Shown: in pieces, positions 1-64,000 of the stretch
Position numbering within the stretch: position 1 is the first letter of the stretch
Layout of the letters: every line of letters begins with the position of its first letter
Source: Bacillota bacterium
Lineage (GTDB): Bacteria > Bacillota > Desulfotomaculia > Desulfotomaculales > Desulforudaceae
Assembly: GCA_040757205.1 (NCBI GenBank)
Contig: JBFLXL010000009.1
Span: forward strand, 1-64,000
DNA: 64,000 nucleotides
Direction of reading: 5' to 3'
The notes under the pieces: generated by a model
Database searches by the model: none
What the model was told of the DNA's origin: nothing
The model's input: the letters and a program-made list of their open reading frames with translations, nothing else
Translations under genes and position numbers: made by a program

Positions 1-81
1 GGCAAGGACCCGCTCCATGATGTCCAGTCTCCTGGCTTCCTTGGGTTTCAAGAAAACGTCTCCCTTCTTCATGAGTGACAT
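1..81 (-). mobile_element. 5' fragment of a transposase-like gene, cut by the window edge
   Basis: An open frame starts at an ATG at 81 on the minus strand (a second in-frame ATG lies at 72) and stays open for 27 codons to base 1. The visible peptide has the features MKKGDVFLKPKEARR followed by LDIMERVLA. This resembles the N-terminus of ISNCY/IS1202-like transposases, where a short leader of this kind precedes a helix-turn-helix domain. That assignment is by recollection of the family and cannot be confirmed from 27 residues. The rest of the gene would lie to the left of the window. Confidence 0.45.
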
Positions 82-118
82 TTTCTCAGACCGCTTACGG
101 GGTGACAATATCACAGGC
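74..118. repeat. Repeated GTGACAWWWTC motif, possible insertion-sequence end
   Basis: GTGACATTTTCTCAG at about 76-90 is followed 26 bases on by GGTGACAATATCAC at about 102-115. Two spaced copies of a TGACA-type motif just upstream of a transposase-like start fit the end of an insertion sequence, so the element may end near 118. No second end or target duplication is visible inside the window. Confidence 0.3.
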
Positions 119-143
119 CAACAACACAGAGGAAAGATTGGGC

Positions 144-172
144 TTGATCTTCCACCGTGTGGGTGATACAAT
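144..172 (+). promoter_or_regulatory. Sigma-A-type promoter of rplU-rpmA
   Basis: TTGATC at 144-149 (4/6 to the consensus) is separated by 17 bases from TACAAT at 167-172 (5/6). Transcription would begin near 179 and leave a leader of about 90 bases before rplU. The leader has a small GTGC/GCAC hairpin near 180-196, where an L21 autoregulatory leader would be expected, but I could not match it to the known L21 leader structure. The promoter lies only about 25 bases from the possible insertion-sequence end. Confidence 0.5.
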
Positions 173-269
173 ATAACTCGTGCATGACCGCACGGAAGAG
201 GTTTAAAAGCGGTGCGACCGGCGCCCACCCCGTTCCGGCGAGTCCTTAAAAAAAACAGAGGGGGTAAAC

Positions 270-581
270 ATGTACGCGATTATTGAAACCGGCGGCAAGC
301 AGTTGTGCGTCCGCGAAGGAGACACGGTACGGGTTGAAAAGCTCGCGGCCGAAAACGGCGCCCAAGTCCTTTTCGACCGGGTGCTTTTAGTCAGCACGGA
401 CGAAGGCGTGAAGATCGGCCGGCCGCTGGTCCCGGGCGCCCGGGTGACCGGCCGGGTGCAGAAACAGGGGCGCGCCAAGAAGATTATTGTTTTCAAGTAC
501 AAGTCCAAGAAGAACTACCGGCGCAAGCAGGGGCACCGTCAGCCCTACACGCAGGTGGTAGTGGAGAAGATTGAGTTTTAG
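270..581 (+). CDS. rplU: 50S ribosomal protein L21
   Basis: A 103-residue protein of the usual L21 length. It begins [11 protein letters not shown] and has the conserved GGKQ start and the basic C-terminal region with [17 protein letters not shown], which contacts 23S rRNA domain VI. It is a component of the large ribosomal subunit. The ATG is preceded by the strong ribosome binding site AGAGGGGG. It is the first gene of a two-gene unit with rpmA, 22 bases downstream. The small cysteine protease gene (prp/ysxB) that usually separates rplU from rpmA in Firmicutes is absent. Confidence 0.97.
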
Positions 582-603
582 TCCATTGGGGAGGTGACAA
601 AAA

Positions 604-867
604 ATGGCCCATAAAAAGGGAGTAGGCAGCTCAAGGAACGGCCGGGATTCAAGGGCCCAGCGCCTGGGAGTCAAGCGGGGCGATGGGCAGTTTGTCACGG
701 CCGGGAGCATTATCATCAGGCAGCGGGGGACCAGGGTCCATCCCGGGCGCAACGTGGGGATCGGCGGCGACGACACCCTGTTCGCCAAGACGGACGGGTA
801 TGTCAGTTTCCAGCGCCAGGGCAAGGACCGCAAGACGGTCAACATAGTTCCCGCCGCCACCCTGTAG
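604..867 (+). CDS. rpmA: 50S ribosomal protein L27, without the Firmicutes N-terminal extension
   Basis: An 87-residue L27 starting [16 protein letters not shown], so the flexible tail that reaches the peptidyl transferase centre is exposed directly. In many Firmicutes L27 is made with an extra leader of about 9 residues that the protease Prp removes. Here an in-frame TGA at 595-597 immediately precedes the ATG, so no leader can be encoded, which agrees with the missing prp gene. The ribosome binding site is GGGGAGGTG. The usual next gene, obg, is not here; a rho-independent terminator follows instead. Confidence 0.97.
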
Positions 868-883
868 CGGCGTCTGTTCAGGG

Positions 884-914
884 GCCAGCCTTTAACCGGG
901 CTGGCTTTTGTTTT
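884..914 (+). terminator. Rho-independent terminator after rpmA
   Basis: A perfect 7-bp stem, GCCAGCC (884-890) with GGCTGGC (899-905), has an 8-base loop and is followed by TTTTGTTTT. It ends the rplU-rpmA unit. Confidence 0.85.
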
Positions 915-932
915 GTCGGGGAGGTTTTGAGA

Positions 933-2015
933 ATGTGGACCCCCGGAGGGCTCGCCACCGGAATCGGCAGTCTGCCGTACACGAGTCCGGAGCAGGCACT
1001 GAATCTCGTGGCGGCGTACTTGCCGGACATGCCCCACTGGCCGCAACTGCCCGGTTTGGGCCCGCAGGAGGGTTTCGTGCTCCAGTTCCTGTGCCCCCTG
1101 CTGGAAACCGGGCTTTTGGAGCAAAACGGAGACAAGGTTTGCTTTGCCACCGGCGCCCCCGACTGGCCCGAACGGATGGCCGCGTTCTATGCGCTGTACC
1201 TGGCGGCGGAGGAAGGTGACCGGGAGGCCCTGGAGCGGTTCGCCATCCCGCGGGAGGCGGCCTCGGGGTTTCACGCCTTCTTGGAACGAGCCCCGGCCGG
1301 ACCGGCTGGTTTTGTGAAAGGACAGGTCGTGGGGCCGCTGACCGCCGCCTTTCAGTTGACCGATGCCGAGGGCCGTCCCGCGTATTACGATGAACAATTG
1401 CGTGACCTGGTGGTCAAGAATCTGGCGCTTCAGGGCCGCTGGCAGGCGCAAGCGCTGAAGGGGATCGGCGCTCACGTGCTGGTCTTTGTGGATGAGCCGG
1501 GAGTGAGTGTCTACGGGCAGTCGACGTACATTACGGTAACCCGTGAGATGATCGTGGATGATCTGAAGGCCGTCGTCGCCGGCATCCGGATGGCGGGGGC
1601 GAAGTCCGGCATCCACTCGTGCGCCGCCGTCGATTGGAGCATCCTGATGGACACCGGCACCGAGGTACTGAGCCTTGACGCGTACTGGTATTTTGATTCT
1701 CTGCTGCCGTACCGGGCCGAACTCAATGCCTTTTTGGCACGGGGCGGGGTGGTGGCCTGGGGCATAGTGCCCACCTCGGAGCAGGTGGAGACGCAAACCG
1801 TGGAGAGCTTAAGTACCAGGTTGGAAGGATTCTGGGAGGAGCTTTCCAGCCGGGGAATCTCCGCGGAGCGGTTGCGGCGGCAATGCTTGATCACCCCCAG
1901 CTGCGGCGCCGGCACACTGACGGAGGCCCTGGCCGAAAGGATCTACCGGTTGACGGCGGGCGTTTCGGAAGCACTGCGCGCCGGCGGTGGAATTGCCGGG
2001 AGAGAAGGGTTTTGA
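933..2015 (+). CDS. MetE/UROD-like methyltransferase domain protein (cobalamin-independent methionine synthase family)
   Basis: A 360-residue protein matching only the C-terminal catalytic barrel of cobalamin-independent methionine synthase; full MetE is about 750 residues. It opens with GLATGIGSLPYTSPEQAL, typical of this short family. The zinc-site residues appear kept: IHSC near residue 227 supplies His and Cys, and TPSCGAGT near residue 317 supplies the later Cys. It probably moves a methyl group from a corrinoid or folate donor to a thiol, but the substrate cannot be read from sequence. The ATG at 933 is chosen because GGGGAGG ends 8 bases upstream; an in-frame TTG at 927 is too close to it. 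The next gene starts 7 bases after the stop. Confidence 0.7.
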   Translation: MWTPGGLATGIGSLPYTSPEQALNLVAAYLPDMPHWPQLPGLGPQEGFVLQFLCPLLETGLLEQNGDKVCFATGAPDWPERMAAFYALYLAAEEGDREALERFAIPREAASGFHAFLERAPAGPAGFVKGQVVGPLTAAFQLTDAEGRPAYYDEQLRDLVVKNLALQGRWQAQALKGIGAHVLVFVDEPGVSVYGQSTYITVTREMIVDDLKAVVAGIRMAGAKSGIHSCAAVDWSILMDTGTEVLSLDAYWYFDSLLPYRAELNAFLARGGVVAWGIVPTSEQVETQTVESLSTRLEGFWEELSSRGISAERLRRQCLITPSCGAGTLTEALAERIYRLTAGVSEALRAGGGIAGREGF

Positions 2016-2021
2016 TGCCCG

Positions 2022-2825
2022 TTGCCGGTTGACTACCACCTCCACACCTTCCGGTGCGGGCACGCCCGGGGCCGGATGGCCGACTACGTCCGGGTGGCCC
2101 GCAAGCGTGGTTTGCGTGAAATCGGGTTCGCCGACCACATTCCGTTGTATTTTTGCCCTCCCGAAAGGCGCCCCTCCGGTCTGGCCATGACCGAATCCGA
2201 GTTGCCGCAGTACGTGGACGACGTGCTGGCTCTGCGGGCGGCCAACCCGGATCTGCCGGTCAGGCTGGGGATCGAGGCCGATTTCGTGCCGGGCCGGGAG
2301 GCCGAACTGGCGGCGCTTTTGTCGGGATACCCTTTCGACTATGTGCTGGGTTCGGTTCACTATATAGACGGCTGGGGCTTCGACCAACCCGAACTTCTGG
2401 ACGGCTACCGGAACTGGGACTCCGAGGCGCTCTACCGGCGCTATTTCATGCTGGTGCAGGAGGCAGCCCGTTCCGGTCTTTTCGATGTCCTGGCCCACCC
2501 GGACCTGCTGAAGAAATTCGGTTGCCGGCCAAGCGGCGACCTGACGGCGCTCTACCGGGAGACGGCTTCTGTCATCGCCGGATCCGGCATCTGTGTTGAA
2601 GTAAATACCGCGGGCTTGAGGGCCCCCGTGGCCGAAATCTACCCGCATCCAGCTTTTCTTACCGCCTGCCGTGAGCTGAACATCCCGGTGACGCTGGGTT
2701 CTGACGCCCACCGTCCGGAAGAAGTCGGTTTCGGCTGCCACGAGGCCGTGACCCTGCTGCGGGGGGCCGGGTACGACCGGCTGGCCGTCTTCAGAAAGCG
2801 CGAAAGGCATTTGGTGCCGCTGTAG
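2022..2825 (+). CDS. PHP-domain phosphatase, histidinol-phosphatase (HisK/HisJ) family
   Basis: A 267-residue PHP-superfamily protein, the normal length for HisK-type histidinol-phosphatase. The metal-binding motifs are visible: YHLHTFRCGH at the N-terminus, GFADH near residue 37, GSVHYID near residue 111, AHPDL near residue 160 and LGSDAHRP near residue 226. The family dephosphorylates L-histidinol phosphate in histidine biosynthesis, but no other his gene is nearby, so the substrate is only probable. The TTG start at 2022 follows GGGAGAGAAGGG; the ATG at 2015 meets a stop after five codons. It is probably cotranscribed with the MetE-like gene. Confidence 0.8.
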   Translation: MPVDYHLHTFRCGHARGRMADYVRVARKRGLREIGFADHIPLYFCPPERRPSGLAMTESELPQYVDDVLALRAANPDLPVRLGIEADFVPGREAELAALLSGYPFDYVLGSVHYIDGWGFDQPELLDGYRNWDSEALYRRYFMLVQEAARSGLFDVLAHPDLLKKFGCRPSGDLTALYRETASVIAGSGICVEVNTAGLRAPVAEIYPHPAFLTACRELNIPVTLGSDAHRPEEVGFGCHEAVTLLRGAGYDRLAVFRKRERHLVPL

Positions 2826-2877
2826 GAAACCTAGAATTCAAGGCCGGCGCTTTTTACGCCGCTGGCCCCGGCCCCGG

Positions 2878-2906
2878 GCATATTGTCCGCACCCCTCCCG
2901 TATATT
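2878..2906 (+). promoter_or_regulatory. Possible sigma-E-type promoter
   Basis: GCATATT at 2878-2884 matches the sigma-E -35 element. After exactly 14 bases comes CGTATATT at 2899-2906, which is 5/8 to CATACAMT. The -35 and spacing equal those before ytxC and pdaB in this window, but the -10 is weak. Transcription would start near 2914, just ahead of the LolA-like gene. Confidence 0.35.
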
Positions 2907-2937
2907 GTAAGCAAATGTTTGAGGTGGTGGGCGGAAA

Positions 2938-3681
2938 ATGAGGCGGCAAAGCCGAAAGGCGCCGGAAAGACTTGGTTGGAAGCGGCTGACGGTGCTGGTA
3001 TGCGCGGGATTGCTGGTGGTGGCGGCGGTGGGCGCAAGCGCCTTCAACCGGACTACGTCCCAGGCTCCCGGCGGCCCTCCGGAAGCGGCGCGTGAACAGG
3101 TGCAACGTGAGCTGGAGGCGCTGCTGGTCAGGAGCGCCGACATAGACGGACTCCACTACCGGCAGGTGACCAACTACCCCCTGTGGTCGTACGAAACACG
3201 GGTCTGGTTACAGGGTGACTGGGTAAAGACCGAGACGATGGTCGACGGGCAGAGCTTGGTTTTACTGGTGGACACCGCCCGGGGCGAACTGTTGTCCTAC
3301 GACGCCGCCGAAAGCACGGCGACGCGGATGAGGCTGGGCGATGGGGAAGCGAGTGTTCCGGAGACACTGCCGGACTACGTGCGCGGCCTGAACCCCGCCG
3401 AGTGGGTTCCGGGCGAGGTCACATTCCTGGACGGCCTGCGCTGCCGGAAGTTCACCCGGGAAGAGGCCCGGGGGGCGACGGTGCTCTACCTGTGGGAGGA
3501 ATACGGTCTGCCCCTGCGGGTGGAAAACGTGGCGGACGGCGGCTTCACCGTAGTGGAGTTCAAGGACCTGGAAGTCGGATTGGTACCTGACGACGTCTTC
3601 GCCCTTCCGGCCGGGGTGGATGTCACCGACTTCTGGGAGGAAGAGGCGCCGGGCGACTACGGCGAGAACACAAAACGCTAA
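2938..3681 (+). CDS. Exported LolA/MucB-like protein
   Basis: A 247-residue protein with a basic N-terminus and one hydrophobic segment at about residues 17-38, followed by an outside domain. The body has the alternating beta-strand pattern of the LolA/MucB/RseB fold, for example YETRVWLQGDWVKTET and a C-terminal stretch with GLPLRVENV and FTVVEFKDLEVG. Such proteins bind lipid or act as envelope sensors; in Gram-positive spore formers many are uncharacterised sporulation or envelope proteins. GAGGTGGTGGG precedes the ATG. A possible sigma-E promoter just upstream hints at mother-cell expression, but this is inference. The exact function is unknown. Confidence 0.6.
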   Translation: MRRQSRKAPERLGWKRLTVLVCAGLLVVAAVGASAFNRTTSQAPGGPPEAAREQVQRELEALLVRSADIDGLHYRQVTNYPLWSYETRVWLQGDWVKTETMVDGQSLVLLVDTARGELLSYDAAESTATRMRLGDGEASVPETLPDYVRGLNPAEWVPGEVTFLDGLRCRKFTREEARGATVLYLWEEYGLPLRVENVADGGFTVVEFKDLEVGLVPDDVFALPAGVDVTDFWEEEAPGDYGENTKR

Positions 3682-3710
3682 AAGTCAAATAAAGAATATC
3701 TGCTGCCCTG

Positions 3711-3742
3711 AAAGGGCTTTCCCGCATGGAAGGCTCTTTTTT
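3711..3742 (+). terminator. Rho-independent terminator
   Basis: AAAGGGCTTTCC (3711-3722) pairs with GGAAGGCTCTTT (3728-3739) through 12 bp including two G-U pairs, with a 5-base loop and a T run to 3742. It separates the LolA-like gene from the division cluster. Confidence 0.7.
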
Positions 3743-3790
3743 GGTTCAACCGCCGGCGCAAAAACCTTTTTATATTTTTAGGAATTAATT

Positions 3791-3818
3791 GCAGGATTTC
3801 TCTTGTCAAAGGCCGAAG
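3791..3818 (+). promoter_or_regulatory. Sigma-H-like promoter element before mraZ
   Basis: GCAGGATTT at 3791-3799 fully matches the sigma-H -35 RNAGGAWWW. After 12 bases comes GCCGAAG at 3812-3818, one base off RNNGAAT. It is the loosest member of the GCAGGA-N17-GAAT family in this window, with one extra spacer base. Transcription from here would begin downstream of the TTG at 3803 and so supports the GTG at 3866 as the mraZ start. Confidence 0.4.
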
Positions 3819-3865
3819 AGTGGTTTAAAGTGGGGGAAAGTGGAGGAAATAACGGCGGGCGGGGG

Positions 3866-4312
3866 GTGGCCGTCCTGTTTATTGGGGAGTACTTGCACAC
3901 CATGGATAATAAGGGGCGGCTCTTCATACCGGCCCGCTTTCGTGAGGGCCTGGGGCTGGTTTTTGTCGTCACCAAGGGACTGGACCGCTGTCTGTTTCTG
4001 TATTCCCGGCCGGAATGGGAATTGATGGAAAAGAAACTGCGCAAGCTGCCGTTGGCCAGGGCGGAGGCCCGGGCTTTCACGCGGCTGTTTTTTTCGGGCG
4101 CGGCCGAACTGGAGGCCGATAAGCAGGGCCGGGTTTTGCTGCCGGCCGCGCTGCGCGATTATGCGCGGCTGGAAAAGGACGTGATGGTCCTGGGTGTTTC
4201 GTCCCGGGTGGAAATCTGGGCGCGCGAGGAGTGGGAGCGGTACAGCTCGGAAGCAGCGGCGGCCTACGAGGAAACCGCCGAGAAGATCGTGGACTACGAC
4301 CTGGACCTGTAA
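3866..4312 (+). CDS. mraZ: Transcriptional regulator MraZ
   Basis: A 148-residue MraZ, the usual size, with two AbrB-like swapped-hairpin DNA-binding repeats: FIGEYLHTMDNKGRLFIPARFRE at the N-terminus and a second one near residues 78-100 with the same DKQGRVLLPAALRDY pattern. MraZ forms a ring and binds repeats in the promoter of the division cluster to control it. The GTG at 3866 is chosen because it gives the family N-terminus MAVLFIGEY; the longer frame from TTG 3803 adds 21 residues that the family lacks and begins inside the presumed promoter. It heads the mra/fts/mur cluster. Confidence 0.92.
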   Translation: MAVLFIGEYLHTMDNKGRLFIPARFREGLGLVFVVTKGLDRCLFLYSRPEWELMEKKLRKLPLARAEARAFTRLFFSGAAELEADKQGRVLLPAALRDYARLEKDVMVLGVSSRVEIWAREEWERYSSEAAAAYEETAEKIVDYDLDL

Positions 4313-4336
4313 TGCCGTGCACTGCGGGGTAGGCCC

Positions 4337-5299
4337 ATGACCCTGACCGGTTTTCACCACCAACCGGTGATGCTCCGGGAGGTCCTGGAGTGGCTGGATC
4401 CGAAGCCTGGCGGGACCTACGTGGACTGTACCCTTGGAGGGGGCGGGCACGCGCTCGGTATCCTGGAACGAACCGGAGGCCGGGGCCTCCTGGTGGGGAT
4501 GGACCGGGACGCGGACGCGCTGGCCGCGGCCGCCTTCCGGCTGGCCGGATATGGTGGAGGGGTGCGGCTGGTGCAGGCCGATTTCAGGGAACTTTCGGCT
4601 GTTCTCCAGCGGTTCGGGACCGGCCTGGTACAGGGAATTCTCTATGACCTGGGTGTTTCCTCGCACCAGCTGGACACGGCGTCCCGCGGGTTCGGTTACC
4701 GGCAGGACGCGCCCTTGGACATGCGGATGGACTCCGGCAAAGGCGTCACCGCCGCCGACCTGGTGAACCGGTTGCCGGAAGATGAGTTGTCCGGCTTGAT
4801 AAGAGCATACGGCGAGGAACGCTGGTCCCGGCGCATTGCGTCCTTTATCGCCCGGGAGCGGAAAAGGGAGCCGATTATGACCACCGGACGCTTGGCGGAG
4901 CTGATCAAGGAGGCCGTCCCGGCGCGGGCGCGGCGTACCGGACCGCACCCCGCCCGGCGCACCTTCCAGGCCCTGCGCATTGCCGTGAACGATGAATTGG
5001 GGGCCCTGAAGACCTCGTTGCACCAAGCGGTGGATCTGCTGGCCGCGGGAGGCAGGGTCGTGGTCTTAAGTTATCACTCGCTGGAGGACCGGTTGGTGAA
5101 GGACGTTTTTCGGGAGTTCGCGATACACTGCAAGTGTCCTCCGGGACTGCCGGAGTGCCGTTGCGGGGTGGTGCCCCGGCTGGAGATCCTGACTCCCCGG
5201 CCACGGGTGCCGGAGGAGGACGAGGTTCTGGCCAACCCCCGGGCCCGAAGCGCCAAATTGCGGGCGGCCCGGAAGCCGGCCGGCGTTCTAAAGGACTGA
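4337..5299 (+). CDS. rsmH: 16S rRNA (cytosine-1402 N4)-methyltransferase
   Basis: A 320-residue protein of normal length. It begins with [15 protein letters not shown], has the S-adenosylmethionine motif [10 protein letters not shown] near residue 32, [10 protein letters not shown] near residue 105 and the C-terminal [11 protein letters not shown] motif of RsmH. It methylates N4 of C1402 in the ribosomal P site, using S-adenosylmethionine. It follows mraZ by 24 bases, the standard order in division clusters. Confidence 0.96.
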
Positions 5300-5312
5300 G
5301 AGGTGAATAGGC

Positions 5313-5822
5313 TTGATAGTAGCGCGGGAAAGGGCTGATTACGGTCTGGAGGCACACCGGCGGAGTGTGTCGGCCCAAGTCCGGTCCGGTGCAGGGAAAA
5401 AGGCGCGTCTTTCCCTGATGGTCACGGTGGTGTTTGCGTTCGTGCTCGCCGCCGCGTTCAGTTATGCAAACACTTATACCATGAATGTAAGTTACCAGGC
5501 CCAAAAAATTGAGAAGAACATCGGGATGCTGGAGGCGGAAAACCAGAGCCTGAGGACGGCGATCAACCGGCTGGATTCCCTGCCCCGGGTCGAAATGCTG
5601 GCCGTGACCCAACTGGGGATGGTCCGTCCCACCCCGAACGATATGCTTTTTGTGGCTGTCGGCGACTCCGGTCTGACCGCTTTTTCCGGTGCCGCTGATC
5701 CGGAACCGACCAAACCCGCCTACGCCGTTACCGGTTCAAATCCGGAGGAGCGTGGGCTGCCGGGAGGGAAGCCGAGCGATCCGGGAATACTCCAGGCCTT
5801 TCTGAATCTGGTCGTCCGCTAG
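5313..5822 (+). CDS. ftsL: Cell division protein FtsL
   Basis: A 169-residue bitopic protein: a cytoplasmic part of about 32 residues, one membrane segment at about residues 33-53, then a coiled coil with QKIEKNIGMLEAENQSLRTA and the conserved short region around MLAVTQLGMVRP. FtsL forms a complex with FtsQ/DivIB and FtsB/DivIC that activates septal peptidoglycan synthesis. The proline- and glycine-rich C-terminal 40 residues are longer than in many homologues. The TTG start has GAGAGGTG upstream. Position between rsmH and the transpeptidase gene is the main support, since FtsL diverges quickly. Confidence 0.85.
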   Translation: MIVARERADYGLEAHRRSVSAQVRSGAGKKARLSLMVTVVFAFVLAAAFSYANTYTMNVSYQAQKIEKNIGMLEAENQSLRTAINRLDSLPRVEMLAVTQLGMVRPTPNDMLFVAVGDSGLTAFSGAADPEPTKPAYAVTGSNPEERGLPGGKPSDPGILQAFLNLVVR

Positions 5823-5867
5823 CCGCAAAGGCACAAGGCAAAAGCTTATACGGACGGGAGGGGCGGT

Positions 5868-8063
5868 ATGCAGACCACCAGAATCATCATGCGCAAGCGC
5901 ATCCTTTTGCTCCTCCTGGCGAGTACGGTCGTGTTTTTTCTTTTGTCCCTGCGCCTGGCATACATCCAGTTCTTCCTGGGAGAGCAGCTGCGGAAGGAAG
6001 CCCTGGAGAACAGGATGCGTGATATTCCGGTGGAGGCCAAGCGGGGAACGATCTACGACCGTAACGGAAAAGAACTCGTAACCAGCATCAGTGTCGACTC
6101 GGTGTTCGCCGTTCCCTCTCAGATCGAGAACCAGGGCGAAACCGCCCAGAAGGTGGCCGTGGTGCTGGACATGGACGTTGACCGTGTCCGCCGGCTGATC
6201 ACCAAGCCGGAGTCGTTCGTCTGGATCAAACGCAAGGTCGATTTCCGGACCGCCCAGGAACTAAAATCCCTGAAACTGCCCGGCATTGAGTTCGTCGAGG
6301 AGAGCCGGCGCGGCTACCTGAAAGACGGTCTGGCCGCACATGTTCTGGGTTTCGTGGGCATTGACAACCAGGGCCTGACCGGCATCGAGAACACGTGTGA
6401 CGCCGACCTGCGCGGGATTCCCGGCCGAATCGTCATGGAGTACGACGCCGTCGGGCGCCAGATTCCCAGCGCCGTGCACAAGTACTACCCGCCGGTGCAA
6501 GGGCACGCCTTGTTTTTGACGCTGGATGAGACAGTTCAGTACTTCGTGGAGCGTGAACTGGACCGGCTGGTGGACACCTACCAGCCCAGGTACGCGGTCA
6601 TCATCGTCATGGACCCGCAGACCGGCGAGATTCTGGGGATGGGGAACCGTCCCACCTTCGACCCCAACCGCTGGGCCGACCAAGCCGAATCCGTCTGGGA
6701 CCGGAACCCGGCGATCTGGTACAATTACGAACCCGGATCGACCTTCAAGATCATCACCCTCGCGGCGGCCCTGGAAGAGGGTAGCGTCAACAAAAACCGC
6801 CGTTTTTACGACCCAGGCCACATCAAGGTCGCCGACCGGAACATCAGGTGCTGGAAAGCCGGCGGCCACGGCAGCCAGACGTTTGAAGAAGTGATTCAGA
6901 ACTCTTGCAACCCGGGCTTCATTGAGATCGGCCTGGGTATCGGTATCGATCCTTTCTACAAGTATCTGCATGGTTTCGGTTTTGGTGCGCCCACGGGAAT
7001 CGGCCTGCCCGGCGAGGCGCACGGCATCATGATTCCGCAGAAGCAGGCCACCAACTTAAACCTGGCCGCCATGTCCATCGGCCAGTCCATTGCCGTGACC
7101 CCGACCCAGTTGACCGCGGCGGTGGCGGCGGTGGCTAACGGGGGTGAACTTCTACAGCCGCAATTGGTAAAAAAAGTGGTCGATCACGATGGCAAGGCGG
7201 TCCGCGAATCAAAGCCGAAAGTGGTGTGCCGGGTCATTTCCAACGAAACGGCGCGGGAGATGCAGACGCTCCTGGAGAACGTGGTGTTGCGGGGAACCGG
7301 AATGAACGCCCACGTGGACGGCTACCGGGTGGCCGGCAAGACCGGCACGGCCCAGGTCGTGGGGCCGGCCGGGGGCTACGTGTCCGGCCGGTACGTATCT
7401 TCATTCGTCGGTTTTGGGCCGGTTGACGACCCGCGGGCGGTCACCCTGATCATGGTCGTGGAACCGCAGGGCCCGATCTACTACGGCAGCCAGGTGGCGG
7501 CGCCGGCCTTCCGGAACGTGATGCAGGACGTGCTGCGGTACATGGGCCTTCAAGCCCGGGAGGATCTGCCGCGCCCCGAGAGACAGTGGATCTGGGTGGA
7601 ACCGCAGGAACCCAAGGACGTCAAAGTGCCGCAAGTGGTCAACCTACCGCTGGACGAAGCGGTGCTGGAACTGCGCGCCGCCAACCTGAATTTCATCACC
7701 CGCGGGGAGGGGAATATTGTACACGAGCAGGTGCCTGAAACCGGGGCGGTCGTCAAAGAGGGCACCACCGTGATTTTGAGCCTTAAGCCCGAACCGGTGG
7801 ATAAGCGCCGTCCGGTGACCGTACCTGATCTCGCCGGACTGACCATCAAGCAGGCCGGCACCCTGCTGGAAAGCCTGGATCTCCTGCTGGAGCCGTCCGG
7901 AAGCGGGGTGGCCGTACAGCAGTCCGCGGCGCCGGGGCAAAAGGTTGACAAGGGTACCGTGATAAAGGTAAAGTTTGAACGTCCGGCGGCGGGAGGTCCG
8001 CCCGGTCAGGAGACCAACGGCACCGGTGTTCCCGACCAATCCCCCCGGAGGGATGGCATTTGA
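5868..8063 (+). CDS. Septal penicillin-binding protein with PASTA domains (PBP2B/SpoVD type)
   Basis: A 731-residue class B penicillin-binding protein. One membrane anchor lies at about residues 10-32, followed by the dimerisation domain and the transpeptidase domain. The active-site motifs are STFK with Ser291, SCN at 346-348 and KTG at 491-493. Two PASTA domains follow from about residue 585 to 705, starting VKVPQVVNLPLDEA and VTVPDLAGLTIKQA. It crosslinks septal peptidoglycan, in vegetative division (PBP2B/FtsI) or in the spore cortex (SpoVD); both come from this locus in Firmicutes and a single copy may serve both. The stop overlaps the murE start. Confidence 0.92.
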   Translation: MQTTRIIMRKRILLLLLASTVVFFLLSLRLAYIQFFLGEQLRKEALENRMRDIPVEAKRGTIYDRNGKELVTSISVDSVFAVPSQIENQGETAQKVAVVLDMDVDRVRRLITKPESFVWIKRKVDFRTAQELKSLKLPGIEFVEESRRGYLKDGLAAHVLGFVGIDNQGLTGIENTCDADLRGIPGRIVMEYDAVGRQIPSAVHKYYPPVQGHALFLTLDETVQYFVERELDRLVDTYQPRYAVIIVMDPQTGEILGMGNRPTFDPNRWADQAESVWDRNPAIWYNYEPGSTFKIITLAAALEEGSVNKNRRFYDPGHIKVADRNIRCWKAGGHGSQTFEEVIQNSCNPGFIEIGLGIGIDPFYKYLHGFGFGAPTGIGLPGEAHGIMIPQKQATNLNLAAMSIGQSIAVTPTQLTAAVAAVANGGELLQPQLVKKVVDHDGKAVRESKPKVVCRVISNETAREMQTLLENVVLRGTGMNAHVDGYRVAGKTGTAQVVGPAGGYVSGRYVSSFVGFGPVDDPRAVTLIMVVEPQGPIYYGSQVAAPAFRNVMQDVLRYMGLQAREDLPRPERQWIWVEPQEPKDVKVPQVVNLPLDEAVLELRAANLNFITRGEGNIVHEQVPETGAVVKEGTTVILSLKPEPVDKRRPVTVPDLAGLTIKQAGTLLESLDLLLEPSGSGVAVQQSAAPGQKVDKGTVIKVKFERPAAGGPPGQETNGTGVPDQSPRRDGI

Positions 8064-9553
8064 GCTTTAGAGATCTGATCAACCAGCTGGACGTGTTGGA
8101 TCACGGTCCGCTTTTGGACGTTTTGGTGTCCGGAATCGCTTACGATTCGCGGCAGGTCCAGCCGGGTTTCATGTTTGCGGCTATCGACGGGCTGGTCACC
8201 GACGGCCACCGTTTTGTGCCCGACGCCGTGGCGCGGGGTGCGGCGGCCGTATTGCTCCAGCAAAGGGTGCCGGTGCCTGAGGGAGTGGCTTGGGCGGTGG
8301 TGCCCGACACCCGTAAAGGGCTGGCTTTGGCGGCCGGCCGTTTTTACGGGGACCCGGGCCGGGCGTTGCGCCTGGTCGGGGTGACGGGGACGAACGGAAA
8401 AACCACCACCACCCACCTGATCACGGCTCTTTTCCGGGCGCGCCGGCCGGGTGTGGGGTTGATCGGCACCATTGAAAACCGCATTGGGGACGAAGTGCTG
8501 CCTGTACGGCATACCACCCCCGAATCACTGGACCTGCAACGTCTTTTGCGCCGGATGGTCGATGCCGGGGTGACCGACGTGGTAATGGAGGTTTCCTCAC
8601 ACGCGTTGAGCTTATCCCGGGTGCACGGGCTTTCTTTTGAGGCGGGCGTGTTCACCAACCTGACCCAGGACCACCTCGACTTCCATGCCGGTTTTGAGGA
8701 CTATTTCGCCGCCAAAACTCAACTGTTCACGGGGCTCGGCGAAGCGGCGGCCGCCGTAATCAACCGGGACGACCCTTATGGGATACGCCTGTTGGATCTG
8801 ACCCGGGGACGCCCCATCACATATGCCGTGCACGAGGCCGCCGACGTGCGCGCTTCCGGGGTCCGTCCGGTTGCCGGCGGAGTGGAGTTTTTGCTGGAGA
8901 GTGCCTGGGGTTCCGCACCGGTGGCGCTCCGGCTGTCCGGGCTTTTTAACGTGTACAACGCTCTGGCCGCGGCCTGCGTCGGGCTGGATCGCGGTTTTGC
9001 ACCGGAAGAGATCGCCGGCGTCCTGGAAAAGGTCCAAGGCGTTCCCGGCCGGTTTGAGCGTGTTGATCAGGGGCAAGAATATACTGTGATCGTGGACTAC
9101 GCCCATACCCCGGACGGCTTGGAAAACGTGCTCCGGGCGGCGCGGGAAATTGCTCCGGGGCGGCTCATTTCGGTATTCGGCTGCGGCGGTGACCGGGATC
9201 GCGCCAAACGCCCGCTCATGGGGGCGATAAGCGCCCGCGGCGCCGACTACTCAGTGCTGACCTCGGACAATCCGCGCACGGAGGATCCATTGACCATTAT
9301 CGCCGATGTTGAGGAAGGCTACCGGCGGGTGCGGCCGGATGGATACGCGGTGGTGCCCGACCGCCGCGAGGCCATGCGGCACGCTTTCGAGAAGGCCCGG
9401 GCCGGAGACGTTGTGGTTATTGCGGGCAAGGGCCACGAGGACTACCAGATCGTCGGCACCAAGCGTCTGGAGTTCGACGACCGCCGGGAGGCCGCCGGGA
9501 TTCTGGCCGCTTTTGGCTACGGAGGAACAGATGAAGCCGACGACGATCGCTGA
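8060..9553 (+). CDS. murE: UDP-MurNAc-L-Ala-D-Glu:meso-diaminopimelate ligase
   Basis: A 497-residue Mur ligase. The ATP loop is GVTGTNGKTTTTH near residues 108-120. The amino-acid selectivity motif is DNPR at residues 403-406, which marks meso-diaminopimelate rather than lysine as the third peptide residue; this fits a spore former. The cytoplasmic enzyme adds that residue to the UDP-linked dipeptide. The TTG start overlaps the preceding stop and follows GGAGGGATGG. Confidence 0.96.
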   Translation: MSFRDLINQLDVLDHGPLLDVLVSGIAYDSRQVQPGFMFAAIDGLVTDGHRFVPDAVARGAAAVLLQQRVPVPEGVAWAVVPDTRKGLALAAGRFYGDPGRALRLVGVTGTNGKTTTTHLITALFRARRPGVGLIGTIENRIGDEVLPVRHTTPESLDLQRLLRRMVDAGVTDVVMEVSSHALSLSRVHGLSFEAGVFTNLTQDHLDFHAGFEDYFAAKTQLFTGLGEAAAAVINRDDPYGIRLLDLTRGRPITYAVHEAADVRASGVRPVAGGVEFLLESAWGSAPVALRLSGLFNVYNALAAACVGLDRGFAPEEIAGVLEKVQGVPGRFERVDQGQEYTVIVDYAHTPDGLENVLRAAREIAPGRLISVFGCGGDRDRAKRPLMGAISARGADYSVLTSDNPRTEDPLTIIADVEEGYRRVRPDGYAVVPDRREAMRHAFEKARAGDVVVIAGKGHEDYQIVGTKRLEFDDRREAAGILAAFGYGGTDEADDDR

Positions 9554-10943
9554 GATCGGCACTGTAACCGGGGCCGAGTTGATCCAGGGTGCACCGTTCG
9601 CCCCTGTGGCGCGCGTAACGACCGACACCAGGGCAATTAACGGCGGCGAGCTGTTTGTCGCCCTGCGCGGTTCCCGTTTTGACGGGCACGATTTCGTGGC
9701 GCAGGCCGTGGACCGCGGGGTTGGCGGATTGCTGGTCGGCCGGGAGGTATCCGTTCCCCCCGGCGTCCCCGTGTTGAAAGTCGCCGATACCCTGGCGGCG
9801 CTCCAGGCGCTGGCGCTGGACAACAGGCGGCGCTGCGGCCTGCCCGTTATTGCGGTTACCGGCAGCACCGGGAAGACCACCACCAAGGACCTGCTGACGG
9901 CCGTGCTCGCGGCCCGTTTCCGGGTGTCGGCCACCCGTGAGAACCTGAACAACGAAATCGGCCTACCCCTGACGCTCCTGGATATTGACCCCGACCACGA
10001 GGTGGCGGTGGTCGAGCTGGGGATGCGCGCCCGGGGCGAGATCGACCTCTTGGCCCGGATTTGTGAGCCGACGGGAGGCGTGATCACCAATATCGGTGAA
10101 ACCCACCTGGAACTTCTGGGTTCAGTGGCGAATATCGCCCGCGCCAAGGGGGAGCTTCTAGAACACATCCCCACTTCCGGGTTTGCCGTGCTGCATGCCG
10201 ATAGTCCCGGGATGGATGAGCAGGCAGGGCGGTGCCGCGGGAAAGTGATCCGCTTCGGAGAATCTGAATCCGCCGACTTCCGGCTCCTCGGCTATCAAGC
10301 CGTGCCGGGCGGCTCGGTTTTCCGGGCGCGGTCCCCCAGAGGGGACGAGGACTACCGCATGCCGCTTTTCGGCCGGCACATGGCGCAAAACGCCCTGGCG
10401 GCGATCGCGGTCGGGTCGGAACTGGGCCTGACGGTGAGTGAGATCCGTGCCGGCCTGGAGCAGGTCCGGACCTCGTCTTGGCGCCAAGCCCTGGTGAGGG
10501 CCGGGGGCTTGACCATAATCAACGATACATACAACTCAAGCCCTGCTTCAGTCAAGGCGGCGCTTGCGGTTTTGGCGGAGATTGCGGCCGGGGGTCCTAC
10601 AGTGGCGGTCCTCGGCGGCATGTTGGAGTTGGGTCCGCGTTCTGAGGCCGCCCACCGGGAGGTGGGGGTGGCTTTAGCCCACGCCGGCGTCGGTCAACTG
10701 GTGACCATGGGGGAGATGGCCGCGGGGATTGCCTGCGGCGCCCGTGAAGCCGGGTTGCCCGCCTCCCGCATCCAGATCTGCCGCACGCTCGAGGAAACCG
10801 TGGGCGCTGTCCGCCGGTTGGCGGGAGCGGGCGTTTTTGTTTTGGTCAAGGGCTCGCGCGCGTTCCAGATGGAGCAGATCGTGAAAGCCCTCGCCGAAGC
10901 GGCCGCGCCGGCCGCAGGCGAAACCGGGAGGGACGGACGTTGA
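9531..10943 (+). CDS. murF: UDP-MurNAc-tripeptide:D-Ala-D-Ala ligase
   Basis: A 470-residue Mur ligase with ATP loop GSTGKTTTKD near residue 115 and the motif NDTYNSSPASVKAAL near residue 331, typical of MurF. It adds D-Ala-D-Ala to complete the pentapeptide precursor in the cytoplasm. The ATG at 9531 follows GGAGGAAC and overlaps the end of murE by 23 bases, giving coupled translation. The frame is open further upstream, but that part lies inside murE and does not look like MurF. Confidence 0.95.
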   Translation: MKPTTIAEIGTVTGAELIQGAPFAPVARVTTDTRAINGGELFVALRGSRFDGHDFVAQAVDRGVGGLLVGREVSVPPGVPVLKVADTLAALQALALDNRRRCGLPVIAVTGSTGKTTTKDLLTAVLAARFRVSATRENLNNEIGLPLTLLDIDPDHEVAVVELGMRARGEIDLLARICEPTGGVITNIGETHLELLGSVANIARAKGELLEHIPTSGFAVLHADSPGMDEQAGRCRGKVIRFGESESADFRLLGYQAVPGGSVFRARSPRGDEDYRMPLFGRHMAQNALAAIAVGSELGLTVSEIRAGLEQVRTSSWRQALVRAGGLTIINDTYNSSPASVKAALAVLAEIAAGGPTVAVLGGMLELGPRSEAAHREVGVALAHAGVGQLVTMGEMAAGIACGAREAGLPASRIQICRTLEETVGAVRRLAGAGVFVLVKGSRAFQMEQIVKALAEAAAPAAGETGRDGR

Positions 10944-11944
10944 CACCGGTATTGGTGGCCGCCGGGGTAGCCTTCCTGGTGACACTGATCCTGGGTCCGA
11001 TCGCAATTCCGCTTTTGCACCGTCTCCGGTTCGGCCAGCGGGTGCGCTCCGACGGCCCTGCCCGTCACCTGCAAAAGACGGGGACGCCCACGATGGGCGG
11101 GGTGATGTTTCTGATCGGGGCGGCGGCCGCCGTCCCGGCGGTCGCCTTTTTGCCGGGAGGGCCGCCCGCCGGCTGGGCCGAAGGGCTGGTGGTGCTGGCC
11201 GTTGCCCTGGGGTTTGGGGTGCTGGGTTTTCTAGACGATTTCTCGAAGATGGTGCATAAACGGTCCCTGGGCTTGCGGGCCCGGGAGAAGCTCTTCGGCC
11301 AGGTACTGATTGCGGTCGCTCTGGCGGTGGTGTCCGTTTTTGTACTGGAACGCGGCACCGATTTCCCCGTGCCCTTTTCCGGACTGGTGGTTTCCGGCGG
11401 ATTGACCTTGGACCTGGGCTGGTGGTTTTTTCTAGGGACCACGGTATTCGTGGTTCTGGCTACAGCCAACGCCGTCAATCTTACTGACGGGCTGGACGGT
11501 TTGGCGGCCGGGACATTTGCGGTCGCGGCCCTGGCTTTCGCCGTGATTGCGCTGGTAATGGACAAAACCGGGGTCGGGATCGTGCTCGGTGCCTTAATCG
11601 GGGGTTCCTTGGGTTTTTTGTGCTACAACTACTACCCCGCACGGGTCTTCATGGGGGACACCGGTTCTCTGGCTCTTGGCGGGGGGTTGTCCGCGGCGGC
11701 GGTGATCACCAAGAGTGAACTCTTTCTTTTGATCATCGGTGGCGTGTTCGTAGCCGAAACGCTGTCCGTGATTATTCAGGTGCTCTCGTACCAGCTCACC
11801 CGGCGGCGCGTATTCCGGATGGCCCCCCTGCACCATCACTTTGAACTGGCGGGCTGGTCCGAAACACGGGTGGTGCTCACTTTCTGGACTGTCGGGGTGG
11901 TGTTGGCCCTCCTTGGCCTCGCCGGCCTCAGAGGTCTCGGCTAG
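10940..11944 (+). CDS. mraY: Phospho-MurNAc-pentapeptide transferase (lipid I synthase)
   Basis: A 334-residue polytopic membrane enzyme with about ten hydrophobic segments. The family motifs are present: the early TPTMGGVMF loop, FLDDFSKMVHKR, NAVNLTDGLDGLAAG, FMGDTGSLALGG and the MAPLHHHFE loop with its histidine cluster. It transfers phospho-MurNAc-pentapeptide to undecaprenyl phosphate, making lipid I. The TTG start overlaps the murF stop by 4 bases. Confidence 0.96.
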   Translation: MTPVLVAAGVAFLVTLILGPIAIPLLHRLRFGQRVRSDGPARHLQKTGTPTMGGVMFLIGAAAAVPAVAFLPGGPPAGWAEGLVVLAVALGFGVLGFLDDFSKMVHKRSLGLRAREKLFGQVLIAVALAVVSVFVLERGTDFPVPFSGLVVSGGLTLDLGWWFFLGTTVFVVLATANAVNLTDGLDGLAAGTFAVAALAFAVIALVMDKTGVGIVLGALIGGSLGFLCYNYYPARVFMGDTGSLALGGGLSAAAVITKSELFLLIIGGVFVAETLSVIIQVLSYQLTRRRVFRMAPLHHHFELAGWSETRVVLTFWTVGVVLALLGLAGLRGLG

Positions 11945-11953
11945 ACGGGGGGA

Positions 11954-13315
11954 ATGGACGTGGAACTGGCGGGAAAAAGCGTTTTAGTAGTCGGCGCCGG
12001 TAAGAGCGGGCAGGCGGTGTCCCGGTTTCTCGCGTCGCAGGAAGTGTCGGTAACCCTGACGGACACCAAAAAGCAGGAGGACCTTGAGCTGGATGTTCCC
12101 GCGGGCGTAAGCTTAAGCCTGGGCTTCTACCCCCAGATTTCTTCCGGGCGCTGGGATTTGATCGTGGTCAGTCCGGGTGTGCCCGCGCATATTCCACCCG
12201 CGGCCGAAGGCCGCCGGCTTGGTATCCCCGTGATCGGGGAACTGGAGTTGGCCTGGTGGTTTACACGTTCTCCCGTGGTGGCTGTAACCGGCACCAACGG
12301 GAAGACCACTACCACCGCGCTCTTGGGGGAGTTGTTCCGGCAGGCCGGGCGCCGCACCTTGGTGGCCGGGAACATCGGGGTACCCTTGATCACCGAGGTC
12401 GGGAACTACGGCCCGGGAGACGTAATCGTGGCCGAGGTGTCGAGTTTCCAACTGGAAACCACCCATGATTTCCGGCCCCGGGTGGCGGTCATCCTGAACC
12501 TGACCCCCGATCACCTGGACCGGCACGGCACCATGGAAGTCTACACCGAGGCTAAAGCCGCCATTTTCGCCAACCAGCAGGCGTCCGACTGGACCGTTTT
12601 GAATTTCGACGACCCGCGCACCAGAGCACTGGCTTCCCGGACGCGGGCCAAGGTCTTATTCTTCAGCCGCCGGCATAAACTGGAACAAGGCGTGTTTATC
12701 CAGGACGGCCGGATTATGGCGCGGACCGGGGGGAAGGAAGCGGACGTGTGCCCGGTCGAGACCCTGGGCATCCCGGGTGCGCACAACGTTGAGAATGCGC
12801 TCGCGGCGACGGCGGCGGGATGGGTGTCGGGGATCGAGCCGTCCGTCATAGGCCGGGCGCTGGCTGCTTTTAAGGGCGTTCCGCACCGGCTCGAAGTAGT
12901 GGGCCGGGTCGGCGGGGTCGAGTTCATCAACGATTCCAAGGCCACCAACCCGGACGCGGCTGTCCGGGCCCTTGGCGCGTACCCGGGCCCGGTGGTGCTC
13001 ATCGCGGGCGGGCGCAACAAGGGCAACGATTTCTCCGCCTTTATGGAAAAGGCCAAGGAGACGGTGCGGGTACTGGTCGTTCTGGGGGAGTGCGCCCCGG
13101 AAATGGCCGCCGCCGCCTTCCGGGCGGGCCTGGCGGAGGTCGTGTGGGCGAAAGACCTGCCCGCCGCCGTGCAACTGGCGCGAAAAGCTGCTCGTCCCGG
13201 CGAGGTGGTGCTTTTGTCCCCGGCATGTGCCAGTTGGGATATGTTCCGAAACTACGAGGAGCGGGGCGACCTCTTTCGCCGCCTGGTACGGGAACTGGCG
13301 GACAAACAGCAGTGA
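11954..13315 (+). CDS. murD: UDP-MurNAc-L-Ala:D-glutamate ligase
   Basis: A 453-residue Mur ligase with N-terminal Rossmann motif VVGAGKSGQA, ATP loop VTGTNGKTTTTALL near residue 115, the ligase motif HRLEVV near residue 312 and NDSKATNPDA just after it, as in MurD. It adds D-glutamate to UDP-MurNAc-L-alanine. It lies between mraY and ftsW, the standard position. Confidence 0.96.
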   Translation: MDVELAGKSVLVVGAGKSGQAVSRFLASQEVSVTLTDTKKQEDLELDVPAGVSLSLGFYPQISSGRWDLIVVSPGVPAHIPPAAEGRRLGIPVIGELELAWWFTRSPVVAVTGTNGKTTTTALLGELFRQAGRRTLVAGNIGVPLITEVGNYGPGDVIVAEVSSFQLETTHDFRPRVAVILNLTPDHLDRHGTMEVYTEAKAAIFANQQASDWTVLNFDDPRTRALASRTRAKVLFFSRRHKLEQGVFIQDGRIMARTGGKEADVCPVETLGIPGAHNVENALAATAAGWVSGIEPSVIGRALAAFKGVPHRLEVVGRVGGVEFINDSKATNPDAAVRALGAYPGPVVLIAGGRNKGNDFSAFMEKAKETVRVLVVLGECAPEMAAAAFRAGLAEVVWAKDLPAAVQLARKAARPGEVVLLSPACASWDMFRNYEERGDLFRRLVRELADKQQ

Positions 13316-14442
13316 TGGGCAAGGGGGGGGGCGGGTTAGTGCCTAAAACCAGCCGGGCTCCTGATTTTCTGCTTTTCCTGACCGTGTTGATGATGTTGAG
13401 CATCGGCCTGGTCATGATTTTGAGCGCCAGTGAGTACAGCTCCCTCATTCACTTCAACGACAGTTTCCATTACTTCAAGCGCCAACTGCTGTGGGCTCTG
13501 ATCGGCCTGGCGGCGATGTTCCTGGCGATGAACCAGGACTACCGGAAATGGCGGCGCTGGGCCCTGCCGATGCTGGCGGCGGCGTTCGTCCTGCTGATCC
13601 TGGTGCTCATCCCGGGGATCGGCATAGAGGCTTACGGGGCGCGGCGGTGGATCGGGATCGGCCCGGTCACTATGCAACCGTCAGAGTTCGTCAAGCTCTG
13701 CCTCGTGGTCTTCACCGCCTACGGCTTGTCCCGGAAGGGCGAGCTGGTGCGGCATTTCAGCCGCGGTCTTTTGCCGTTTCTGGTTATGCTTGGGGCCGCT
13801 TGCGGTCTGATTCTCCTCCAGCCCAACCTGGGCACCGCCATTATTCTGGCGGGCACGATCTTCGTGATGCTCTTCGCGGCCGGAGCCCGGCTCAGCACTT
13901 TGGCGGGCCTGGGTGTGCTGGGCCTGGCGGGCGTCGGGGCGGCCATCGCCGTCGCTCCTTACCGGTTGGAGCGCCTGCTCGCCTTCCTGGATCCCTGGCA
14001 GGACCCGCAGGGCAGCGGGCTTCAAATCATCCAGTCGCTTTACGCCCTGGGTTCGGGCGGACTTTTCGGCACCGGTCTCGGTCAGGGCAAGCAAAAATTC
14101 CTATACCTGCCCGCGCAACACACCGACTTCATCTTCGCGGTGGTGGGCGAGGAATTGGGGTTTATCGGCGCCTTTCTAATCATCGGTCTTTTTACGGTTT
14201 TCCTATGGCGGGGTTTGAGGATCGCGGTGTCCGCCCCCGACGCGTTTTCCAGCCTGCTGGCCACCGGGTTGACGGCGGGCATTGTCTTACAGGCCATCAT
14301 CAACATCGGGGTGGCCACCGGGAGCATGCCGATCACCGGGATTACCCTGCCTTTTATCAGTTTCGGAGGCAACTCCCTGATTTTCACCCTGGTCGGCGTG
14401 GGAATTCTGTTGAATATCTCTAAGTACGCCACCGGAAAATGA
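13315..14442 (+). CDS. ftsW: Septal lipid II polymerase FtsW (SEDS family)
   Basis: A 375-residue SEDS protein with about ten membrane segments. Motifs include GARRWIGIGPVTMQPSEFVKL, the catalytic-loop region after FLDPWQDPQGSGLQIIQSLYALGSGGLFGTG written here in parts, and the C-terminal PITGITLPFISFGGNSL. SEDS proteins polymerise glycan strands from lipid II together with the class B penicillin-binding protein encoded upstream. The ATG at 13315 overlaps the murD stop. An equally possible start is GTG 13339, which sits just after a run of nine G (13323-13331) that could serve as its ribosome binding site. Confidence 0.92.
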   Translation: MGKGGGGLVPKTSRAPDFLLFLTVLMMLSIGLVMILSASEYSSLIHFNDSFHYFKRQLLWALIGLAAMFLAMNQDYRKWRRWALPMLAAAFVLLILVLIPGIGIEAYGARRWIGIGPVTMQPSEFVKLCLVVFTAYGLSRKGELVRHFSRGLLPFLVMLGAACGLILLQPNLGTAIILAGTIFVMLFAAGARLSTLAGLGVLGLAGVGAAIAVAPYRLERLLAFLDPWQDPQGSGLQIIQSLYALGSGGLFGTGLGQGKQKFLYLPAQHTDFIFAVVGEELGFIGAFLIIGLFTVFLWRGLRIAVSAPDAFSSLLATGLTAGIVLQAIINIGVATGSMPITGITLPFISFGGNSLIFTLVGVGILLNISKYATGK

Positions 14443-14467
14443 GCACCATGAAATGAGGTCTGGGTTC

Positions 14468-15589
14468 TTGCGCATTATCATTGCCGGGGGCGGTACCGGC
14501 GGCCACATCTACCCGGCGCTGGCGATTGCGGAAGGAATCAAGCGGCGTCATTCCGGCGCCGACCTGCTGTACGTCGGGACAAGCCGGGGACTGGAGAGTG
14601 AGATCGTCCCCCCTACGGGCTTGCCGTTTTACGCCGTTCCGGCGGCGGGACTGAAGCGAAGTTTGAGCCCCGCCAACCTGGCGGCGGTGTTGCAGGCGGG
14701 GCGGGGACTCCAAGAGTCATTGTCCCTGGTGCGCCGTTTCCGCCCGCACGTGGTGGTGGGCACCGGCGGTTACGTGTGCGGGCCGGTGGTGCTGGCCGGG
14801 GTGCTGCGGGGAATCCCGACCCTGATCCACGAGCAAAACGCGCTGCCCGGCTTGACCAACCGGATGCTGGCGCGCTACGCCAGTCGCACGGCGGTGACTT
14901 TTGTCGACGCCGCCGGGTACTTTCCGGCCCGGGCCCGGATCATCCTTACGGGCCTGCCGGTGCGGCCGGAAATCCTGAGCACCAGCCGGCACGAGGCGCG
15001 CCGGCACCTGGGCCTTCCGGAGAAAGCCTTCGTGTTGCTGTCCTTCGGGGGCAGCCGGGGCGCCAGGAGTCTCAATCAGGCGATGATCCCGGTGGTACAG
15101 GCCTTCCGTAAACGTCCTGATGTGTGGTTGTTTCACGCCACCGGGACGTCCGGATACGGCGAGTTCGCGCCGCTTATGGAGGCGGCCGGTTCTTTTTCCC
15201 GGCCGCCCGGCAACCTTGTGGTCGCGCCCTACTTCCACGACATCGCCGCTCTCCTGGGTGCGGCCGACTTGGTGATCTGCCGCTCCGGAGCTTCGACCAT
15301 CGCCGAACTCACGGTGCTCGGGCTCCCGAGCATTCTGGTGCCCTATCCGTTCGCCACCGGAAACCACCAGGAGTATAACGCCCGGGCCCTTTCCGCGCGG
15401 GGTGCGGCCCTGCTTATTCCGGACCGGGAATTGACCGGAGAGCGTCTTTTGGCCGCCGTCACCGCCCTCCTGAACGAACCCCGGAAACTGGCGGAAATGG
15501 GTCGGGCGGGCAAAGCCCTGGGTAAGCCGCGCGCCCTGGACAGCATTCTGGATACCATTGAGAAGCTTGCAGGAAAAGGAACGAGATAA
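14468..15589 (+). CDS. murG: UDP-GlcNAc:lipid I N-acetylglucosaminyltransferase
   Basis: A 373-residue GT-B glycosyltransferase starting MRIIIAGGGTGGHIYPALAIA, the lipid I-binding signature. Later motifs are GTGGYVCGP, IHEQNALPGLTNR, SFGGSRGARSLN and a donor site with CRSGASTIAELTVLGLPSILVPYPFA seen near residues 272-297. It converts lipid I to lipid II at the inner membrane face. TTG 14468 is preferred because the family starts exactly here and GAGG lies 9 bases upstream; ATG 14453 would add five residues. Confidence 0.95.
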   Translation: MRIIIAGGGTGGHIYPALAIAEGIKRRHSGADLLYVGTSRGLESEIVPPTGLPFYAVPAAGLKRSLSPANLAAVLQAGRGLQESLSLVRRFRPHVVVGTGGYVCGPVVLAGVLRGIPTLIHEQNALPGLTNRMLARYASRTAVTFVDAAGYFPARARIILTGLPVRPEILSTSRHEARRHLGLPEKAFVLLSFGGSRGARSLNQAMIPVVQAFRKRPDVWLFHATGTSGYGEFAPLMEAAGSFSRPPGNLVVAPYFHDIAALLGAADLVICRSGASTIAELTVLGLPSILVPYPFATGNHQEYNARALSARGAALLIPDRELTGERLLAAVTALLNEPRKLAEMGRAGKALGKPRALDSILDTIEKLAGKGTR

Positions 15590-15595
15590 TTGAAA
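15569..15595 (+). promoter_or_regulatory. Sigma-H-like promoter element before murC
   Basis: GCAGGAAAA at 15569-15577, inside the 3' end of murG, is followed after 11 bases by ATTGAAA at 15589-15595, one base off RNNGAAT. It has the same 21-base AGGA-to-GAA offset as five other elements in the window. It would give murC-murB-murA a promoter of their own. Confidence 0.4.
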
Positions 15596-15627
15596 CATGT
15601 CACTCGTACACCTAGTTTCATCCGGTC

Positions 15628-15657
15628 CCGGACAGGCTAACGTAACACCCTGTCTGG
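15628..15657 (+). other. Hairpin in the murG-murC gap
   Basis: CCGGACAGG (15628-15636) pairs with CCTGTCTGG (15649-15657), 9 bp including one G-U pair, loop of 12. No T run follows, so it is more likely an mRNA processing or stability element, or a protein site, than a terminator. The 120-base gap is unusual in an otherwise tightly packed cluster. Confidence 0.35.
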
Positions 15658-15709
15658 AGTGCGCATAGTATACAAAGAACAGACGCCTTGGAGGAAGGAG
15701 CGAGTTTAT

Positions 15710-17080
15710 GTGCCTCTAGCACCCGAACGCGTACACTTTGTCGGTATCGGCGGCGCTGGGATGAGTGGCATTGCCATGGTCCTTTTGGACCGGGGGTGCA
15801 AGGTCAGCGGTTCGGATCTAAAGAAGTCGGAAATCACCGACAAGTTGCAGATGCGCGGGGCCCGGGTGTTTTATGGGCATTCACCGTCTCACCTGGGCGA
15901 CGCCGAACTGGTGGTGTATTCGTCCGCCGTACCGCCCGACAATCCGGAACTGGTGACGGCGCGCAAACGGGGCTTGCCCGTTGTTCCGAGGGCAGAGATG
16001 TTGGGGCGTCTGATGCGCCACTGGAAAGGGATCGCGGTCGCCGGCGCCCACGGCAAGACCACCACCACCTCACTGGTGGCCTTCCTGCTGGAGCGGACGG
16101 GATTGGACCCGACGGTGATCATCGGTGGCGAAATGAATGGATTTGGCAACGCCAAAACGGGCAGCGGGGAGTTCCTGGTGGCGGAAGCCGATGAGAGTGA
16201 CGGTTCGTTCTTCCTCCTTGACCCGTCCATTGTGGTCGTCACCAACGTGGAGGACGATCACCTGGACTACTACCACACGGTGGAGGCCATCCGAAAGGCC
16301 TTCCGGGAGTTCATCTTCAAGGTGCCGCGCGACGGGGTGGCGGTCTTAAACTACGATGATCCCTTTCTGCGCCGGGTGGCGCACGAGTTGCCCGTTCCGG
16401 TCATCACTTACGGCTCGGCGCCGGACGCCGACTGCCGGGCGGCTCGGTTTCACCTGAACGGCGCGGTCTCGGGCACCGACGTTTACTGGAGACGGGAACT
16501 TCTGGGCCGTCTTGAGCTGACCATTCCGGGCCGCCATAACCTCCTGAACGCACTGGCGGTGGTGGCCGTGGGCCGGCACGTAGGATTGGAGTTTCCGGAG
16601 ATTGCCCAGGCACTCAGGAACTTCCGGGGAGTCCGGCGGCGGTTCGAGCTAGTGGGGGAAAGCCGGGGAGTGCGGGTGGTTGACGACTACGCCCACCACC
16701 CTACGGAAGTCAGGGCCACGCTGGAGGCTGCCCGCCAGACCGGGCCGAAGCGTCTGATCGCTGTGTTTCAGCCGCACCGCTATACGCGCACCCGGTTTTT
16801 GCACAAGGAGTTCGGCAAGGCCTTCACGGCCGCCGATCAGGTGTGCTTGACCGAGATTTACCCGGCCGGTGAAAGACCGATTCCCGGCGTCAGTGCCCGG
16901 TTGATCGGAGACGAGATTCCGAAGCACCAGGGAGTTCGACCCGTGCTGTTCGAAGAGCAGGACCAATTGGTGGCCTACTTGGCGGCGATGGTTCGAGAGG
17001 GGGATCTGGTGATCACCCTGGGCGCCGGGGACATTTGGAGGACCGGGCGGGCGCTGCTCCGGATCCTGGAGGGAAGATAA
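15710..17080 (+). CDS. murC: UDP-MurNAc:L-alanine ligase
   Basis: A 456-residue Mur ligase: N-terminal VHFVGIGGAGMSGIAMVLL, ATP loop AGAHGKTTTTSLVAFLL near residue 107, EADESDGSF near residue 162 and DDYAHHPTEV near residue 324, all standard for MurC. It starts the peptide by adding L-alanine to UDP-MurNAc. GTG 15710 is chosen because GGAGGAAGGAG ends 9 bases before it and it gives the family N-terminus; the frame is open back to GTG 15659, and ATG 15708 is out of frame. It overlaps murB by one base. Confidence 0.95.
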   Translation: MPLAPERVHFVGIGGAGMSGIAMVLLDRGCKVSGSDLKKSEITDKLQMRGARVFYGHSPSHLGDAELVVYSSAVPPDNPELVTARKRGLPVVPRAEMLGRLMRHWKGIAVAGAHGKTTTTSLVAFLLERTGLDPTVIIGGEMNGFGNAKTGSGEFLVAEADESDGSFFLLDPSIVVVTNVEDDHLDYYHTVEAIRKAFREFIFKVPRDGVAVLNYDDPFLRRVAHELPVPVITYGSAPDADCRAARFHLNGAVSGTDVYWRRELLGRLELTIPGRHNLLNALAVVAVGRHVGLEFPEIAQALRNFRGVRRRFELVGESRGVRVVDDYAHHPTEVRATLEAARQTGPKRLIAVFQPHRYTRTRFLHKEFGKAFTAADQVCLTEIYPAGERPIPGVSARLIGDEIPKHQGVRPVLFEEQDQLVAYLAAMVREGDLVITLGAGDIWRTGRALLRILEGR

Positions 17081-17982
17081 TGGAAGTCTACCTGGGCCTG
17101 AAAGCGGGAATCAGGGGTTCGGTACGCGCTGGCGAGATGCTGGGGGCCCACACTACCTGGCGCGTCGGCGGTCCGGCCGATTTTTTCGTGGAGCCGGCTG
17201 CAGTTGAAGACCTGCGGTTCGTGCTGCGTTTTACCGCCGAGCGGGGACTGCCGCTGACCGTGATGGGTAACGGCTCCAACCTGCTGGTAAGTGACGCGGG
17301 CTTGCGGGGGGTCGTGGTCCGGATGGGTACCGGTATGGACCGGGTGGGGCTCGACGGGAACATAATCCTGGCGCAGGGTGGAGTCAGACTTTCGCGTTTG
17401 GTCCGGACGGCGCAAGCTTCAGGTCTGGGCGGACTTGAGTTTATGGCTGGGATTCCGGCGTCGTTGGGCGGAGCGGTGGTAATGAACGCGGGCGCCAACG
17501 GGTTGTGCATGGGTGACCGGGTGGAAGAGGTCACGGTGGTCGACCGCTCGGGAACGGTTGAGCGGCGGGCGGTGAGCCAACTCGGTTTCCGGTACCGGTG
17601 GAGCAACATCCAGGCCGGACCGGAAATCGTGACCGCGGTGGCCTTGCGTTGTTTTCCGAAAGACAAGAACGAAATCGGCCGCGAAATCGAGCGTTTTCTG
17701 AACCGGCGCCGGGAAACACAGCCGCTTGACCAGCCGAGTGCGGGTTGCGTGTTCAAGAATCCGCCGGGCGATTCGGCCGGCCGGCTGATTGAGGCCGCAG
17801 GCGGGAAAGGCCTGCGGGTGGGGGGCGCCACGGTGTCGCGAAAACACGCGAATTTCGTGCTGAATACGGGCGGGGCCACGGCACGGGATATCCTGGAGTT
17901 GATCAGGCAAATACGCCAGTTGGTAGGTGATAGATTCGGGATTGAATTGGGACTAGAGGTGAAACTGATGGGCGATTTCTAA
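17080..17982 (+). CDS. murB: UDP-N-acetylenolpyruvoylglucosamine reductase
   Basis: A 300-residue type II MurB. Seen motifs are THTTWRVGGPADFFVEP-like HTTWRVGGPAD near residue 24, the FAD-binding GNGSNLLVSD near residue 63, GLEFMAGIPASLGGAVVMNAGA near residues 117-138, and PSAGCVFKNP followed by AGRLIEAAG, which carries the catalytic serine region. It reduces the enolpyruvyl group with NADPH to give UDP-MurNAc. GGAGGGAAGA precedes the ATG, which overlaps the murC stop. Confidence 0.95.
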   Translation: MEVYLGLKAGIRGSVRAGEMLGAHTTWRVGGPADFFVEPAAVEDLRFVLRFTAERGLPLTVMGNGSNLLVSDAGLRGVVVRMGTGMDRVGLDGNIILAQGGVRLSRLVRTAQASGLGGLEFMAGIPASLGGAVVMNAGANGLCMGDRVEEVTVVDRSGTVERRAVSQLGFRYRWSNIQAGPEIVTAVALRCFPKDKNEIGREIERFLNRRRETQPLDQPSAGCVFKNPPGDSAGRLIEAAGGKGLRVGGATVSRKHANFVLNTGGATARDILELIRQIRQLVGDRFGIELGLEVKLMGDF

Positions 17983-17995
17983 GGCGGGGTGACGT

Positions 17996-19249
17996 ATGGA
18001 GCGCATTATCATCAAGGGGGGAAACCGCCTTAAGGGGAACATTGCGGTCAGCGGCGCGAAAAATGCCGTACTCCCGATTCTGGGGGCCAGCCTCTTGTGC
18101 GGGGGAGAGTCTTTCATCAAAAACGTACCGAAGCTGCAAGACGTGGGGGTGATGGTTGAGCTTTTGAAGTACCTCGGGGCCCGCATCAACCGGGAGGACC
18201 ACTGCCTCCGGATTGACAACCGCAACGTGGCGCCCCGGGAAATCGGCGAGGATTTAATGCGTAAAATGCGGGCCTCCAACCTTGTACTCGGCCCGCTCCT
18301 CGGGCGGTTTGGCTCCGTTCTCATTTCTCAGCCCGGGGGGTGTGATATCGGTTCGCGGCCGATGGACCTGCACCTGCGGGGGATGCGCGCTCTGGGGGCA
18401 CGAATCGAGGACCGGGCGGGTTTTATCCGGGCCGAAGCCGCAGGGCTTGCGGGCGCCGACATCTATCTCGACGTTCCCAGCGTCGGCGCTACGGAGAACA
18501 TCATGATGGCCGCCACCCTGGCCCGCGGCCGTACCACCATCCGGAACGCGGCCCGGGAGCCGGAAATCGCCGATTTGCAGGATTATTTGAACCGGATGGG
18601 TGCGAGGATCAGCGGGGCGGGGACCGGCGTAATCCGCATCGAAGGAGTGGAAAGTCTCAATCCCTGCCGGCACACGGTGATCCCCGACCGGATCGAAGCC
18701 GGCACCTACTTGATGGCGGCCGCCGTCACCGGAGGTGAGGTGACGGTGGAGAACATCATCCCGGACCACCTGGAACCGGTTCTGGCCAAACTCCGGGAGA
18801 CCGGGGCTGAATTGGAAGCGGCCGGAAACGCCGTCCACATCCGCGGCCCGGAACGGCCCAAAGCTATAGACGTCAGGACGCTGCCTTACCCGGGCTTCCC
18901 CACCGACATGCAGCCCCAGTTCGTGGCCTTGCTGAGTCTGGCTGAGGGAACATCCACAGTGACCGAAACCATTTTCGAGAACCGTTTTAAGCACGTTCCC
19001 GAGCTGAGGCGCCTGGGGGCGGACATCCGGGTGGAAGGCAACACGGCGATCATCAAAGGCAAGAGGAACTTGAGCGGAGCGCTCGTGGAGGCCTCCGACC
19101 TGCGGGCGGGCGCGGCTCTCGTCCTAGCCGGACTAGGCGCCGAAAACACTACCGTGGTCGGGCGGGCCGAGCATATTGACCGGGGTTACGAGAGATTGGA
19201 AGAAAAATTCCGCAATCTGGGAGCAGAGATCATAAGGGCGCGGGCATAG
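17996..19249 (+). CDS. murA: UDP-GlcNAc 1-carboxyvinyltransferase
   Basis: A 417-residue protein of the EPSP-synthase fold, normal for MurA. It starts with [21 protein letters not shown]. The catalytic loop [15 protein letters not shown] carries Cys116, the residue that fosfomycin alkylates, so the enzyme should be fosfomycin-sensitive in principle. [11 protein letters not shown] near residue 299 is the other typical motif. It starts peptidoglycan synthesis by transferring enolpyruvate from phosphoenolpyruvate. It lies 13 bases after murB. Confidence 0.96.
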
Positions 19250-19272
19250 CCCGCCCCTTGTTGGTTTGGATT

Positions 19273-19301
19273 TGGACAAGTCCCGGTGCCGGAGTTATAA
19301 T
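19273..19301 (+). promoter_or_regulatory. Sigma-A promoter before ftsQ
   Basis: TGGACA at 19273-19278 (5/6) is 17 bases from a perfect TATAAT at 19296-19301. Transcription would start near 19308, only about 20 bases before the ftsQ start. This gives ftsQ through ftsZ an internal promoter separate from the mur genes. Confidence 0.7.
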
Positions 19302-19326
19302 TACGTATCATTCAGGGGGATTGGAC

Positions 19327-20037
19327 GTGCCCGGACCGAGGCTCAACTGGTGGGAAACCATCCTGTTTTCGATTGTCATCCTTGTGGCGGGGTTTATCCT
19401 CGTTGGTTCGCCGTTGTTTGAGATTGACACTATTACCGTGGAGGGCAACCTTTGGCTGCAGGCCGAAGAGATTATCGCCGCCAGCGGGCTGGTTCCCGGA
19501 ACCAACATCTTCCGGGCGCAAACAGGGGAGGCCCGGGACCGCCTCGAAGCACTCCCCGCTGTTCGGGAGGCCCGGCTGGTCCGGGAGTTCCCTTCGGCGG
19601 TCCGCATTGTGGTGGCCGAAAGAGTGCCGGTGGCCCTCTTGAGTATTCAGGGGGAATTCTGGGAGGTGGACGTGGAAGGGGTTCCGGTGCGCAAAAAGAG
19701 GAAGGGCTGGGATGATTTGCCTGTAATCACCGGTGTTGGGATCAAAAACCCCAACTTGCCGCGAACCCTGGAAGCCGTAGAGAGACTGCCGGAGGAAGTG
19801 GTGGCCGGGCTTTCCGAGGTCTGGTTCGGAGAGGATCTCCGGCTGATCCTTTATACTATTGATGGAATCGAAATCCGCCTGGGCCGGCTTGAGCGTCTGG
19901 AACAAAAGGGCGTGCTGTTGGCGGAGGTGCTGACGCTGGTCCGGGATGACGGCCGCAAGGTGGAGTATATCGACCTTTCGGAGCCCGACAAGACCGTGGT
20001 GAAGTATGCCGGAGGTGGCGGCGGTGTTGAGGAGTAA
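19327..20037 (+). CDS. ftsQ: Cell division protein FtsQ/DivIB
   Basis: A 236-residue bitopic division protein. One membrane segment lies at about residues 11-30, then a POTRA domain beginning FEIDTITVEGNLWLQAEEII, then the FtsQ beta domain. It links early and late divisome proteins together with FtsL and FtsB/DivIC. The GTG at 19327 is chosen because AGGGGGA lies 6 bases upstream and directly before the membrane anchor; longer in-frame starts fall inside the promoter. Confidence 0.88.
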   Translation: MPGPRLNWWETILFSIVILVAGFILVGSPLFEIDTITVEGNLWLQAEEIIAASGLVPGTNIFRAQTGEARDRLEALPAVREARLVREFPSAVRIVVAERVPVALLSIQGEFWEVDVEGVPVRKKRKGWDDLPVITGVGIKNPNLPRTLEAVERLPEEVVAGLSEVWFGEDLRLILYTIDGIEIRLGRLERLEQKGVLLAEVLTLVRDDGRKVEYIDLSEPDKTVVKYAGGGGGVEE

Positions 20038-20740
20038 GTTTCACTGGGTCCTGGTTGTCGTCGGCCTTGTACTCGGCCTGATGCTGTCCACTCAGTTCAG
20101 GGCGCAGCAGGACAGGGTTGCTACCACCACCGTCCAACGAATTGAACAGTTGGCTCAGGAGGTGAAGGCGGCCCGTGCGGAGCGGGACGCGTTGCGCGTC
20201 CGGAACAGCGAACTCCGGAACGAGTTGGACCAGGTGGCCGGGGAGGCGCGGCACGGGCGCCTGCGTAACGAACTGGAAACGGTGCGTATCCAGTCCGGCA
20301 TGTCGTCGGTGACCGGACCGGGAATCGAAGTGGTTTTGAGTGACAGCAGTCTGCCTTCGCAAATCGGGCAGAATCCGAACCTTTATGTTTTGCACGATGA
20401 GGATCTGGTGCGGGTGTTGAACGAGTTGCGCGCCGCCGGGGCGGAAGCGCTGGCGATCAACGGGGAACGGATCGTGGCCACCAGTGAGGTGATGTGCATC
20501 GGTCCGGCCGTCCGGGTAAACAAGACCAAACGGCTGACCCCTCCATACGTGATTACGGCGATCGGGAATCAGGACACTATGATTGCGGCGCTTGAAATGC
20601 GGGACGGTGTAATGGACACCCTGAAGTACTGGGGCATCCAGGTCACGGTGCGCCGGGTGGCGGAGGCCGGCATACCGGCGTATACCGGGCCGACCACCTT
20701 CAACTACGCGCGGCCGCTTTCTCAGGAAGGGGGTTCTTAA
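20024..20740 (+). CDS. DUF881 family protein, YlxW-like
   Basis: A 238-residue protein with an N-terminal membrane segment at about residues 7-24, a coiled coil of about 50 residues (QRIEQLAQEVKAARAERDAL) and the DUF881 domain with PGIEVVLSDSS, NELRAAGAEALAINGERI and the C-terminal NYARPL. In Bacillus two such genes, ylxW and ylxX, lie between divIB and sbp-ftsZ, as here. Function is not established; membrane anchoring and location point to the division or cell-envelope machinery. GTG 20024 follows GGAGGTGG by 8 bases; ATG 20006 is an alternative. It overlaps the end of ftsQ. Confidence 0.85.
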   Translation: MLRSKFHWVLVVVGLVLGLMLSTQFRAQQDRVATTTVQRIEQLAQEVKAARAERDALRVRNSELRNELDQVAGEARHGRLRNELETVRIQSGMSSVTGPGIEVVLSDSSLPSQIGQNPNLYVLHDEDLVRVLNELRAAGAEALAINGERIVATSEVMCIGPAVRVNKTKRLTPPYVITAIGNQDTMIAALEMRDGVMDTLKYWGIQVTVRRVAEAGIPAYTGPTTFNYARPLSQEGGS

Positions 20741-20744
20741 GGCT

Positions 20745-21449
20745 GTGCACCCCCGGTACTTTTCCATTGCCGTGGTGGGGCTGCTCCTGGGCCTCTTAGT
20801 GGGATTTCAAGTGCGGCTGCTGGAGCTTCCGGAGCCGCCCCTGCCTCCGCACGACCGGGGCCGCATCCTGACCGCCGAACTTAAGGAATTGGCGCTGGAA
20901 AAGGAGAGCCTGGCGGCGGAGGTCCGGGAAATGGACGACAAGGTGGAAACGGCCCGGCAGGGCATTGAGCAGGCCGAGTTCGCTTTGCGGGCCGAAATTG
21001 AAAAACACATGGTTCTGGCCGGTCTCACCAGGGTGGCTGGGCCCGGTGTGGAGCTTATCCTGCATAACGTGCCGGGCATTGACCGGCCGGACGGGTTTTT
21101 GTTCGCCGTGCGTGACGAAGACCTCCTGCGCGTGGTAAATGAACTCCGGGCGGCCGGAGCGGAGGCGATCGCGGTCAATGACCAGCGGCTGACCGCCTCG
21201 AGTGAAATCCGGCAGGCCGGGCCGTTCATCAACGTCAACCTGGAACGCGTATCGGCCCCCTACCGGATTCAGGCGATCGGCAACCCCGACGACCTGGTCA
21301 AGGCGTTGGAGTTTCCCGGGGGGCTGGCCGAGACCCTGCGGCAGTGGGGCATCAACGTGGTCATTGAAACCAGAACTGAACTGGTGCTGCCGGCGTACCA
21401 GGGCCGCCCCCGCCCGGAATACGCCCGGCCGCTGAGGGAAGGAGTGTAG
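20745..21449 (+). CDS. DUF881 family protein, YlxX-like
   Basis: A 234-residue paralogue of the preceding gene: one membrane segment at about residues 4-22, coiled coil to about residue 85, then DUF881 with AGPGVELILHNVPG, NELRAAGAEAIAVNDQRL and a C-terminal YARPLREGV. The two copies are clearly related yet diverged, so the duplication is old. Function unknown; the conserved place beside sbp and ftsZ suggests a role at the division site or in sporulation septation. The GTG start follows AAGGGGGTTC. Confidence 0.85.
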   Translation: MHPRYFSIAVVGLLLGLLVGFQVRLLELPEPPLPPHDRGRILTAELKELALEKESLAAEVREMDDKVETARQGIEQAEFALRAEIEKHMVLAGLTRVAGPGVELILHNVPGIDRPDGFLFAVRDEDLLRVVNELRAAGAEAIAVNDQRLTASSEIRQAGPFINVNLERVSAPYRIQAIGNPDDLVKALEFPGGLAETLRQWGINVVIETRTELVLPAYQGRPRPEYARPLREGV

Positions 21450-21453
21450 TCGC

Positions 21454-21810
21454 GTGTGGGTTAGCGTCTGGCTGGCAGTGATCGGCTTGGTCATCGGGTT
21501 CGGAATCGGGATGAGCATTCCCGCGTTCCTGCCGCCGGCATACGCCAAATACCTGGGAATCGCCATCCTGGCCGCGCTGGACTCGGTGTTCGGCGGAATC
21601 AGGGCCGCTTTGGAAGAGAAGTTCGACAACCTCGTGTTCTTGTCCGGTTTCGCCGGTAACGCCTTGATGGCCGCGCTGCTGGTATTTATCGGAGACCGGC
21701 TCGGAGTGGACATATACATCGCCGCGGTGGTTGCCTTCGGCGTACGGTTGTTTCAAAACCTGGGCATCATCCGCCGCTACGTCGTTGGCAGAAAAAATGA
21801 GGCCGGCTAA
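21454..21810 (+). CDS. sbp: Small basic protein Sbp (DUF1290)
   Basis: A 118-residue membrane protein with three hydrophobic segments, about residues 2-24, 29-45 and 68-88. The conserved stretch [20 protein letters not shown] identifies the DUF1290/Sbp family. Bacillus sbp sits immediately before ftsA-ftsZ; its role is unknown. The GTG start lies 4 bases after the preceding stop. Confidence 0.85.
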
Positions 21811-21875
21811 AGGGAATGTTCGCCTGGGTGTTGAATACTAGAGCCGTACGCCGCGCGTGCGAAAGGGGGAGCCGG

Positions 21876-22928
21876 GTGATAGATCTGGAGTTGGAAGCCA
21901 GCAGTTTTGCCAATATCAAGGTGGTGGGTGTCGGCGGGGGCGGCAACAACGCCGTGAACCGGATGATCAGCGCAGGGCTGAAAGGCGTGGAGTTCATCGC
22001 CATCAACACCGATGCGCAAGCACTGGCGGTATCCCTGTGCAGCTATAAAATCCAAATCGGGACCAAGCTCACCAAAGGCCTCGGCGCGGGGGGCAACCCC
22101 GAGGTTGGGCAGAAAGCGGCCGAGGAAAGCCGGAACGAGTTGGTCCAGGGTTTGAAGGGGGCGGACATGGTGTTTGTCACCGCCGGCATGGGCGGGGGCA
22201 CCGGCACCGGCGGGGCGCCCATTGTGGCCGAGGTGGCCCGGGATTTGGGAGCGCTCACGGTGGGCGTGGTGACCCGCCCGTTCACCTTCGAGGGGCGTAA
22301 GCGCTATCAGCAGGCCGACTCGGGGATTGAGAACCTGAGGACCCGAGTGGACACCCTGATCACCATTCCGAACGACAAGCTCCTGCAGGTGATCGAAAAG
22401 AACACGTCCATCATCGAGGCTTTCCGTATCGCCGACGACGTTTTGAGACAAGGGGTCCAAGGGATTTCCGACCTGATTGCGGTGCCGGGACTCATCAACC
22501 TGGACTTCGCCGACGTAAAGACGATCATGAAGGAGACGGGTTCGGCCTTGATGGGCATTGGCACGGCGGCCGGCGACAACCGGGCGGCGGAAGCGGCCCG
22601 GATGGCGATTTCCAGCCCGCTCCTGGAAACCTCGGTGGACGGAGCGCGCGGCGTTCTTTTGAACATCACCGGCGGCAGTTCGCTCGGGCTGTTTGAGGTC
22701 AACGAAGCAGCCGAGATCATTGCCCAGGCGGTGGATCCGGAGGCGAACATCATCTTTGGGGCCGTCATTGACGAAGCGATGAATGACGAGGTCCGGGTGA
22801 CGGTGATCGCCACCGGTTTCGAATTGGAGGCGGCGCGCCAGGCCGCCGCTGCGGCACCCGAAGATGAGCTGCGCCCGTTTACCAGTCATGACGACCTCGA
22901 TATTCCCGAGTTTCTGCGGAGACGGTAG
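21876..22928 (+). CDS. ftsZ: Cell division GTPase FtsZ
   Basis: A 350-residue tubulin homologue. The N-terminus has [17 protein letters not shown], the GTP signature [12 protein letters not shown] is near residue 104, and the synergy-loop region [19 protein letters not shown] follows near residue 210. The linker is short and the C-terminal peptide [12 protein letters not shown], which binds FtsA, SepF and other partners, is intact. It polymerises into the Z ring. GTG 21876 follows AAGGGGGA by 5 bases and gives the family N-terminus; ATG 21816 would add 20 atypical residues. ftsA, the usual upstream neighbour, is absent. Confidence 0.96.
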
Positions 22929-22997
22929 AGGAAACAGAATAGCCGATACCGTCGATAAAAAAACCGGACACCCGGCTACCTTTTTACAGGTTTTTCC

Positions 22998-23036
22998 AAC
23001 CCCGGTTGCTATAATAGGAACCGGGGTTTTGTTTTT
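22998..23036 (+). terminator. Rho-independent terminator after ftsZ
   Basis: A perfect 10-bp stem, AACCCCGGTT (22998-23007) with AACCGGGGTT (23019-23028), loop of 11, followed by TTGTTTTT. It closes the division cluster before spoIIGA. Confidence 0.9.
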
Positions 23037-23065
23037 GGCATAATCTCTGGTTCAAGTCATATAAA
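23035..23065 (+). promoter_or_regulatory. Possible promoter of spoIIGA-sigE
   Basis: TTGGCA at 23035-23040 (5/6) and TATAAA at 23060-23065 (5/6) are 19 bases apart. The Bacillus spoIIG promoter is also sigma-A dependent with an over-long spacer and needs Spo0A. I see no clear TGTCGAA Spo0A box here, so that part of the control is unproven. Confidence 0.4.
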
Positions 23066-23098
23066 GTGGTAGGGATTGGGGGCGAGGTGGGGCTTTGC

Positions 23099-24019
23099 GT
23101 GACGTACACCGTGTATCTGGACGAGTTCTTCCTGGGCAACGTGCTCATGAACTTCACCATCCTTTGGTTTACCGCCCGGGTGGCCCTGGTTCCCGCTACC
23201 TTCCGGCGGCTTCTGGGCGCCGCCGCGCTCGGCGCTGCCTATGTCCTGTTAGTGTTTTTGCCGGCGCCGGCCTGGTTGACGGGAATACCGGCCAAGGTCG
23301 GCGTTTCTCTGCTGATGCTGGCCACCGCTTTTTACCCGCAGCCGGTCCGCAAGTTCGGGGCGTGTTTCGCGATTTTCTATCTGGCGTCTTTTGGGCTGGG
23401 CGGGTTGGTGTTCGGACTCACCTATTTCTTCGGCGGCGGCGAGTCGGCTGGCGTGGCCGGCTTCCTGGATGTGCCGCGGGGCTACTTCTGGCCGGCCGTG
23501 ACGGCCGCTCTGGCGGTGATGTGGCTGGTAGGGCGCAGCGGGGGTACATTCTTGAGGCGGCGGCGATTGAAAGGGCTGTTTCACATCCCGGTACGGATCC
23601 GTACCCACGGAAGAAGCCTTTCGGTCAACGCCCTGCTCGACACCGGCAACCAACTCTCCGATCCGCTGACCAATCACCCGGTGGTGGTGGTGGAATTCAA
23701 CGCCGTGCGGGAATTGTTGCCGCCCGAAGTCCACTCGACCTTCGAGACCGGGGAGGAACCGGATCTCGTCCGCGTGCTGAAGAGTCTGGGCGAAAGCCGA
23801 TGGGCCGGCAGGTTCAGGGTAATCCCCTTTCAGTCCCTGGGGCGCAGCAGCGGGCTATTGCTGGGGTTTCGGCCGGATGAGGTTGAAATCCGGTACGGCT
23901 CGGAAAACATCCGGGTGCGCAAGGTAGTGATCGGGGTATACCACCGTCAGCTGTGTCCCGAAGCCACCTACCGGGCGCTCGTCAATCCGCGCCTTTTAGA
24001 GAAGGCGGCCGGATTCTGA
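23099..24019 (+). CDS. spoIIGA: Sporulation sigma-E processing peptidase SpoIIGA
   Basis: A 306-residue protein with five hydrophobic segments in the first 150 residues and a C-terminal aspartic-protease-like domain. The active-site motif LLDTGNQLSDPLTNHPVVV is near residue 180, with Asp of DTGN expected to be catalytic, and IPFQSLG follows near residue 242. It cleaves the pro-sequence of sigma-E in the mother cell when signalled by SpoIIR. GTG 23099 follows GAGGTGGGG and gives the family start MTYTVYLDEFFLGN. It is immediately upstream of sigE. Confidence 0.92.
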   Translation: MTYTVYLDEFFLGNVLMNFTILWFTARVALVPATFRRLLGAAALGAAYVLLVFLPAPAWLTGIPAKVGVSLLMLATAFYPQPVRKFGACFAIFYLASFGLGGLVFGLTYFFGGGESAGVAGFLDVPRGYFWPAVTAALAVMWLVGRSGGTFLRRRRLKGLFHIPVRIRTHGRSLSVNALLDTGNQLSDPLTNHPVVVVEFNAVRELLPPEVHSTFETGEEPDLVRVLKSLGESRWAGRFRVIPFQSLGRSSGLLLGFRPDEVEIRYGSENIRVRKVVIGVYHRQLCPEATYRALVNPRLLEKAAGF

Positions 24020-24034
24020 CAAGGGGGGATAAGT

Positions 24035-24760
24035 GTGCGTCAAGCCTGGCAGATCAGGCTTTACCTGCGGCTACTGGCGGTTAGGCTCCTGCGGAGTGTC
24101 GGCTATCATCCCGAGGGGCATTATGTCGGCAGTAGCGAAACCCTGCCGCCGCCGCTCACCCTGGACGAGGAGACGGGATTAATCAACCGTCTGGAGGCCG
24201 GCGACCACGGGGTGCGCAGCACCCTGATCGAACGCAACCTGCGCCTGGTAGTCTATATCGCGCGCAAGTTTGAAAGCACTGGTGTAGGGATTGAGGATCT
24301 GGTGTCCATCGGAACCATCGGCCTGATCAAGGCGGTGAACACCTTCGATCCTCGTAAGCGGATCAAGTTGGCCACCTATGCTTCACGGTGCATTGAAAAT
24401 GAAATCTTGATGTACCTGCGGCGCAACAGCAGGGTCCGCGGTGAAATCTCTTTCGAGGAGCCGTTGAACATAGACTGGGACGGCAACGAACTCTTGCTTT
24501 CGGACGTGTTGGGCACCGACTCCGACATTATCTATAAAGACCTGGAGATGGAGGTTGATCACAAGCTGCTCCGCCTGGCCCTCCAAAAACTGACCCACCG
24601 GGAGCGCAGGATCATGGAACTGCGCTTCGGCTTGAACAATGGGGAAGAAAAGACGCAGAAAGAAGTGGCCGACCTGTTGGGCATCTCCCAATCCTACATT
24701 TCGCGCCTCGAAAAACGAATCATCAACCGCCTCAAGAAAGAGATCTACCGTTTCGGGTAG
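24035..24760 (+). CDS. sigE: RNA polymerase sporulation sigma factor sigma-E
   Basis: A 241-residue sigma-70-family protein. The first roughly 25 residues are the basic, hydrophobic pro-sequence removed by SpoIIGA. Region 2 includes [16 protein letters not shown] and [18 protein letters not shown]; region 4 contains [11 protein letters not shown] and the helix-turn-helix [20 protein letters not shown]. It directs early mother-cell transcription. The GTG start follows AAGGGGGGA, 15 bases after spoIIGA, so both are one operon. Confidence 0.95.
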
Positions 24761-24861
24761 GAAACCACAAAGCCCGCCAATCAGTCAACCAAACCTTGCT
24801 CCGGTGCCGGCCGGGGCATAAGTTTTTCCGGCTCCCGCCCGGTGGGCCGGCCGTGGTGCGG

Positions 24862-24891
24862 GTATAAACGCCTGCGGGCAAGGCAATAATG
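24862..24891 (+). promoter_or_regulatory. Sigma-F-type promoter of sigG-spoIIR
   Basis: GTATA at 24862-24866 matches the sigma-F -35 GYATA. After exactly 15 bases GGCAATAATG at 24882-24891 matches the -10 GGNNANAHTR at every defined position. Sigma-G promoters are similar, so autoregulation by sigma-G is also possible. The match fits known control of spoIIIG in Bacillus. Confidence 0.75.
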
Positions 24892-24923
24892 AGGACAATC
24901 AAATAACGCAGGGAGGCCGGGTT

Positions 24924-25694
24924 GTGGTCAACAAGGTGGAGATTTGCGGGGTTAACACGTCCAAGCTCCCCGTCTTGACCGCCGCTGAAATGCGGCAGCT
25001 GTTCCAGGAGATGCAAGCCGGAGATCCCTCGGCCCGGTCCAAACTCATCAACGGGAACCTCAGACTGGTTTTGAGCGTGATCCAAAGGTTCACGAACCGC
25101 GGTGAGTTTGTGGACGACCTGTTCCAAGTCGGATGTATCGGCCTGATCAAGGCCATTGACAACTTCGACTTGGGCCAGAACGTCAAGTTCTCCACCTACG
25201 CCGTGCCGATGATCATCGGCGAAATCAGGCGTTACTTGCGGGACAACAACCCCATCCGGGTCTCGCGCTCCTTGCGTGACGTAGCGTACAAGGCGCTTCA
25301 GGTTCGGGACAACCTGGCCAACCGGTTTTCGCGCGAGCCGTCGGTGAGCGAAATCGCCCGGGAACTGAATATACCCCGCGAGGAAATCGTGTTCGCTCTG
25401 GACTCCATTCAAGAACCGATCTCACTTTTCGAACCGATTTACCACGACGGCGGGGATCCGATCTTTGTGATGGACCAGGTCTCTGACGATAAAAACGCTG
25501 ATGCCAACTGGCTGGAGGGCATCGCCATCCGAGACGCGATCCGCAAGCTGAACGAGCGGGAAAAACTCATTCTAACCCTGCGGTTCTTCGAGGGGAAAAC
25601 GCAGATGGAGGTGGCCGAGGAAATCGGCATCTCCCAGGCGCAGGTGTCCAGGCTGGAAAAAGCGGCCTTAAGCCATATGCGCAAATACATTTGA
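24924..25694 (+). CDS. sigG: RNA polymerase sporulation sigma factor sigma-G
   Basis: A 256-residue forespore sigma factor. It opens with VNKVEICGVNTSKLPVLT, which is characteristic of sigma-G, and has region 2 motifs LINGNLRLVLSVIQRF and FQVGCIGLIKAIDNFD, region 3, and region 4 with EVAEEIGISQAQVSRLEK. It drives late forespore genes. The GTG start follows GCAGGGAGGCC. The sigma-F-type promoter upstream supports forespore expression. spoIIR follows after 24 bases and is probably cotranscribed. Confidence 0.95.
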   Translation: MVNKVEICGVNTSKLPVLTAAEMRQLFQEMQAGDPSARSKLINGNLRLVLSVIQRFTNRGEFVDDLFQVGCIGLIKAIDNFDLGQNVKFSTYAVPMIIGEIRRYLRDNNPIRVSRSLRDVAYKALQVRDNLANRFSREPSVSEIARELNIPREEIVFALDSIQEPISLFEPIYHDGGDPIFVMDQVSDDKNADANWLEGIAIRDAIRKLNEREKLILTLRFFEGKTQMEVAEEIGISQAQVSRLEKAALSHMRKYI

Positions 25695-25718
25695 CTCTCA
25701 AAGTGAGGTATGGTTGAA

Positions 25719-26369
25719 ATGCGGAAAACGAAGCTTTTGGTGGTGGGCGTGCTGGTGGCGGGAGCAGTGGCGGCGGGTGGGGCCGCGGTGCACTGGCAGC
25801 AGGAGGCGGCCCTACCGGCCTACAACCAGGACAACTTGATCCGGATTCACATCGTGCCCCACAGCGACGATGAGGCCGACCAGGTTTTGAAGCATCGGGT
25901 GCGCCAAGCAGTGGTGGAAAATGTGCGTCCCCTCGTGTTCGGGGTGCATGACGCCCGGGAGGCCGGGCAGGTTATCGGTGACAGCCTGGTTATGATCCAA
26001 CAGGTCAGTCAGGCGGAAGTGGAAAAAGCCGGGAAGCACTATCCGGTTGAGGTAGGCTACGGCACCTTTGCATTCCCGACCAGGACCTATGGGAGCCTGA
26101 CCCTGGCCGCCGGTGATTACCAGGCCGTCCGGGTGACTCTTGGGTCCGGCGGCGGCGCCAACTGGTGGTGCGTGCTCTTCCCGCCGCTGTGCTTCGTGGA
26201 CGCGGAGCCCCAGGCGCTTGGGGCGGGCACCGCGGATGGCGTTCCCGCTGCCGGGTCCGGTCGGCTGCAGGTGAAGTTCAGGGCGGCCGAACTTTGGGAA
26301 AGGTCCGCGGCCATTGCGGCGAACCTGGCCGGACACTTAAACGGCAAAGACAAGGAGGAACGGATCTAG
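25719..26369 (+). CDS. spoIIR: Stage II sporulation protein R
   Basis: A 216-residue secreted signalling protein. A signal or anchor segment lies at about residues 4-25. The family motifs are LIRIHIVPHSDDEADQVLKHRVR, EVGYGTFAFPTRTYG, LAAGDYQAVRVTLG and NWWCVLFPPLCFVD. It is made in the forespore and crosses into the intermembrane space to activate SpoIIGA. ATG 25719 lies 10 bases after GAGG; ATG 25710 is too close to that site. Being behind sigG puts it under the sigma-F-type promoter, which fits its role. Confidence 0.93.
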   Translation: MRKTKLLVVGVLVAGAVAAGGAAVHWQQEAALPAYNQDNLIRIHIVPHSDDEADQVLKHRVRQAVVENVRPLVFGVHDAREAGQVIGDSLVMIQQVSQAEVEKAGKHYPVEVGYGTFAFPTRTYGSLTLAAGDYQAVRVTLGSGGGANWWCVLFPPLCFVDAEPQALGAGTADGVPAAGSGRLQVKFRAAELWERSAAIAANLAGHLNGKDKEERI

Positions 26370-26390
26370 GTAGTGGGCCGCAGCCAGGTC

Positions 26391-26511
26391 TGGGATGTGG
26401 GAAGTGGGAAGTTGGAGGTGGGATAAGGGGCCGGAAATCCGCATGCCGAATTCCTTTAAACCTCCCACTTCTCACTTCCCACTTCTCACTTCCCACCTCT
26501 CACCTCTCACC
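26391..26511. repeat. Heptad-repeat inverted structure before ylmC
   Basis: The left arm, 26391-26425, is five tandem 7-base units of TGGGAAG type. The right arm, 26463-26511, is seven tandem units alternating TCCCACT and TCTCACT, ending in TCTCACC. The right arm is the complement of the left, so the region can form a long imperfect hairpin with a loop of about 37 bases. It lies between spoIIR and ylmC and encodes nothing convincing. It looks like slippage-expanded repeat DNA, possibly acting as a terminator-like barrier. Confidence 0.7.
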
Positions 26512-26572
26512 CCGGGGCGGTTTTGGTTCTTCCGGAAGGTGCGGCGTACATATAATTAACGGGGTGATCCAG

Positions 26573-26836
26573 ATGCTGAAGGTGTCCGACCTCCGGATGC
26601 GTGAAATTGTGAATGTGATCGACGGCCGGCGCATGGGGTTGATCAAGGATATCGACATCGATCTCGACAACGGCCGGATCAGCGCGCTCATCCTGGCCGG
26701 CTCATCAAGGGTGCTCGGTTTTTTTGGGCGCGACGACGAAATCATGGTCCCTTGGGAAAAGATCGTTAAAATCGGAGTGGACGTAATTTTGGTAGAGGTG
26801 CCTGACTACGTTGAACGCTTTCCGGCGCGCAGATAG
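26573..26836 (+). CDS. ylmC: YlmC/YmxH family sporulation protein, PRC-barrel
   Basis: An 87-residue single PRC-barrel protein: MLKVSDLRMREIVNVIDGRRMG, then DIDIDLDNGRISALIL and VPWEKIVKIGVDVILVEV. In Bacillus ylmC lies just after sigG, as here. Its function is unknown; expression in sporulation has been reported for the family. The ATG follows GGGGTGATCC. A TATAAT at 26551-26556 lies 17 bases upstream of the start, but no good -35 accompanies it. Confidence 0.85.
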   Translation: MLKVSDLRMREIVNVIDGRRMGLIKDIDIDLDNGRISALILAGSSRVLGFFGRDDEIMVPWEKIVKIGVDVILVEVPDYVERFPARR

Positions 26837-26877
26837 CCGGAGTATTGACCGGGGCTTTCGCCTTTTGATCGACAGGG

Positions 26878-27090
26878 TCAACGGCAGCCGGCACAACTGG
26901 ATTTGGTGCAGGGCCCACAGGCATCGCCCTTTCCGCCCTCCGTACCCGGCGAACTGAACCCGGAAACGATTCGTACCACGCCGGAGGTGTTGCACTCCGG
27001 ACAGGCAAGGTGCGCTCCGTTTTCACCGAGGCGGCAAAGCCTCTCGAATTTCCGCTGGCACCAAGGACATCTGAACTCGTATACCGGCAC
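26878..27090 (-). CDS. FmdB-like zinc-ribbon protein
   Basis: A 70-residue protein with one zinc ribbon: MPVYEFRCPWC near the start and CPEC near residue 34 provide a CxxC...CxxC set, typical of the FmdB family (named after a formamidase-linked regulator). The C-terminal CGPCTKSSCAGC adds four more cysteines, which is unusual and may bind a second metal. The GTG start has AAAGGAG nine bases upstream. It is convergent with ylmC, 41 bases apart. Function is not known. Confidence 0.8.
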   Translation of the reverse strand: MPVYEFRCPWCQRKFERLCRLGENGAHLACPECNTSGVVRIVSGFSSPGTEGGKGDACGPCTKSSCAGCR

Positions 27091-27392
27091 AATAGACCGC
27101 TCCTTTCGTCCCTAGCTTAAGCCTGACGCCCTGCGGCTGTCAAGGGCGGAGGGTCCGAGTCCGTCTCTTTTTCCGAACTCCGTTGTTACCCGGTTTATGG
27201 GTCCGCTTCACGCTCACCGGCAAGTTCGAAGATTCCGGCGGTGACAAGAAAACGCTTCTTTAGTGTTCACCAGCCTCCTTGTGTTTACCTCCCTCGAGTT
27301 TTCAGCTGCTTTCTGCGCAATCCGGTTGCCGTCCTTGGAGATTAGCGGCTATAATCTAGTCAGTCATTGAAACAGCAGGGAGGCGCTTCGCC
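27091..27392. other. Intergenic region between divergent genes
   Basis: About 300 bases between the FmdB-like gene and the beta-CASP gene. I see one good sigma-A promoter at its right end and no reading frame with coding features. Nothing else stands out. Confidence 0.5.
27326..27355 (+). promoter_or_regulatory. Sigma-A promoter of the beta-CASP gene
   Basis: TTGCCG at 27326-27331 (4/6) is 18 bases from a perfect TATAAT at 27350-27355. Transcription would begin near 27362, 30 bases before the gene. Confidence 0.6.
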
Positions 27393-28967
27393 TTGCGTCT
27401 GACTTTCTACGGTGCCACCGACACGGTGACCGGATCCTGTTTCCTGCTGGACACGGGCAAACTCCGGCTCCTGGTGGACTGCGGGTTGTTTCAGGGCCGC
27501 AAGGAAATCCGGAAAAGAAACTACGAACCGTTCCCCTTCGCTCCGGAGAGCATCAACCTGGTGCTGTTGACCCACGCCCATATCGACCACAGCGGCCTAT
27601 TGCCGAAGCTCGTCAAGCACGGTTTCCGCGGCCGCATTCTGGCCACCGGATGTACCGTGGAACTGTGCCGCGTGCTGTTGCCGGACAGCGGCTCCATCCA
27701 GGAATCGGAGGTGGCCTTAAAAAACCGTAAGGCCAAGCGATCGGGGCAGCCCCAGCTCACGCCGATGTACACTGAGGACGACGCCTACCGGTGCCTCGAG
27801 TACTTCACCCCGGTCGATTATGACCGGCAGATCACTCTGGCGGACGGGGTGGAGTGCTGTTACCGCGATGCCGGCCACATCCTGGGCAGCGCCCTGATCG
27901 AGGTCCGCGTCGCCGGACCGGCAGGGGAAACCAAGCTGGTTTTTTCCGGTGACCTGGGGAACCAGGACCGGCCCTTTGTCCGAAACCCAACCAATGTGTT
28001 GGATGCCGACTACCTGGTCCTGGAGTCCACCTACGGGGCGCGGATGTACCTCCCCAGCCCGGAGGCCGGCCGGGAAGCCCTGAAGAAGGCGATTTGGGAC
28101 ACCTACCACAAGGGCGGCAACCTGCTGATCCCCGCCTTCGCCGTGGAACGCACCCAGGACTTGATCTATTACGTCTTCGCCTTGGACCGGAACGGGGAAC
28201 TGCCGCCGGTGAGCGTCTGGCTGGACAGTCCCCTGGCGGTGGCGATTACCCGGGTTTTCGGCCGCCACCCCGAATGCTTCGACGACGAAACGACAAGCCT
28301 CGCGGCCGGCGGTATCGATCCCCTGGGCACGCCGCATCTGAAACTGGCCCGAACGGTGGAGGAGTCCCGGGCGCTGAACGAGTCGCCCGGCCCGAACGTG
28401 ATCATCGCCGGCAGCGGCATGTGTGACGGCGGCCGGATCAGGCACCACTTGAAACACAACCTCTGGCGTCCCGAATCCACCGTCTTGTTTGTGGGTTACC
28501 AGGCCGAGGACACTCTGGGCCGGTACCTGGTGGAGGGGGCGAAGAGGGTGAGGCTCTTTGGCGAGGACATCGTGGTCAAGGCCGACATTGTGAATGTCAA
28601 CGGTTTCTCATCCCACGCCGACCAGAAGATGCTTTTGGAGTGGGTAGCCAATTTCCGGGTACGACCACGCCGGATCTTCCTGGTACACGGGGAGGCCGTC
28701 GCCGCCGCAGCGTTGCGGGAATTGCTCGGGGCCGCCGGGTTTGAGGCCTACCGGCCCGGGTGGCAGGAAACAGTCATTCTTGGTCCGGGGCGGACGGTGG
28801 AGGAAAGGCTTTGGCAGGTATTTTCCGGCCTGCGTGCCCGGACGGAAGCGTATCTCAAAACACATTCCGAACCAGAAGCGTATAACCGCATCTTAGAGAA
28901 GCTGGTGGCCCTGGATGTGGATCTGCACGGCAATGCGGGGGGCGGAAATGGACGCGGGGAGGGCTAG
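27393..28967 (+). CDS. Beta-CASP metallo-beta-lactamase RNase-like protein
   Basis: A 524-residue metallo-beta-lactamase-fold protein with an inserted beta-CASP domain, like bacterial relatives of CPSF-73 (TTHA0252 type). Metal motifs are THAHIDHSGLL near residue 58, DAGHILGSALIEV near residue 160 and SGDLGNQDRP near residue 185. The C-terminal part has AGSGMCDGGRIRHHL, GFSSHADQKMLLEW and FLVHGE, the usual beta-CASP motifs. These enzymes cut RNA with two zinc ions. The last roughly 50 residues extend beyond the core. The TTG start follows CAGGGAGGCG. pgeF overlaps its end. Confidence 0.85.
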   Translation: MRLTFYGATDTVTGSCFLLDTGKLRLLVDCGLFQGRKEIRKRNYEPFPFAPESINLVLLTHAHIDHSGLLPKLVKHGFRGRILATGCTVELCRVLLPDSGSIQESEVALKNRKAKRSGQPQLTPMYTEDDAYRCLEYFTPVDYDRQITLADGVECCYRDAGHILGSALIEVRVAGPAGETKLVFSGDLGNQDRPFVRNPTNVLDADYLVLESTYGARMYLPSPEAGREALKKAIWDTYHKGGNLLIPAFAVERTQDLIYYVFALDRNGELPPVSVWLDSPLAVAITRVFGRHPECFDDETTSLAAGGIDPLGTPHLKLARTVEESRALNESPGPNVIIAGSGMCDGGRIRHHLKHNLWRPESTVLFVGYQAEDTLGRYLVEGAKRVRLFGEDIVVKADIVNVNGFSSHADQKMLLEWVANFRVRPRRIFLVHGEAVAAAALRELLGAAGFEAYRPGWQETVILGPGRTVEERLWQVFSGLRARTEAYLKTHSEPEAYNRILEKLVALDVDLHGNAGGGNGRGEG

Positions 28968-29778
28968 TTCCGGTTTTCGAGCAGAAGAAGCCGGCGGGCT
29001 GGTATACTATACGCCCGGGTTTGCGCGGGGGGACGGCGTTCGGGCCGCTTTCAGCAACCGGCGGGGAGGCTGGAGCCGGGGCCCCCACAGTACGTTGAAC
29101 TTGGGACTGCACGTGGGCGACGACCCGCAAGCGGTCCTCAGCAACCGGGCCTCTTTCTGTGCGGCGCTCGGGTTGAACCACCGGGACTTGGTGGCTTGCG
29201 CCCAGGTGCACGGAACGGCGATGGCGGTGGTGGGGCCGGACGACCGGGGCCGGGGGGCTTTTGACCCGGGTGGGGCGGTGCCCGGAGTCGACGGCCTGGC
29301 CACCGATGTCCCCGGAGTGCCGCTCGTCACTTTTTATGGTGACTGTGTGCCCCTCTTCTTTTTCGACCCGGTACGGCCGGCGATCGCCCTGGTGCACGCC
29401 GGCTGGCGGGGGACTCTGGGCCGGATCGCCGCCCGGGCCGTCAGCCTGATGCGGGAGCATTTCGGCGCTTCACCCGAAAGAATGCTGGTTGGAATCGGCC
29501 CGTCGATCGGGGCCTGCTGCTATACGGTGGGTCCGGAGGTGGCCCAGATGTTCGCCCGGCAATTCGGCCCCGCGGCGGAGGTCCGCTGCCACCCCGGGGA
29601 AGGCGGGCGGCTCGACCTGGCGTTGCTCAACAGGCGGATTCTGGAGGCGGCCGGCGTGTGGAGCGAGCATATCGATACTGCTCCGTGGTGTACTTCGTGC
29701 CACCCCGAAGAGTTCTTTTCCCACCGGGCCTCCCGGGGGATAACCGGCCGGATGGCCGCAGTAATGGCCCTGGAGTGA
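28948..29778 (+). CDS. pgeF: PgeF/YlmD/YfiH family purine nucleoside phosphorylase-like protein
   Basis: A 276-residue member of the multicopper-polyphenol-oxidase-like (laccase domain) family. Motifs are SNRRGGWSRGPHSTLNLGLHVGDDP, AQVHGTAM, DGLATDVPGVPLVTFYGDCVP, ALVHAGWRGTLG and IGPSIGACCYTVG. Members act on purine nucleosides or edit misincorporated peptidoglycan precursors. It corresponds to Bacillus ylmD, which follows ylmC; here other genes intervene. ATG 28948 follows GGGGGGCGG and overlaps the preceding gene by 20 bases. Confidence 0.88.
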   Translation: MDAGRASSGFRAEEAGGLVYYTPGFARGDGVRAAFSNRRGGWSRGPHSTLNLGLHVGDDPQAVLSNRASFCAALGLNHRDLVACAQVHGTAMAVVGPDDRGRGAFDPGGAVPGVDGLATDVPGVPLVTFYGDCVPLFFFDPVRPAIALVHAGWRGTLGRIAARAVSLMREHFGASPERMLVGIGPSIGACCYTVGPEVAQMFARQFGPAAEVRCHPGEGGRLDLALLNRRILEAAGVWSEHIDTAPWCTSCHPEEFFSHRASRGITGRMAAVMALE

Positions 29779-29785
29779 TTGGTCA

Positions 29786-30481
29786 ATGGCAAGGGTTTTG
29801 GTGGTCGAGGACGACAAACACATTGTCGAACTGGTGCGGTACGCCCTGGAGAAAGATGGCTTTCAGGTGCTGGAGGCCCACGACGGCGACCGGGCGTTGG
29901 AGATGGTCCACGCGCAGCGGATCGACCTGGTGGTGCTGGATGTCATGCTGCCCGGTCTGGACGGGCTGACCATTTGCCGGCTGATGCGCCAGGACGAGCG
30001 CACCCGGGACATTCCGGTGATCATCCTGAGCGCGAGGGGCCAGGAGTTGGACCGCGTGCTCGGCCTGGAACTGGGCGCCGACGATTATATCGCCAAGCCG
30101 TTCAGCGTGCGGGAACTGGTCGCCCGGGTCAAGGCGCGGCTGCGTCGTCACGTCCCGGTGCAAGAGGGGCGCAAGATGGTCCGGTCGGGCGACCTGGTAA
30201 TCGACGCGGAACGTCTGGCGGTTGAGGCGGCGGGAACGCGGGAGCGACTGACGCCCACCGAATTTGAGTTGTTGTGGGTGTTGGCCGCGAGTCCGGGCCG
30301 GGTTTTCTCCCGGGATTTGCTGCTCCAGAAGGTCTGGGGCTATGACTATGCGGGGGATTCCCGGACCGTGGACGTGCATGTGCGTCACGTGCGCCAAAAA
30401 CTGCAGCGGCTGCCTGGAAGCCCCCAGTACATTGAAACGGTGCGCGGAGTCGGCTACCGTTTCCGGGAGTTGAGCGGATGA
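29786..30481 (+). CDS. phoP: Response regulator PhoP/PhoB, OmpR family
   Basis: A 231-residue regulator: receiver domain at residues 1-120 with acidic pocket EDD at 8-10, phosphoacceptor Asp52 in VVLDVMLPG and Lys near residue 102, followed by a winged-helix DNA-binding domain with RVFSRDLLLQKVWGYD and VDVHVRHVRQKL. It would bind PhoP boxes under phosphate limitation; a four-copy array lies downstream before pstB. It follows pgeF by 7 bases and overlaps phoR by 4. The phosphate assignment rests on this context. Confidence 0.88.
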   Translation: MARVLVVEDDKHIVELVRYALEKDGFQVLEAHDGDRALEMVHAQRIDLVVLDVMLPGLDGLTICRLMRQDERTRDIPVIILSARGQELDRVLGLELGADDYIAKPFSVRELVARVKARLRRHVPVQEGRKMVRSGDLVIDAERLAVEAAGTRERLTPTEFELLWVLAASPGRVFSRDLLLQKVWGYDYAGDSRTVDVHVRHVRQKLQRLPGSPQYIETVRGVGYRFRELSG

Positions 30482-31812
30482 GACGGATGCAGAACCAGGT
30501 GGTTTTCAGCCTGCTGCTGTTGGCGATGGTGATCATCTCCTTATGGGCGCTTTCCGCCGCGGGCCTTCTCGGTACGGGAGCGGCGATGGCGCTGGGGCTC
30601 CTGGCCACGGCGGCGATGGCCGTCCTGGCCCCCCGGTTTATCAGCCAGCCGCTCTCCAGGGTGGCCGAGACCGCCGAGAAGATTGCGGAGGGTGACCTCA
30701 ACAAAACCATCCGGGTATACGAGGGCGACGAAGTCGGCAAGCTGGCGCAGAGTTTCAACCAGATGGCCCAGCGCTTGCGGGGCACGCTGAGCCTGGTGAC
30801 CGACGAGAAAAACCGGATCCAGGCCATTCTGGACAGTATGGCGGACGGAGTGATCGCCGTCGGCCGGGAGACGCGGGTAATCCTGATCAACCCGGTGGTT
30901 GAAGAAGCTTTCGGCCTGAACGAGGAAGCGAGCCTCGGCCGGACGGTGCTCGAGGTGGTGCGGGACTACGAACTGGACCGGCTCTTCCGCCAGGCGCTGG
31001 AGACGGGCCGGCCTTTGAAGCAGGAACTGCGGATTCTGACCCCGGAGCCGCGCATCTTTCGGGTGCACTTGACCCCGCTCCGCGGTCCTCAGGGCGGCGT
31101 GGTCGCCCTTTTCCGGGACATCACCGAGCGCCGCCGGCTGGAAGAAATGCGCACCGAATTCGTGGCCAACGCTTCACACGAGTTGCGCACGCCGCTGACG
31201 TCCATCCGGGGGTTCATCGAGGCCCTGAGGGACGGCGCGGTGAATGAGCCGGAAACGGCGCACCGTTTCTTGGGCATTATTCAGGAGGAAACCGACCGGC
31301 TGACCGAATTGGTGGACGACCTGCTGAAACTGGCCACCATTGAGGAGCGGCGGAATATGTTCGGCCGTTTGCCGGTGGAATTGCCTGCGGTCGTGCAACG
31401 GGCGGTGGATACATTCGCCTCCCGGGCCCGGCAAAAAGGACTGGCGCTGCGGGTGGAACTCCCCGAAGGGTTGCCTCCGGTGACCGGGGACGAGGACCTC
31501 TTGGCCCAGGTGTTCAACAACCTTTTGGACAACGCCGTAAAGTTCACCGAAAAAGGCGGGATTACGATCCGGGCCGCGGCGGCCGAGGGCGGAGTGGAAG
31601 TGGAAGTCTCGGATACCGGCGCCGGGATCGCGCCGGAAAACCTGCCCCGGATCTTCGAGCGCTTCTTCCGGGCGGACAAGGCCCGCACCCAGGGCGGCAC
31701 CGGCCTGGGGCTGGCGATCGTCAAACACACCGTCGAGGGTCACGGCGGCAAAATACGGGTGACGAGCAAGCCCGGCCAGGGCACGACCTTTTCTTTGTTT
31801 TTGCCGTCCTAG
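30478..31812 (+). CDS. phoR: Sensor histidine kinase PhoR/PnpS-like
   Basis: A 444-residue kinase: two adjacent membrane segments at about residues 8-27 and 31-51, HAMP domain to about 105, PAS domain at about 110-215, the phosphorylated His234 in ASHELRTPLTSIRG, then the ATPase domain with FNNLLDNAVKFT, DTGAGIAPENLPRIFERF and GGTGLGLAIVKH. Almost no residues lie outside the membrane, so it lacks the outside sensor domain of Bacillus PhoR and probably reads phosphate through PhoU/Pst or membrane signals. PhoU is encoded just downstream. Confidence 0.88.
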   Translation: MRRMQNQVVFSLLLLAMVIISLWALSAAGLLGTGAAMALGLLATAAMAVLAPRFISQPLSRVAETAEKIAEGDLNKTIRVYEGDEVGKLAQSFNQMAQRLRGTLSLVTDEKNRIQAILDSMADGVIAVGRETRVILINPVVEEAFGLNEEASLGRTVLEVVRDYELDRLFRQALETGRPLKQELRILTPEPRIFRVHLTPLRGPQGGVVALFRDITERRRLEEMRTEFVANASHELRTPLTSIRGFIEALRDGAVNEPETAHRFLGIIQEETDRLTELVDDLLKLATIEERRNMFGRLPVELPAVVQRAVDTFASRARQKGLALRVELPEGLPPVTGDEDLLAQVFNNLLDNAVKFTEKGGITIRAAAAEGGVEVEVSDTGAGIAPENLPRIFERFFRADKARTQGGTGLGLAIVKHTVEGHGGKIRVTSKPGQGTTFSLFLPS

Positions 31813-31833
31813 TACCGGTATCGAGCTTCGGCC

Positions 31834-31874
31834 TTAACTTTTCCTTAACATTGCTTTAACACCGGACTAATAAT
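31834..31874 (+). promoter_or_regulatory. PhoP-box array and promoter of pstB-phoU
   Basis: Four hexamers recur at exact 11-base steps: TTAACT at 31834, TTAACA at 31845, TTAACA at 31856 and CTAATA at 31867. This is the TT(A/T/C)ACA direct-repeat pattern that PhoP of Gram-positive bacteria binds. TAATAAT at 31868-31874 could serve as the -10 region. The array faces pstB, 105 bases downstream, and comes directly after the phoPR genes. Confidence 0.8.
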
Positions 31875-31978
31875 GGCGTGTTAGGCTGGATCGGGGGAGA
31901 ATCGGGCTCTGACCGGGCAGGTGGTTCGCGCCGGCGCCATTGTGCCTTTTCGGCAAAACCTAGGAGGACGAAAGACGG

Positions 31979-32734
31979 ATGGAGAATAAGATCGCAATCC
32001 GGGACCTCAATTTACACTATGGGGATTTCCAAGCTCTGACCGACATCAACATGGACGTTCCGGAGCGGCGGATCACCGCGCTCATCGGGCCTTCCGGCTG
32101 CGGCAAGAGCACGTTTTTGCGGGTCTTGAACCGGATGAACGATTTGATTGAAGGGGTGCGGGTGTCGGGAGAGGTGTTGCTCGACGGTCAGAACATCGTG
32201 GGACCGGAGGTTGACGTGGTACAACTCCGCAAGCGGGTCGGGATGGTGTTCCAGCGGCCCAACCCCTTTCCGATGTCGGTGTACGACAACGTTGCCTACG
32301 GGCCGCGGATTCACGGTTTGAAGAACAAGCAGCGGCTTGACGAGATCGTGGAGCGCAGCCTGCGGGACGCGGCCCTCTGGGAGGAGGTCCGTGACCGCCT
32401 GTTCCGCTCGGCGTTGGGGCTTTCGGGCGGGCAGCAGCAACGGCTGTGCATCGCCCGGCTGCTGGCGGTGGGGCCCGACGTGCTCCTGATGGACGAACCC
32501 AGCTCCGCCCTGGACCCGATCTCGACGCTCAAGATCGAGGAGTTGCTTCAGGAACTGAAAAAGGACTACACGATCATCATCGTCACGCACAACATGCAAC
32601 AGGCGGCCCGGGTGTCGGACATTACCGCTTTCTTCCTGAACGGAGAAGTAGTGGAATCGGGAGCCACAGACACCCTGTTCACCAAACCGACCGACAAACG
32701 GACGGAAGACTACATTACCGGGCGTTTCGGCTAG
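31979..32734 (+). CDS. pstB: Phosphate ABC transporter ATP-binding protein
   Basis: A 251-residue ABC ATPase. Walker A is GPSGCGKST at about residues 36-44, the Q-loop [19 protein letters not shown] is a PstB hallmark, the signature is [15 protein letters not shown] and Walker B is [13 protein letters not shown]. It powers high-affinity phosphate uptake with PstS, PstC and PstA, none of which is encoded nearby. AGGAGG lies 12 bases before the ATG. PhoP boxes upstream indicate induction at low phosphate. Confidence 0.94.
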
Positions 32735-32824
32735 TCAAGTGGTTCTTGCCCTTTCAATACGCATATGATACATTAATGCTTATTACATTTAACCGATTAG
32801 TTTATCGAGCCAGGGGTGGTCCCA

Positions 32825-33481
32825 TTGTCCAATCGGCGCGCTTTTGACACGGAATTGAACGATTTGAAGCATGACATCCTGCGGATGGCCAGTCTGGTCG
32901 AGCAGAGCATTTTCAACGCTCTCGAGGCGCTCTTGAAACAGGACCCGCTGATCGCGAGAGACGTCATCACCGGGGACGATGCTATCGACCGGATGAGATA
33001 CGAAACCGAAAACCGGTGCATCCGGCTGATCGCCACCCAGCAGCCGATGGCCCGGGACCTGAGGGTGATTGTCACCGGCATCAAGATCCTGATCAATCTG
33101 GAGCGGATGGGCGACCACGCCGAGGATATCGCCCGGGCGGCGATGTGCGTTTGCGGGCGGATGCCCGCCAAGCCGCTGGAGAAGATCCCCCGGATGGCGC
33201 AGCTTGTCCAGCGCATGGTCAAGGACGGCTTGGACGCCTACGTGCACGGTGACGTGGAAAAGGCCCGGCAGATGTGCCTTATGGACGACGACGTGGACGA
33301 GATCTACAACCTGACCTTCCAGGACCTGATCACCTACATGGAAGAAAACCCCCACACCATTCCCTGCGTGGTGTACCTCCTTATGGTTGCCCGCTCCTTG
33401 GAGCGCCTGGCGGACCGGGCGACGAACATCGGCGAGGAAGTTATCTACCTGGTTACTGGAGAATGGAAAGAGCTGAACTAG
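32825..33481 (+). CDS. phoU: Phosphate signalling protein PhoU
   Basis: A 218-residue all-helical protein made of two PhoU repeats, each with an acidic metal-binding motif: NLERMGDHAEDIARAA near residue 96 and RSLERLADRATNIGEEVIYL near residue 193. It links the Pst transporter to PhoR and restrains phosphate uptake. TTG 32825 is chosen because AGGGG ends 8 bases upstream; GTG 32816 is inside that site. It lies about 90 bases after pstB and is followed by a terminator. Confidence 0.92.
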   Translation: MSNRRAFDTELNDLKHDILRMASLVEQSIFNALEALLKQDPLIARDVITGDDAIDRMRYETENRCIRLIATQQPMARDLRVIVTGIKILINLERMGDHAEDIARAAMCVCGRMPAKPLEKIPRMAQLVQRMVKDGLDAYVHGDVEKARQMCLMDDDVDEIYNLTFQDLITYMEENPHTIPCVVYLLMVARSLERLADRATNIGEEVIYLVTGEWKELN

Positions 33482-33510
33482 AAAGAGCCCGCGCCAGGGC
33501 TCTTTTTCTT
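33482..33510 (+). terminator. Rho-independent terminator after phoU
   Basis: AAAGAGCCC (33482-33490) pairs perfectly with GGGCTCTTT (33497-33505) around a 6-base loop, followed by T-rich bases. Confidence 0.88.
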
Positions 33511-33511
33511 C

Positions 33512-33538
33512 GCAGGAGTTGCCGCCGGGGCGTAGAAT
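33512..33538 (+). promoter_or_regulatory. Sigma-H-like promoter before yggS-sepF-divIVA
   Basis: GCAGGAGTT at 33512-33520 and GTAGAAT at 33532-33538 (full match to RNNGAAT) are 11 bases apart. It comes directly after the phoU terminator and would serve the operon from yggS onward, with a leader of about 95 bases. Confidence 0.5.
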
Positions 33539-33638
33539 AGCATGCCCCAAACAAGTACCGGTAATTTGCCTTGTGTTTAAGATACTCCTGAAATCGGCCC
33601 GGCTGTTAAGCTGGTACACGATCGGGGGCGGGACAGGC

Positions 33639-34343
33639 GTGCAAACGATAGATGTGGTTCACAACCTGGAACAGGTTCGCCGGCGGCTCGCCGCAGCGGC
33701 CGGGCGCGCCGGGCGTGACCCGGAGACCGTCGGGCTGGTGGCCGTTTCTAAAGACGTCGGCCCGGAACAGATCAGGAAGGCCTTGGAGGCGGGCGTACAG
33801 GTCTTTGGAGAGAGCCGGGTGCAGGAACTGGCCGGGAAGTACCCTGAACTGCCGGGAGCGCGGTGGCACTTCATCGGTCATCTGCAGCGCAACAAGGTCA
33901 AGTACCTGGTGGGCCGGGTGGAACTGATCCACAGTTTGGATCGCTGGTCGCTGGCGGAGGAACTGGACCGCCGGGCCCGGGGGCAAGGGCGCCCGTTCCG
34001 GGTGCTGGTCCAGGTGAGAGCGGGGGCGGACGAAGGGAAACTCGGGGTTGGGGCCGCCGAAGTGGGTGATTTTGTCAGCCGGGTGGCAGGACTGGGCGGC
34101 CTGGATGTCGAAGGAATTATGGTTATCGCGCCGTTTGTGGAAGACCCGGAACAGACGCGTCCCTATTTCCGGGCCGTGAAACGGCTTTTTGACAGTCTTG
34201 CGGATGTGCCCGGCTTCAAGGGACGTTACCTTTCAATGGGAATGAGCGGCGACTTCGAAGTCGCGGTGGAGGAGGGAGCGAATCTGGTCCGCGTGGGCAC
34301 GGCCGTTTTCGGCCCCCGAAAATGCACATTAAGGGAGGGCTGA
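33639..34343 (+). CDS. ylmE: YggS/YlmE pyridoxal-phosphate homeostasis protein
   Basis: A 234-residue alanine-racemase-fold protein. The pyridoxal phosphate lysine is Lys38 in LVAVSKDVG. Other family motifs are FGESRVQEL, WHFIGHLQRNKVKYLV, IHSLDR and the C-terminal SMGMSGDFEVAVEEGANLVRVGTAVFG. It keeps pyridoxal phosphate balanced rather than catalysing a known reaction. In Bacillus it precedes sepF, as here. GTG 33639 follows GGGGGCGGGACAGG; the frame is open back to 33519 but that part lies in the promoter region. Confidence 0.92.
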   Translation: MQTIDVVHNLEQVRRRLAAAAGRAGRDPETVGLVAVSKDVGPEQIRKALEAGVQVFGESRVQELAGKYPELPGARWHFIGHLQRNKVKYLVGRVELIHSLDRWSLAEELDRRARGQGRPFRVLVQVRAGADEGKLGVGAAEVGDFVSRVAGLGGLDVEGIMVIAPFVEDPEQTRPYFRAVKRLFDSLADVPGFKGRYLSMGMSGDFEVAVEEGANLVRVGTAVFGPRKCTLREG

Positions 34344-34345
34344 CG

Positions 34346-34768
34346 GTGGGAAGAAGAAAACTGGTGGACCGGGTCCTGAATTTCATGGGTTTTGAGGATG
34401 AAGGGCCGGAACAGGTGCAGGAGGAGCGGGTGCCGCGGGAGAGCCCGGACCCCAAGAAGAAGGCCACCGTGGTAAATCTCCACGCGCAGCGGCAGACACG
34501 AGTGGTGGTGGTGGAGCCCAAGTTGTTCGACGAGGCCCAGGAAATCGCCGAGCACTTGAAAAACCGGCGCCCCGTGATCGTAAACCTGGAACGCGTGGAC
34601 ACCGACATCGCCCGGCGGATCGTGGACTTTGTGAGCGGTGCCACTTTGGCGTTGAACGGAGCCCAGCAGAAGGTGGGCGGGGGCATCTTTCTGTTCGTGC
34701 CCAACAACGTGGACATCGAAGGCAAAACCCAGGCGCCGGAACGGGGGATTTTCCCCTGGATCAAGTAA
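34346..34768 (+). CDS. sepF: Cell division protein SepF
   Basis: A 140-residue SepF. The N-terminal part up to about residue 20 forms the amphipathic membrane-binding helix (RRKLVDRVLNFMGFED), followed by a charged linker and the globular domain with VVVVEPKLFDEAQEIAEHLKNRRPVIVNLE and GAQQKVGGGIFLFVPNNVDI. SepF tethers FtsZ to the membrane and can replace FtsA in that job, which matters because ftsA is absent from the main cluster. GTG 34346 follows GGGAGGG by 5 bases. Confidence 0.94.
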   Translation: MGRRKLVDRVLNFMGFEDEGPEQVQEERVPRESPDPKKKATVVNLHAQRQTRVVVVEPKLFDEAQEIAEHLKNRRPVIVNLERVDTDIARRIVDFVSGATLALNGAQQKVGGGIFLFVPNNVDIEGKTQAPERGIFPWIK

Positions 34769-34783
34769 CAGGGGTGTAGTAAC

Positions 34784-35611
34784 TTGACCGTAGAGCGTTT
34801 CAAAGTCGGCATTGCCGGCGGCGGGGCCATGGGGGAAGCCTTGGTGCGGGGCCTCTTAGCGGCCGGCACGCATTCTCCGGCAGAACTGATGGTCAGCGAG
34901 GTGTACGGGCCGCGGCGGGAGTATCTGGAACGGGAAACCGGGATTGGGACCGTGGCGGAAAACCAGCGGCTGGTGGAATTCGGCGAGGTGCTGATCCTGG
35001 CCGTGAAACCGCATGTTGTCGGTGACGTGGCCGCCGAGATCAGGTCCGGATTGCGGCCGTCGCAGACGGTGATCAGTATCGCGGCCGGGGTGAGTCTGGA
35101 ATATATTGAAGAAAGCTTAGGCGAAGGTTTCCCGGTGATCCGGGTGATGCCGAACACGCCGGCCTTGGTGGGCGCGGCGGCGAGTGCCTACTGTCTTGGG
35201 CGTTACGCCGGTTCCCGCGACGAGGCCCGGGCCCGAACCGTACTGGAGGCGGTGGGCCTGGCGGTCCAGGTTGAGGAACGGTTGCTGGATGCCGTAACCG
35301 GTTTGAGCGGCAGCGGCCCGGCATACATGTTCCTGGTTCTGGAGTCCTTGGCCGACGGGGCGGTAAGAATGGGCCTGCCGCGTAACGTCAGCGCTATGTT
35401 GGCGGCCCAGACCATGTACGGGGCGGCGAAGATGGCACTGGAGACGGGTGAACACGCGGGACGGTTGAAAGACATGGTTGTTACCCCGGGCGGCACAACG
35501 GCGGCCGGTCTGTTTGCGCTGGAAGTGGGGGGCGTGCGGGCGGCGCTGCAACGGGCGGTGCAGGAGGCTACCGAAAGAGCCCGGGAGATTAATAAGCGGG
35601 GTGGATCATGA
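34784..35611 (+). CDS. proC: Pyrroline-5-carboxylate reductase
   Basis: A 275-residue reductase: Rossmann motif VGIAGGGAMGEALVRGL, then ILAVKPH, VIRVMPNTPALVGAAASAY, and the C-terminal signature with GLSGSGPAYMFL and VTPGGTTAAGLFALE. It reduces pyrroline-5-carboxylate to proline with NAD(P)H. The gene sits between sepF and yggT, an arrangement also seen in other bacteria. The TTG start follows AGGGGTG. Confidence 0.94.
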   Translation: MTVERFKVGIAGGGAMGEALVRGLLAAGTHSPAELMVSEVYGPRREYLERETGIGTVAENQRLVEFGEVLILAVKPHVVGDVAAEIRSGLRPSQTVISIAAGVSLEYIEESLGEGFPVIRVMPNTPALVGAAASAYCLGRYAGSRDEARARTVLEAVGLAVQVEERLLDAVTGLSGSGPAYMFLVLESLADGAVRMGLPRNVSAMLAAQTMYGAAKMALETGEHAGRLKDMVVTPGGTTAAGLFALEVGGVRAALQRAVQEATERAREINKRGGS

Positions 35612-35862
35612 GCCTTATAGTCGACGTAGTCAGTACGGCTTTCAGCGTCTATTCCTTACTGATCATCGGCCGGATTTTGCTTTCCTGGATCCCGCACAAT
35701 CCATACAACCCGGTGGTCCGGTTCGTGTACGAATTGACGGATCCCTATCTGAACATCTTCCGGCGCGTCATCCCGCCGCTCGGGATGATTGATATTTCCC
35801 CCATTGTGGCGCTGCTGGTCTTGCACCTGATCCGGTCGGTTATCATAACGCTTCTGATTTAG
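35608..35862 (+). CDS. ylmG: YggT/YlmG family membrane protein
   Basis: An 84-residue protein with two membrane segments at about residues 3-24 and 60-81, and the conserved ILLSWIPHNPYNPVVRFVYELTDPYL region ending in RRVIPPLGMIDISPIVALL, as in YggT. It is linked to division or envelope function in several bacteria, but the molecular role is not known. The ATG overlaps the proC stop. Confidence 0.9.
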   Translation: MSLIVDVVSTAFSVYSLLIIGRILLSWIPHNPYNPVVRFVYELTDPYLNIFRRVIPPLGMIDISPIVALLVLHLIRSVIITLLI

Positions 35863-35875
35863 GGGGAGGTGCACG

Positions 35876-36562
35876 ATGGTCACGCCGCTGGAAATCAAAA
35901 AGAAAGAGTTCCGGCGCTGTTTCCGGGGCTATGACGACCAGGAAGTGGACAACTTCCTGGACCGGGTGGCGGCCGCTATCGAAACGCTGCTCAAGGAAAA
36001 CGAAGAACTCAAGGATGCCGTGGAACGGGCGGAGCAGAACGTCTCCAACTACCGGGAGATAGAAAACGCGTTGCAGCAGACTCTGGTGTTTGCCCAGAAA
36101 AACGCCCAGGAACTGAGGGAAAACGTGCAGAAAGAAGCGGATGTCATCCGGAGCGAGGCCCGGACGGCGGCCGAAGCGATTCGCCACGAGGCGGCGCAGA
36201 AGGCCGAGTTGCTTCTTGAGGAATCCCGGCGAAAGGCGGAAGAAATCACGCTACAGGCTCACCGGCAGGCCGAACAGTCTCTGGAAGCGGCCCAACGTCA
36301 GGTGGACGAGCTTCTTCAGGAGTACCGGCAAATGAAAAAACAAGTAAAGGCTTTTCGGGATCAGTTCCGGTCTTTTTTGGAGACCCAACTCGAACTGCTT
36401 GATGACCAGGAACACGGAGTGGCCCGGGAGATGAAGCCGGTGATTTCGGAAGAGAGCAGGGGGGTTGAGCCTGGTACCGCAGGGGCCGAGCCTGACGTGG
36501 GGGGAACCGAACCCCAGCCAGAAACCCGGCAGTTGAAGCCGATAGCCGGCGGCAAATCCTAA
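35876..36562 (+). CDS. divIVA: Division-site protein DivIVA
   Basis: A 228-residue DivIVA: N-terminal lipid-binding domain PLEIKKKEFRRCFRGYDDQEVDNFLD, then long coiled coils to about residue 175 with AARRQA-like heptads, and a non-conserved acidic tail of about 45 residues with PE-rich repeats. It marks curved membrane at poles and septa and recruits partners; in spore formers it also helps anchor chromosome origins. Bacillus has the same order ylmG-(ylmH)-divIVA-ileS; ylmH is missing here. Confidence 0.92.
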   Translation: MVTPLEIKKKEFRRCFRGYDDQEVDNFLDRVAAAIETLLKENEELKDAVERAEQNVSNYREIENALQQTLVFAQKNAQELRENVQKEADVIRSEARTAAEAIRHEAAQKAELLLEESRRKAEEITLQAHRQAEQSLEAAQRQVDELLQEYRQMKKQVKAFRDQFRSFLETQLELLDDQEHGVAREMKPVISEESRGVEPGTAGAEPDVGGTEPQPETRQLKPIAGGKS

Positions 36563-36597
36563 GTTGCGAACCGTAAACCTGGGGGTTTGAAGCGCGA

Positions 36598-39387
36598 ATG
36601 GATTACAGCAAAACCCTGAACCTCCCGACAACCGAATTCCCGATGCGCGCCAATCTGCCGCAGCGGGAACCGGAAATCGGGCGGTTCTGGGACGAAATCG
36701 ACATCTACCAACTGGTGCAGGCCAAAAATGCCGGGCGGCCGAAGTTCATTCTGCACGACGGCCCCCCGTATGCCAACGGACACATCCACCTGGGCACTTC
36801 GCTCAACAAAATCCTGAAAGATATGGTGGTCAAGTTCAAATCAATGGACGGCTACAGTGCGCCGTACGTGCCGGGGTGGGACACCCACGGACTGCCCATC
36901 GAACAGCAGGCCATCAAACAGCTCAAAATCAAAAGGAGCGAGCTTGGCCCCGTTGAGTTCCGGCGGAAGTGCCGGGAATACGCCCTGAAATTCGTGGACA
37001 TCCAGCGCGCCGAGTTTACGCGGCTGGGAGTGCGCGGGGAATGGAAAAACCCCTACCTGACCCTGCAACCCCATTTCGAAACCCGCCAGATTGAGGTTTT
37101 CGGCGAGATGGCCAAGCGGGGCTACATCTACAAGGGGTTGAAGTCGGTATACTGGTGCGCGGACTGCGAGACCGCGCTGGCCGAGGCTGAAGTGGAATAC
37201 GCGGAAAAAGAGTCTCCGTCCATCCACGCCGCTTTTCCGGTGGTTGACGGCCGGGGACTCGTGCCGGATCAAGGCGCGGCCATCGTGATTTGGACCACGA
37301 CGCCCTGGACCATCCCGTCCAACGTCGCCATCTGCGTGCACCCGGAGTTTATGTATGTGCTCCTTTTTAGCGGGGGCCGGGCTTATCTGGTGGCCCGGGA
37401 CCTGGCCGACGGTTTCCGGCAGGTGCTGGGCGACCCCGGGGCCGAAGTCGAACGGGAGTTCCGCGGGGCGGAGCTGGAGGGGGTAGTCTGCCGGCACCCC
37501 TTCGTCGAGCGCGATTCGGTGGTGGTGCTGGGCGATTACGTGACCCTGGAGCAGGGCACCGGCTGTGTGCACATCGCGCCCGGGCACGGCGAGGAAGACT
37601 TTGCGCTCGGTCAACGCTACCACCTGCCCGTCATTTCGCCGATCAACGGCAAGGGCTGTTTCACGGCCGAGGCCGGGAACCTGCTGGACGGCATCTTCTA
37701 CCTTGACGCCAACCCGGTGGTGGTGCGAGAGCTCGAGACACGCGGGGCGCTGGTGAGGCATTCGCGGACGCGGCACCAGTACCCGCACTGCTGGCGGTGC
37801 AAGCGCCCGGTGTTTTACCGCGCCACCGAGCAGTGGTTTGCTTCCATCGACGGTTTCCGCAGGCACCTTTTGGAAGCTGTCGACCGGGTGGATTGGATTC
37901 CGGCCTGGGGCCGGGACCGGATTTACGGGATGGTCGCCGGCCGCGGCGACTGGTGTATTTCCCGGCAGCGCCTCTGGGGCGTGCCCATCCCTATTTTCTA
38001 CTGCGGTGATTGCGGCCGGGCCGTGATCACGGACGAAACAATCGGTCATCTAAAAGGGCTTTTCGCACAATACGGTTCCGACGTATGGTATGCCCGGGAA
38101 GCCGCGGAACTGGTGCCGCCCGGCTTGGCCTGTCCGCATTGCGAAGGCCGGGGAGAATATACGAAGGAACTGGACACTATGGATGTGTGGTTTGACTCGG
38201 GGTCCAGTCACTGGGCGGTGCTCACCCAGCCCGACTACTGGCCGGAACTGCATTGGCCGGCGGACATGTATCTGGAGGGAAGCGACCAACACCGGGGCTG
38301 GTTCAATTCCTCGCTCACCACGGCGGTGGCCGTCACCGGCGAGCCGCCGTACCGGGCCGTGCTCACCCACGGCTTCGTGGTCGACGAACAGGGACGGAAG
38401 ATGTCCAAGTCGCTGGGTAACGTTGTCGAGCCGATGGAAGTCCTCAAGGAACTAGGCGCCGACATCCTGCGGCTGTGGGTTTGCTCGGCAGACTACCGGG
38501 GAGATCTGGCGGTCTCACCCGGTATCCTGAAACAAATGTCCGAGGCCTACCGAAAAATCCGGAACACTTTTCGTTTTTTGCTGGGCAACCTGCAGGACTT
38601 CGATCCCGAAAGGGACACGGCAGCCTACGCGGAACTGACCGAACTTGACCGGTACGCCCTCCTGAAGTTGCACCGGGTAATGGACCGGGTGCTGCGGGCC
38701 TACCGGGAATACGAGTTTCACCAGGTCTACCACACATTATACAATTACTGCGTCACCGACTTGAGCGCCTTCTACCTGAACGTGATCAAGGACCGGCTGT
38801 ACTGTGAACCGGCCGCGTCGGTCAGCCGCCGGGGGGCGCAGACTGTGCTCTACGGCGTGCTCGACTCCTTGGTCCGGCTGCTGGTGCCGGTGCTGGCCTA
38901 CACCACCGAGGAGGTTTGGAGGCATTTCCCGGCCAACGGCAAGAAACCGCCCAGCGTACAGCTCTTGGAGATGCCCGAACCAAACCCCGAATACATGGAC
39001 GATGAACTGGAACGGCGTTGGGAGCGGCTCCTGGCGGTGCGCCAGGACGTGCTCCGGGTGCTGGAGAGCGCGCGCCAGGAGAAGCTGATCCGGGACGCGC
39101 TCGAGGCGGAAGTAGTGCTCTGTGCGGAGCCGGAGCTGCTTGGATTTCTCAGGGAAAACCAAGCCCAACTACCGGTTGTTTTTGTCACTTCATCGGTGCG
39201 AGTGCTGCCGGCGGTGCAGACGGGAGAGGGGGCCGTCTCCGGAACCGTACCGGGGCTTTTGGTGGCCGTGCGCCGCGCCCCCGGCACCAAGTGCGTGCGC
39301 TGCTGGACCTACGGCGAAATCGGGTTCGATCCGGAACATCCCGAAATCTGCCCCCGCTGTGCCGCCACCCTGGGATCAAACCTTTAG
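36598..39387 (+). CDS. ileS: Isoleucyl-tRNA synthetase
   Basis: A 929-residue class I synthetase of bacterial type. The HIGH motif is in PYANGHIHLGTSLNKILKD near residue 58, the editing domain follows with TTTPWTIPSN, KMSKS starts at Lys601, and a C-terminal zinc ribbon KCVRCWTYG...CPRC closes the protein. It charges tRNA-Ile and edits valine. Only 35 bases lie between it and divIVA, so there is no room for a T-box leader. Its end is 8 bases from the convergent lytic transglycosylase gene. Confidence 0.97.
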   Translation: MDYSKTLNLPTTEFPMRANLPQREPEIGRFWDEIDIYQLVQAKNAGRPKFILHDGPPYANGHIHLGTSLNKILKDMVVKFKSMDGYSAPYVPGWDTHGLPIEQQAIKQLKIKRSELGPVEFRRKCREYALKFVDIQRAEFTRLGVRGEWKNPYLTLQPHFETRQIEVFGEMAKRGYIYKGLKSVYWCADCETALAEAEVEYAEKESPSIHAAFPVVDGRGLVPDQGAAIVIWTTTPWTIPSNVAICVHPEFMYVLLFSGGRAYLVARDLADGFRQVLGDPGAEVEREFRGAELEGVVCRHPFVERDSVVVLGDYVTLEQGTGCVHIAPGHGEEDFALGQRYHLPVISPINGKGCFTAEAGNLLDGIFYLDANPVVVRELETRGALVRHSRTRHQYPHCWRCKRPVFYRATEQWFASIDGFRRHLLEAVDRVDWIPAWGRDRIYGMVAGRGDWCISRQRLWGVPIPIFYCGDCGRAVITDETIGHLKGLFAQYGSDVWYAREAAELVPPGLACPHCEGRGEYTKELDTMDVWFDSGSSHWAVLTQPDYWPELHWPADMYLEGSDQHRGWFNSSLTTAVAVTGEPPYRAVLTHGFVVDEQGRKMSKSLGNVVEPMEVLKELGADILRLWVCSADYRGDLAVSPGILKQMSEAYRKIRNTFRFLLGNLQDFDPERDTAAYAELTELDRYALLKLHRVMDRVLRAYREYEFHQVYHTLYNYCVTDLSAFYLNVIKDRLYCEPAASVSRRGAQTVLYGVLDSLVRLLVPVLAYTTEEVWRHFPANGKKPPSVQLLEMPEPNPEYMDDELERRWERLLAVRQDVLRVLESARQEKLIRDALEAEVVLCAEPELLGFLRENQAQLPVVFVTSSVRVLPAVQTGEGAVSGTVPGLLVAVRRAPGTKCVRCWTYGEIGFDPEHPEICPRCAATLGSNL

Positions 39388-39395
39388 TCTGATCC

Positions 39396-39935
39396 CTATC
39401 GGTAAAGGAAGTTGTAGATGCGGTAGTGGAGCAGGACCTTTCTCACGAACCGTCGGGTTTCCGGGAAGGGGATCTGTTCCAGGTTACCTGCTTCCCCCGT
39501 CCAGCGGTCCTCGCCAAGCCATGTCCGGACGTTGCCGCGCCCCGCGTTGTATGCGGCCAAAACCAGGATGGGGTTCCGGCCGAACTCTTCGTTAAGGTAC
39601 GCCAAGTACCAAGTGCCGAACATCAGGTTGGTTTCGACGTCGTTCAAGGCCTCGGGTTCGAACTCCTCCGCGCCGAGCTGTTCGGCGATCCAGTTCCCTG
39701 TTTCAGGCATGATCTGCATCAAGCCCAGGGCCCCTTTGGGGGACTCCGCCGTCGGCCGGAAGTTGCTCTCGGTTTTGATCACGGCGGCCACGAAGTAGGG
39801 GTCGAGGCGCTGCAGTTGGGAGTAGTGAAATACCAGTTCCTGGTGGGGGAAGGGATAGAAGTGACGCCCGATGCGTTCAGCATTGAAGGCCAGGATTATG
39901 AGCAGGATGACGAGCAAACACCCAAGTTTCTTCAA
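39396..39935 (-). CDS. Soluble lytic murein transglycosylase-like protein
   Basis: A 179-residue SLT-domain protein with a membrane anchor at about residues 4-19. The lysozyme-like domain has the catalytic Glu in VIKTESNFRP, then GALGLMQIMPETG, NLMFGTWYLAYL and LAAYNAGRGNV, the usual SLT motifs. It cleaves peptidoglycan glycan strands, making anhydromuramoyl ends. It is the last gene of the polA-mutM-ytaF-coaE block; the coaE stop is only 6 bases upstream. Confidence 0.9.
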   Translation of the reverse strand: MKKLGCLLVILLIILAFNAERIGRHFYPFPHQELVFHYSQLQRLDPYFVAAVIKTESNFRPTAESPKGALGLMQIMPETGNWIAEQLGAEEFEPEALNDVETNLMFGTWYLAYLNEEFGRNPILVLAAYNAGRGNVRTWLGEDRWTGEAGNLEQIPFPETRRFVRKVLLHYRIYNFLYR

Positions 39936-39941
39936 TACTGA

Positions 39942-40535
39942 TCACTCCGGCTTGATCTTGGTCCAGTACTTTATAACCTGTTGCCTGGTCCTTGTCAAGG
40001 ACCCATTAGTGTCGATTATCCGGTGGGCGTGTCTGCTTTTTATTTCCTGAGGCATCTGAGCGGCGAGGATCCCGGCGGCCGTCTCGGAGGAAAGCCCGCG
40101 GGCCTGGAGACGCTTCAGCTTGACGTCCGGATCGGCCACGGTCAGCCAGACCTCGTCAACCAGCTTTTCCATTCCGGTTTCGAAGAGAAGCGGCACCTCA
40201 GCCACCAGCACCCCGGAGCCGCCTTCACGGGCCGCGGCGATCTCACGCTCCAGAACTTCCAGAACCGGAGGATGGATGATCCGGTTCAAAACCTCGCGCT
40301 CTCCGGGGTCAGTGAACACGCGGGCCGCCAGACGGGGCCTGTCCAGGGTGCCGTCAGGCTTTAAAAGGTCCCGGCCGAATACCCGGGCGATCTCTCGGAG
40401 CACGGGCGTTCCCGGCTCGGTCAACCGGCGGGCGATCCGGTCGGCGTCCAGCACGACCGCGCCCAGTTCCGCCAGGATCCGGGCCACCGTACTCTTGCCG
40501 CTGCCGGCGTCACCGGTGAGTCCGATAATCTTCAC
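39942..40535 (-). CDS. coaE: Dephospho-CoA kinase
   Basis: A 197-residue P-loop kinase: GLTGDAGSGKSTVARIL at the N-terminus, VLDADRIARRLTEPG for substrate binding, HPPVLEVLERE, VAEVPLLFETGMEKLVDEVWL and QMPQEIKSRHAHRIIDTNGS near the C-terminus. It makes coenzyme A from dephospho-CoA and ATP. The GTG at 40535 gives the family start MKIIGLTG; an in-frame ATG at 40598 would add 21 residues unlike CoaE. Bacillus has the same polA-mutM-ytaF-coaE order. Confidence 0.94.
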   Translation of the reverse strand: MKIIGLTGDAGSGKSTVARILAELGAVVLDADRIARRLTEPGTPVLREIARVFGRDLLKPDGTLDRPRLAARVFTDPGEREVLNRIIHPPVLEVLEREIAAAREGGSGVLVAEVPLLFETGMEKLVDEVWLTVADPDVKLKRLQARGLSSETAAGILAAQMPQEIKSRHAHRIIDTNGSLTRTRQQVIKYWTKIKPE

Positions 40536-40628
40536 AGAGCACCATTCCGTTCTCCGAAGCCAAAGTATATTTACCTTTTTTGGCCGCTTGTGTCCCATCG
40601 TATCATTGATGGCCGGGCGCGGCCAAAC

Positions 40629-41255
40629 CTAGGCCACGGTGCGCAGGACGCCCAGGACGATGAGCAGGCAGCCCGGCAGGAGACTGACCTTGTAGCTCAG
40701 GAGGTGGGCGGAACGCTCTCCGAGTACCATGCCCAGGTGCAGCAGCGTGAACAACCCGACCACCACGAACAAGGGCACAAATACGGAAGCGAGCCCCGAC
40801 AAAGCGATGGCGAAACCAGCGGCAAAAGCGTCCAGAGCCAGGGCCATTCCCAGCACCACCGCTTCCCGGGCGGAAATGCATCCGGAACCGTCCATGTCGG
40901 CATCCAGCGGCTCCAGGAGTACCTGGATAACCATACCCAACTGGGGAATCCGGATGCTTAGCGTCCTCCGGGTGGAACTGCGCAGGGCCTGGAGCAAGAT
41001 CCAGAACCCAAGCAAGATCAGGAGCGCCCCCCCCAGGAACCGGGCTGCATCCGGAGGGATTCCCCGAGCCGCCAGGTGCCCCAGGAACAAAGACAGGCTG
41101 ATCGTCAAACCCGAAGTCAGGCTGATAATGACCATCGACGCGATCGGGACTCTGATCCGGCGCAAGCCGTAGGCCAAACCGGCAGCAAAGCCGTCGAGGC
41201 TCAAGGCCAACCCAAAAACCAACAAAACCGCTAATTCCAAGCTTGCACCCTCCAC
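40629..41255 (-). CDS. ytaF: Sporulation membrane protein YtaF with an EF-hand-like loop
   Basis: A 208-residue membrane protein of the MntP/YtaF family with six hydrophobic segments in two halves. Each half has the LSLDGFAAGLAYG or LALDAFAAGFAIAL motif. Between the halves, near residues 119-130, DMDGSGCISARE fits the 12-residue calcium-binding EF-hand loop at positions 1, 3, 5, 6, 8 and 12. The family is linked to sporulation and may move divalent cations; neither is proven for this protein. The GTG start follows AAAGGTGA, 15 bases after mutM. Confidence 0.88.
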   Translation of the reverse strand: MEGASLELAVLLVFGLALSLDGFAAGLAYGLRRIRVPIASMVIISLTSGLTISLSLFLGHLAARGIPPDAARFLGGALLILLGFWILLQALRSSTRRTLSIRIPQLGMVIQVLLEPLDADMDGSGCISAREAVVLGMALALDAFAAGFAIALSGLASVFVPLFVVVGLFTLLHLGMVLGERSAHLLSYKVSLLPGCLLIVLGVLRTVA

Positions 41256-41269
41256 GGACTCTTCACCTT

Positions 41270-42133
41270 TTAGACTATGGGAGGGGTAGAGCTTTGGTGC
41301 TTGGAAAAAGGTTGGCAGTCAGGGCAGAAGTGGGTACCGCGCCCGCCGCAGCGGATCCGCTTCACCGGAGTACCGCACGCCGGGCAAGGGACCCCCTTTT
41401 TGCCGTAAACCCGCAGGATTTCCTGAAACCGGCCCTGCTGCCCGGCGCCGTCGACATAGTGCTGCACACTCGTCCCTCTGTAAGCCACACCCTCCGCCAG
41501 TACTTCCCTGATGACCCGGTACAGGGTAAGCGCTTCCCGGACGTCCAGACCGGCGGCGGGCCGCTCGGGGTGGATCCCGGCCCGGTAGAGCGCCTCGTCG
41601 GTGTAGATGTTCCCCAATCCGGCCAGGAAGGTCTGGTCCAGAAGCAGGGGCTTGATCATCCGCCTGGACCGGGCGAGCCGCCGGATGAAATCCTCCTCCA
41701 CGAATCCGGCGCCGAGCGGTTCGACCCCCAACTCCCGCAGCCCGGGCACACGCCGCACCTCCCGTGCGGGCACCAGCCACACCCGGCCGAACTGGCGCAG
41801 GTCGGTGAACCTTAACAACCCCTGGTCCAGGTGCAGGACCAAGTGGGTGTGTTTGGGGCGGGGCTCGGACGGGCCGAGGCCCCTGTACACCAGTTGTCCG
41901 GTCATGCGCAGGTGCAGGATCAGCGCCCAGGCTTGCGACAACTCCACCAGGATGTACTTCCCGCGCCGGCTCAAACCCAGGATTTCACGCCCTTTGATCA
42001 GCCGCGCGAATTCTGCCGGTGACGGAGCGGCCACCACCTTCGGCAGCAGCACCTCGGCCCGTTCCACCACCAGTCCGGTGAGCCGGGTTCCCAAGTCACG
42101 CACGATAGTCTCTACCTCAGGAAGTTCAGGCAT
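41270..42133 (-). CDS. mutM: Formamidopyrimidine-DNA glycosylase
   Basis: A 287-residue glycosylase starting MPELPEVETI with catalytic Pro2 and Glu3 (Pro1 after methionine removal). LHLRMTGQL, GLGNIYTDEAL and the C-terminal zinc finger CPACGTPVKRI...CPDC are as expected. It removes 8-oxoguanine and cuts the abasic site. The last 14 residues after the finger extend slightly beyond the usual end. The start overlaps polA by 22 bases, so the two are coupled. Confidence 0.95.
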   Translation of the reverse strand: MPELPEVETIVRDLGTRLTGLVVERAEVLLPKVVAAPSPAEFARLIKGREILGLSRRGKYILVELSQAWALILHLRMTGQLVYRGLGPSEPRPKHTHLVLHLDQGLLRFTDLRQFGRVWLVPAREVRRVPGLRELGVEPLGAGFVEEDFIRRLARSRRMIKPLLLDQTFLAGLGNIYTDEALYRAGIHPERPAAGLDVREALTLYRVIREVLAEGVAYRGTSVQHYVDGAGQQGRFQEILRVYGKKGVPCPACGTPVKRIRCGGRGTHFCPDCQPFSKHQSSTPPIV

Positions 42134-44748
42134 CGGGTCACCTCGTCTATTTGGCGCACTTCATACCAGTTGGGCCCGATTTTCAGGTCGACGGTCAGGG
42201 GCACGGAAAGCGGCAGCACATTTTCCATTTCGGCTTTGACCAGCGGGGCTACCGTGCACACTTCTTCCGCCGGCGCATCGAAGATAAGCTCGTCGTGCAC
42301 CTGCAGGATCATCAGCGTTTTTAAGTCCCGCTCCCGTAAGCAGGCGTGGATATTGACCATGGCCAGCTTGATGATGTCGGCCGCAGTGCCTTGAATCGGC
42401 GTGTTGACCGCCGCCCGTTCCCCAAAGCTCCGCACGGTGTGGTTGGCGCTCGCGAGCTCGGGAAGAGGCCGGCGGCGGTTCAAAGCCGTGGTCACGTAAC
42501 CGCGCTCCCGGGCCGAACGGATTGCGGCGTCTATATATTCCTTTACCCCGGGCAGGCAGGTGAAATACCTCCGGATGTACTCTCTGGCCTCGGCCCGGGT
42601 TACCTTAAGGTCCCTGGCCAGCCCGAAATCGCTGATCCCGTAAATGATGCCGAAATTGACCGCTTTGGCCCGGCTCCGCATCTCCGGGGTGACCATATCC
42701 AGCGGCACGCCGAAGACCTCGGCGGCCGTCCGGGCGTGGATGTCCTCTTCATTCCGGAAAGCGGTGATCAGTGCTGGATCCCCCGACAGGTGCGCCAGGA
42801 TGCGCAGCTCGATTTGAGAGTAGTCCGCGGTCAGAAGCACGCGAGCCGGGTCGCGGGGAATGAACACCCTCCGGATCCGGCGGCCCTCCTCCATCCGGAT
42901 CGGGATGTTTTGAAGGTTCGGCTCGGCCGACGATAGTCTGCCCGTGTTGGTTACCGTCTGGTGCAGGGTGGTATGCAACCGTCCGGTTGCGGGGTCGGCC
43001 AGGGCGGCCAGCCCGTCGGCGTAAGTGGTCTTGAGTTTGACCAACTGGCGGTACTCCAGGAGCAGAGCGGCGATTTCGTGTTTTTCAGCGAGGTCCAGCA
43101 GCACTCCGGCGTCGGTGGAGTATCCAGTCTTGGTTTTCTTTCCGGCCGGGAGCGAGAGCTTCTCGAACAGGATGTAGCCCAACTGGCGGGGGGAATTGAG
43201 ATTAAAGTCCTCCCCGGCCAAGGCGCAAATCCGGGCGGCGAGTGCGTGCGCCCGGGTGCCGAATTCCTCCGACAGCGCCTCGAGCTGGTCCCGATCCACG
43301 GCCACGCCCACCCGTTCCATGTCCGCTAAGACCCCGGTCAGCGGCATTTCCACCCGGTCAAAGAGGTAGTCGAGTTCATACCCGCGCAAATCGGCCCGGA
43401 GAACCGGATAAAGCCTTCGGATGCACTCCGCCGCGGCGGCCGGGGCGGCGGGGCCGTGCCCAACCAACACCAGGTTCAGATACTGATGGGCCACATCCTC
43501 CAGTTGCTGGTTGGCCGCTAAGGGGTTCACCAGGTAAGCGGCCACCATGGTGTCAAAACCGATGTTGAGAAGTCTAAAATCCGGAGCCCAGCGCAAAAAG
43601 TCCTTGACATTGTGCATATGCTTGGCCACCCCCGGGTCGGCCAAGAGCCCGCGCACACCGGCCAGGATCTCCAAATCGGCCGCTTGGAGGGGCAAAAGGT
43701 AGTTCCCCGTCTCCACACTCAAACCCAGCATCTCGATACCGTTTCGGCCGCGCGCATAGGCGACGGCCACCGCGCCGGCCCGGCGGGCGTCACCCAGCAC
43801 AGCCTCCAGGCGGTCGGGCCGGTCCAGGAGCCGGTAGTCGGGGCTGAACGCTTCCACCGGTTTCCCCGCGGGAACGCCCCCGGTGGCGGGGGCTTCGGTG
43901 ATCCGGCGCACCAGGCTTCTAAACTCCAGCTTATTGAACACCGCCAACAGGGCCGGCTTGTCCGGACCCGGCCAAGTCTGGAGGTTTTCCGGTCCCAATC
44001 CGGGAACCGCGGTATCAATGGTCGCCAGCTTTTTGGACATTCGGGCCTGTTCGCCGAAGTCCTCCAGTTGTTGCCGGATACGGGGGGCGAGCCCGCTCAG
44101 GTTTTCCAGCACCGTCTCCAGCCGGCCGTGGTCGGCGAGGAGTTTCGCGGCCGTTTTCGGGCCGATGCCCGGTACGCCGGGAATATTGTCCGAAGGGTCG
44201 CCGACCAAGCCCTTCAGGTCGGCCAACTGTTCCGGGCTGATCCCGAAGCGCTCCCGCGTCTTGGCCGGGTCGTAGCGTTCGAGGTCGGTGATACCCTTGC
44301 GGGTCAGCAGGGCCTGGGTACGGGGCCCGACGAGTTGCAGGACGTCTTTGTCCCCGGTCAGGATCAGGGAGTCATGTCCCTTTTCACCGGCGATCCGAAC
44401 CAGCGTGCCGATGAGGTCGTCAGCCTCGTAACCGTCTGCTTCGTGGATGGAGATCCGCAATGCTCCGAGCACATCCCTCAGTAAAGGCAGCTGGGGGCGC
44501 AGGTCGTCCGGCATCGGGGGGCGCTTGGCCTTGTATTCCTGGAAGGTATCATGGCGGAAAGTGATCCGGCCCTTGTCGAACGCCACCGCAATTATGTCCG
44601 GCTGTTCTTCGGCGATGGACCGCAGGAGCATGTTGGTAAAACCATATACGGCGTTAGTGGGCAAGCCGCCGGAAGTGGTAAGCGGTGGGACCGCATGGTA
44701 GGCCCGATGCAATAGGCTGTTGCCGTCGACCACGAGGAACTTGGCCAT
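42112..44748 (-). CDS. polA: DNA polymerase I
   Basis: An 878-residue family A polymerase. The 5'-3' exonuclease domain (about 1-290) has VDGNSLLHRAYHA, EADGYEADDLIGTL and the GDPSDNIPGVPGIGPKTAA loop. The middle 3'-5' domain lacks the first acidic motif: where E. coli has DTET, here AVAYARGRNG stands, so proofreading is probably lost. The polymerase domain (about 480-878) has TADYSQIELRILAHLS, RAKAVNFGIIYG and QVHDELIFDAP. It fills gaps in repair and replication and starts the block with mutM. Confidence 0.96.
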   Translation of the reverse strand: MAKFLVVDGNSLLHRAYHAVPPLTTSGGLPTNAVYGFTNMLLRSIAEEQPDIIAVAFDKGRITFRHDTFQEYKAKRPPMPDDLRPQLPLLRDVLGALRISIHEADGYEADDLIGTLVRIAGEKGHDSLILTGDKDVLQLVGPRTQALLTRKGITDLERYDPAKTRERFGISPEQLADLKGLVGDPSDNIPGVPGIGPKTAAKLLADHGRLETVLENLSGLAPRIRQQLEDFGEQARMSKKLATIDTAVPGLGPENLQTWPGPDKPALLAVFNKLEFRSLVRRITEAPATGGVPAGKPVEAFSPDYRLLDRPDRLEAVLGDARRAGAVAVAYARGRNGIEMLGLSVETGNYLLPLQAADLEILAGVRGLLADPGVAKHMHNVKDFLRWAPDFRLLNIGFDTMVAAYLVNPLAANQQLEDVAHQYLNLVLVGHGPAAPAAAAECIRRLYPVLRADLRGYELDYLFDRVEMPLTGVLADMERVGVAVDRDQLEALSEEFGTRAHALAARICALAGEDFNLNSPRQLGYILFEKLSLPAGKKTKTGYSTDAGVLLDLAEKHEIAALLLEYRQLVKLKTTYADGLAALADPATGRLHTTLHQTVTNTGRLSSAEPNLQNIPIRMEEGRRIRRVFIPRDPARVLLTADYSQIELRILAHLSGDPALITAFRNEEDIHARTAAEVFGVPLDMVTPEMRSRAKAVNFGIIYGISDFGLARDLKVTRAEAREYIRRYFTCLPGVKEYIDAAIRSARERGYVTTALNRRRPLPELASANHTVRSFGERAAVNTPIQGTAADIIKLAMVNIHACLRERDLKTLMILQVHDELIFDAPAEEVCTVAPLVKAEMENVLPLSVPLTVDLKIGPNWYEVRQIDEVTRCLNFLR

Positions 44749-44884
44749 TGGAACACCTTCTCTCTGGTTTAGCGTATTATTTCACCGGTCCCGTTGCGGA
44801 TACCTGCCGTTACCGGCAGGCCGAAAAGGCTGGCCCGACTGAGAATTTCTTGGCTTTCAAAGGGAATTTTAACGGGCGCGCAGG

Positions 44885-44911
44885 GCAGGAGACTTTGTTT
44901 AGGAGTCGAAT
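44885..44911 (+). promoter_or_regulatory. Sigma-H-like promoter before the SEC-C gene
   Basis: GCAGGAGAC at 44885-44893 and GTCGAAT at 44905-44911 (full match to RNNGAAT) are 11 bases apart. Transcription would begin near 44919, which places the likely gene start downstream of that point. Confidence 0.45.
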
Positions 44912-44967
44912 ACACTCTTGAAGGACCAGGGTCTCGCTGTAATTCAAGGCGCAGAGGGGGTTGGACC

Positions 44968-46323
44968 ATCAACAACTCAGACCGGCAATGTCCCTGTGGT
45001 TGTGGCCGCTGTTACCACGAATGCTGTGGGAAACCGGAGAAAGTTGTTTCCCTGGCCCAGGTGAAGTGGCGCCGGGCCAGCGCCGAACTCCGGAGAAAGC
45101 TGGGAGAGTTTGCCGAAGAAGTTGTGTTTTTGCGGGAAGCGGCCTCAGCCCAGGAGGTTTACTTTGCGCAACTGGACGAAGATCTTCAGGCCCTGGATGA
45201 TGACCTGGTAATCGAGCGGTGCTTCGAATGGTTTATTTTCGACTATCCTCTTTCGAGCGGGCAGTCGTTGATTGAATTATTCGGCGAGGTTTGCGGATCA
45301 AAACTGCCGTTCACGCAAGCGATGCTGTTGGTACTCTGGCAAGAGGCACGCAGCAGTTTCTTTGAAGTTAAAGCAGTCTACCCCGGCAAGGGAGTAGCCT
45401 TGGAACACCTGGTTTCCGGGAAGAAGGTTTATGTCCGGGAACGGGGAGTCCGGGACGACATCGTGCCCGGCAGCGTTCTGTACGTGCGGCTGCTCAAGGT
45501 GGGGGAAGAACACGAGTTTTCGACCAGTGCCATCGGTGTGGCGGCCGTGTTCAAGGCCGAGTTGGCGGACTGGCTGAAAAAGGACTTCCAGAAGTGGAAG
45601 CGGGCCCGCCGCCCCGGTGAGGACCGCACCTGGAACAGCTACCTGCGTCTGCAGGCGCACCGGCTGAACGGGCATATCATCCGCCTGGGACTGGGCTTGA
45701 GCGCCCCGGCGCCTTTTTGGGGACGGGATGACGGGTCGGCAACAGTTCCTTCGTTGCTGTCCTTTCTCCAGGGGGACACCTTAAGACAAGTATGCGCCAC
45801 CAACGAGGGGCGGGAGCAGGTGGAGGAGTTGCTCCGCCTGATCCAGGGTGCTGAAGAAATCCGCAAGGTCCGCCGGTTCCTGAGGGCGGGCCGCTCACGG
45901 CCAGCGCCGGGGATGCCGCGCGACCGGGGCTTCGACGGTTTCGCCTGGCCTGAGGAAACCTATGCCGAGGTGGCTTCTCAGATCGCATCCGGCCTCGAGA
46001 ACCTGGGGTACAGCCGGGAGGACACCAAGAGCACGGCTCTGCGCCTGTGGCACGACTTCTGCTGCCTGGAACGCCCTTACTTGAGGAAACCCCCGGCCTG
46101 GACGGCGGCGGTGATTTACGCGGCCATCCACAGGGAGGGCCGGAAGAAAGTCAGCCAGCACCGGCTGGCCCGGCTGTACGGCGTTTCGGCCTCTTCCGTC
46201 TCGAACAACTTCCGCAGGCTCTGTCAAGCGCTGCCACCGCAGCGGGGTGTGCCCATGCCCAGCACCGAACTGATGAAGATCGAACCCCTGATTCACCGGA
46301 TACTGCACGACCTCAAATCCTAG
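44968..46323 (+). CDS. SEC-C zinc-motif protein with C-terminal helix-turn-helix-like region; apparent ATC start
   Basis: A protein of about 451 residues. It opens with a SEC-C motif, CPCGCGRCYHECC, a zinc-binding module also found at the SecA C-terminus. A helical region, a beta-rich domain around residues 120-200 (KVYVRERGVRDDIVPGSVLYVRLL) and a C-terminal region with a helix-turn-helix look (SQHRLARLYGVSASSVSNNFRRL) follow. No ATG, GTG or TTG precedes the SEC-C motif in frame after the presumed promoter; ATC 44968 lies 7 bases after AGAGGGGG and is exactly where the family starts. The only other start, TTG 44794, would be upstream of the promoter. Function unknown; DNA binding is possible. 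Confidence 0.65.
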   Translation: MNNSDRQCPCGCGRCYHECCGKPEKVVSLAQVKWRRASAELRRKLGEFAEEVVFLREAASAQEVYFAQLDEDLQALDDDLVIERCFEWFIFDYPLSSGQSLIELFGEVCGSKLPFTQAMLLVLWQEARSSFFEVKAVYPGKGVALEHLVSGKKVYVRERGVRDDIVPGSVLYVRLLKVGEEHEFSTSAIGVAAVFKAELADWLKKDFQKWKRARRPGEDRTWNSYLRLQAHRLNGHIIRLGLGLSAPAPFWGRDDGSATVPSLLSFLQGDTLRQVCATNEGREQVEELLRLIQGAEEIRKVRRFLRAGRSRPAPGMPRDRGFDGFAWPEETYAEVASQIASGLENLGYSREDTKSTALRLWHDFCCLERPYLRKPPAWTAAVIYAAIHREGRKKVSQHRLARLYGVSASSVSNNFRRLCQALPPQRGVPMPSTELMKIEPLIHRILHDLKS

Positions 46324-46331
46324 TCTCTTCA

Positions 46332-46356
46332 CCCCCTCTTGGAGGGGTTTTTTCTT
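46332..46356 (+). terminator. Rho-independent terminator after the SEC-C gene
   Basis: CCCCTC (46333-46338) pairs with GAGGGG (46342-46347) around TTG, followed by TTTTTTCTTTTT. Confidence 0.85.
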
Positions 46357-46394
46357 TTTGGCCCGCATAGGATTGCCAGAAGGGGGTGCGGCCG

Positions 46395-46997
46395 GTGACG
46401 GCATGGTTGGACCGGCTTTTCCTGCAATTGACGGAGGCCGTCGCCGCCCTGGGTTACTGGGGAGTGGCGATCGGAATGGCCTTGGAGAGCGCGAACATTC
46501 CTTTGCCGAGCGAAATCATCCTGCCGTTCGGCGGGTTTCTGGCAAGTCAGGGCCACCTGAGTTTCTGGGGCGTGGTGCTTGCTGGAACCATAGGTGGAAC
46601 GGCCGGTTCATCGGTTTCCTATTTCATCGGTTCGGTGGGTGGACGGCCGCTGGTACTTCGCTATGGCCGGTACGTCGGGCTCGGTCCGGAGAAGCTCAAT
46701 TTGGCCGACCGCTGGTTCGCCCGATACGGTGAGGCCACTGTATTTCTAACCCGTCTCGTGCCGGTCGTCCGGACGTTCATCTCGCTGCCGGCGGGCATTT
46801 CCCGGATGAACTTCAAGCGTTTCGTGGTTTACACGTTTGCCGGATCACTGCTCTGGAGCATCGCCCTGACGTACGTGGGCTTTGCGCTCGGGGAAAACTG
46901 GCACGAGCTGAAACCGTGGTTCCACCGCCTGGACGTGGTGGTGGTAACACTCCTGGCCGCCGCCGGGCTGCTCTGGTGGTGGCGGTTCCGCCGGTAG
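46395..46997 (+). CDS. DedA family membrane protein
   Basis: A 200-residue DedA/SNARE-associated protein with about five hydrophobic segments. Family motifs are ESANIPLPSEIILPFGGFLA, GGTAGSSVSYFIGSVGG, RYGEATVFLTRLVPVVRTFISLPAGISRM split over residues 120-150, and a C-terminal hydrophobic anchor. DedA proteins act as undecaprenyl-phosphate or phospholipid flippases; which applies here is unknown. GTG 46395 is 8 bases after AAGGGGG; GTG 46386 is directly on that site. Confidence 0.9.
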   Translation: MTAWLDRLFLQLTEAVAALGYWGVAIGMALESANIPLPSEIILPFGGFLASQGHLSFWGVVLAGTIGGTAGSSVSYFIGSVGGRPLVLRYGRYVGLGPEKLNLADRWFARYGEATVFLTRLVPVVRTFISLPAGISRMNFKRFVVYTFAGSLLWSIALTYVGFALGENWHELKPWFHRLDVVVVTLLAAAGLLWWWRFRR

Positions 46998-47157
46998 GTT
47001 TTCCCAGTTTATCTTGGTGCTGCCGGTCCAAACTAAGACGGACCTTCAGTCAGCCTTTTTGAACCGACAGCCCGGTGGACGAAGCCAACGGCGTTTTTGA
47101 AAGAGAACGGGCGGGTTCCGCCCGGCAGGCCGGGGATTAATTACCTGCGCCACAAAG

Positions 47158-47187
47158 GAATGCCTTGCCCGGCGCGGGCGAATACTA
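47158..47187 (+). promoter_or_regulatory. Possible sigma-G promoter of yhcN-like gene
   Basis: GAATG at 47158-47162 fits the sigma-G -35 GNATR; after 18 bases AATACTA at 47181-47187 is 6/7 to CATNNTA. Bacillus yhcN is a forespore gene, which agrees. The rest of the gap from 46998 shows no gene. Confidence 0.45.
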
Positions 47188-47212
47188 GGTCCACACGGAA
47201 AGGAGGGAGATT

Positions 47213-47707
47213 ATGGCCCACAGAAGGAATGGGTTCCTGGTGTCGGTTGCCGCGCTGTTAGGGGTGATTCTGCTGGTCGGTGCTCTGGCCGGCTGCGGAA
47301 TCATGCGGCGTCCGGCGCCGCCCGAACAGGCGCCTCCCGAGGCGCGTCAAGCGTTGCCCAATGACCCGCGGGAGGCGGGCCGGCTGGCAGACAGGCTGGC
47401 CAAGACCGCCGCCGAGACCCCCGGTGTGAACAGGGCTACCGTTGTGTTGGCCGGCAACACGGCCTATATCGGTTTGAACCTCGAGGAGGGGATCGAGGGG
47501 CGGCGGACCGATGAGGAGAAGGAGCAAGCGGCCAAAAGAGTACAGCAGCAGGAACGGCGCATCGAACGGGTGATGGTAACCACCGATATGGATACGTTTG
47601 CCCGCCTGGACAGAATCGCGGCCGGGATCCGCAGAGGGGAGCCGGTCAGTGCTTTTCAGAGGGAATTCGCAGAGATCAACCGCCGCTCAACCCCGATAAC
47701 CCGGTAA
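47213..47707 (+). CDS. YhcN/YlaJ family sporulation lipoprotein
   Basis: A 164-residue lipoprotein: signal segment at about residues 8-27 with lipobox LAGC (Cys at about 28), a proline-rich linker, then the YhcN/YlaJ domain with ADRLAKTAAETPGVNRATVVLAGNTAYIGL and VMVTTDMDTFARLDRIAAGI. In Bacillus these are forespore or spore membrane proteins of unknown mechanism. AAGGAGGGA precedes the ATG. A possible sigma-G promoter lies upstream. Confidence 0.88.
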   Translation: MAHRRNGFLVSVAALLGVILLVGALAGCGIMRRPAPPEQAPPEARQALPNDPREAGRLADRLAKTAAETPGVNRATVVLAGNTAYIGLNLEEGIEGRRTDEEKEQAAKRVQQQERRIERVMVTTDMDTFARLDRIAAGIRRGEPVSAFQREFAEINRRSTPITR

Positions 47708-47714
47708 TAACGAT

Positions 47715-47750
47715 GAAGCCGCAGCAAAAGCCTGCGGCTTCAACTTTTCT
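47715..47750. terminator. Bidirectional terminator between yhcN-like and pdaB-like genes
   Basis: A perfect 10-bp stem, GAAGCCGCAG (47715-47724) with CTGCGGCTTC (47732-47741), 7-base loop, followed by AACTTTT. The two flanking genes converge on it. Confidence 0.85.
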
Positions 47751-47765
47751 GACGCTTCACGCCGG

Positions 47766-48521
47766 CTATTCGGCGACGCCCCGCCCATGTTTTAAGAGCT
47801 CCGACACGGTGACCAACTGATAACCCCTCTCTTTTAATCCCTGGATAATGCCCGGAAGCGAGTCGGGGGTCTCGTCGGCGCTGTCACTGGCGTGCATCAG
47901 GATGATCGCCCCCGGTCCAGCCTGGTCCAGTACCCGTTTGGTGCTCGCTTTAGCCCCGATATCTTTCCAATCCAGCGAATCAACGCTCCACTGAATCGCC
48001 CGGTAACCGGCTTCGGAAATGGCTTCGACCACCCGCTCATTCCAGTCGCCGTTCGGGGTCCGGATGAGGGCGGGTGTTCGACCGGTGGTTTCCTCAAGTG
48101 CTCTGTGGGCCTTGGCGATCTCCTCCTTGATTACCGCATCCGAAAAAGTGCTGTAGTCTTCGTGACGCCAGCCGTGGCTGCCGACCTCGTGCCCGTCGTC
48201 CGCGATCCGCCTGGCGATCTCGGGATATTTTACCACCCAGGGGCCGGACAGGAAAAAGGTGCACTTGACCGCCTCCCGCTCGAGAATGTCGAGCACCGGC
48301 GGCGGCACCTTCTCGCCCCAGCTGATGTCGAAGGTGAGTGCCACCACCGGATCCTCGGTTTTGACCCGGTAAACAATCCCGGAGTGCTCGGTGAGCGTTG
48401 GCACGACGACCACGGGTCGGCGTGTCATGACCGAGGTGAACGCGGCGGCCGCAAGGACCAGCACGACGGCCAGGACCAGGTTCCGCTTCAAGCTGCGGGC
48501 ACTGAAAACGTAAATGCGCAC
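47766..48521 (-). CDS. pdaB: PdaB-like polysaccharide deacetylase, sporulation
   Basis: A 251-residue NodB-homology protein with a membrane anchor at about residues 13-30. Metal and catalytic motifs are ALTFDISWG, FFLSGPWVVKYP, EVGSHGWRHEDYS, the TRTPNGDWNE-like segment near residue 160 and ILMHASDSADETPD. PdaB-type enzymes act on spore cortex peptidoglycan and in Bacillus are made under sigma-E. A sigma-E-like promoter with the same -35 as ytxC lies upstream. Confidence 0.88.
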   Translation of the reverse strand: MRIYVFSARSLKRNLVLAVVLVLAAAAFTSVMTRRPVVVVPTLTEHSGIVYRVKTEDPVVALTFDISWGEKVPPPVLDILEREAVKCTFFLSGPWVVKYPEIARRIADDGHEVGSHGWRHEDYSTFSDAVIKEEIAKAHRALEETTGRTPALIRTPNGDWNERVVEAISEAGYRAIQWSVDSLDWKDIGAKASTKRVLDQAGPGAIILMHASDSADETPDSLPGIIQGLKERGYQLVTVSELLKHGRGVAE

Positions 48522-48553
48522 AGGGGAACACCGCCCTTCGAACGTTATGGTAA

Positions 48554-48582
48554 GTTATATTTCCCACCGCAGACAAATATGC
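48554..48582 (-). promoter_or_regulatory. Sigma-E-type promoter of pdaB
   Basis: Read on the minus strand, GCATATT (48582-48576) is followed after 14 bases by AATATAAC (48561-48554). The -35 and spacing match the sigma-E pattern; the -10 differs from CATACAMT at three positions. Confidence 0.45.
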
Positions 48583-48646
48583 CCACGAGGCCGCGCGTAA
48601 GAAAACTCCATTGCGGCGAGAGAATAATGCAGGAGCGTGATAGCTG

Positions 48647-49777
48647 ATGAAATTATTGGCAAGGGCAAGCCTGGCCTTGCTAATCGTCTTGTTTGTCTTC
48701 CCAGTACTGCAGTCGTCTCCGGCAGCACAGCCAGCGGATTTAATCGTGGAGCCGCCCAGGGTTACCGCCGACGCCGCCATCCTGGTCGACGTCCGGACCG
48801 GACACGTGTTTTTCGCCAAAAATGAAAAACACCGAAACGACCCCGCGAGCCTCACCAAGGTGATCACCGCCATCGTCGCGCTGGAGGCGGGCCGTCCCGG
48901 AGACGTGGTTACCGTGAGCGAAAGAGCGGCCCGGTTCGGGCGGGGAAGCGTCATCGACCTCCGAACCGGGGAGAAAATCACCCTGGAGAACTTGTTGAAA
49001 GCCGCCCTGATAATGTCAGCCAATGATTGCACTATTGCGATCGGGGAACATGTCGCCGGCGACTACGACCTGTTTGTACGGTGGATGAACCTGAAAGCAC
49101 GGCAGTTGGGAGCATACGACACCCGTTTCCAGAACACGCACGGCTTCACCCACCCCAACCACTATTCCACGGCTGCGGACCTGGCGGAGATCACCCGGTA
49201 CGCCTTGCGGATTCCGCACTTCGCCGCCCTGGTGCGGACCAGGGAAATCACCGTCTACTGGCGCGAACCGGACCGTAAGCGGACCATCCGGAACACCAAC
49301 CGCCTGCTTCGCTCGGATTATGAAGGTATCGACGGCGTAAAGACCGGCACGACCTCCGCCGCCGGTCACTGCCTCATTGCCTCGGCCACCAGGGACGGCC
49401 GTCAGCTAGTGGCCGTGGTCCTGCACAGCGACGGCCGGTATCAGGACGCCCGTCGGCTGCTGAACTACGGTTTTGCGTTGGAACCCATCGAAGCGGCCAC
49501 CCGAGGCGAACAGATCACCCGGTTGATGGTCCGCGAGGGTGTGCGGCCCGACGTCGCCGTGGTGCCGGCCGAAACCGTAAAGCTATACCTCCCCGCGGAA
49601 CAACTCCCCCTGCTGGAGAAAGAAGTCCGGCTGAGAACAGAACTTGAGGCCCCGGTCGCCCCCGGGGTAAAGCTGGGCGAAATGTCCTTCAGGATCAACG
49701 GGCGCCAGCTGGCCCAGGTCGATCTCACGGTCGGCTACGGGGTGGCCCGCAAGCCCTGGTACACTCGCCTGCGATGA
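48647..49777 (+). CDS. D-alanyl-D-alanine carboxypeptidase, DacF/DacB type
   Basis: A 376-residue class C low-molecular-weight penicillin-binding protein. A signal peptide lies at about residues 1-26. The three active-site motifs are SLTK with Ser68, SAN at 124-126 and KTG starting at Lys232; a C-terminal beta domain (about 285-370) ends without a clear amphipathic anchor. It trims D-alanine from peptidoglycan stem peptides; sporulation relatives control cortex crosslinking. GAGAATAATG at 48620-48629 resembles a sigma-F -10 (9/10), but no matching -35 is present. Confidence 0.93.
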   Translation: MKLLARASLALLIVLFVFPVLQSSPAAQPADLIVEPPRVTADAAILVDVRTGHVFFAKNEKHRNDPASLTKVITAIVALEAGRPGDVVTVSERAARFGRGSVIDLRTGEKITLENLLKAALIMSANDCTIAIGEHVAGDYDLFVRWMNLKARQLGAYDTRFQNTHGFTHPNHYSTAADLAEITRYALRIPHFAALVRTREITVYWREPDRKRTIRNTNRLLRSDYEGIDGVKTGTTSAAGHCLIASATRDGRQLVAVVLHSDGRYQDARRLLNYGFALEPIEAATRGEQITRLMVREGVRPDVAVVPAETVKLYLPAEQLPLLEKEVRLRTELEAPVAPGVKLGEMSFRINGRQLAQVDLTVGYGVARKPWYTRLR

Positions 49778-49866
49778 TTCAGCCTGTGCGCCGGGGGGGG
49801 CGGCTGATCCCGCATGCCTGGTTCACCCGGGGCGCCGGCGGGGCGTAGCACGGGGTGCAGCCCGGC

Positions 49867-49895
49867 TTGACAAAAGAGCCGAACTCGGGCATAAT
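49867..49895 (+). promoter_or_regulatory. Strong sigma-A promoter of tRNA-Val
   Basis: A perfect TTGACA at 49867-49872 is 17 bases from CATAAT at 49890-49895 (5/6). The tRNA begins 14 bases after the -10. Confidence 0.85.
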
Positions 49896-49908
49896 GGGAA
49901 ATACATTC

Positions 49909-49983
49909 GGGCGGGTAGTTCAGTGGGAGAACGTCTGCTTGACGCGCAGAAGGTCGTGAGTTCAATCCTCGCCCCGCCCACCA
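49909..49983 (+). tRNA. tRNA-Val (GAC anticodon)
   Basis: A complete 75-base cloverleaf with encoded CCA. The acceptor stem pairs GGGCGGG (49909-49915) with CCCGCCC (49973-49979), discriminator A. The D arm is GTTC/GAAC, the anticodon stem is TCTGC/GCAGA and the loop TTGACGC gives anticodon GAC. The T arm is GTGAG/CTCGC with loop TTCAATC. Confidence 0.95.
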
Positions 49984-49997
49984 TCTAGGACTTGCAG

Positions 49998-50025
49998 TCC
50001 CAAGGCGTTCGGCCTTGGGATTCTA
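49998..50025 (+). terminator. Hairpin after tRNA-Val
   Basis: TCCCAAGGC (49998-50006) pairs perfectly with GCCTTGGGA (50012-50020) around GTTCG. The following bases are only partly T-rich, so it is a moderate terminator. Confidence 0.6.
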
Positions 50026-50645
50026 CAATTTAAAGAGGCGCGCCCAGGCCAAAGAGAGGATAAGGTAACGCCAGTAAGGAGTTATGGCGATTTTGGGTCC
50101 TGGATCAAGGAGCTGCCGGTGGCGATTACGGAAAGAGATCTCTGTACAAGCTAGGATTTATCTTGAGTGCCCGTCGGGGGCAGGTCCACGATTGCACTGA
50201 TCATCGCGAAGGCGTCTTCCCACCATGCCGGACAGCCGGATTGCCCACGGGTAGTGTAGATCTCTTCGTCGGTCCAGAGAATGAAGGCCCAGTTCACCCC
50301 GGGAATGGGGGTATCACGCGCGAAGCGGGGTTCGCTGGGGTAGCTCTCCCGGGCCGCCTTCATGACGTCGATTATCCAGTCAAAGAACTCCTGTTCCCGC
50401 TCCTCTTGCTAAAAAAGGGTGCCGAAAAACAAAGACCGCCGTTTACGGCGGCTTTCAACTTGGGCGGGACCGGTTGATCGCTCCAAGGGCTGCAAGAACC
50501 GGCGGGGCAGGTTGGCGCCGGTGACCGGCTGATGGTCGCGGAGAAAAAAGCGGGGCGGGTTTTTTCCCGTCATCGCCCATGCGGTGGGGAAAACCGTATG
50601 GCGCTAGGGTGCGGGGACCCGGGGTCACTTCGGACGTACCGGGGG
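50021..50645. other. Decayed region between tRNA-Val and the helicase gene
   Basis: About 600 bases with no intact gene. On the plus strand a frame from about 50020 to 50154 has the peptide GSWIKELPVAIT but no start codon and a TAG at its end; it looks like a gene remnant. A minus-strand frame at 50151-50363 is listed separately. CCGCCG and CGGCGG at about 50436-50451 form a terminator-like hairpin. From 50456 to 50645 I see nothing. Confidence 0.4.
50151..50363 (-). pseudogene. Hypothetical protein, probably 5'-truncated
   Basis: A 70-residue frame whose composition looks coding, with PGVNWAFILWTDEEIY and WWEDAFAMISAIVDLPP. The frame continues upstream of the ATG for 15 protein-like codons (QEEREQEFFDWIIDV) until a TAG beside a run of six T on the minus strand, with no start codon in between and no ribosome binding site at the ATG. 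This suggests loss of the original 5' end. I do not recognise the family. Confidence 0.35.
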
Positions 50646-52247
50646 TCACCGCGGCCGCGCCGGTTCCAGGTTTACGTTCCAGCCCTTGATGACGGCGTGG
50701 CGCATCGAGGCCACCACCTGGTGGGCCACCTCCCCGGGCACCTCCAGGAAGGTGAAGTTGTCGTAGATGTCGATCGCCCCGATTACGCCTCCCGGGATAC
50801 GTGCCTGCTCGGCCACGCCGCGCACGATGTCGGCCGGGGTAACCCCCTGATTCCGGCCGATATTCATGAATAAGCGCACCATACCCGCCTCGGCCCCGGT
50901 GTCCCCGAACTTTTCGGCGCGTAGCGCGCCCGCGTCCCGGTCCGCACGTCCCAGGTCCCTGGCCAGCAGCTTAAGGGCGGCGGCGGCCACCTCCGCCGGT
51001 TCGTATTCCTCGCTGAGTTCCTGAACCAAAGTGCGGTAGGGGGTGAGGTTGCCGGTGCCCAACGCTTCCAGCAGACGCTGCCGCCAGATCTCCATCCGGC
51101 GGTCCGCCACGTCAGCGAGTGAGGGAATGGGGTGCCGTTCAATACGCACCTTCACCAGGCGCTGGATGGTACGCAAAAGGGGCAGTTCCTTTGGGTGCAC
51201 CAGGGTGATGGCCGTGCCGGTCCGGCCCGCCCGCCCGGTTCGGCCGATGCGGTGCACGTATGATTCCGGGTCCTGCGGGCAGTCGTAGTTGATCACGTGC
51301 GAAATGTTCTGTACGTCAATGCCCCGGGCGGCCACGTCGGTGGCCACCAGCAGGTCGATGTCCCCCTCGCGGAACGCCCCCATCACCCGGTTGCGCTGGT
51401 TTTGCTCGAGGTCCCCGTGGATGTGGTCGGCGGGGTAACCCCGGGAACGGAGGGCCTCGGCCAGTTCATCCACCCGGCGCTTGGTGCGGCAGAAAATAAT
51501 GGCCCGGTCCACGGCTTCGGCGTCCAAAATCCGGCACAACGCTTCCAGATGGTCCATGTTTCTGATTTCGCAGTAGATCTGCCAGATATCCGGCGCGGCC
51601 ACGTACTCGGGATTGATGCTCACGTGGACGGGCGCACGCATATATTTCTCGGCCAGCCGGGCGATGGGGCCCGGGATGGTGGCCGAAAAGAGGAGCGTCT
51701 GGCGACCTGGCGGGGTGGCGTTCAAGATGCTTTCGATGTCGTCGATGAATCCCATATCGAGCATTTCGTCGGCCTCGTCCAACACCACGGCCTGAAGGTG
51801 TTCCAGGCGCAGCGTCTTCCGGTTCAGGTGATCCAGCACCCGCCCCGGTGTGCCCACCACCACGTCCACGCCGCGCTGCAGGGCTTTGATCTGCCGTCCG
51901 ATGCCCTGACCCCCATAGACGGGCAGTACCCGGGTGGTCGTGTACCGGCCGACGCGTGCGAACTCCTCCGCCACCTGGATGGCCAATTCCCGGGTCGGGG
52001 TCATTGCCAGGACTTGCGGCCAACCCCGCCTGGGCTGCAGGCGCATCAGCAGAGGAATGGCGAAAGCCGCCGTCTTCCCCGTGCCGGTCTGAGCCTGACC
52101 GACCAGGTCCCGGCCGTCAAGGAGTTGGGGTATGGTCTGGAGCTGAATCGGCGAGGGTTCCTCGAAACCCATGTCGTCCACAGCCCTCAAGATTTCGGGG
52201 TTTATGCCCAGGTCGGCAAAACTCGCCGTCGGTCTTTCCTTACTCAT
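50646..52247 (-). CDS. DEAD-box RNA helicase with DbpA-type RNA-binding domain
   Basis: A 533-residue helicase of the CsdA/DeaD kind. Q motif FADLGINPEILRAVDDMGFEEPSPIQ-type start, Walker A AQTGTGKTAAF, PTRELA, DEAD in VVLDEADEMLDMGF, SAT, and HRIGRTGRAGRTG are present. The C-terminal 75 residues, from VRLFMNIGRNQGVTPADIV, are a DbpA-like RNA-binding domain. It probably unwinds rRNA or mRNA in ribosome assembly or RNA decay, often cold-induced. ATG 52247 follows CGGAGGC; a longer frame from 52283 is unlikely. Confidence 0.93.
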   Translation of the reverse strand: MSKERPTASFADLGINPEILRAVDDMGFEEPSPIQLQTIPQLLDGRDLVGQAQTGTGKTAAFAIPLLMRLQPRRGWPQVLAMTPTRELAIQVAEEFARVGRYTTTRVLPVYGGQGIGRQIKALQRGVDVVVGTPGRVLDHLNRKTLRLEHLQAVVLDEADEMLDMGFIDDIESILNATPPGRQTLLFSATIPGPIARLAEKYMRAPVHVSINPEYVAAPDIWQIYCEIRNMDHLEALCRILDAEAVDRAIIFCRTKRRVDELAEALRSRGYPADHIHGDLEQNQRNRVMGAFREGDIDLLVATDVAARGIDVQNISHVINYDCPQDPESYVHRIGRTGRAGRTGTAITLVHPKELPLLRTIQRLVKVRIERHPIPSLADVADRRMEIWRQRLLEALGTGNLTPYRTLVQELSEEYEPAEVAAAALKLLARDLGRADRDAGALRAEKFGDTGAEAGMVRLFMNIGRNQGVTPADIVRGVAEQARIPGGVIGAIDIYDNFTFLEVPGEVAHQVVASMRHAVIKGWNVNLEPARPR

Positions 52248-52269
52248 ATCGATAGCCTCCGAATCAACT

Positions 52270-52366
52270 GGTAGTGTTTCCAATAAGGGTTCATCCGGAC
52301 GACCGTTGCCTTTGGACCAGAAATGGTCTTCACAGGTAGTGTTTCCAATAAGGGCCTATCCGGACC
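52270..52366. repeat. Pair of direct repeats in the helicase leader
   Basis: GGTAGTGTTTCCAATAAGGG occurs at 52270-52289 and again at 52335-52354, each followed after three variable bases by ATCCGGAC. The period is 65 bases. Between them GACCA and TGGTC around TTTC form a small hairpin. The repeats lie in the untranslated region of the minus-strand helicase gene. They are not a CRISPR array. Confidence 0.75.
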
Positions 52367-52458
52367 CCAAATATTGTATCACTTTTCTTCCACAACGAAA
52401 AGGCAGTCTTGCGGCGCATGCGGCGCACAGGACGCCCTGATTCAACGAGAATTAGCCG

Positions 52459-52487
52459 TGGTCAACGGCGGGGATGCTGGTTATAAT
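52459..52487 (+). promoter_or_regulatory. Sigma-A promoter of ppiB
   Basis: TGGTCA at 52459-52464 (4/6) is 17 bases from a perfect TATAAT at 52482-52487. Transcription would begin near 52494, 24 bases before the gene. Confidence 0.65.
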
Positions 52488-52517
52488 GAGAAAGAAACGT
52501 GCAGAGGAGGGGCTCGG

Positions 52518-52943
52518 TTGAGCAAAGCGGTCATCGAAACGGAAAAGGGCAACATCGTCGTGGAGTTGTTCGAAAAGGAAGCCCCCAATACCGTAGCCAA
52601 CTTCACCAAGCTCATCAAACAGGGTTTCTACGACGGACTGACTTTCCACCGGGTAATCCCGAGTTTCGTCATTCAGGGCGGCTGCCCCAAGGGCAACGGC
52701 ACCGGCGGCCCGGGTTACACCATCAAGTGCGAGATCAACCCGAAAAAACACGTCCGGGGGGCCCTTTCCATGGCCCACGCGGGGCGGAACACCGGCGGCA
52801 GCCAGTTCTTCGTCTGCCACGACTCTTTTCCGCACTTGGACGGGGTCCATACCGTATTCGGCCAGGTCGTCGAGGGGCAGGACGTGGTGGACCGGATCAA
52901 GCAGGGAGACCGGATGACCAAGGTGAGGGTGGAGGAAGAGTAG
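52518..52943 (+). CDS. ppiB: Peptidyl-prolyl cis-trans isomerase, cyclophilin type
   Basis: A 141-residue cyclophilin, close to minimal length. Motifs are [47 protein letters not shown] in two parts, and [27 protein letters not shown]. It speeds proline isomerisation in the cytoplasm; there is no signal peptide. TTG 52518 follows AGAGGAGGGGC and gives the family start. Confidence 0.94.
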
Positions 52944-53026
52944 CAGGAGGCGCCGCTGCGGCGCCGTCACCCCGGATTCGCGTGGTATAACCAGGTGTTC
53001 GCCGTATGCTGCAGCGCCGGCGGCCC

Positions 53027-53053
53027 GCAGGAATCCCTCTGCCGGCGGCGAAT
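53027..53053 (+). promoter_or_regulatory. Sigma-H-like promoter before the DUF1847 gene
   Basis: GCAGGAATC at 53027-53035 and GGCGAAT at 53047-53053 (full match to RNNGAAT) are 11 bases apart. Transcription would start near 53061, 35 bases before the gene. Confidence 0.5.
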
Positions 53054-53095
53054 TCTTGCGCGAGGGATCTGCGGGCCGAAAAGGGGTGAATCGGG

Positions 53096-53686
53096 TTGAA
53101 ATGTGCCGACTGCAAGCAGAATCCCCGGAACGCGTGCGACAAAACCGGCTTTGACTGTACCGGCGGCAAGCTGGTGCTGTCCGAATACGCCCTCCCGGAA
53201 AACCGGCCTTTCCTCTCGTTGAGCAGTGAATTTCAGTGCCAATTCGGCAATGCGCTCAGCCGTCTGGAGGAACTGGTCAAATTCTGTGAAGCAATGGGCT
53301 ATCGTAAGCTGGGCCTGGCTTTTTGTTTGGGCTTGGCCCGGGAGGCCGGCGACTTGGCCGCGGTGCTGGAAAGCAGAGGTTTTCGGGTCGAATCGGTTTG
53401 CTGCAAAGTGGGCGGTCTTAGAAAGGATGACTTCGGTCTCGAAAAACTGGACCCGGAGAAATGCGAGACTCTGTGCAACCCGGTAGCTCAGGCCAAGATT
53501 CTGAACCGGGCGAGGACCGAGCTGAACATCGAGTTAGGTTTGTGCGTGGGGCACGACATTCTGTTTCACAAATACGTCCGGGCACCGGTCACGGTGTTCG
53601 CGGTAAAGGACCGGGTGCTGGCGCACAACCCACTGGGCGTGTTCCAGGCCAGTTACCTGCGCAGACGGTTCGGCCTCGAGGAATAG
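53096..53686 (+). CDS. DUF1847 cysteine-rich metal-binding protein
   Basis: A 196-residue protein with an N-terminal CADC...CDKTGFDC cysteine cluster followed by a domain with MGYRKLGLAFCLGLAREAGDLA, SVCCKVGG, CNPVAQAKILNRARTELNIELGLCVGHDILFHKY and LGVFQASYLRRRFG. This matches the DUF1847 family found in anaerobes, thought to bind metal or an iron-sulfur centre. Ten cysteines support that. The function is not known. The TTG start follows AAAGGGGTG. Confidence 0.85.
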   Translation: MKCADCKQNPRNACDKTGFDCTGGKLVLSEYALPENRPFLSLSSEFQCQFGNALSRLEELVKFCEAMGYRKLGLAFCLGLAREAGDLAAVLESRGFRVESVCCKVGGLRKDDFGLEKLDPEKCETLCNPVAQAKILNRARTELNIELGLCVGHDILFHKYVRAPVTVFAVKDRVLAHNPLGVFQASYLRRRFGLEE

Positions 53687-53820
53687 CGCGATGAACGGAC
53701 GGAAAGCCGGCTTTTGGCACCGGTGGCCCTTTCACCGTCTTCTGCCTGCAAATAGCCGCTCCATTGACCGGTGACAATGGTAACCTTATAACACAAGACT
53801 GCCGGAGGCGTGGAAGAAGA

Positions 53821-53934
53821 AGTCCGGTGCCCCGGGAGGGTTTGCGCTTGAAGTGGTGCACGCCAGACGAGGCCCCCGGCTGGGCTGAGGAGTCCGGGGT
53901 GCCCCGGGAGGGTTTCCATTGGAAGTAGTCCACG
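53821..53934 (+). repeat. Duplicated ribosome-binding and start region before recD2
   Basis: Two near-identical segments, 53821-53862 and 53891-53934, share AGTCCGG, TGCCCCGGGAGGGTTT, a TTG codon and a CACG end, about 71 bases apart. The second copy contains the ribosome binding site and TTG start of recD2. The first has the same layout and opens a separate small frame. Confidence 0.75.
53848..53928 (+). CDS. Possible 26-residue leader peptide of recD2
   Basis: The first repeat copy presents GGGAGGG 7 bases before TTG 53848. The frame runs 26 codons to TAG 53926-53928 and overlaps the recD2 start (53919) by 10 bases, so translation of the two could be coupled. The peptide begins MKWCTPDE. 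It may equally be a by-product of the duplication. There is no homology evidence. Confidence 0.25.
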   Translation: MKWCTPDEAPGWAEESGVPREGFHWK

Positions 53935-56150
53935 GATATCTGGAACGGATCACTTACTACAACGAGGAAAACCACTTCACCGTCGCCCGGCTGCAGGAAA
54001 CCGGGAAAAAGGAACTGATTACGATTGTGGGCAACCTGGCCGGCATCACCCCCGGGGAGTCCCTGAAACTCACCGGGAAGTGGGTTGCCGACCCCCGGTT
54101 CGGGCCGCAGTTCCGGGTCGAGAGGTTCGAGACCGTGGTTCCGGCGACGGTCAACGGTATTCGCAAGTACCTGGGTTCGGGACTCATCAGAGGCATCGGT
54201 CCCGTAATGGCCAAAAGAATCGTTAAGGTTTTCGGCCTGCAGACGCTGGACGTGATCGACCATTCCCCCGGGCGGCTGGCGGAGGTGGCCGGCATCGGCC
54301 CCAAGCGGGTGGCCCTGATCACCAGGGCCTGGGAGGACCAGAAGGAAATCCGGGGGATCATGGTTTTCCTTCAGGACCACGGCATCAGCGCCGCCTACGC
54401 CGCCAAGATATACAAGCAGTACGGAAACGCCGCGGTGGAGGTCGTGAAAACGAATCCGTACCGCCTCGCGGCCGACGTGCACGGCATCGGCTTCATCACC
54501 GCCGACCGGATCGCGAGGCAGGCGGGCATCGATCCCAATTCCATCACACGGGCCGAGGAAGGGACCCTCTACGTCCTGAACGAGAGCACCAACGAAGGAC
54601 ACGTCTACCTCCCTTGCGAAACGCTCGTGACCCGGGCGGCCCAAATGCTGGAGGTCAGCCGGGACCTCGTTGCCGAGGCCCTGGAACGGTTGATCACGCG
54701 CCGGCGTGTGGTGCGGGAGGACGAAGCGGTGTACCCCGCGCCCTTTTACGCCGCCGAAACCAGTCTCGCCGAGCGCCTGGGCGGGCTCCGGGACGCCGGA
54801 GCCGCCGTCGGGGTACCCGGGGGTACCCGGCGGGGGTACCCGCGTCAGTGGGTCAGTGGGTCAGCGGGTCGGGTGGACACCGCCCAAGCGCTTCCCTGGG
54901 TGGAAAAGAGGCTCGGGCTCCGGCTGGCCGAGAAGCAGGCTCAAGCCGTGGCGTGCGCGGTGTCCAACAAGGTCCTGGTGATCACCGGCGGGCCGGGTAC
55001 CGGCAAAACCACCATCATCAGGGCGATGATCAACATCTACCAGGCTCTGGGGGTGCGGGTCGTCCTGGCCGCCCCCACCGGCCGGGCGGCAAAACGCATG
55101 CAGGAGGCTTCGGGGCACGAGGCCCGGACCATCCACCGCCTGCTGGAGTTCAGCCCCGCAAAAGGCCGTTTTCAGCGCGACCAGGACTCGCCCCTGGACG
55201 CTGACGCCGTTATTGTCGACGAGGCTTCGATGATCGACACCCTGCTGATGAACAGTCTGGTCCGGGCCATTCCACGAAGCGCCGCCCTGGTCCTGGTCGG
55301 GGACACCAACCAACTGCCCTCGGTCGGTCCGGGAAACGTTTTAAGAGACATTATCGATTCCGGCCGGTTCAAAGTGGTGACCCTGACCGAGATCTTCCGG
55401 CAGTCCCGGGAAAGCCGGATCGTGGTAAACGCCCACCGGATCAACCGGGGCGAGTTTCCCGATTTGCGCCCGCCGGAAACCGGCCGCCCGTCCGACTTCT
55501 ACTTCATCCAGGAGGAGGACCCGGCAACGGCGGTCCAGACGATCCTCAACCTGTGCAAGGTACGCCTCCCCAAGCGCTTCGGCTGGCACCCGGTGCGGGA
55601 CATCCAGGTGCTCACGCCGATGCACAAGGGCCTGGCCGGCGCTGCGAACCTGAACGCCGAGCTGCAAAATCTATTGAACCCGGGGAAAGAAGGGGTGGTT
55701 AGGGGCCACCGGATGTTCCGGACTCACGACAAGGTCATGCAGGTGGTGAACAACTACCAGAAAGAAGTGTTTAACGGGGACATCGGCCGGATTACGGCCG
55801 TGCACTTCGACGAACAACAACTAAAGGTGAACTTCGACGGCCGGACCGTAGGCTACGAGTTCTCGGAACTTGACGAGCTGGTCCTGGCCTACGCGGTCTC
55901 CGTGCATAAGGCCCAGGGAAGCGAATATCCGGTGGTGATTATGCCGGTGCTGACTCAGCACTATGTGCTTCTGCAGCGGAACCTGGTCTACACCGGGGTG
56001 ACCCGCGGAAAAAACCTGGTGGTGCTCGTCGGCACCAAGAAGGCGTTGGCCATCGCCATCCGCAACGACGAGCCGCGCCGGCGTTACACCAGGCTGCGGG
56101 AAAGGCTCTCCGGGTTTCGTCCCGGGTATGGCGGCGAAATCAGTAATTAG
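53919..56150 (+). CDS. recD2: ATP-dependent DNA helicase RecD2
   Basis: A 743-residue superfamily 1B helicase of the RecD2/TraA type: an N-terminal OB-like region, helix-hairpin-helix repeats at about 90-190 (IRGIGPVMAKRIV, VAGIGPKRVALI), then helicase domains. Walker A is TGGPGTGKTTIIRA near residue 356, Walker B is VIVDEASMIDTLL near residue 431 and YAVSVHKAQGSEYPVV near residue 653 is motif V. It unwinds DNA 5'-3' in repair. Residues 298-320 are encoded by tandem repeats and form an extra linker. The TTG start follows GGGAGGG. Confidence 0.93.
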   Translation: MEVVHGYLERITYYNEENHFTVARLQETGKKELITIVGNLAGITPGESLKLTGKWVADPRFGPQFRVERFETVVPATVNGIRKYLGSGLIRGIGPVMAKRIVKVFGLQTLDVIDHSPGRLAEVAGIGPKRVALITRAWEDQKEIRGIMVFLQDHGISAAYAAKIYKQYGNAAVEVVKTNPYRLAADVHGIGFITADRIARQAGIDPNSITRAEEGTLYVLNESTNEGHVYLPCETLVTRAAQMLEVSRDLVAEALERLITRRRVVREDEAVYPAPFYAAETSLAERLGGLRDAGAAVGVPGGTRRGYPRQWVSGSAGRVDTAQALPWVEKRLGLRLAEKQAQAVACAVSNKVLVITGGPGTGKTTIIRAMINIYQALGVRVVLAAPTGRAAKRMQEASGHEARTIHRLLEFSPAKGRFQRDQDSPLDADAVIVDEASMIDTLLMNSLVRAIPRSAALVLVGDTNQLPSVGPGNVLRDIIDSGRFKVVTLTEIFRQSRESRIVVNAHRINRGEFPDLRPPETGRPSDFYFIQEEDPATAVQTILNLCKVRLPKRFGWHPVRDIQVLTPMHKGLAGAANLNAELQNLLNPGKEGVVRGHRMFRTHDKVMQVVNNYQKEVFNGDIGRITAVHFDEQQLKVNFDGRTVGYEFSELDELVLAYAVSVHKAQGSEYPVVIMPVLTQHYVLLQRNLVYTGVTRGKNLVVLVGTKKALAIAIRNDEPRRRYTRLRERLSGFRPGYGGEISN
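54810..54867. repeat. Tandem repeats inside recD2
   Basis: Two tandem 10-base units GGGTACCCGG (54811-54830) and a third GGGTACCC at 54835-54842 are followed by three 8-base units, GTCAGTGG, GTCAGTGG and GTCAGCGG, at 54844-54867. The reading frame stays open through them. Confidence 0.85.
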
Positions 56151-56193
56151 TGTCGGCCGGTGCGTGATTATTTTCCGGCGGACTAGACCCGGA

Positions 56194-56220
56194 GCAGGAA
56201 TTCCGAGGAATTTGCAGAAT
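56194..56220 (+). promoter_or_regulatory. Sigma-H-like promoter, best match in the window
   Basis: GCAGGAATT at 56194-56202 fully matches RNAGGAWWW, and GCAGAAT at 56214-56220 fully matches RNNGAAT, with an 11-base spacer. It points toward livK, about 300 bases away. Confidence 0.55.
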
Positions 56221-56325
56221 TCTATAACATTCGCCCGGCAATCAGCGCCGGTTCTCCTTCCGTCCGGACGATGCAAGAACCGCCGTCAAGCTTGCCCGAA
56301 AAGTTTTTAGCTTGAATTTAACCTT

Positions 56326-56352
56326 GCAGGAAAGGTATTAGTAAGGATGAAT
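56326..56352 (+). promoter_or_regulatory. Second sigma-H-like promoter before livK
   Basis: GCAGGAAAG at 56326-56334 and GATGAAT at 56346-56352 are 11 bases apart. It lies 132 bases downstream of the first element and about 170 before livK. Confidence 0.45.
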
Positions 56353-56520
56353 ATCTAATGGTGGTCCAAGAGGTGGTCCACCGGGTAGGAGCGCGTTTAA
56401 GGTTTTTGTCGATTGCAAACTTAGGCGGGGGGGGGTGGTTCCGGGGAGAGCAATCGTCCGGGTAGGGGCCAGAAAAACCCAATCAACTTCTTTTACTCTT
56501 ATTTTGGGAGGGGAAACTTG

Positions 56521-57675
56521 GTGAGAGTGTCCAAATGGGTAGCCCTGTTGACGGTGATTCTCTTTTCGCTGTCCATTATCGCCGGTTGCGGCGGTGGCCA
56601 AGCTCCGCCCCCGGCTGCGGCGGAGGAAATCAAGATCGGTTTGATCGCCCCCCTGACGGGTGACGTCAAGACTTTCGGCGAATCCGTGAAGAATGCTTTC
56701 GAGCTGGCGATCGAGGAATCGGGTAACAAAGTCGGAGACTTCAACATCAAGTACGTCATCGCCGACGACCGGAACGTGGCCACCGAAGCCGTGAACGTAG
56801 CCGACAAGCTCATCACCCAGGACAAAGTATCGGCGATCGTGGGTTCGGTTACTTCGTCCTGCACCATCCCGATTTCGGAAGTGGCTCAGGCTGCGGGCGT
56901 GGTCGTGATCAGCCCGACCGCGACCAACCCGAAGGTCACCGTTGATGCCGGGAACCGCAAAGACTTCATCTTCCGGGCCTGCTTCATCGACCCGTTCCAG
57001 GGCACCGTCGCGGCCCGCTTCGCCCTTGACGAACTCGGCGCCAAGACGGCGGCCGTCCTGTTCGACCAGGGGAACGACTACACCATCGGTCTGAAGGACT
57101 TTTTCAAGGAGGCGTTCGTCGCCGGGGGCGGCACGATGCTGGCTGAAGAGGCCTACGCCAAGACCGACACCGACTTTTCAGCAGTGCTCACCCGGATCGC
57201 GCAGCTGAAACCCGACATCCTGTTCCTGCCCGACTACTACCAGAAAGCCAGCCTGATCGGCAAGCAGGCCCGCGACAAGGGCATCACCGCCGTTTTCCTC
57301 GGCGGCGACGGCTGGGACAGCCCGGACCTGGATTTCGCGGCCATGGAAGGCGGCTACTTCACCAACCACTATTCTCCTGAGGACCCGCGTCCGGTAGTGG
57401 CGGAATGGGTAGCGAAGTACACCGCCAAATACGGCCAGACCCCCGACGCCCTGGCCACCCTGGCGTACGACGCCACCAACCTTCTGCTGGCGGCCATCGA
57501 GAAGGCCGGCTCCAAGGACCCGGCGGCCATCCGCGACGCGATGGCGGCGACCGACGGCTTCCAGGCCGTGAGCGGCAGCATCAGCTTCGATGAGAACGGT
57601 AACCCCATCAAGTCGGCCGCGATCCTGCAGGTCAAGGACGGCGCCCAGAAGTTCGTAACCATCGTAGATCCCTAG
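56521..57675 (+). CDS. livK: Branched-chain amino-acid ABC transporter, substrate-binding lipoprotein
   Basis: A 384-residue periplasmic-binding-type lipoprotein. The signal segment ends in lipobox IAGC (Cys at about 22), followed by an alanine- and proline-rich linker and the LivJ/LivK fold starting IKIGLIAPLTGDVKTFG, with VSAIVGSVTSSCTIPISEVAQ and VTVDAGNRKDFIFRACFIDPFQG. It captures leucine, isoleucine, valine or a related ligand outside the membrane. GTG 56521 is 7 bases after GGGAGGGG; TTG 56518 is an alternative. First gene of livKHMGF. Confidence 0.92.
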   Translation: MRVSKWVALLTVILFSLSIIAGCGGGQAPPPAAAEEIKIGLIAPLTGDVKTFGESVKNAFELAIEESGNKVGDFNIKYVIADDRNVATEAVNVADKLITQDKVSAIVGSVTSSCTIPISEVAQAAGVVVISPTATNPKVTVDAGNRKDFIFRACFIDPFQGTVAARFALDELGAKTAAVLFDQGNDYTIGLKDFFKEAFVAGGGTMLAEEAYAKTDTDFSAVLTRIAQLKPDILFLPDYYQKASLIGKQARDKGITAVFLGGDGWDSPDLDFAAMEGGYFTNHYSPEDPRPVVAEWVAKYTAKYGQTPDALATLAYDATNLLLAAIEKAGSKDPAAIRDAMAATDGFQAVSGSISFDENGNPIKSAAILQVKDGAQKFVTIVDP

Positions 57676-57690
57676 AGTTGCACAAGGTAC

Positions 57691-57718
57691 GGGGGAAAGA
57701 GCAAAGCCTCTTTCCCCC
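57691..57718 (+). other. Strong hairpin between livK and livH
   Basis: GGGGGAAAGAG (57691-57701) pairs perfectly with CTCTTTCCCCC (57708-57718), 11 bp around CAAAGC. No T run follows, so it may protect the livK message or partly stop transcription, giving more binding protein than permease. Confidence 0.65.
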
Positions 57719-57753
57719 GCTGCCTGTTTTCAGGTTGGGGGGGGTAAAGTGGG

Positions 57754-58638
57754 TTGGAGTATTTTCTAGAACAGGTGATCAACGGGCTTCAACTGGGTAT
57801 GGTTTACGCGCTGATCGCCCTCGGGTACACAATGGTCTACGGCATAGTAAGACTCATCAACTTCGCCCACGGCGATGTTTTTATGGTGGGGGCGTTCATT
57901 GGCTATTTCGGGTTCACCAACTGGAACATGCCTTGGCCGCTGGCGATCGTGGTGGCGATGATTATCTGCGCCGCGCTGGGCATGACCATTGAGCGGCTTG
58001 CCTACCGCCCTCTGCGCTACGCACCGCGGATTATGGCGCTCATTGCCGCCATCGGTGTGTCGTTCTTCATCGAGTACTTTTGCAGCCTGAAGTTTATGTT
58101 CGGTCCGAACTACCGGGTGGTTCAGCGCCCTTTTGAAGAGGTCTACTGGAGCATCGGCGGGGTCACGATTTCCAACATCCAGGTCCTGATCTTCGTCACC
58201 GCGGTGATAATGCTTATCGGCCTTCAATACCTCGTGTACCGGACCAAGCTCGGCGCCGCGATGCGCACGTTGTCCTTCGACCACGACACCGCCCGGTTGA
58301 TGGGCGTGAACGTAGACCGCACCATCTCCTTGACCTTCGGAATCGGCGCGGCCCTGGCGGCGGTGGGCGGCGTGCTTTACGCCATCGCCTACCCACAGAT
58401 TTTCACGTTCATGGGAATCATGCCCGGCCTCAAGGCCTTCACCGCCGCCGTGCTGGGGGGTATCGGCCTCATTCCCGGAGCGATGCTGGGGGCTTTAATC
58501 ATGGGCCAGGCGGAAGTGATGACCGCGGCGTTCATCTCCTCCCAGTTACGCGACATGATCGCCTTCTCGATCCTAATTTTGGTGCTGCTGATTAAACCCA
58601 CCGGCATTTTGGGCAAGACCCAGCCGGAAAAGGTTTAA
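57754..58638 (+). CDS. livH: Branched-chain amino-acid ABC transporter permease LivH
   Basis: A 294-residue permease with about eight membrane segments, starting QVINGLQLGMVYALIALGYTMVYGIVRLINFAHGD, the LivH hallmark (seen near residues 7-41). GGIGLIPGAMLGALIMG near residue 236 is the loop that contacts the ATPases. It forms the channel with LivM. The TTG start follows GGGGGGGGT. Confidence 0.93.
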   Translation: MEYFLEQVINGLQLGMVYALIALGYTMVYGIVRLINFAHGDVFMVGAFIGYFGFTNWNMPWPLAIVVAMIICAALGMTIERLAYRPLRYAPRIMALIAAIGVSFFIEYFCSLKFMFGPNYRVVQRPFEEVYWSIGGVTISNIQVLIFVTAVIMLIGLQYLVYRTKLGAAMRTLSFDHDTARLMGVNVDRTISLTFGIGAALAAVGGVLYAIAYPQIFTFMGIMPGLKAFTAAVLGGIGLIPGAMLGALIMGQAEVMTAAFISSQLRDMIAFSILILVLLIKPTGILGKTQPEKV

Positions 58639-58656
58639 ATGAGGAAGGATACGCCA

Positions 58657-59661
58657 ATGGGAGTAAATAGCAACTATAAGCGGCTTGCCCTTTACGCGGC
58701 GGGGACCGTGGCGGTCTACGCGTTGATCAAGTTGCTGGTGCTGAGTGGATTCATCAATCCCTACTGGCAACGCGTGCTGGACCAATCCATGATCGTTGCC
58801 ATCGGTGCCCTGGGCTTGAGCGTGATTTTCGGGATCTCCGGCCAGTTCTCCATCGGGCACGCCGCGTTTTACGGCATCGGTGCCTACACGGCCGGTTTGG
58901 TGACGAAGTCACTCGGCGGGGAGGCCGCTGCGTTTCTGGCGGCGCTGGTGGCCGGAGTGTTTATGGCCGCGCTGGTGGCGTTTTTGTTCGGCCTGCCTGT
59001 GCTACGCCTGACCTCGGATTACCTGGGGATTGCCACGCTCGGTTTTGGAGTCATTTGTAAGGTTGGTTTTGACAACGCCAACAAAGTCATTCCGGCTATG
59101 GGCGGCGCGACCGGCATGACCGGCGTCCCTCAGGTTGCCGATTTCGACTGGATTTTCCTGTTCTTTATTTTGAGCATTGTCCTGGCCCGCAATTTTGTAC
59201 AGTCCGCCCAGGGAAGATCGTGTATGGCCCTGCGGGAAGACGAGGTCGCCGCCAACGTGATCGGCATCAACATCTTCCGGTACAAAATGCTGGCGTTCGT
59301 GTTCGGATGCGGCCTGGCCGGGTTGGCCGGCGCGCTGTATGCGCACCGGTATCCCTTCCTTCATCCCTCGAACTTCGACTTCCTGCCGTCGGTGGACTTC
59401 CTGATCATCGTTGTGCTCGGCGGGATGGGCAGCCTGACCGGCACCGTGGTCACCGCGATCGGTTGGGTGTTCCTGCTGGAGGTATTGCGGGCGGTCCTGG
59501 GAATGGCGTTTATGGACTGGCGGGGCGTGATCTACGCTTTGATCCTGGTGGTCACCATCCTGGTGCGGCGCCAGGGTCTCTTTGGAAACAAAGAATATGG
59601 TTTTCTGGCTCCGCGAGTGTTCAAGGCCAAGGAGGGTCCAAATGCCACTGTTAAAGGTTGA
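58657..59661 (+). CDS. livM: Branched-chain amino-acid ABC transporter permease LivM
   Basis: A 334-residue permease with about nine membrane segments. LGLSVIFGISGQFSIGHAAFYGIGAYTAG near residues 51-78, LREDEVAANVIGINIFRYKMLAFVFG and LGGMGSLTGTVVTAIG are LivM motifs. It pairs with LivH. ATG 58657 lies 8 bases after AGGAAGG; ATG 58639 is possible. Its end overlaps livG by 20 bases. Confidence 0.93.
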   Translation: MGVNSNYKRLALYAAGTVAVYALIKLLVLSGFINPYWQRVLDQSMIVAIGALGLSVIFGISGQFSIGHAAFYGIGAYTAGLVTKSLGGEAAAFLAALVAGVFMAALVAFLFGLPVLRLTSDYLGIATLGFGVICKVGFDNANKVIPAMGGATGMTGVPQVADFDWIFLFFILSIVLARNFVQSAQGRSCMALREDEVAANVIGINIFRYKMLAFVFGCGLAGLAGALYAHRYPFLHPSNFDFLPSVDFLIIVVLGGMGSLTGTVVTAIGWVFLLEVLRAVLGMAFMDWRGVIYALILVVTILVRRQGLFGNKEYGFLAPRVFKAKEGPNATVKG

Positions 59662-60412
59662 TCAACTGGGGATTGATTTCGGCGGCCTGAAAGCGGTGAG
59701 CGACTTCAACCTCGAGATAAAGACCGGTGAGATCGTGGGGCTTATCGGGCCGAACGGCGCGGGCAAGACCACCGTATTCAACCTGATCACCGGCTACTTC
59801 CCGCCAAACACTGGTTCCATCACCTTCGACGGCAAGGTGATCACCGGCAAAAAGCCTTACCAGGTCTGCCAGTTGGGCATCGCCCGTACCTTCCAGAACA
59901 TTCGGCTGTTTACGCAAAACAGTGTGATGGACAACGTGCGGGCGGCTTTTCAGCCCCGGACCCGTTACTGGCTGGCGGAAGCCTTCCTGCGTACACCGCG
60001 GTTTCTGGCCGAGGAAGCCCGGATTGTCGCCGAGAGCGAGGAGATTCTGGACACGCTGGGCCTCCTGCACCGGGCCGGCGACCAGGCCGGGTCGCTGCCG
60101 TACGGCGCCCAGCGCCGCCTGGAAATCGCCCGGGCCCTGGCCTGCAAACCGAGACTCCTTTTGCTGGACGAGCCCGCGGCGGGGATGAACCCGTCGGAAG
60201 TGCGCGAGTTGGTCGAATTGGTCAAATTCGTGAAGGAAAGGTTTGACGTGACCATTCTGTTGATTGAGCACCAGATGGGCCTGGTCATGAACCTGTGCGA
60301 GCGGCTGGTGGTCATGGATTTCGGCGTCACCATCGCCCAGGGTTTGCCCCACGAGGTGCGTGAGGACCCGAAAGTATTGAGCGCCTATCTGGGCAGAGGG
60401 GTGGTGGCTTGA
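59642..60412 (+). CDS. livG: Branched-chain amino-acid ABC transporter ATPase LivG
   Basis: A 256-residue ABC ATPase: Walker [13 protein letters not shown] near residue 38, Q-loop RTFQNIRLF, signature [15 protein letters not shown], Walker [14 protein letters not shown], switch His in IEHQMGLVM. The AGMNP sequence is typical of LivG. ATG 59642 follows AAGGAGGG. It overlaps livF by one base. Confidence 0.95.
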
Positions 60413-61122
60413 TGCTTGCGGTGCGAAACCTCAGTGTCTTTTATGGGGCTATTCAGGCCATCCAGGACATCTCCTTCGAAGTGCGGGAAGGAGAGATCGT
60501 CACCCTGATCGGGGCGAACGGCGCCGGCAAGAGCACGACCCTGCGCACCATTTCGGGTTTGATCAAAGCGAAAAGCGGCGAAATAGTGTTCCAGGATGAA
60601 ATAATCACCAGCCTTAGGCCGCACGTAATCGTAGGCAAGGGTCTGATCCACGTGCCTGAAGGGCGGAAGATCATCGGTACTTTTACGGTACGCGAGAACC
60701 TGATGATGGGCGCCTACTCGCGAACGGACCGGGCCGGGATCGCGGACACGCTGGAGGAAGTGTTCACCCGCTTCCCCCGTCTTAAGGAACGGGAGAAGCA
60801 GTTGGGCGGGACGCTTTCCGGCGGCGAACAGCAGATGCTGGCCATCGGGCGGGGATTAATGGCCAACCCCCGCCTCCTGCTGTTGGATGAACCGTCGATG
60901 GGGCTTTCACCGATCTTGACGGAGGAGATCTTCTCAATCATCCGGACCATCAACCAGAAGGGCACGACCATTCTTCTGGTGGAGCAGAACGCCTATATGG
61001 CTTTCCAGATCGCGCACCGGGCCTATGTGTTGGAAACCGGGCGGGTGCTGATGTCCGGGGACTGCCGGACTATCCAGAACGACCCGAAGGTCCGTTCCGC
61101 CTACCTGGGCGAAATCGCCTGA
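60412..61122 (+). CDS. livF: Branched-chain amino-acid ABC transporter ATPase LivF
   Basis: A 236-residue ABC ATPase: Walker A GANGAGKSTTLRTISG near residue 35, HVPEGRKIIGTFTVRENL typical of LivF, signature TLSGGEQQMLAIGRGLM and Walker B LLLLDEPSMGLSP, then VEQNAYMAF. It drives transport together with LivG. The ATG overlaps the livG stop; a terminator follows. Confidence 0.95.
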   Translation: MLAVRNLSVFYGAIQAIQDISFEVREGEIVTLIGANGAGKSTTLRTISGLIKAKSGEIVFQDEIITSLRPHVIVGKGLIHVPEGRKIIGTFTVRENLMMGAYSRTDRAGIADTLEEVFTRFPRLKEREKQLGGTLSGGEQQMLAIGRGLMANPRLLLLDEPSMGLSPILTEEIFSIIRTINQKGTTILLVEQNAYMAFQIAHRAYVLETGRVLMSGDCRTIQNDPKVRSAYLGEIA

Positions 61123-61156
61123 TTCCGGGGCTTCCCGAGCTAAAGCGAATCACCAG

Positions 61157-61186
61157 AGGGCTTCCGTCCAGGAAGCCCTTATTATC
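61157..61186. terminator. Terminator between livF and the HAD gene
   Basis: A perfect 9-bp stem, AGGGCTTCC (61157-61165) with GGAAGCCCT (61171-61179), around GTCCA, followed by TTATTA. It overlaps the end of the convergent HAD gene and may serve both strands. Confidence 0.75.
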
Positions 61187-61946
61187 TGCTCCCGAGCCCC
61201 AGCAGTTCGGTGAAACAACTGATGGTGTAGTCCGGGGTGAGCAGCGGGTCGTCAGGCAGTTCGGTTCCCAGCCACCCCCCGGGCTTGAAGACGGTGGTCG
61301 CCCCGATGATGTTGCCGAAACGGATGTCGCGCTTGGGCGAGTCGCCGACCACCACGCAGTGGTCCGGGCTCCGGCCCCTGGCTTGCGCGAAAGAGGCCTC
61401 CCCGGCCTGCCTGGCCCGCCGGAAGGAGTCCTGACTTTTGCGTTCCAGGACGTTATGGTGAAAAAACGGACCAAGATCATGTGCCGCCAGCGTCCGGGCA
61501 ATGCGTTGTTCCCGGCCCTCGGAATGCAGCACCAAAGTGTTCCCTTCGCTCCGGAGCTTGGCCAGGGTTTCGGTGACCCCAAAGAAAAGCGGGGGGCAGT
61601 GCGCTTGAAGGTGCGCGTAAAAGGCCGTCCCTGCCGGTTGGCTCTGGTCCCATTCCAGCGCCGGCGGTGCCGCGGCCGCCGCCAGGCGGACCGCCTCGTC
61701 GTGCGGCCGGCCGCGGTCGACCAGCAGCAGCGCTAAAGCCAACCGCGTATAGTCATACTCGAAGTCATCGAGCGCCAGGGCGAGACGAAAATCAAGCGCG
61801 CGCAGCAAATCCAGGGCCGCCGCGGTCTCCAGGCTGCACCCGCTGTCCCGCAGGTTGGCGGCCATCTTAAGTTGAGCGCCCAGAAACACCGCGTTCGTAT
61901 CCCACAGGGTGTTGTCGGCATCGACGATATATACGCCACGCAACAA
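61182..61946 (-). CDS. HAD-superfamily hydrolase
   Basis: A 254-residue HAD protein: motif I VDADNTLWDT with the nucleophilic Asp, motif II LHSEGR with Ser, and motif IV VVGDSPKRDIRFG. A helical cap of about 80 residues sits between motifs I and II. Members are phosphatases with varied small substrates; the target here cannot be told. The TTG at 61946 lies 9 bases after GGAGG; ATG 61982 has no ribosome binding site. Confidence 0.82.
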   Translation of the reverse strand: MLRGVYIVDADNTLWDTNAVFLGAQLKMAANLRDSGCSLETAAALDLLRALDFRLALALDDFEYDYTRLALALLLVDRGRPHDEAVRLAAAAAPPALEWDQSQPAGTAFYAHLQAHCPPLFFGVTETLAKLRSEGNTLVLHSEGREQRIARTLAAHDLGPFFHHNVLERKSQDSFRRARQAGEASFAQARGRSPDHCVVVGDSPKRDIRFGNIIGATTVFKPGGWLGTELPDDPLLTPDYTISCFTELLGLGSR

Positions 61947-62042
61947 AAAAACCGGCCTCCGTTTCCGGTACAATTGACTCATTGTATTCGCGGCCGGTGC
62001 CCGGTTTCCCTTTTACTTGTTTTTAACCCCTTTTCCTTCCGG

Positions 62043-62071
62043 GCATATTGTATAGTGTTGCGGCCTACACT
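62043..62071 (+). promoter_or_regulatory. Sigma-E-type promoter of ytxC
   Basis: GCATATT at 62043-62049 is followed after exactly 14 bases by CCTACACT at 62064-62071, which is 7/8 to CATACAMT. It is the strongest sigma-E-like promoter in the window and lies 36 bases before ytxC. Confidence 0.65.
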
Positions 62072-62106
62072 TGCTATTAAAATACCGGGAAAAGGGGGCC
62101 GGTCCG

Positions 62107-62940
62107 TTGGACGTCTATGTCTCCACGCAGGAACACCACGCCGCTCTTATGCACACTCTTTTAAAGCGGGAACTCCGCATCCTGAGAGGCAAGGGGATGC
62201 GGGTGGCTTTCAGGGAACGGCCCCCCGGCGTTTTCCGCTGCCGGATGAATGAGCCCCGGCTTTTCGGCCGGCGGGACCGCAGAGGTTTCCGGCAGGCGAT
62301 CGCCAATGCGGTGACGGTGTTCGTGATCCAGGAGTGGGACTATTACGTCGGCCGCCGGCTCTTGATCAGCACCGGTTGGACGAATGACCGGGACTGGGAG
62401 ATGGTCCGCGCCCGCCTGAAAGAGGACCGGTCCCTTTTCGACGGCTACCGGCACGAGTGCATGCACCGCCTGGTGTCTTACCTGGAAGACAACATCCGGT
62501 TGGACGTCGACGGCTTCGTCAACTTCCGGATGCCGGATTTTATCGACTATGTCGGGAAAGCCGCGGGCCGGATTCTGGACGACCTTTTGCTGGAACAGGA
62601 AAACCGCGAGTTCATCGGCGTGCTCCGGCAATTTGTAGAACGGCGGGAAGAACCGATGGACCTGGTGCACGTGGTGATGATGTCGGGAAATCGTTTTCAG
62701 ATTTATGACCGGTCTATGCAGGTGGTGGCCAAAAGCGTGGATTCGGCGCCGGGTGCGGCAGACGACGAGGTCCGGCAGGAAGATCTTCTGATTTCAGCCC
62801 TGGTGACCCTGGCTCCCCGCCAGGTCACCCTGCACGGCAAGTGCATGGCGGCCACCTACAATACGCTGACCGAGGTGTTCCCCGGGGCCCTGCGCCGTTG
62901 CGCCGGGTGCAGGTACTGCCCGGCCCGGAACCAGGCCTGA
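62107..62940 (+). CDS. ytxC: Sporulation protein YtxC
   Basis: A 277-residue soluble protein matching the YtxC family: internal IQEWDYYVGRRLL, RHECMHRLVSYLED, DGFVNFRMPDFIDYVGKA and a C-terminal Cys pair in CAGCRYC. Bacillus ytxC is sporulation-associated but its role is unknown. TTG 62107 is 8 bases after AAGGGGG. The sigma-E-type promoter upstream supports mother-cell expression. Confidence 0.85.
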   Translation: MDVYVSTQEHHAALMHTLLKRELRILRGKGMRVAFRERPPGVFRCRMNEPRLFGRRDRRGFRQAIANAVTVFVIQEWDYYVGRRLLISTGWTNDRDWEMVRARLKEDRSLFDGYRHECMHRLVSYLEDNIRLDVDGFVNFRMPDFIDYVGKAAGRILDDLLLEQENREFIGVLRQFVERREEPMDLVHVVMMSGNRFQIYDRSMQVVAKSVDSAPGAADDEVRQEDLLISALVTLAPRQVTLHGKCMAATYNTLTEVFPGALRRCAGCRYCPARNQA

Positions 62941-63066
62941 CGCAAGACCGACCCGTGGCCTTTATAACGAGAGCCATACCAAGGTTTCCAGGGACTGGTG
63001 CGAGATAATTTCCCCCGGAGTTGCGGCTATTTTTCACGCGTCAGTCCTGTGCCTCACGGCCCGTCC

Positions 63067-63095
63067 TTGCGCATATGCCCGAAATCTGGTATATT
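63067..63095 (+). promoter_or_regulatory. Possible promoter of the DUF445 gene
   Basis: TTGCGC at 63067-63072 (3/6) and TATATT at 63090-63095 (5/6) are 17 bases apart. The gap 62941-63135 holds nothing else I can name. Confidence 0.35.
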
Positions 63096-63135
63096 CTAGC
63101 CACTCCGAGGCCGCTTCCGCAAGGGTGTATGCTGT

Positions 63136-63762
63136 TTGTTCTTCCTATACGCGTTGACACTGCCGCTGGTTGGGGCGCTGATCGGGTGGGGGACCAATCT
63201 CATTGCCGTGTGGCTTCTGTTCCGTCCGTACCGGCCCTACAAGATCCCTTTCCTGCCGATCACCATTCAGGGGCTCCTGCCCAAGAGACGCCAGGATTTG
63301 GCCCGCAGCATCGGCGAGACGGTTGAAGCCGAACTGCTTTCCTTTGACGACCTGGTGGCGCAGGTCCATACTGAGGAAATGACGAAACGCCTGTCTCTCG
63401 CGGTCAGCGACGCGGTCCACGAAGCGGTGATGGCCCGCACTCCCGGGATAATCCCGGGGTCCGTGAAGAAGGCGCTGGCCGATACCCTGGCCGACATGGT
63501 GGAAGACCGGGTGCCGGACATTATTGACTGGCTGGCCGACGAGGTGACCCAGGCGGCCCGGGAGGAGATCAAGATCGCCCGGATTATAGAAGACCGGATG
63601 AATTCGTTTCCCTTGGAAGCCCTGGAAAAAATCATCTTCCGGGTGGCTTCCAAAGAGATCAAGCACATCACGGTGCTGGGCGGGGTTTTGGGCTTCCTGA
63701 TCGGCCTGGTCCAGGTGCTTTTTCTGTATCTGGCCCGGGTGTTCGGCACGCCGGTGATTTAG
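63136..63762 (+). CDS. DUF445 family membrane protein
   Basis: A 208-residue protein with an N-terminal membrane hairpin (about residues 3-28, LVGALIGWGTNLIAVWLLFRPYRP), a helical middle, and a C-terminal membrane segment at about 180-202. The start GWGTNLIAVWLLF plus GLLPKRRQDLARSIGETVE mark DUF445, related to Bacillus YheB. At about half the usual length it is a short form. Function unknown. The TTG start follows AAGGGTG. Confidence 0.85.
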   Translation: MFFLYALTLPLVGALIGWGTNLIAVWLLFRPYRPYKIPFLPITIQGLLPKRRQDLARSIGETVEAELLSFDDLVAQVHTEEMTKRLSLAVSDAVHEAVMARTPGIIPGSVKKALADTLADMVEDRVPDIIDWLADEVTQAAREEIKIARIIEDRMNSFPLEALEKIIFRVASKEIKHITVLGGVLGFLIGLVQVLFLYLARVFGTPVI

Positions 63763-64000
63763 GGAAAGAGTTTAGAATCCAGAATTCGCTACAATTCAAA
63801 AGTCAGGCACCTGACAAAATCAAGCAAACTCTTCACCCTCGATCCGGCAAGTAACAAAGTAAAAGTATAAATACCCAGTTCATAAGGGTCTCACAGAGTT
63901 TCACGCGTCGGGCGTCAAAGTCGGGTTAGAGGATTTTGGTCATTTTGTTGAAAATTGTTAATGGACACCAGTAGGTCATGCTTGCTGAAAGGTAAAGATC
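63763..64000. other. AT-richer non-coding right edge
   Basis: The last 238 bases have visibly lower GC than the rest and no convincing gene. GTCAGG and CCTGAC at about 63804-63817 form an inverted repeat around two bases. The final part, with TGGACACC near 63962, may be the start of a mobile element lying outside the window. Confidence 0.35.

Follow-up and report, generated by a model that had tools for sequence, protein, structure and literature searches.

What kind of element is the long array of seven-base units that separates spoIIR from ylmC in the window (the whole 64,000-nucleotide stretch of DNA analyzed here), and how could it have come to lie there? A sequence-only reading had described five G-rich units facing seven complementary C-rich ones, in a hairpin said not to be a typical terminator. 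The period-7 inverted structure is real; it occupies positions 26391–26514, with 5 G-rich heptads opposite 7–8 C-rich heptads, and the count of 5 G-type and 8 C-type units given by our unit caller departs from the five and seven claimed by a difference within the uncertainty at the edges. TRF delimits period-7 arrays at 26391–26423 (4.7 copies) and 26460–26511 (7.4 copies), and a period of 14 across 26463–26503 (96% matches). The arms are 85% complementary (26391–26423 against 26463–26495), other 7-nt registers also pair, and in the inverted-arm comparison the C-arm is an inexact copy of the G-arm. Folded as RNA, the segment 26365–26535 reaches −80.2 kcal/mol (z −4.75), a value equaled by 0 of 200 shuffles. 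The element has the inverted ends and long stem of a 23S rRNA intervening sequence (IVS), and also the inverted arms of tandem heptads that characterize the wider IVS-like family proposed below. Both neighbors had been named correctly, as their PF09551 and PRC-barrel matches bear out (Table 1), and relatives of the ylmC-like gene are present in 41 of the 41 genomes of the order, the window's own counted.

Table 1. Features of the spoIIR–ylmC hairpin, its surroundings and the elements compared with it
Feature	Location	Strand	Support or remark
spoIIR, stage II sporulation protein R, upstream neighbor	25710..26369	+	PF09551, E 4.6e-43
G-rich heptad arm, 5 units	26391..26427	+	TRF, unit caller
14-mer GGAAGTTGGAGGTG in the G-arm	26407-26420	+	common to an arm of the RNase P RNA element L344
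GGGGCCG	26427..26433	+	aligns with the terminator left strand of G001 and G002
Core, about 31 nt	26428..26458	.	between the arms
AAGGAATTCGGC in the core	26445-26456	minus-strand reading	common to the ORF-less 23S insert of G013 (L293)
C-rich heptad arm, 7–8 units (CACTTCT, CACTTCC, CACCTCT)	26459..26514	+	TRF, unit caller
Ancestral terminator right strand CGGGGCGG + TTTT	26513..26524	+	alignment with G001 and G002
ylmC/ymxH-like PRC-barrel gene, downstream neighbor	26573..26836	+	PF05239, E 2.8e-11
L344 RNase P RNA gene with PF05635-bearing insert of about 400 nt	G087:C1 ~403844-404161, 1229-2003	minus	RF00010
Copies of the MITE-like repeat	G000 C4:94536, C7:55252, C8:82852, C8:89604, C2:75488, C12:6482, C16:19521, others

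The hairpin is, as had been suspected, in itself no ordinary terminator; no consensus intrinsic terminator matches it, though the right strand of an old one and its TTTT persist. The description of a purine side facing a pyrimidine side holds as regards G-rich against C-rich, but the G-rich arm is not purely purine, T standing at the GTG and GTT positions. The triplex that had been envisaged is rejected, because H-DNA needs a mirror-symmetric pure purine tract, whereas the arms here have the symmetry of inverted repeats and the G-arm contains T. Rfam matched no family within 26200–26700. There is neither room for nor sign of an ORF encoding an intervening sequence protein (IVP) within the 121-nt element, over which the ORF caller places a spurious frame.

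The same heptads recur well beyond this site. A search of the 2.03-Mb genome with CACTTCYCACTTCYCA, at most one mismatch being allowed, gave 23 matches and its backward control 0; a further heptad search gave 41 matches (backward controls 0 and 1), which by our own grouping represent 14 places, the window's hairpin and 13 others, among which GAAGTGA/GAGGTGA units are shared. At seven of these a called G-arm is followed by a C-arm 0–37 nt on, an eighth (C15) was recognized by eye and six are single arms. At the stringencies used, and with the window's genome counted in each case, heptads are found in 23 of 41 genomes of the order, where the backward control matched in one genome (G022, 5 matches), and in 17 of 299 genomes of the phylum, where it matched in three (G150, 4; G197, 58; G245, 4). 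Both arms with a spacer were found in at least 119 stretches of named genomes from several phyla, about one chance match being expected by our own arithmetic. To judge from the record titles, these phyla are presumably Bacillota, Bacteroidota, Desulfobacterota, Gemmatimonadota, Acidobacteriota, Verrucomicrobiota, Planctomycetota, Cyanobacteria, Pseudomonadota and others. An assembly error, the possibility of which had been raised, is unlikely because the same arms stand at many loci of independent genomes.

None of 128 non-redundant paired hairpins has the C-arm first, although 105 of them come from the named-genome scan, whose pattern demanded a leading G-arm, and only 23 were free to show either order. 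The latter were all G-first (23 to 0), some of them being orthologous or sharing a MITE-like host. Intergenic copies favor the 3′ ends of genes; of 78 that could be classified, 49 lie in tandem, 23 in convergent and 6 in divergent gaps, which make up 63, 14 and 23% of gap length, the gene context being that of a crude ORF caller by which 33 of the 128 hairpins overlapped an ORF call and 17 lay at edges. Rfam recognized no family in the six repeat loci tried. We also observed, in contig C24 of the window's genome (L130, 549–961), two tRNA-Arg genes (ARAGORN), each with GGAAGTGAGAGGCCGGAAGTGAG heptads a few bases 3′.

Whether heptads of this kind accompany genes for four-helix-bundle proteins was put to the test. 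The relevant domain is PF05635, the four-helix-bundle “23S rRNA intervening sequence protein”, and 59 loci that match it were fetched (30 of the 31 rows of one search and 29 new ones of the roughly 100 rows of another); 40 full-length classic loci were kept after 5 Avd, 10 partial, 2 near-identical and 2 short ones had been dropped. A period-7 array lies no more than 120 nt upstream of the domain match in 23 of the 40 and no more than 150 nt downstream of it in 20, while the control periods 4–6, 8–10 and 12 gave none and period 11 gave one before and two after. Heptad arms flank at least one side in 29 of the 40 loci and both sides in 14, compared with 7 and 0 at control positions 600 nt away, four of those 7 being 23S loci; in 22 the upstream and downstream arms are inverted copies of each other above the 99th percentile of swapped flanks. 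The heptad flavor tends to be specific to the locus. Against an IVS-like reading we count the 11 loci without an array at the threshold, and likewise the 2 of the at least 119 cross-phylum stretches that hold an IVP ORF, neither of which has period-7 flanks. Heptad arms were seen at none of the five PF05635 members classed as Avd by NCBIfam. Across the 41 genomes the co-occurrence of PF05635 and heptads is weak, the domain (Avd included) being found in 12 of the 23 genomes with heptads and in 6 of the 18 without. The window's draft genome yielded no classic IVP gene, its sole PF05635 match being an Avd. This Avd protein (G000 C3:22889-23191; NF033474, 113.6 bits) suggests a diversity-generating retroelement in that genome.

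The 23S motif of helix 45 is present in 7 of the 40 IVP loci (this helix number and that of helix 25 are ones we presume from position). Location within LSU rRNA was confirmed for L313 and for L298, one of the partial loci dropped, which comes from G002, a member of the window's genus, and whose ORF is broken by a stop. The IVS arms of L313 are composed of the window's heptads. A single genome, G037, has four 23S copies (L350, L359, L364 and L367) and three states of helix 45: one copy is without an insert, one has an IVS with GAGAAGTGAGAGGTG arms, of the window's kind, and two have GTAGTCA arms. At the helix-25 position, G037 and G013 carry a short heptad-armed, ORF-less insert with the core palindrome GAAGGAATTCGGCTAAAGCCGAATTCC or a variant of it, and G002 a shorter ORF-less insert with GGTCGTC units. 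In the window's genome, two of the dispersed elements without an ORF, E09 and E10, carry GAAGGAATTCGTTTTGCGAATTCCTTC at the equivalent place in their cores, and E11 carries a variant. The window's own core is degraded, but it holds the 12 nt that match the 23S insert L293 (Table 1), a match reached by 1 of 2000 shuffles. The shared core forms a bridge between rRNA inserts and dispersed hairpins, in this lineage only. Heptads or core are shared with an rRNA or IVP-bearing member in three instances: the arms of L313, the 14-mer of L344 and the 12-mer of L293. A 23S query found no match in the window's genome, which is a draft assembly.

Two further observations concern the cores and helix 45. 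GAATTC cores occur in 7 of 23 near-lineage elements and in 0 of 105 named-genome elements among the matches listed; such a core was considered as a universal mark and rejected, being confined to the near lineage. Among the matches listed, the named-genome cores have a median inner-hairpin z of −0.40, with 13 of 45 at −2 or below, which is little excess. In G012, which has more heptad matches than any other of the 41 genomes, a 108-nt ORF-less segment without clear heptads lies in 23S helix 45 (L348).

Ribosomal RNA is not the only structured RNA that harbors such elements. In RNase P RNA (294 bits), the IVP element of L344, which bears GGAAGTTGGAGGTGAGAGG arms, separates the two strands of the helix located after ACAGAAACAAACCGCC, a helix that we take to be P12. 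The 14-mer of the window's G-arm recurs in its arm and was found in 18 of 415 loci, mostly views of the window. In the same genus as G087, G159:C40:64178 gives a PF05635 match of equal span. Twenty of the 22 heptad-flanked IVP loci outside helix 45 were submitted to Rfam, and at 19 of these, all but L344, no RNA family was found; the family is therefore not confined to structured RNAs.

If the elements tend to lie at the tips of older hairpins, their outer flanks should pair. This is so at −25 kcal/mol or better for 12 of 125 elements, compared with a mean of 1.3 and a maximum of 5 for swapped flanks (200 rounds); shuffling of each element's own right flank gives a mean of 3.5 and a maximum of 8 (200 rounds), a weaker support than that of the swap null. 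With a cut of −20 kcal/mol there are 20 elements, against a mean of 12.0 and a maximum of 17 for own-flank shuffles, and from this small excess the hairpin-tip pattern therefore holds for a subset. The median flank pairing is −11.6, against −10.3 for swapped flanks, and the asymmetry of folding between strands has a mean signed difference of −2.0 kcal/mol over the 125 elements, whose strand is arbitrary, and was set aside as evidence. Heptad hairpins also stand in the loops of long REP-like palindromes of Rhodanobacter and Verrucomicrobiota (L214, L206, L216 and L280), with flank pairings among the strongest. At least some members are found at the tips of 23S helices, of RNase P RNA, of REP-like palindromes and of terminators.

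The congeners G001 and G002 permit individual sites to be compared with those of the window's genome (G000). Element E10 (C5:71670) is present in G000 and G001, and its place in G002 is taken by a plain hairpin of −24.1 kcal/mol; the G001 copy exceeds that of G000 by 14 nt, that is, by two heptads. The expectation that unit numbers vary between strains is borne out between species and at this other copy. G001 has an additional element directly 3′ of ylmC that is absent from G000, and J2 in G001 stands in place of DNA that forms an open frame in G000. The sites of E01, E05 and E08 differ across all the compared genomes, with no simple empty site visible. No clean target duplication was seen at the compared sites, which look replaced.

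The two-unit difference at E10 would also suit an origin in place, by slippage with a 7-nt polymerase preference and by hairpin template switching, in which case the likeness among loci would be convergence and the likeness to IVSs a matter of hairpins in general. The heptad flavors that vary among IVP loci agree with this, as does the statement, in passages of PMC4679880, that most of the surveyed genomes have heptanucleotide repeats as their commonest class. We nonetheless consider such an origin unlikely: identical GAAGTGA/GAGGTGA units stand at 14 places and in several phyla, core and linker sequences are shared between loci, elements are present or absent within conserved flanks, and the C-arm is no exact copy of the G-arm.

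At the window's own site, G002 has spoIIR, then the plain terminator CCGTCCCGGTTCGGGGCGGTTTTT, then ylmC, and G001 has a foreign repeat, a lone G-arm and an intact terminator; the terminator hairpins of G001 and G002 fold at −21.3 and −17.5 kcal/mol, respectively. The order in G000 is G-arm, GGGGCCG, core, C-arm, terminator right strand and TTTT, and the alignment of G002 with G000 therefore indicates that in the window the terminator's apical part has been displaced along with its left strand. By this alignment, the element appears to have supplanted the spoIIR terminator's loop and left strand, which form the tip of a hairpin older than the element and present in both congeners. The lone G-arm of G001, which permits more than one order of events here, counts against the IVS-like reading. 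At the window's site the ends of the local MITE-like repeat described below are absent, and no target duplication was seen. In another family, G018 has a heptad hairpin (L118) between a SpoIIR-like ORF (identified by eye) and ylmC.

The hairpin of G018 in the equivalent gap, the position between spoIIR and the downstream gene, and the retention of the old right strand and T-run might all be read as the mark of an elaborated terminator or mRNA 3′-end stabilizer, selected at this locus and devoid of a mobile history. This seems distinctly improbable, as opposed to it are the plain short hairpin that suffices in G002 and the same type of arm at unrelated loci, in rRNA and in RNase P RNA. A separate peculiarity of the neighborhood is that the ylmC-like gene of G001 (C27 ~63960-64060; L128) is without an internal piece present in G000 and G002, only residues 40–87 matching.

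What, then, is the element? In our judgement it is probably, though by no means assuredly, a heptad-armed hairpin without an ORF that belongs with the PF05635-encoding IVSs of 23S rRNA in one family but is situated outside rRNA. The plan of this family is a pair of inverted tandem-heptad arms that enclose an IVP gene in some members and a short inner hairpin in others. The sequence-only reading missed the dispersed cross-phylum family, as well as the replacement of the spoIIR terminator tip; its caveat that a known transposable repeat might be involved stands insofar as the element looks akin to a dispersed repeat and to rRNA IVSs, but no movement was observed. With 23S IVSs, which occur with or without an S23p/IVP ORF (PF05635, TIGR02436), it has in common the inverted heptad arms, the ORF-less and ORF-bearing forms, the hairpin-tip placement, the shared heptads of L313 and the shared core of L293. 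The differences are that the window's copy lies at an mRNA terminator outside rRNA and has no ORF, and that its excision by RNase III is only predicted; it is not a strict 23S IVS, because of its location outside rRNA. In passages of PMC4990558, IVSs are said to have been known for more than 25 years without a settled origin or protein role; that of Coxiella has heptameric repeats, in two or three sets depending on the strain, and in an IVS the tetraloop is replaced by an extended stem-loop that RNase III excises (PMC4990558). They are a mixed class, according to passages of PMC2672173: two code for transposases with copies elsewhere, and certain short ones are described there as lacking any copy or homologue outside.

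To the observed anatomy, dispersal, shared heptads and core, hairpin-tip sites, presence or absence among congeners and two-unit length difference, we would join a conditional mechanism. The transcript would form a long double strand, cleavable by RNase III as in IVSs; on that analogy, the transcribed hairpin of the window should be an RNase III substrate and should do little harm at a terminator. The hairpin would lengthen the terminator stem and might still end or protect the spoIIR mRNA, so that the insertion would be tolerated. The arms could lengthen and shorten through 7-nt slippage, and mobility may be supplied by an IVP-bearing member or by a host function. An IVP-bearing member is a possible helper, even if no classic IVP gene was found in the window's draft genome.

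A broader proposal, which we put forward tentatively and would not yet call probable, is that heptads of many flavors, rRNA IVSs and lone four-helix-bundle genes constitute a single class of bacterial mobile element that comes with or without an ORF, whose insertion target is the shape of a stable hairpin tip (in rRNA helices, RNase P RNA, terminators or palindromes), not a sequence, and of which the heptads of Xanthomonas, cyanobacteria and Beggiatoaceae are traces. If the rRNA inserts and the bacterial heptads, so far treated as separate puzzles, belong together, one could test what the four-helix-bundle protein does and how the element moves, dispersed heptads could be read as insertion marks at hairpin tips, and RNase III cleavage would be predicted for many non-ribosomal transcripts. 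The parts are known; in the literature searched, no title or abstract joined heptads to IVP genes and to hairpin tips. Among the cyanobacterial STRRs, one is reportedly located inside an RNase P RNA gene (so Vioque, in 1997). Like our elements, STRRs are usually 7-bp repeats, capable of forming hairpins and placed between genes; the passages of PMC2670836 from which this is taken make no IVS or IVP link, and the likeness drawn here is one of description. The GGGNATC heptads of Xanthomonas and Nostoc are dispersed and over-represented in non-coding regions, with inverted pairs numbering 70 in one Xanthomonas genome and 75 in another, but have other units and are discussed, in the relevant passages, as G-quadruplex formers (PMC4692102); the terms S23 and rRNA are absent from the text of that paper. 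The TAACTGA heptads of marine Beggiatoaceae are similarly dispersed in intergenic DNA, with a patchy cross-phylum distribution and no evident transfer mechanism, but as described in passages of PMC4679880 they are direct repeats, mostly just 5′ of starts, with one inverted case.

REP/BIME palindromes and MITEs resemble the heptad hairpins in being short, dispersed, intergenic palindromes. To our knowledge they have no period-7 arms, and the data do not support a dependence of the heptad hairpins on either a RAYT or the MITE-like repeat of this genome. A REP/BIME-like palindrome moved by an IS200-like RAYT transposase (Y1_Tnp) and unrelated to rRNA IVSs would also be short, intergenic and commoner at 3′ ends, and the corresponding PF01797 matches in 37 of the 41 genomes (the window's own counted); all four genomes without it (G008, G012, G021 and G038, of which G021 is 57% complete) nevertheless have heptads, and G012 has 46 matches, the maximum of the 41. 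The presence of heptads does not track PF01797 across the 41 genomes, a RAYT is not needed for their copying, and we regard this explanation as very improbable.

That the hairpin is a MITE of a DDE transposon is scarcely credible: three heptad hairpins of the window's genome do lie within copies of a palindromic repeat with CTAGGAGA ends (C4:94623, C7:55347 and, in part, C5:71670), and one site examined by eye has the plain form in G000 and the heptad form in G001, but 11 of the 14 places, the window's too, fall outside that repeat. Of the 415 loci fetched, 18 carry its end motif, and each of these comes from G000 or G001, so that heptad hairpins elsewhere do not depend on it. The MITE-like palindromic repeat of G000 (copies in Table 1) has the ends CTAGGAGAG..TTGCAAAA and an exchangeable interior, either a plain or a heptad hairpin; Rfam gave no match in the copies tried. 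A second dispersed palindrome of the same genome, CCCTGACCCTCTCCCTCTGGGAGAGGGTCAGGGTGAGGGG, occurs in at least 10 places besides C2:63732 (query 1149–1197).
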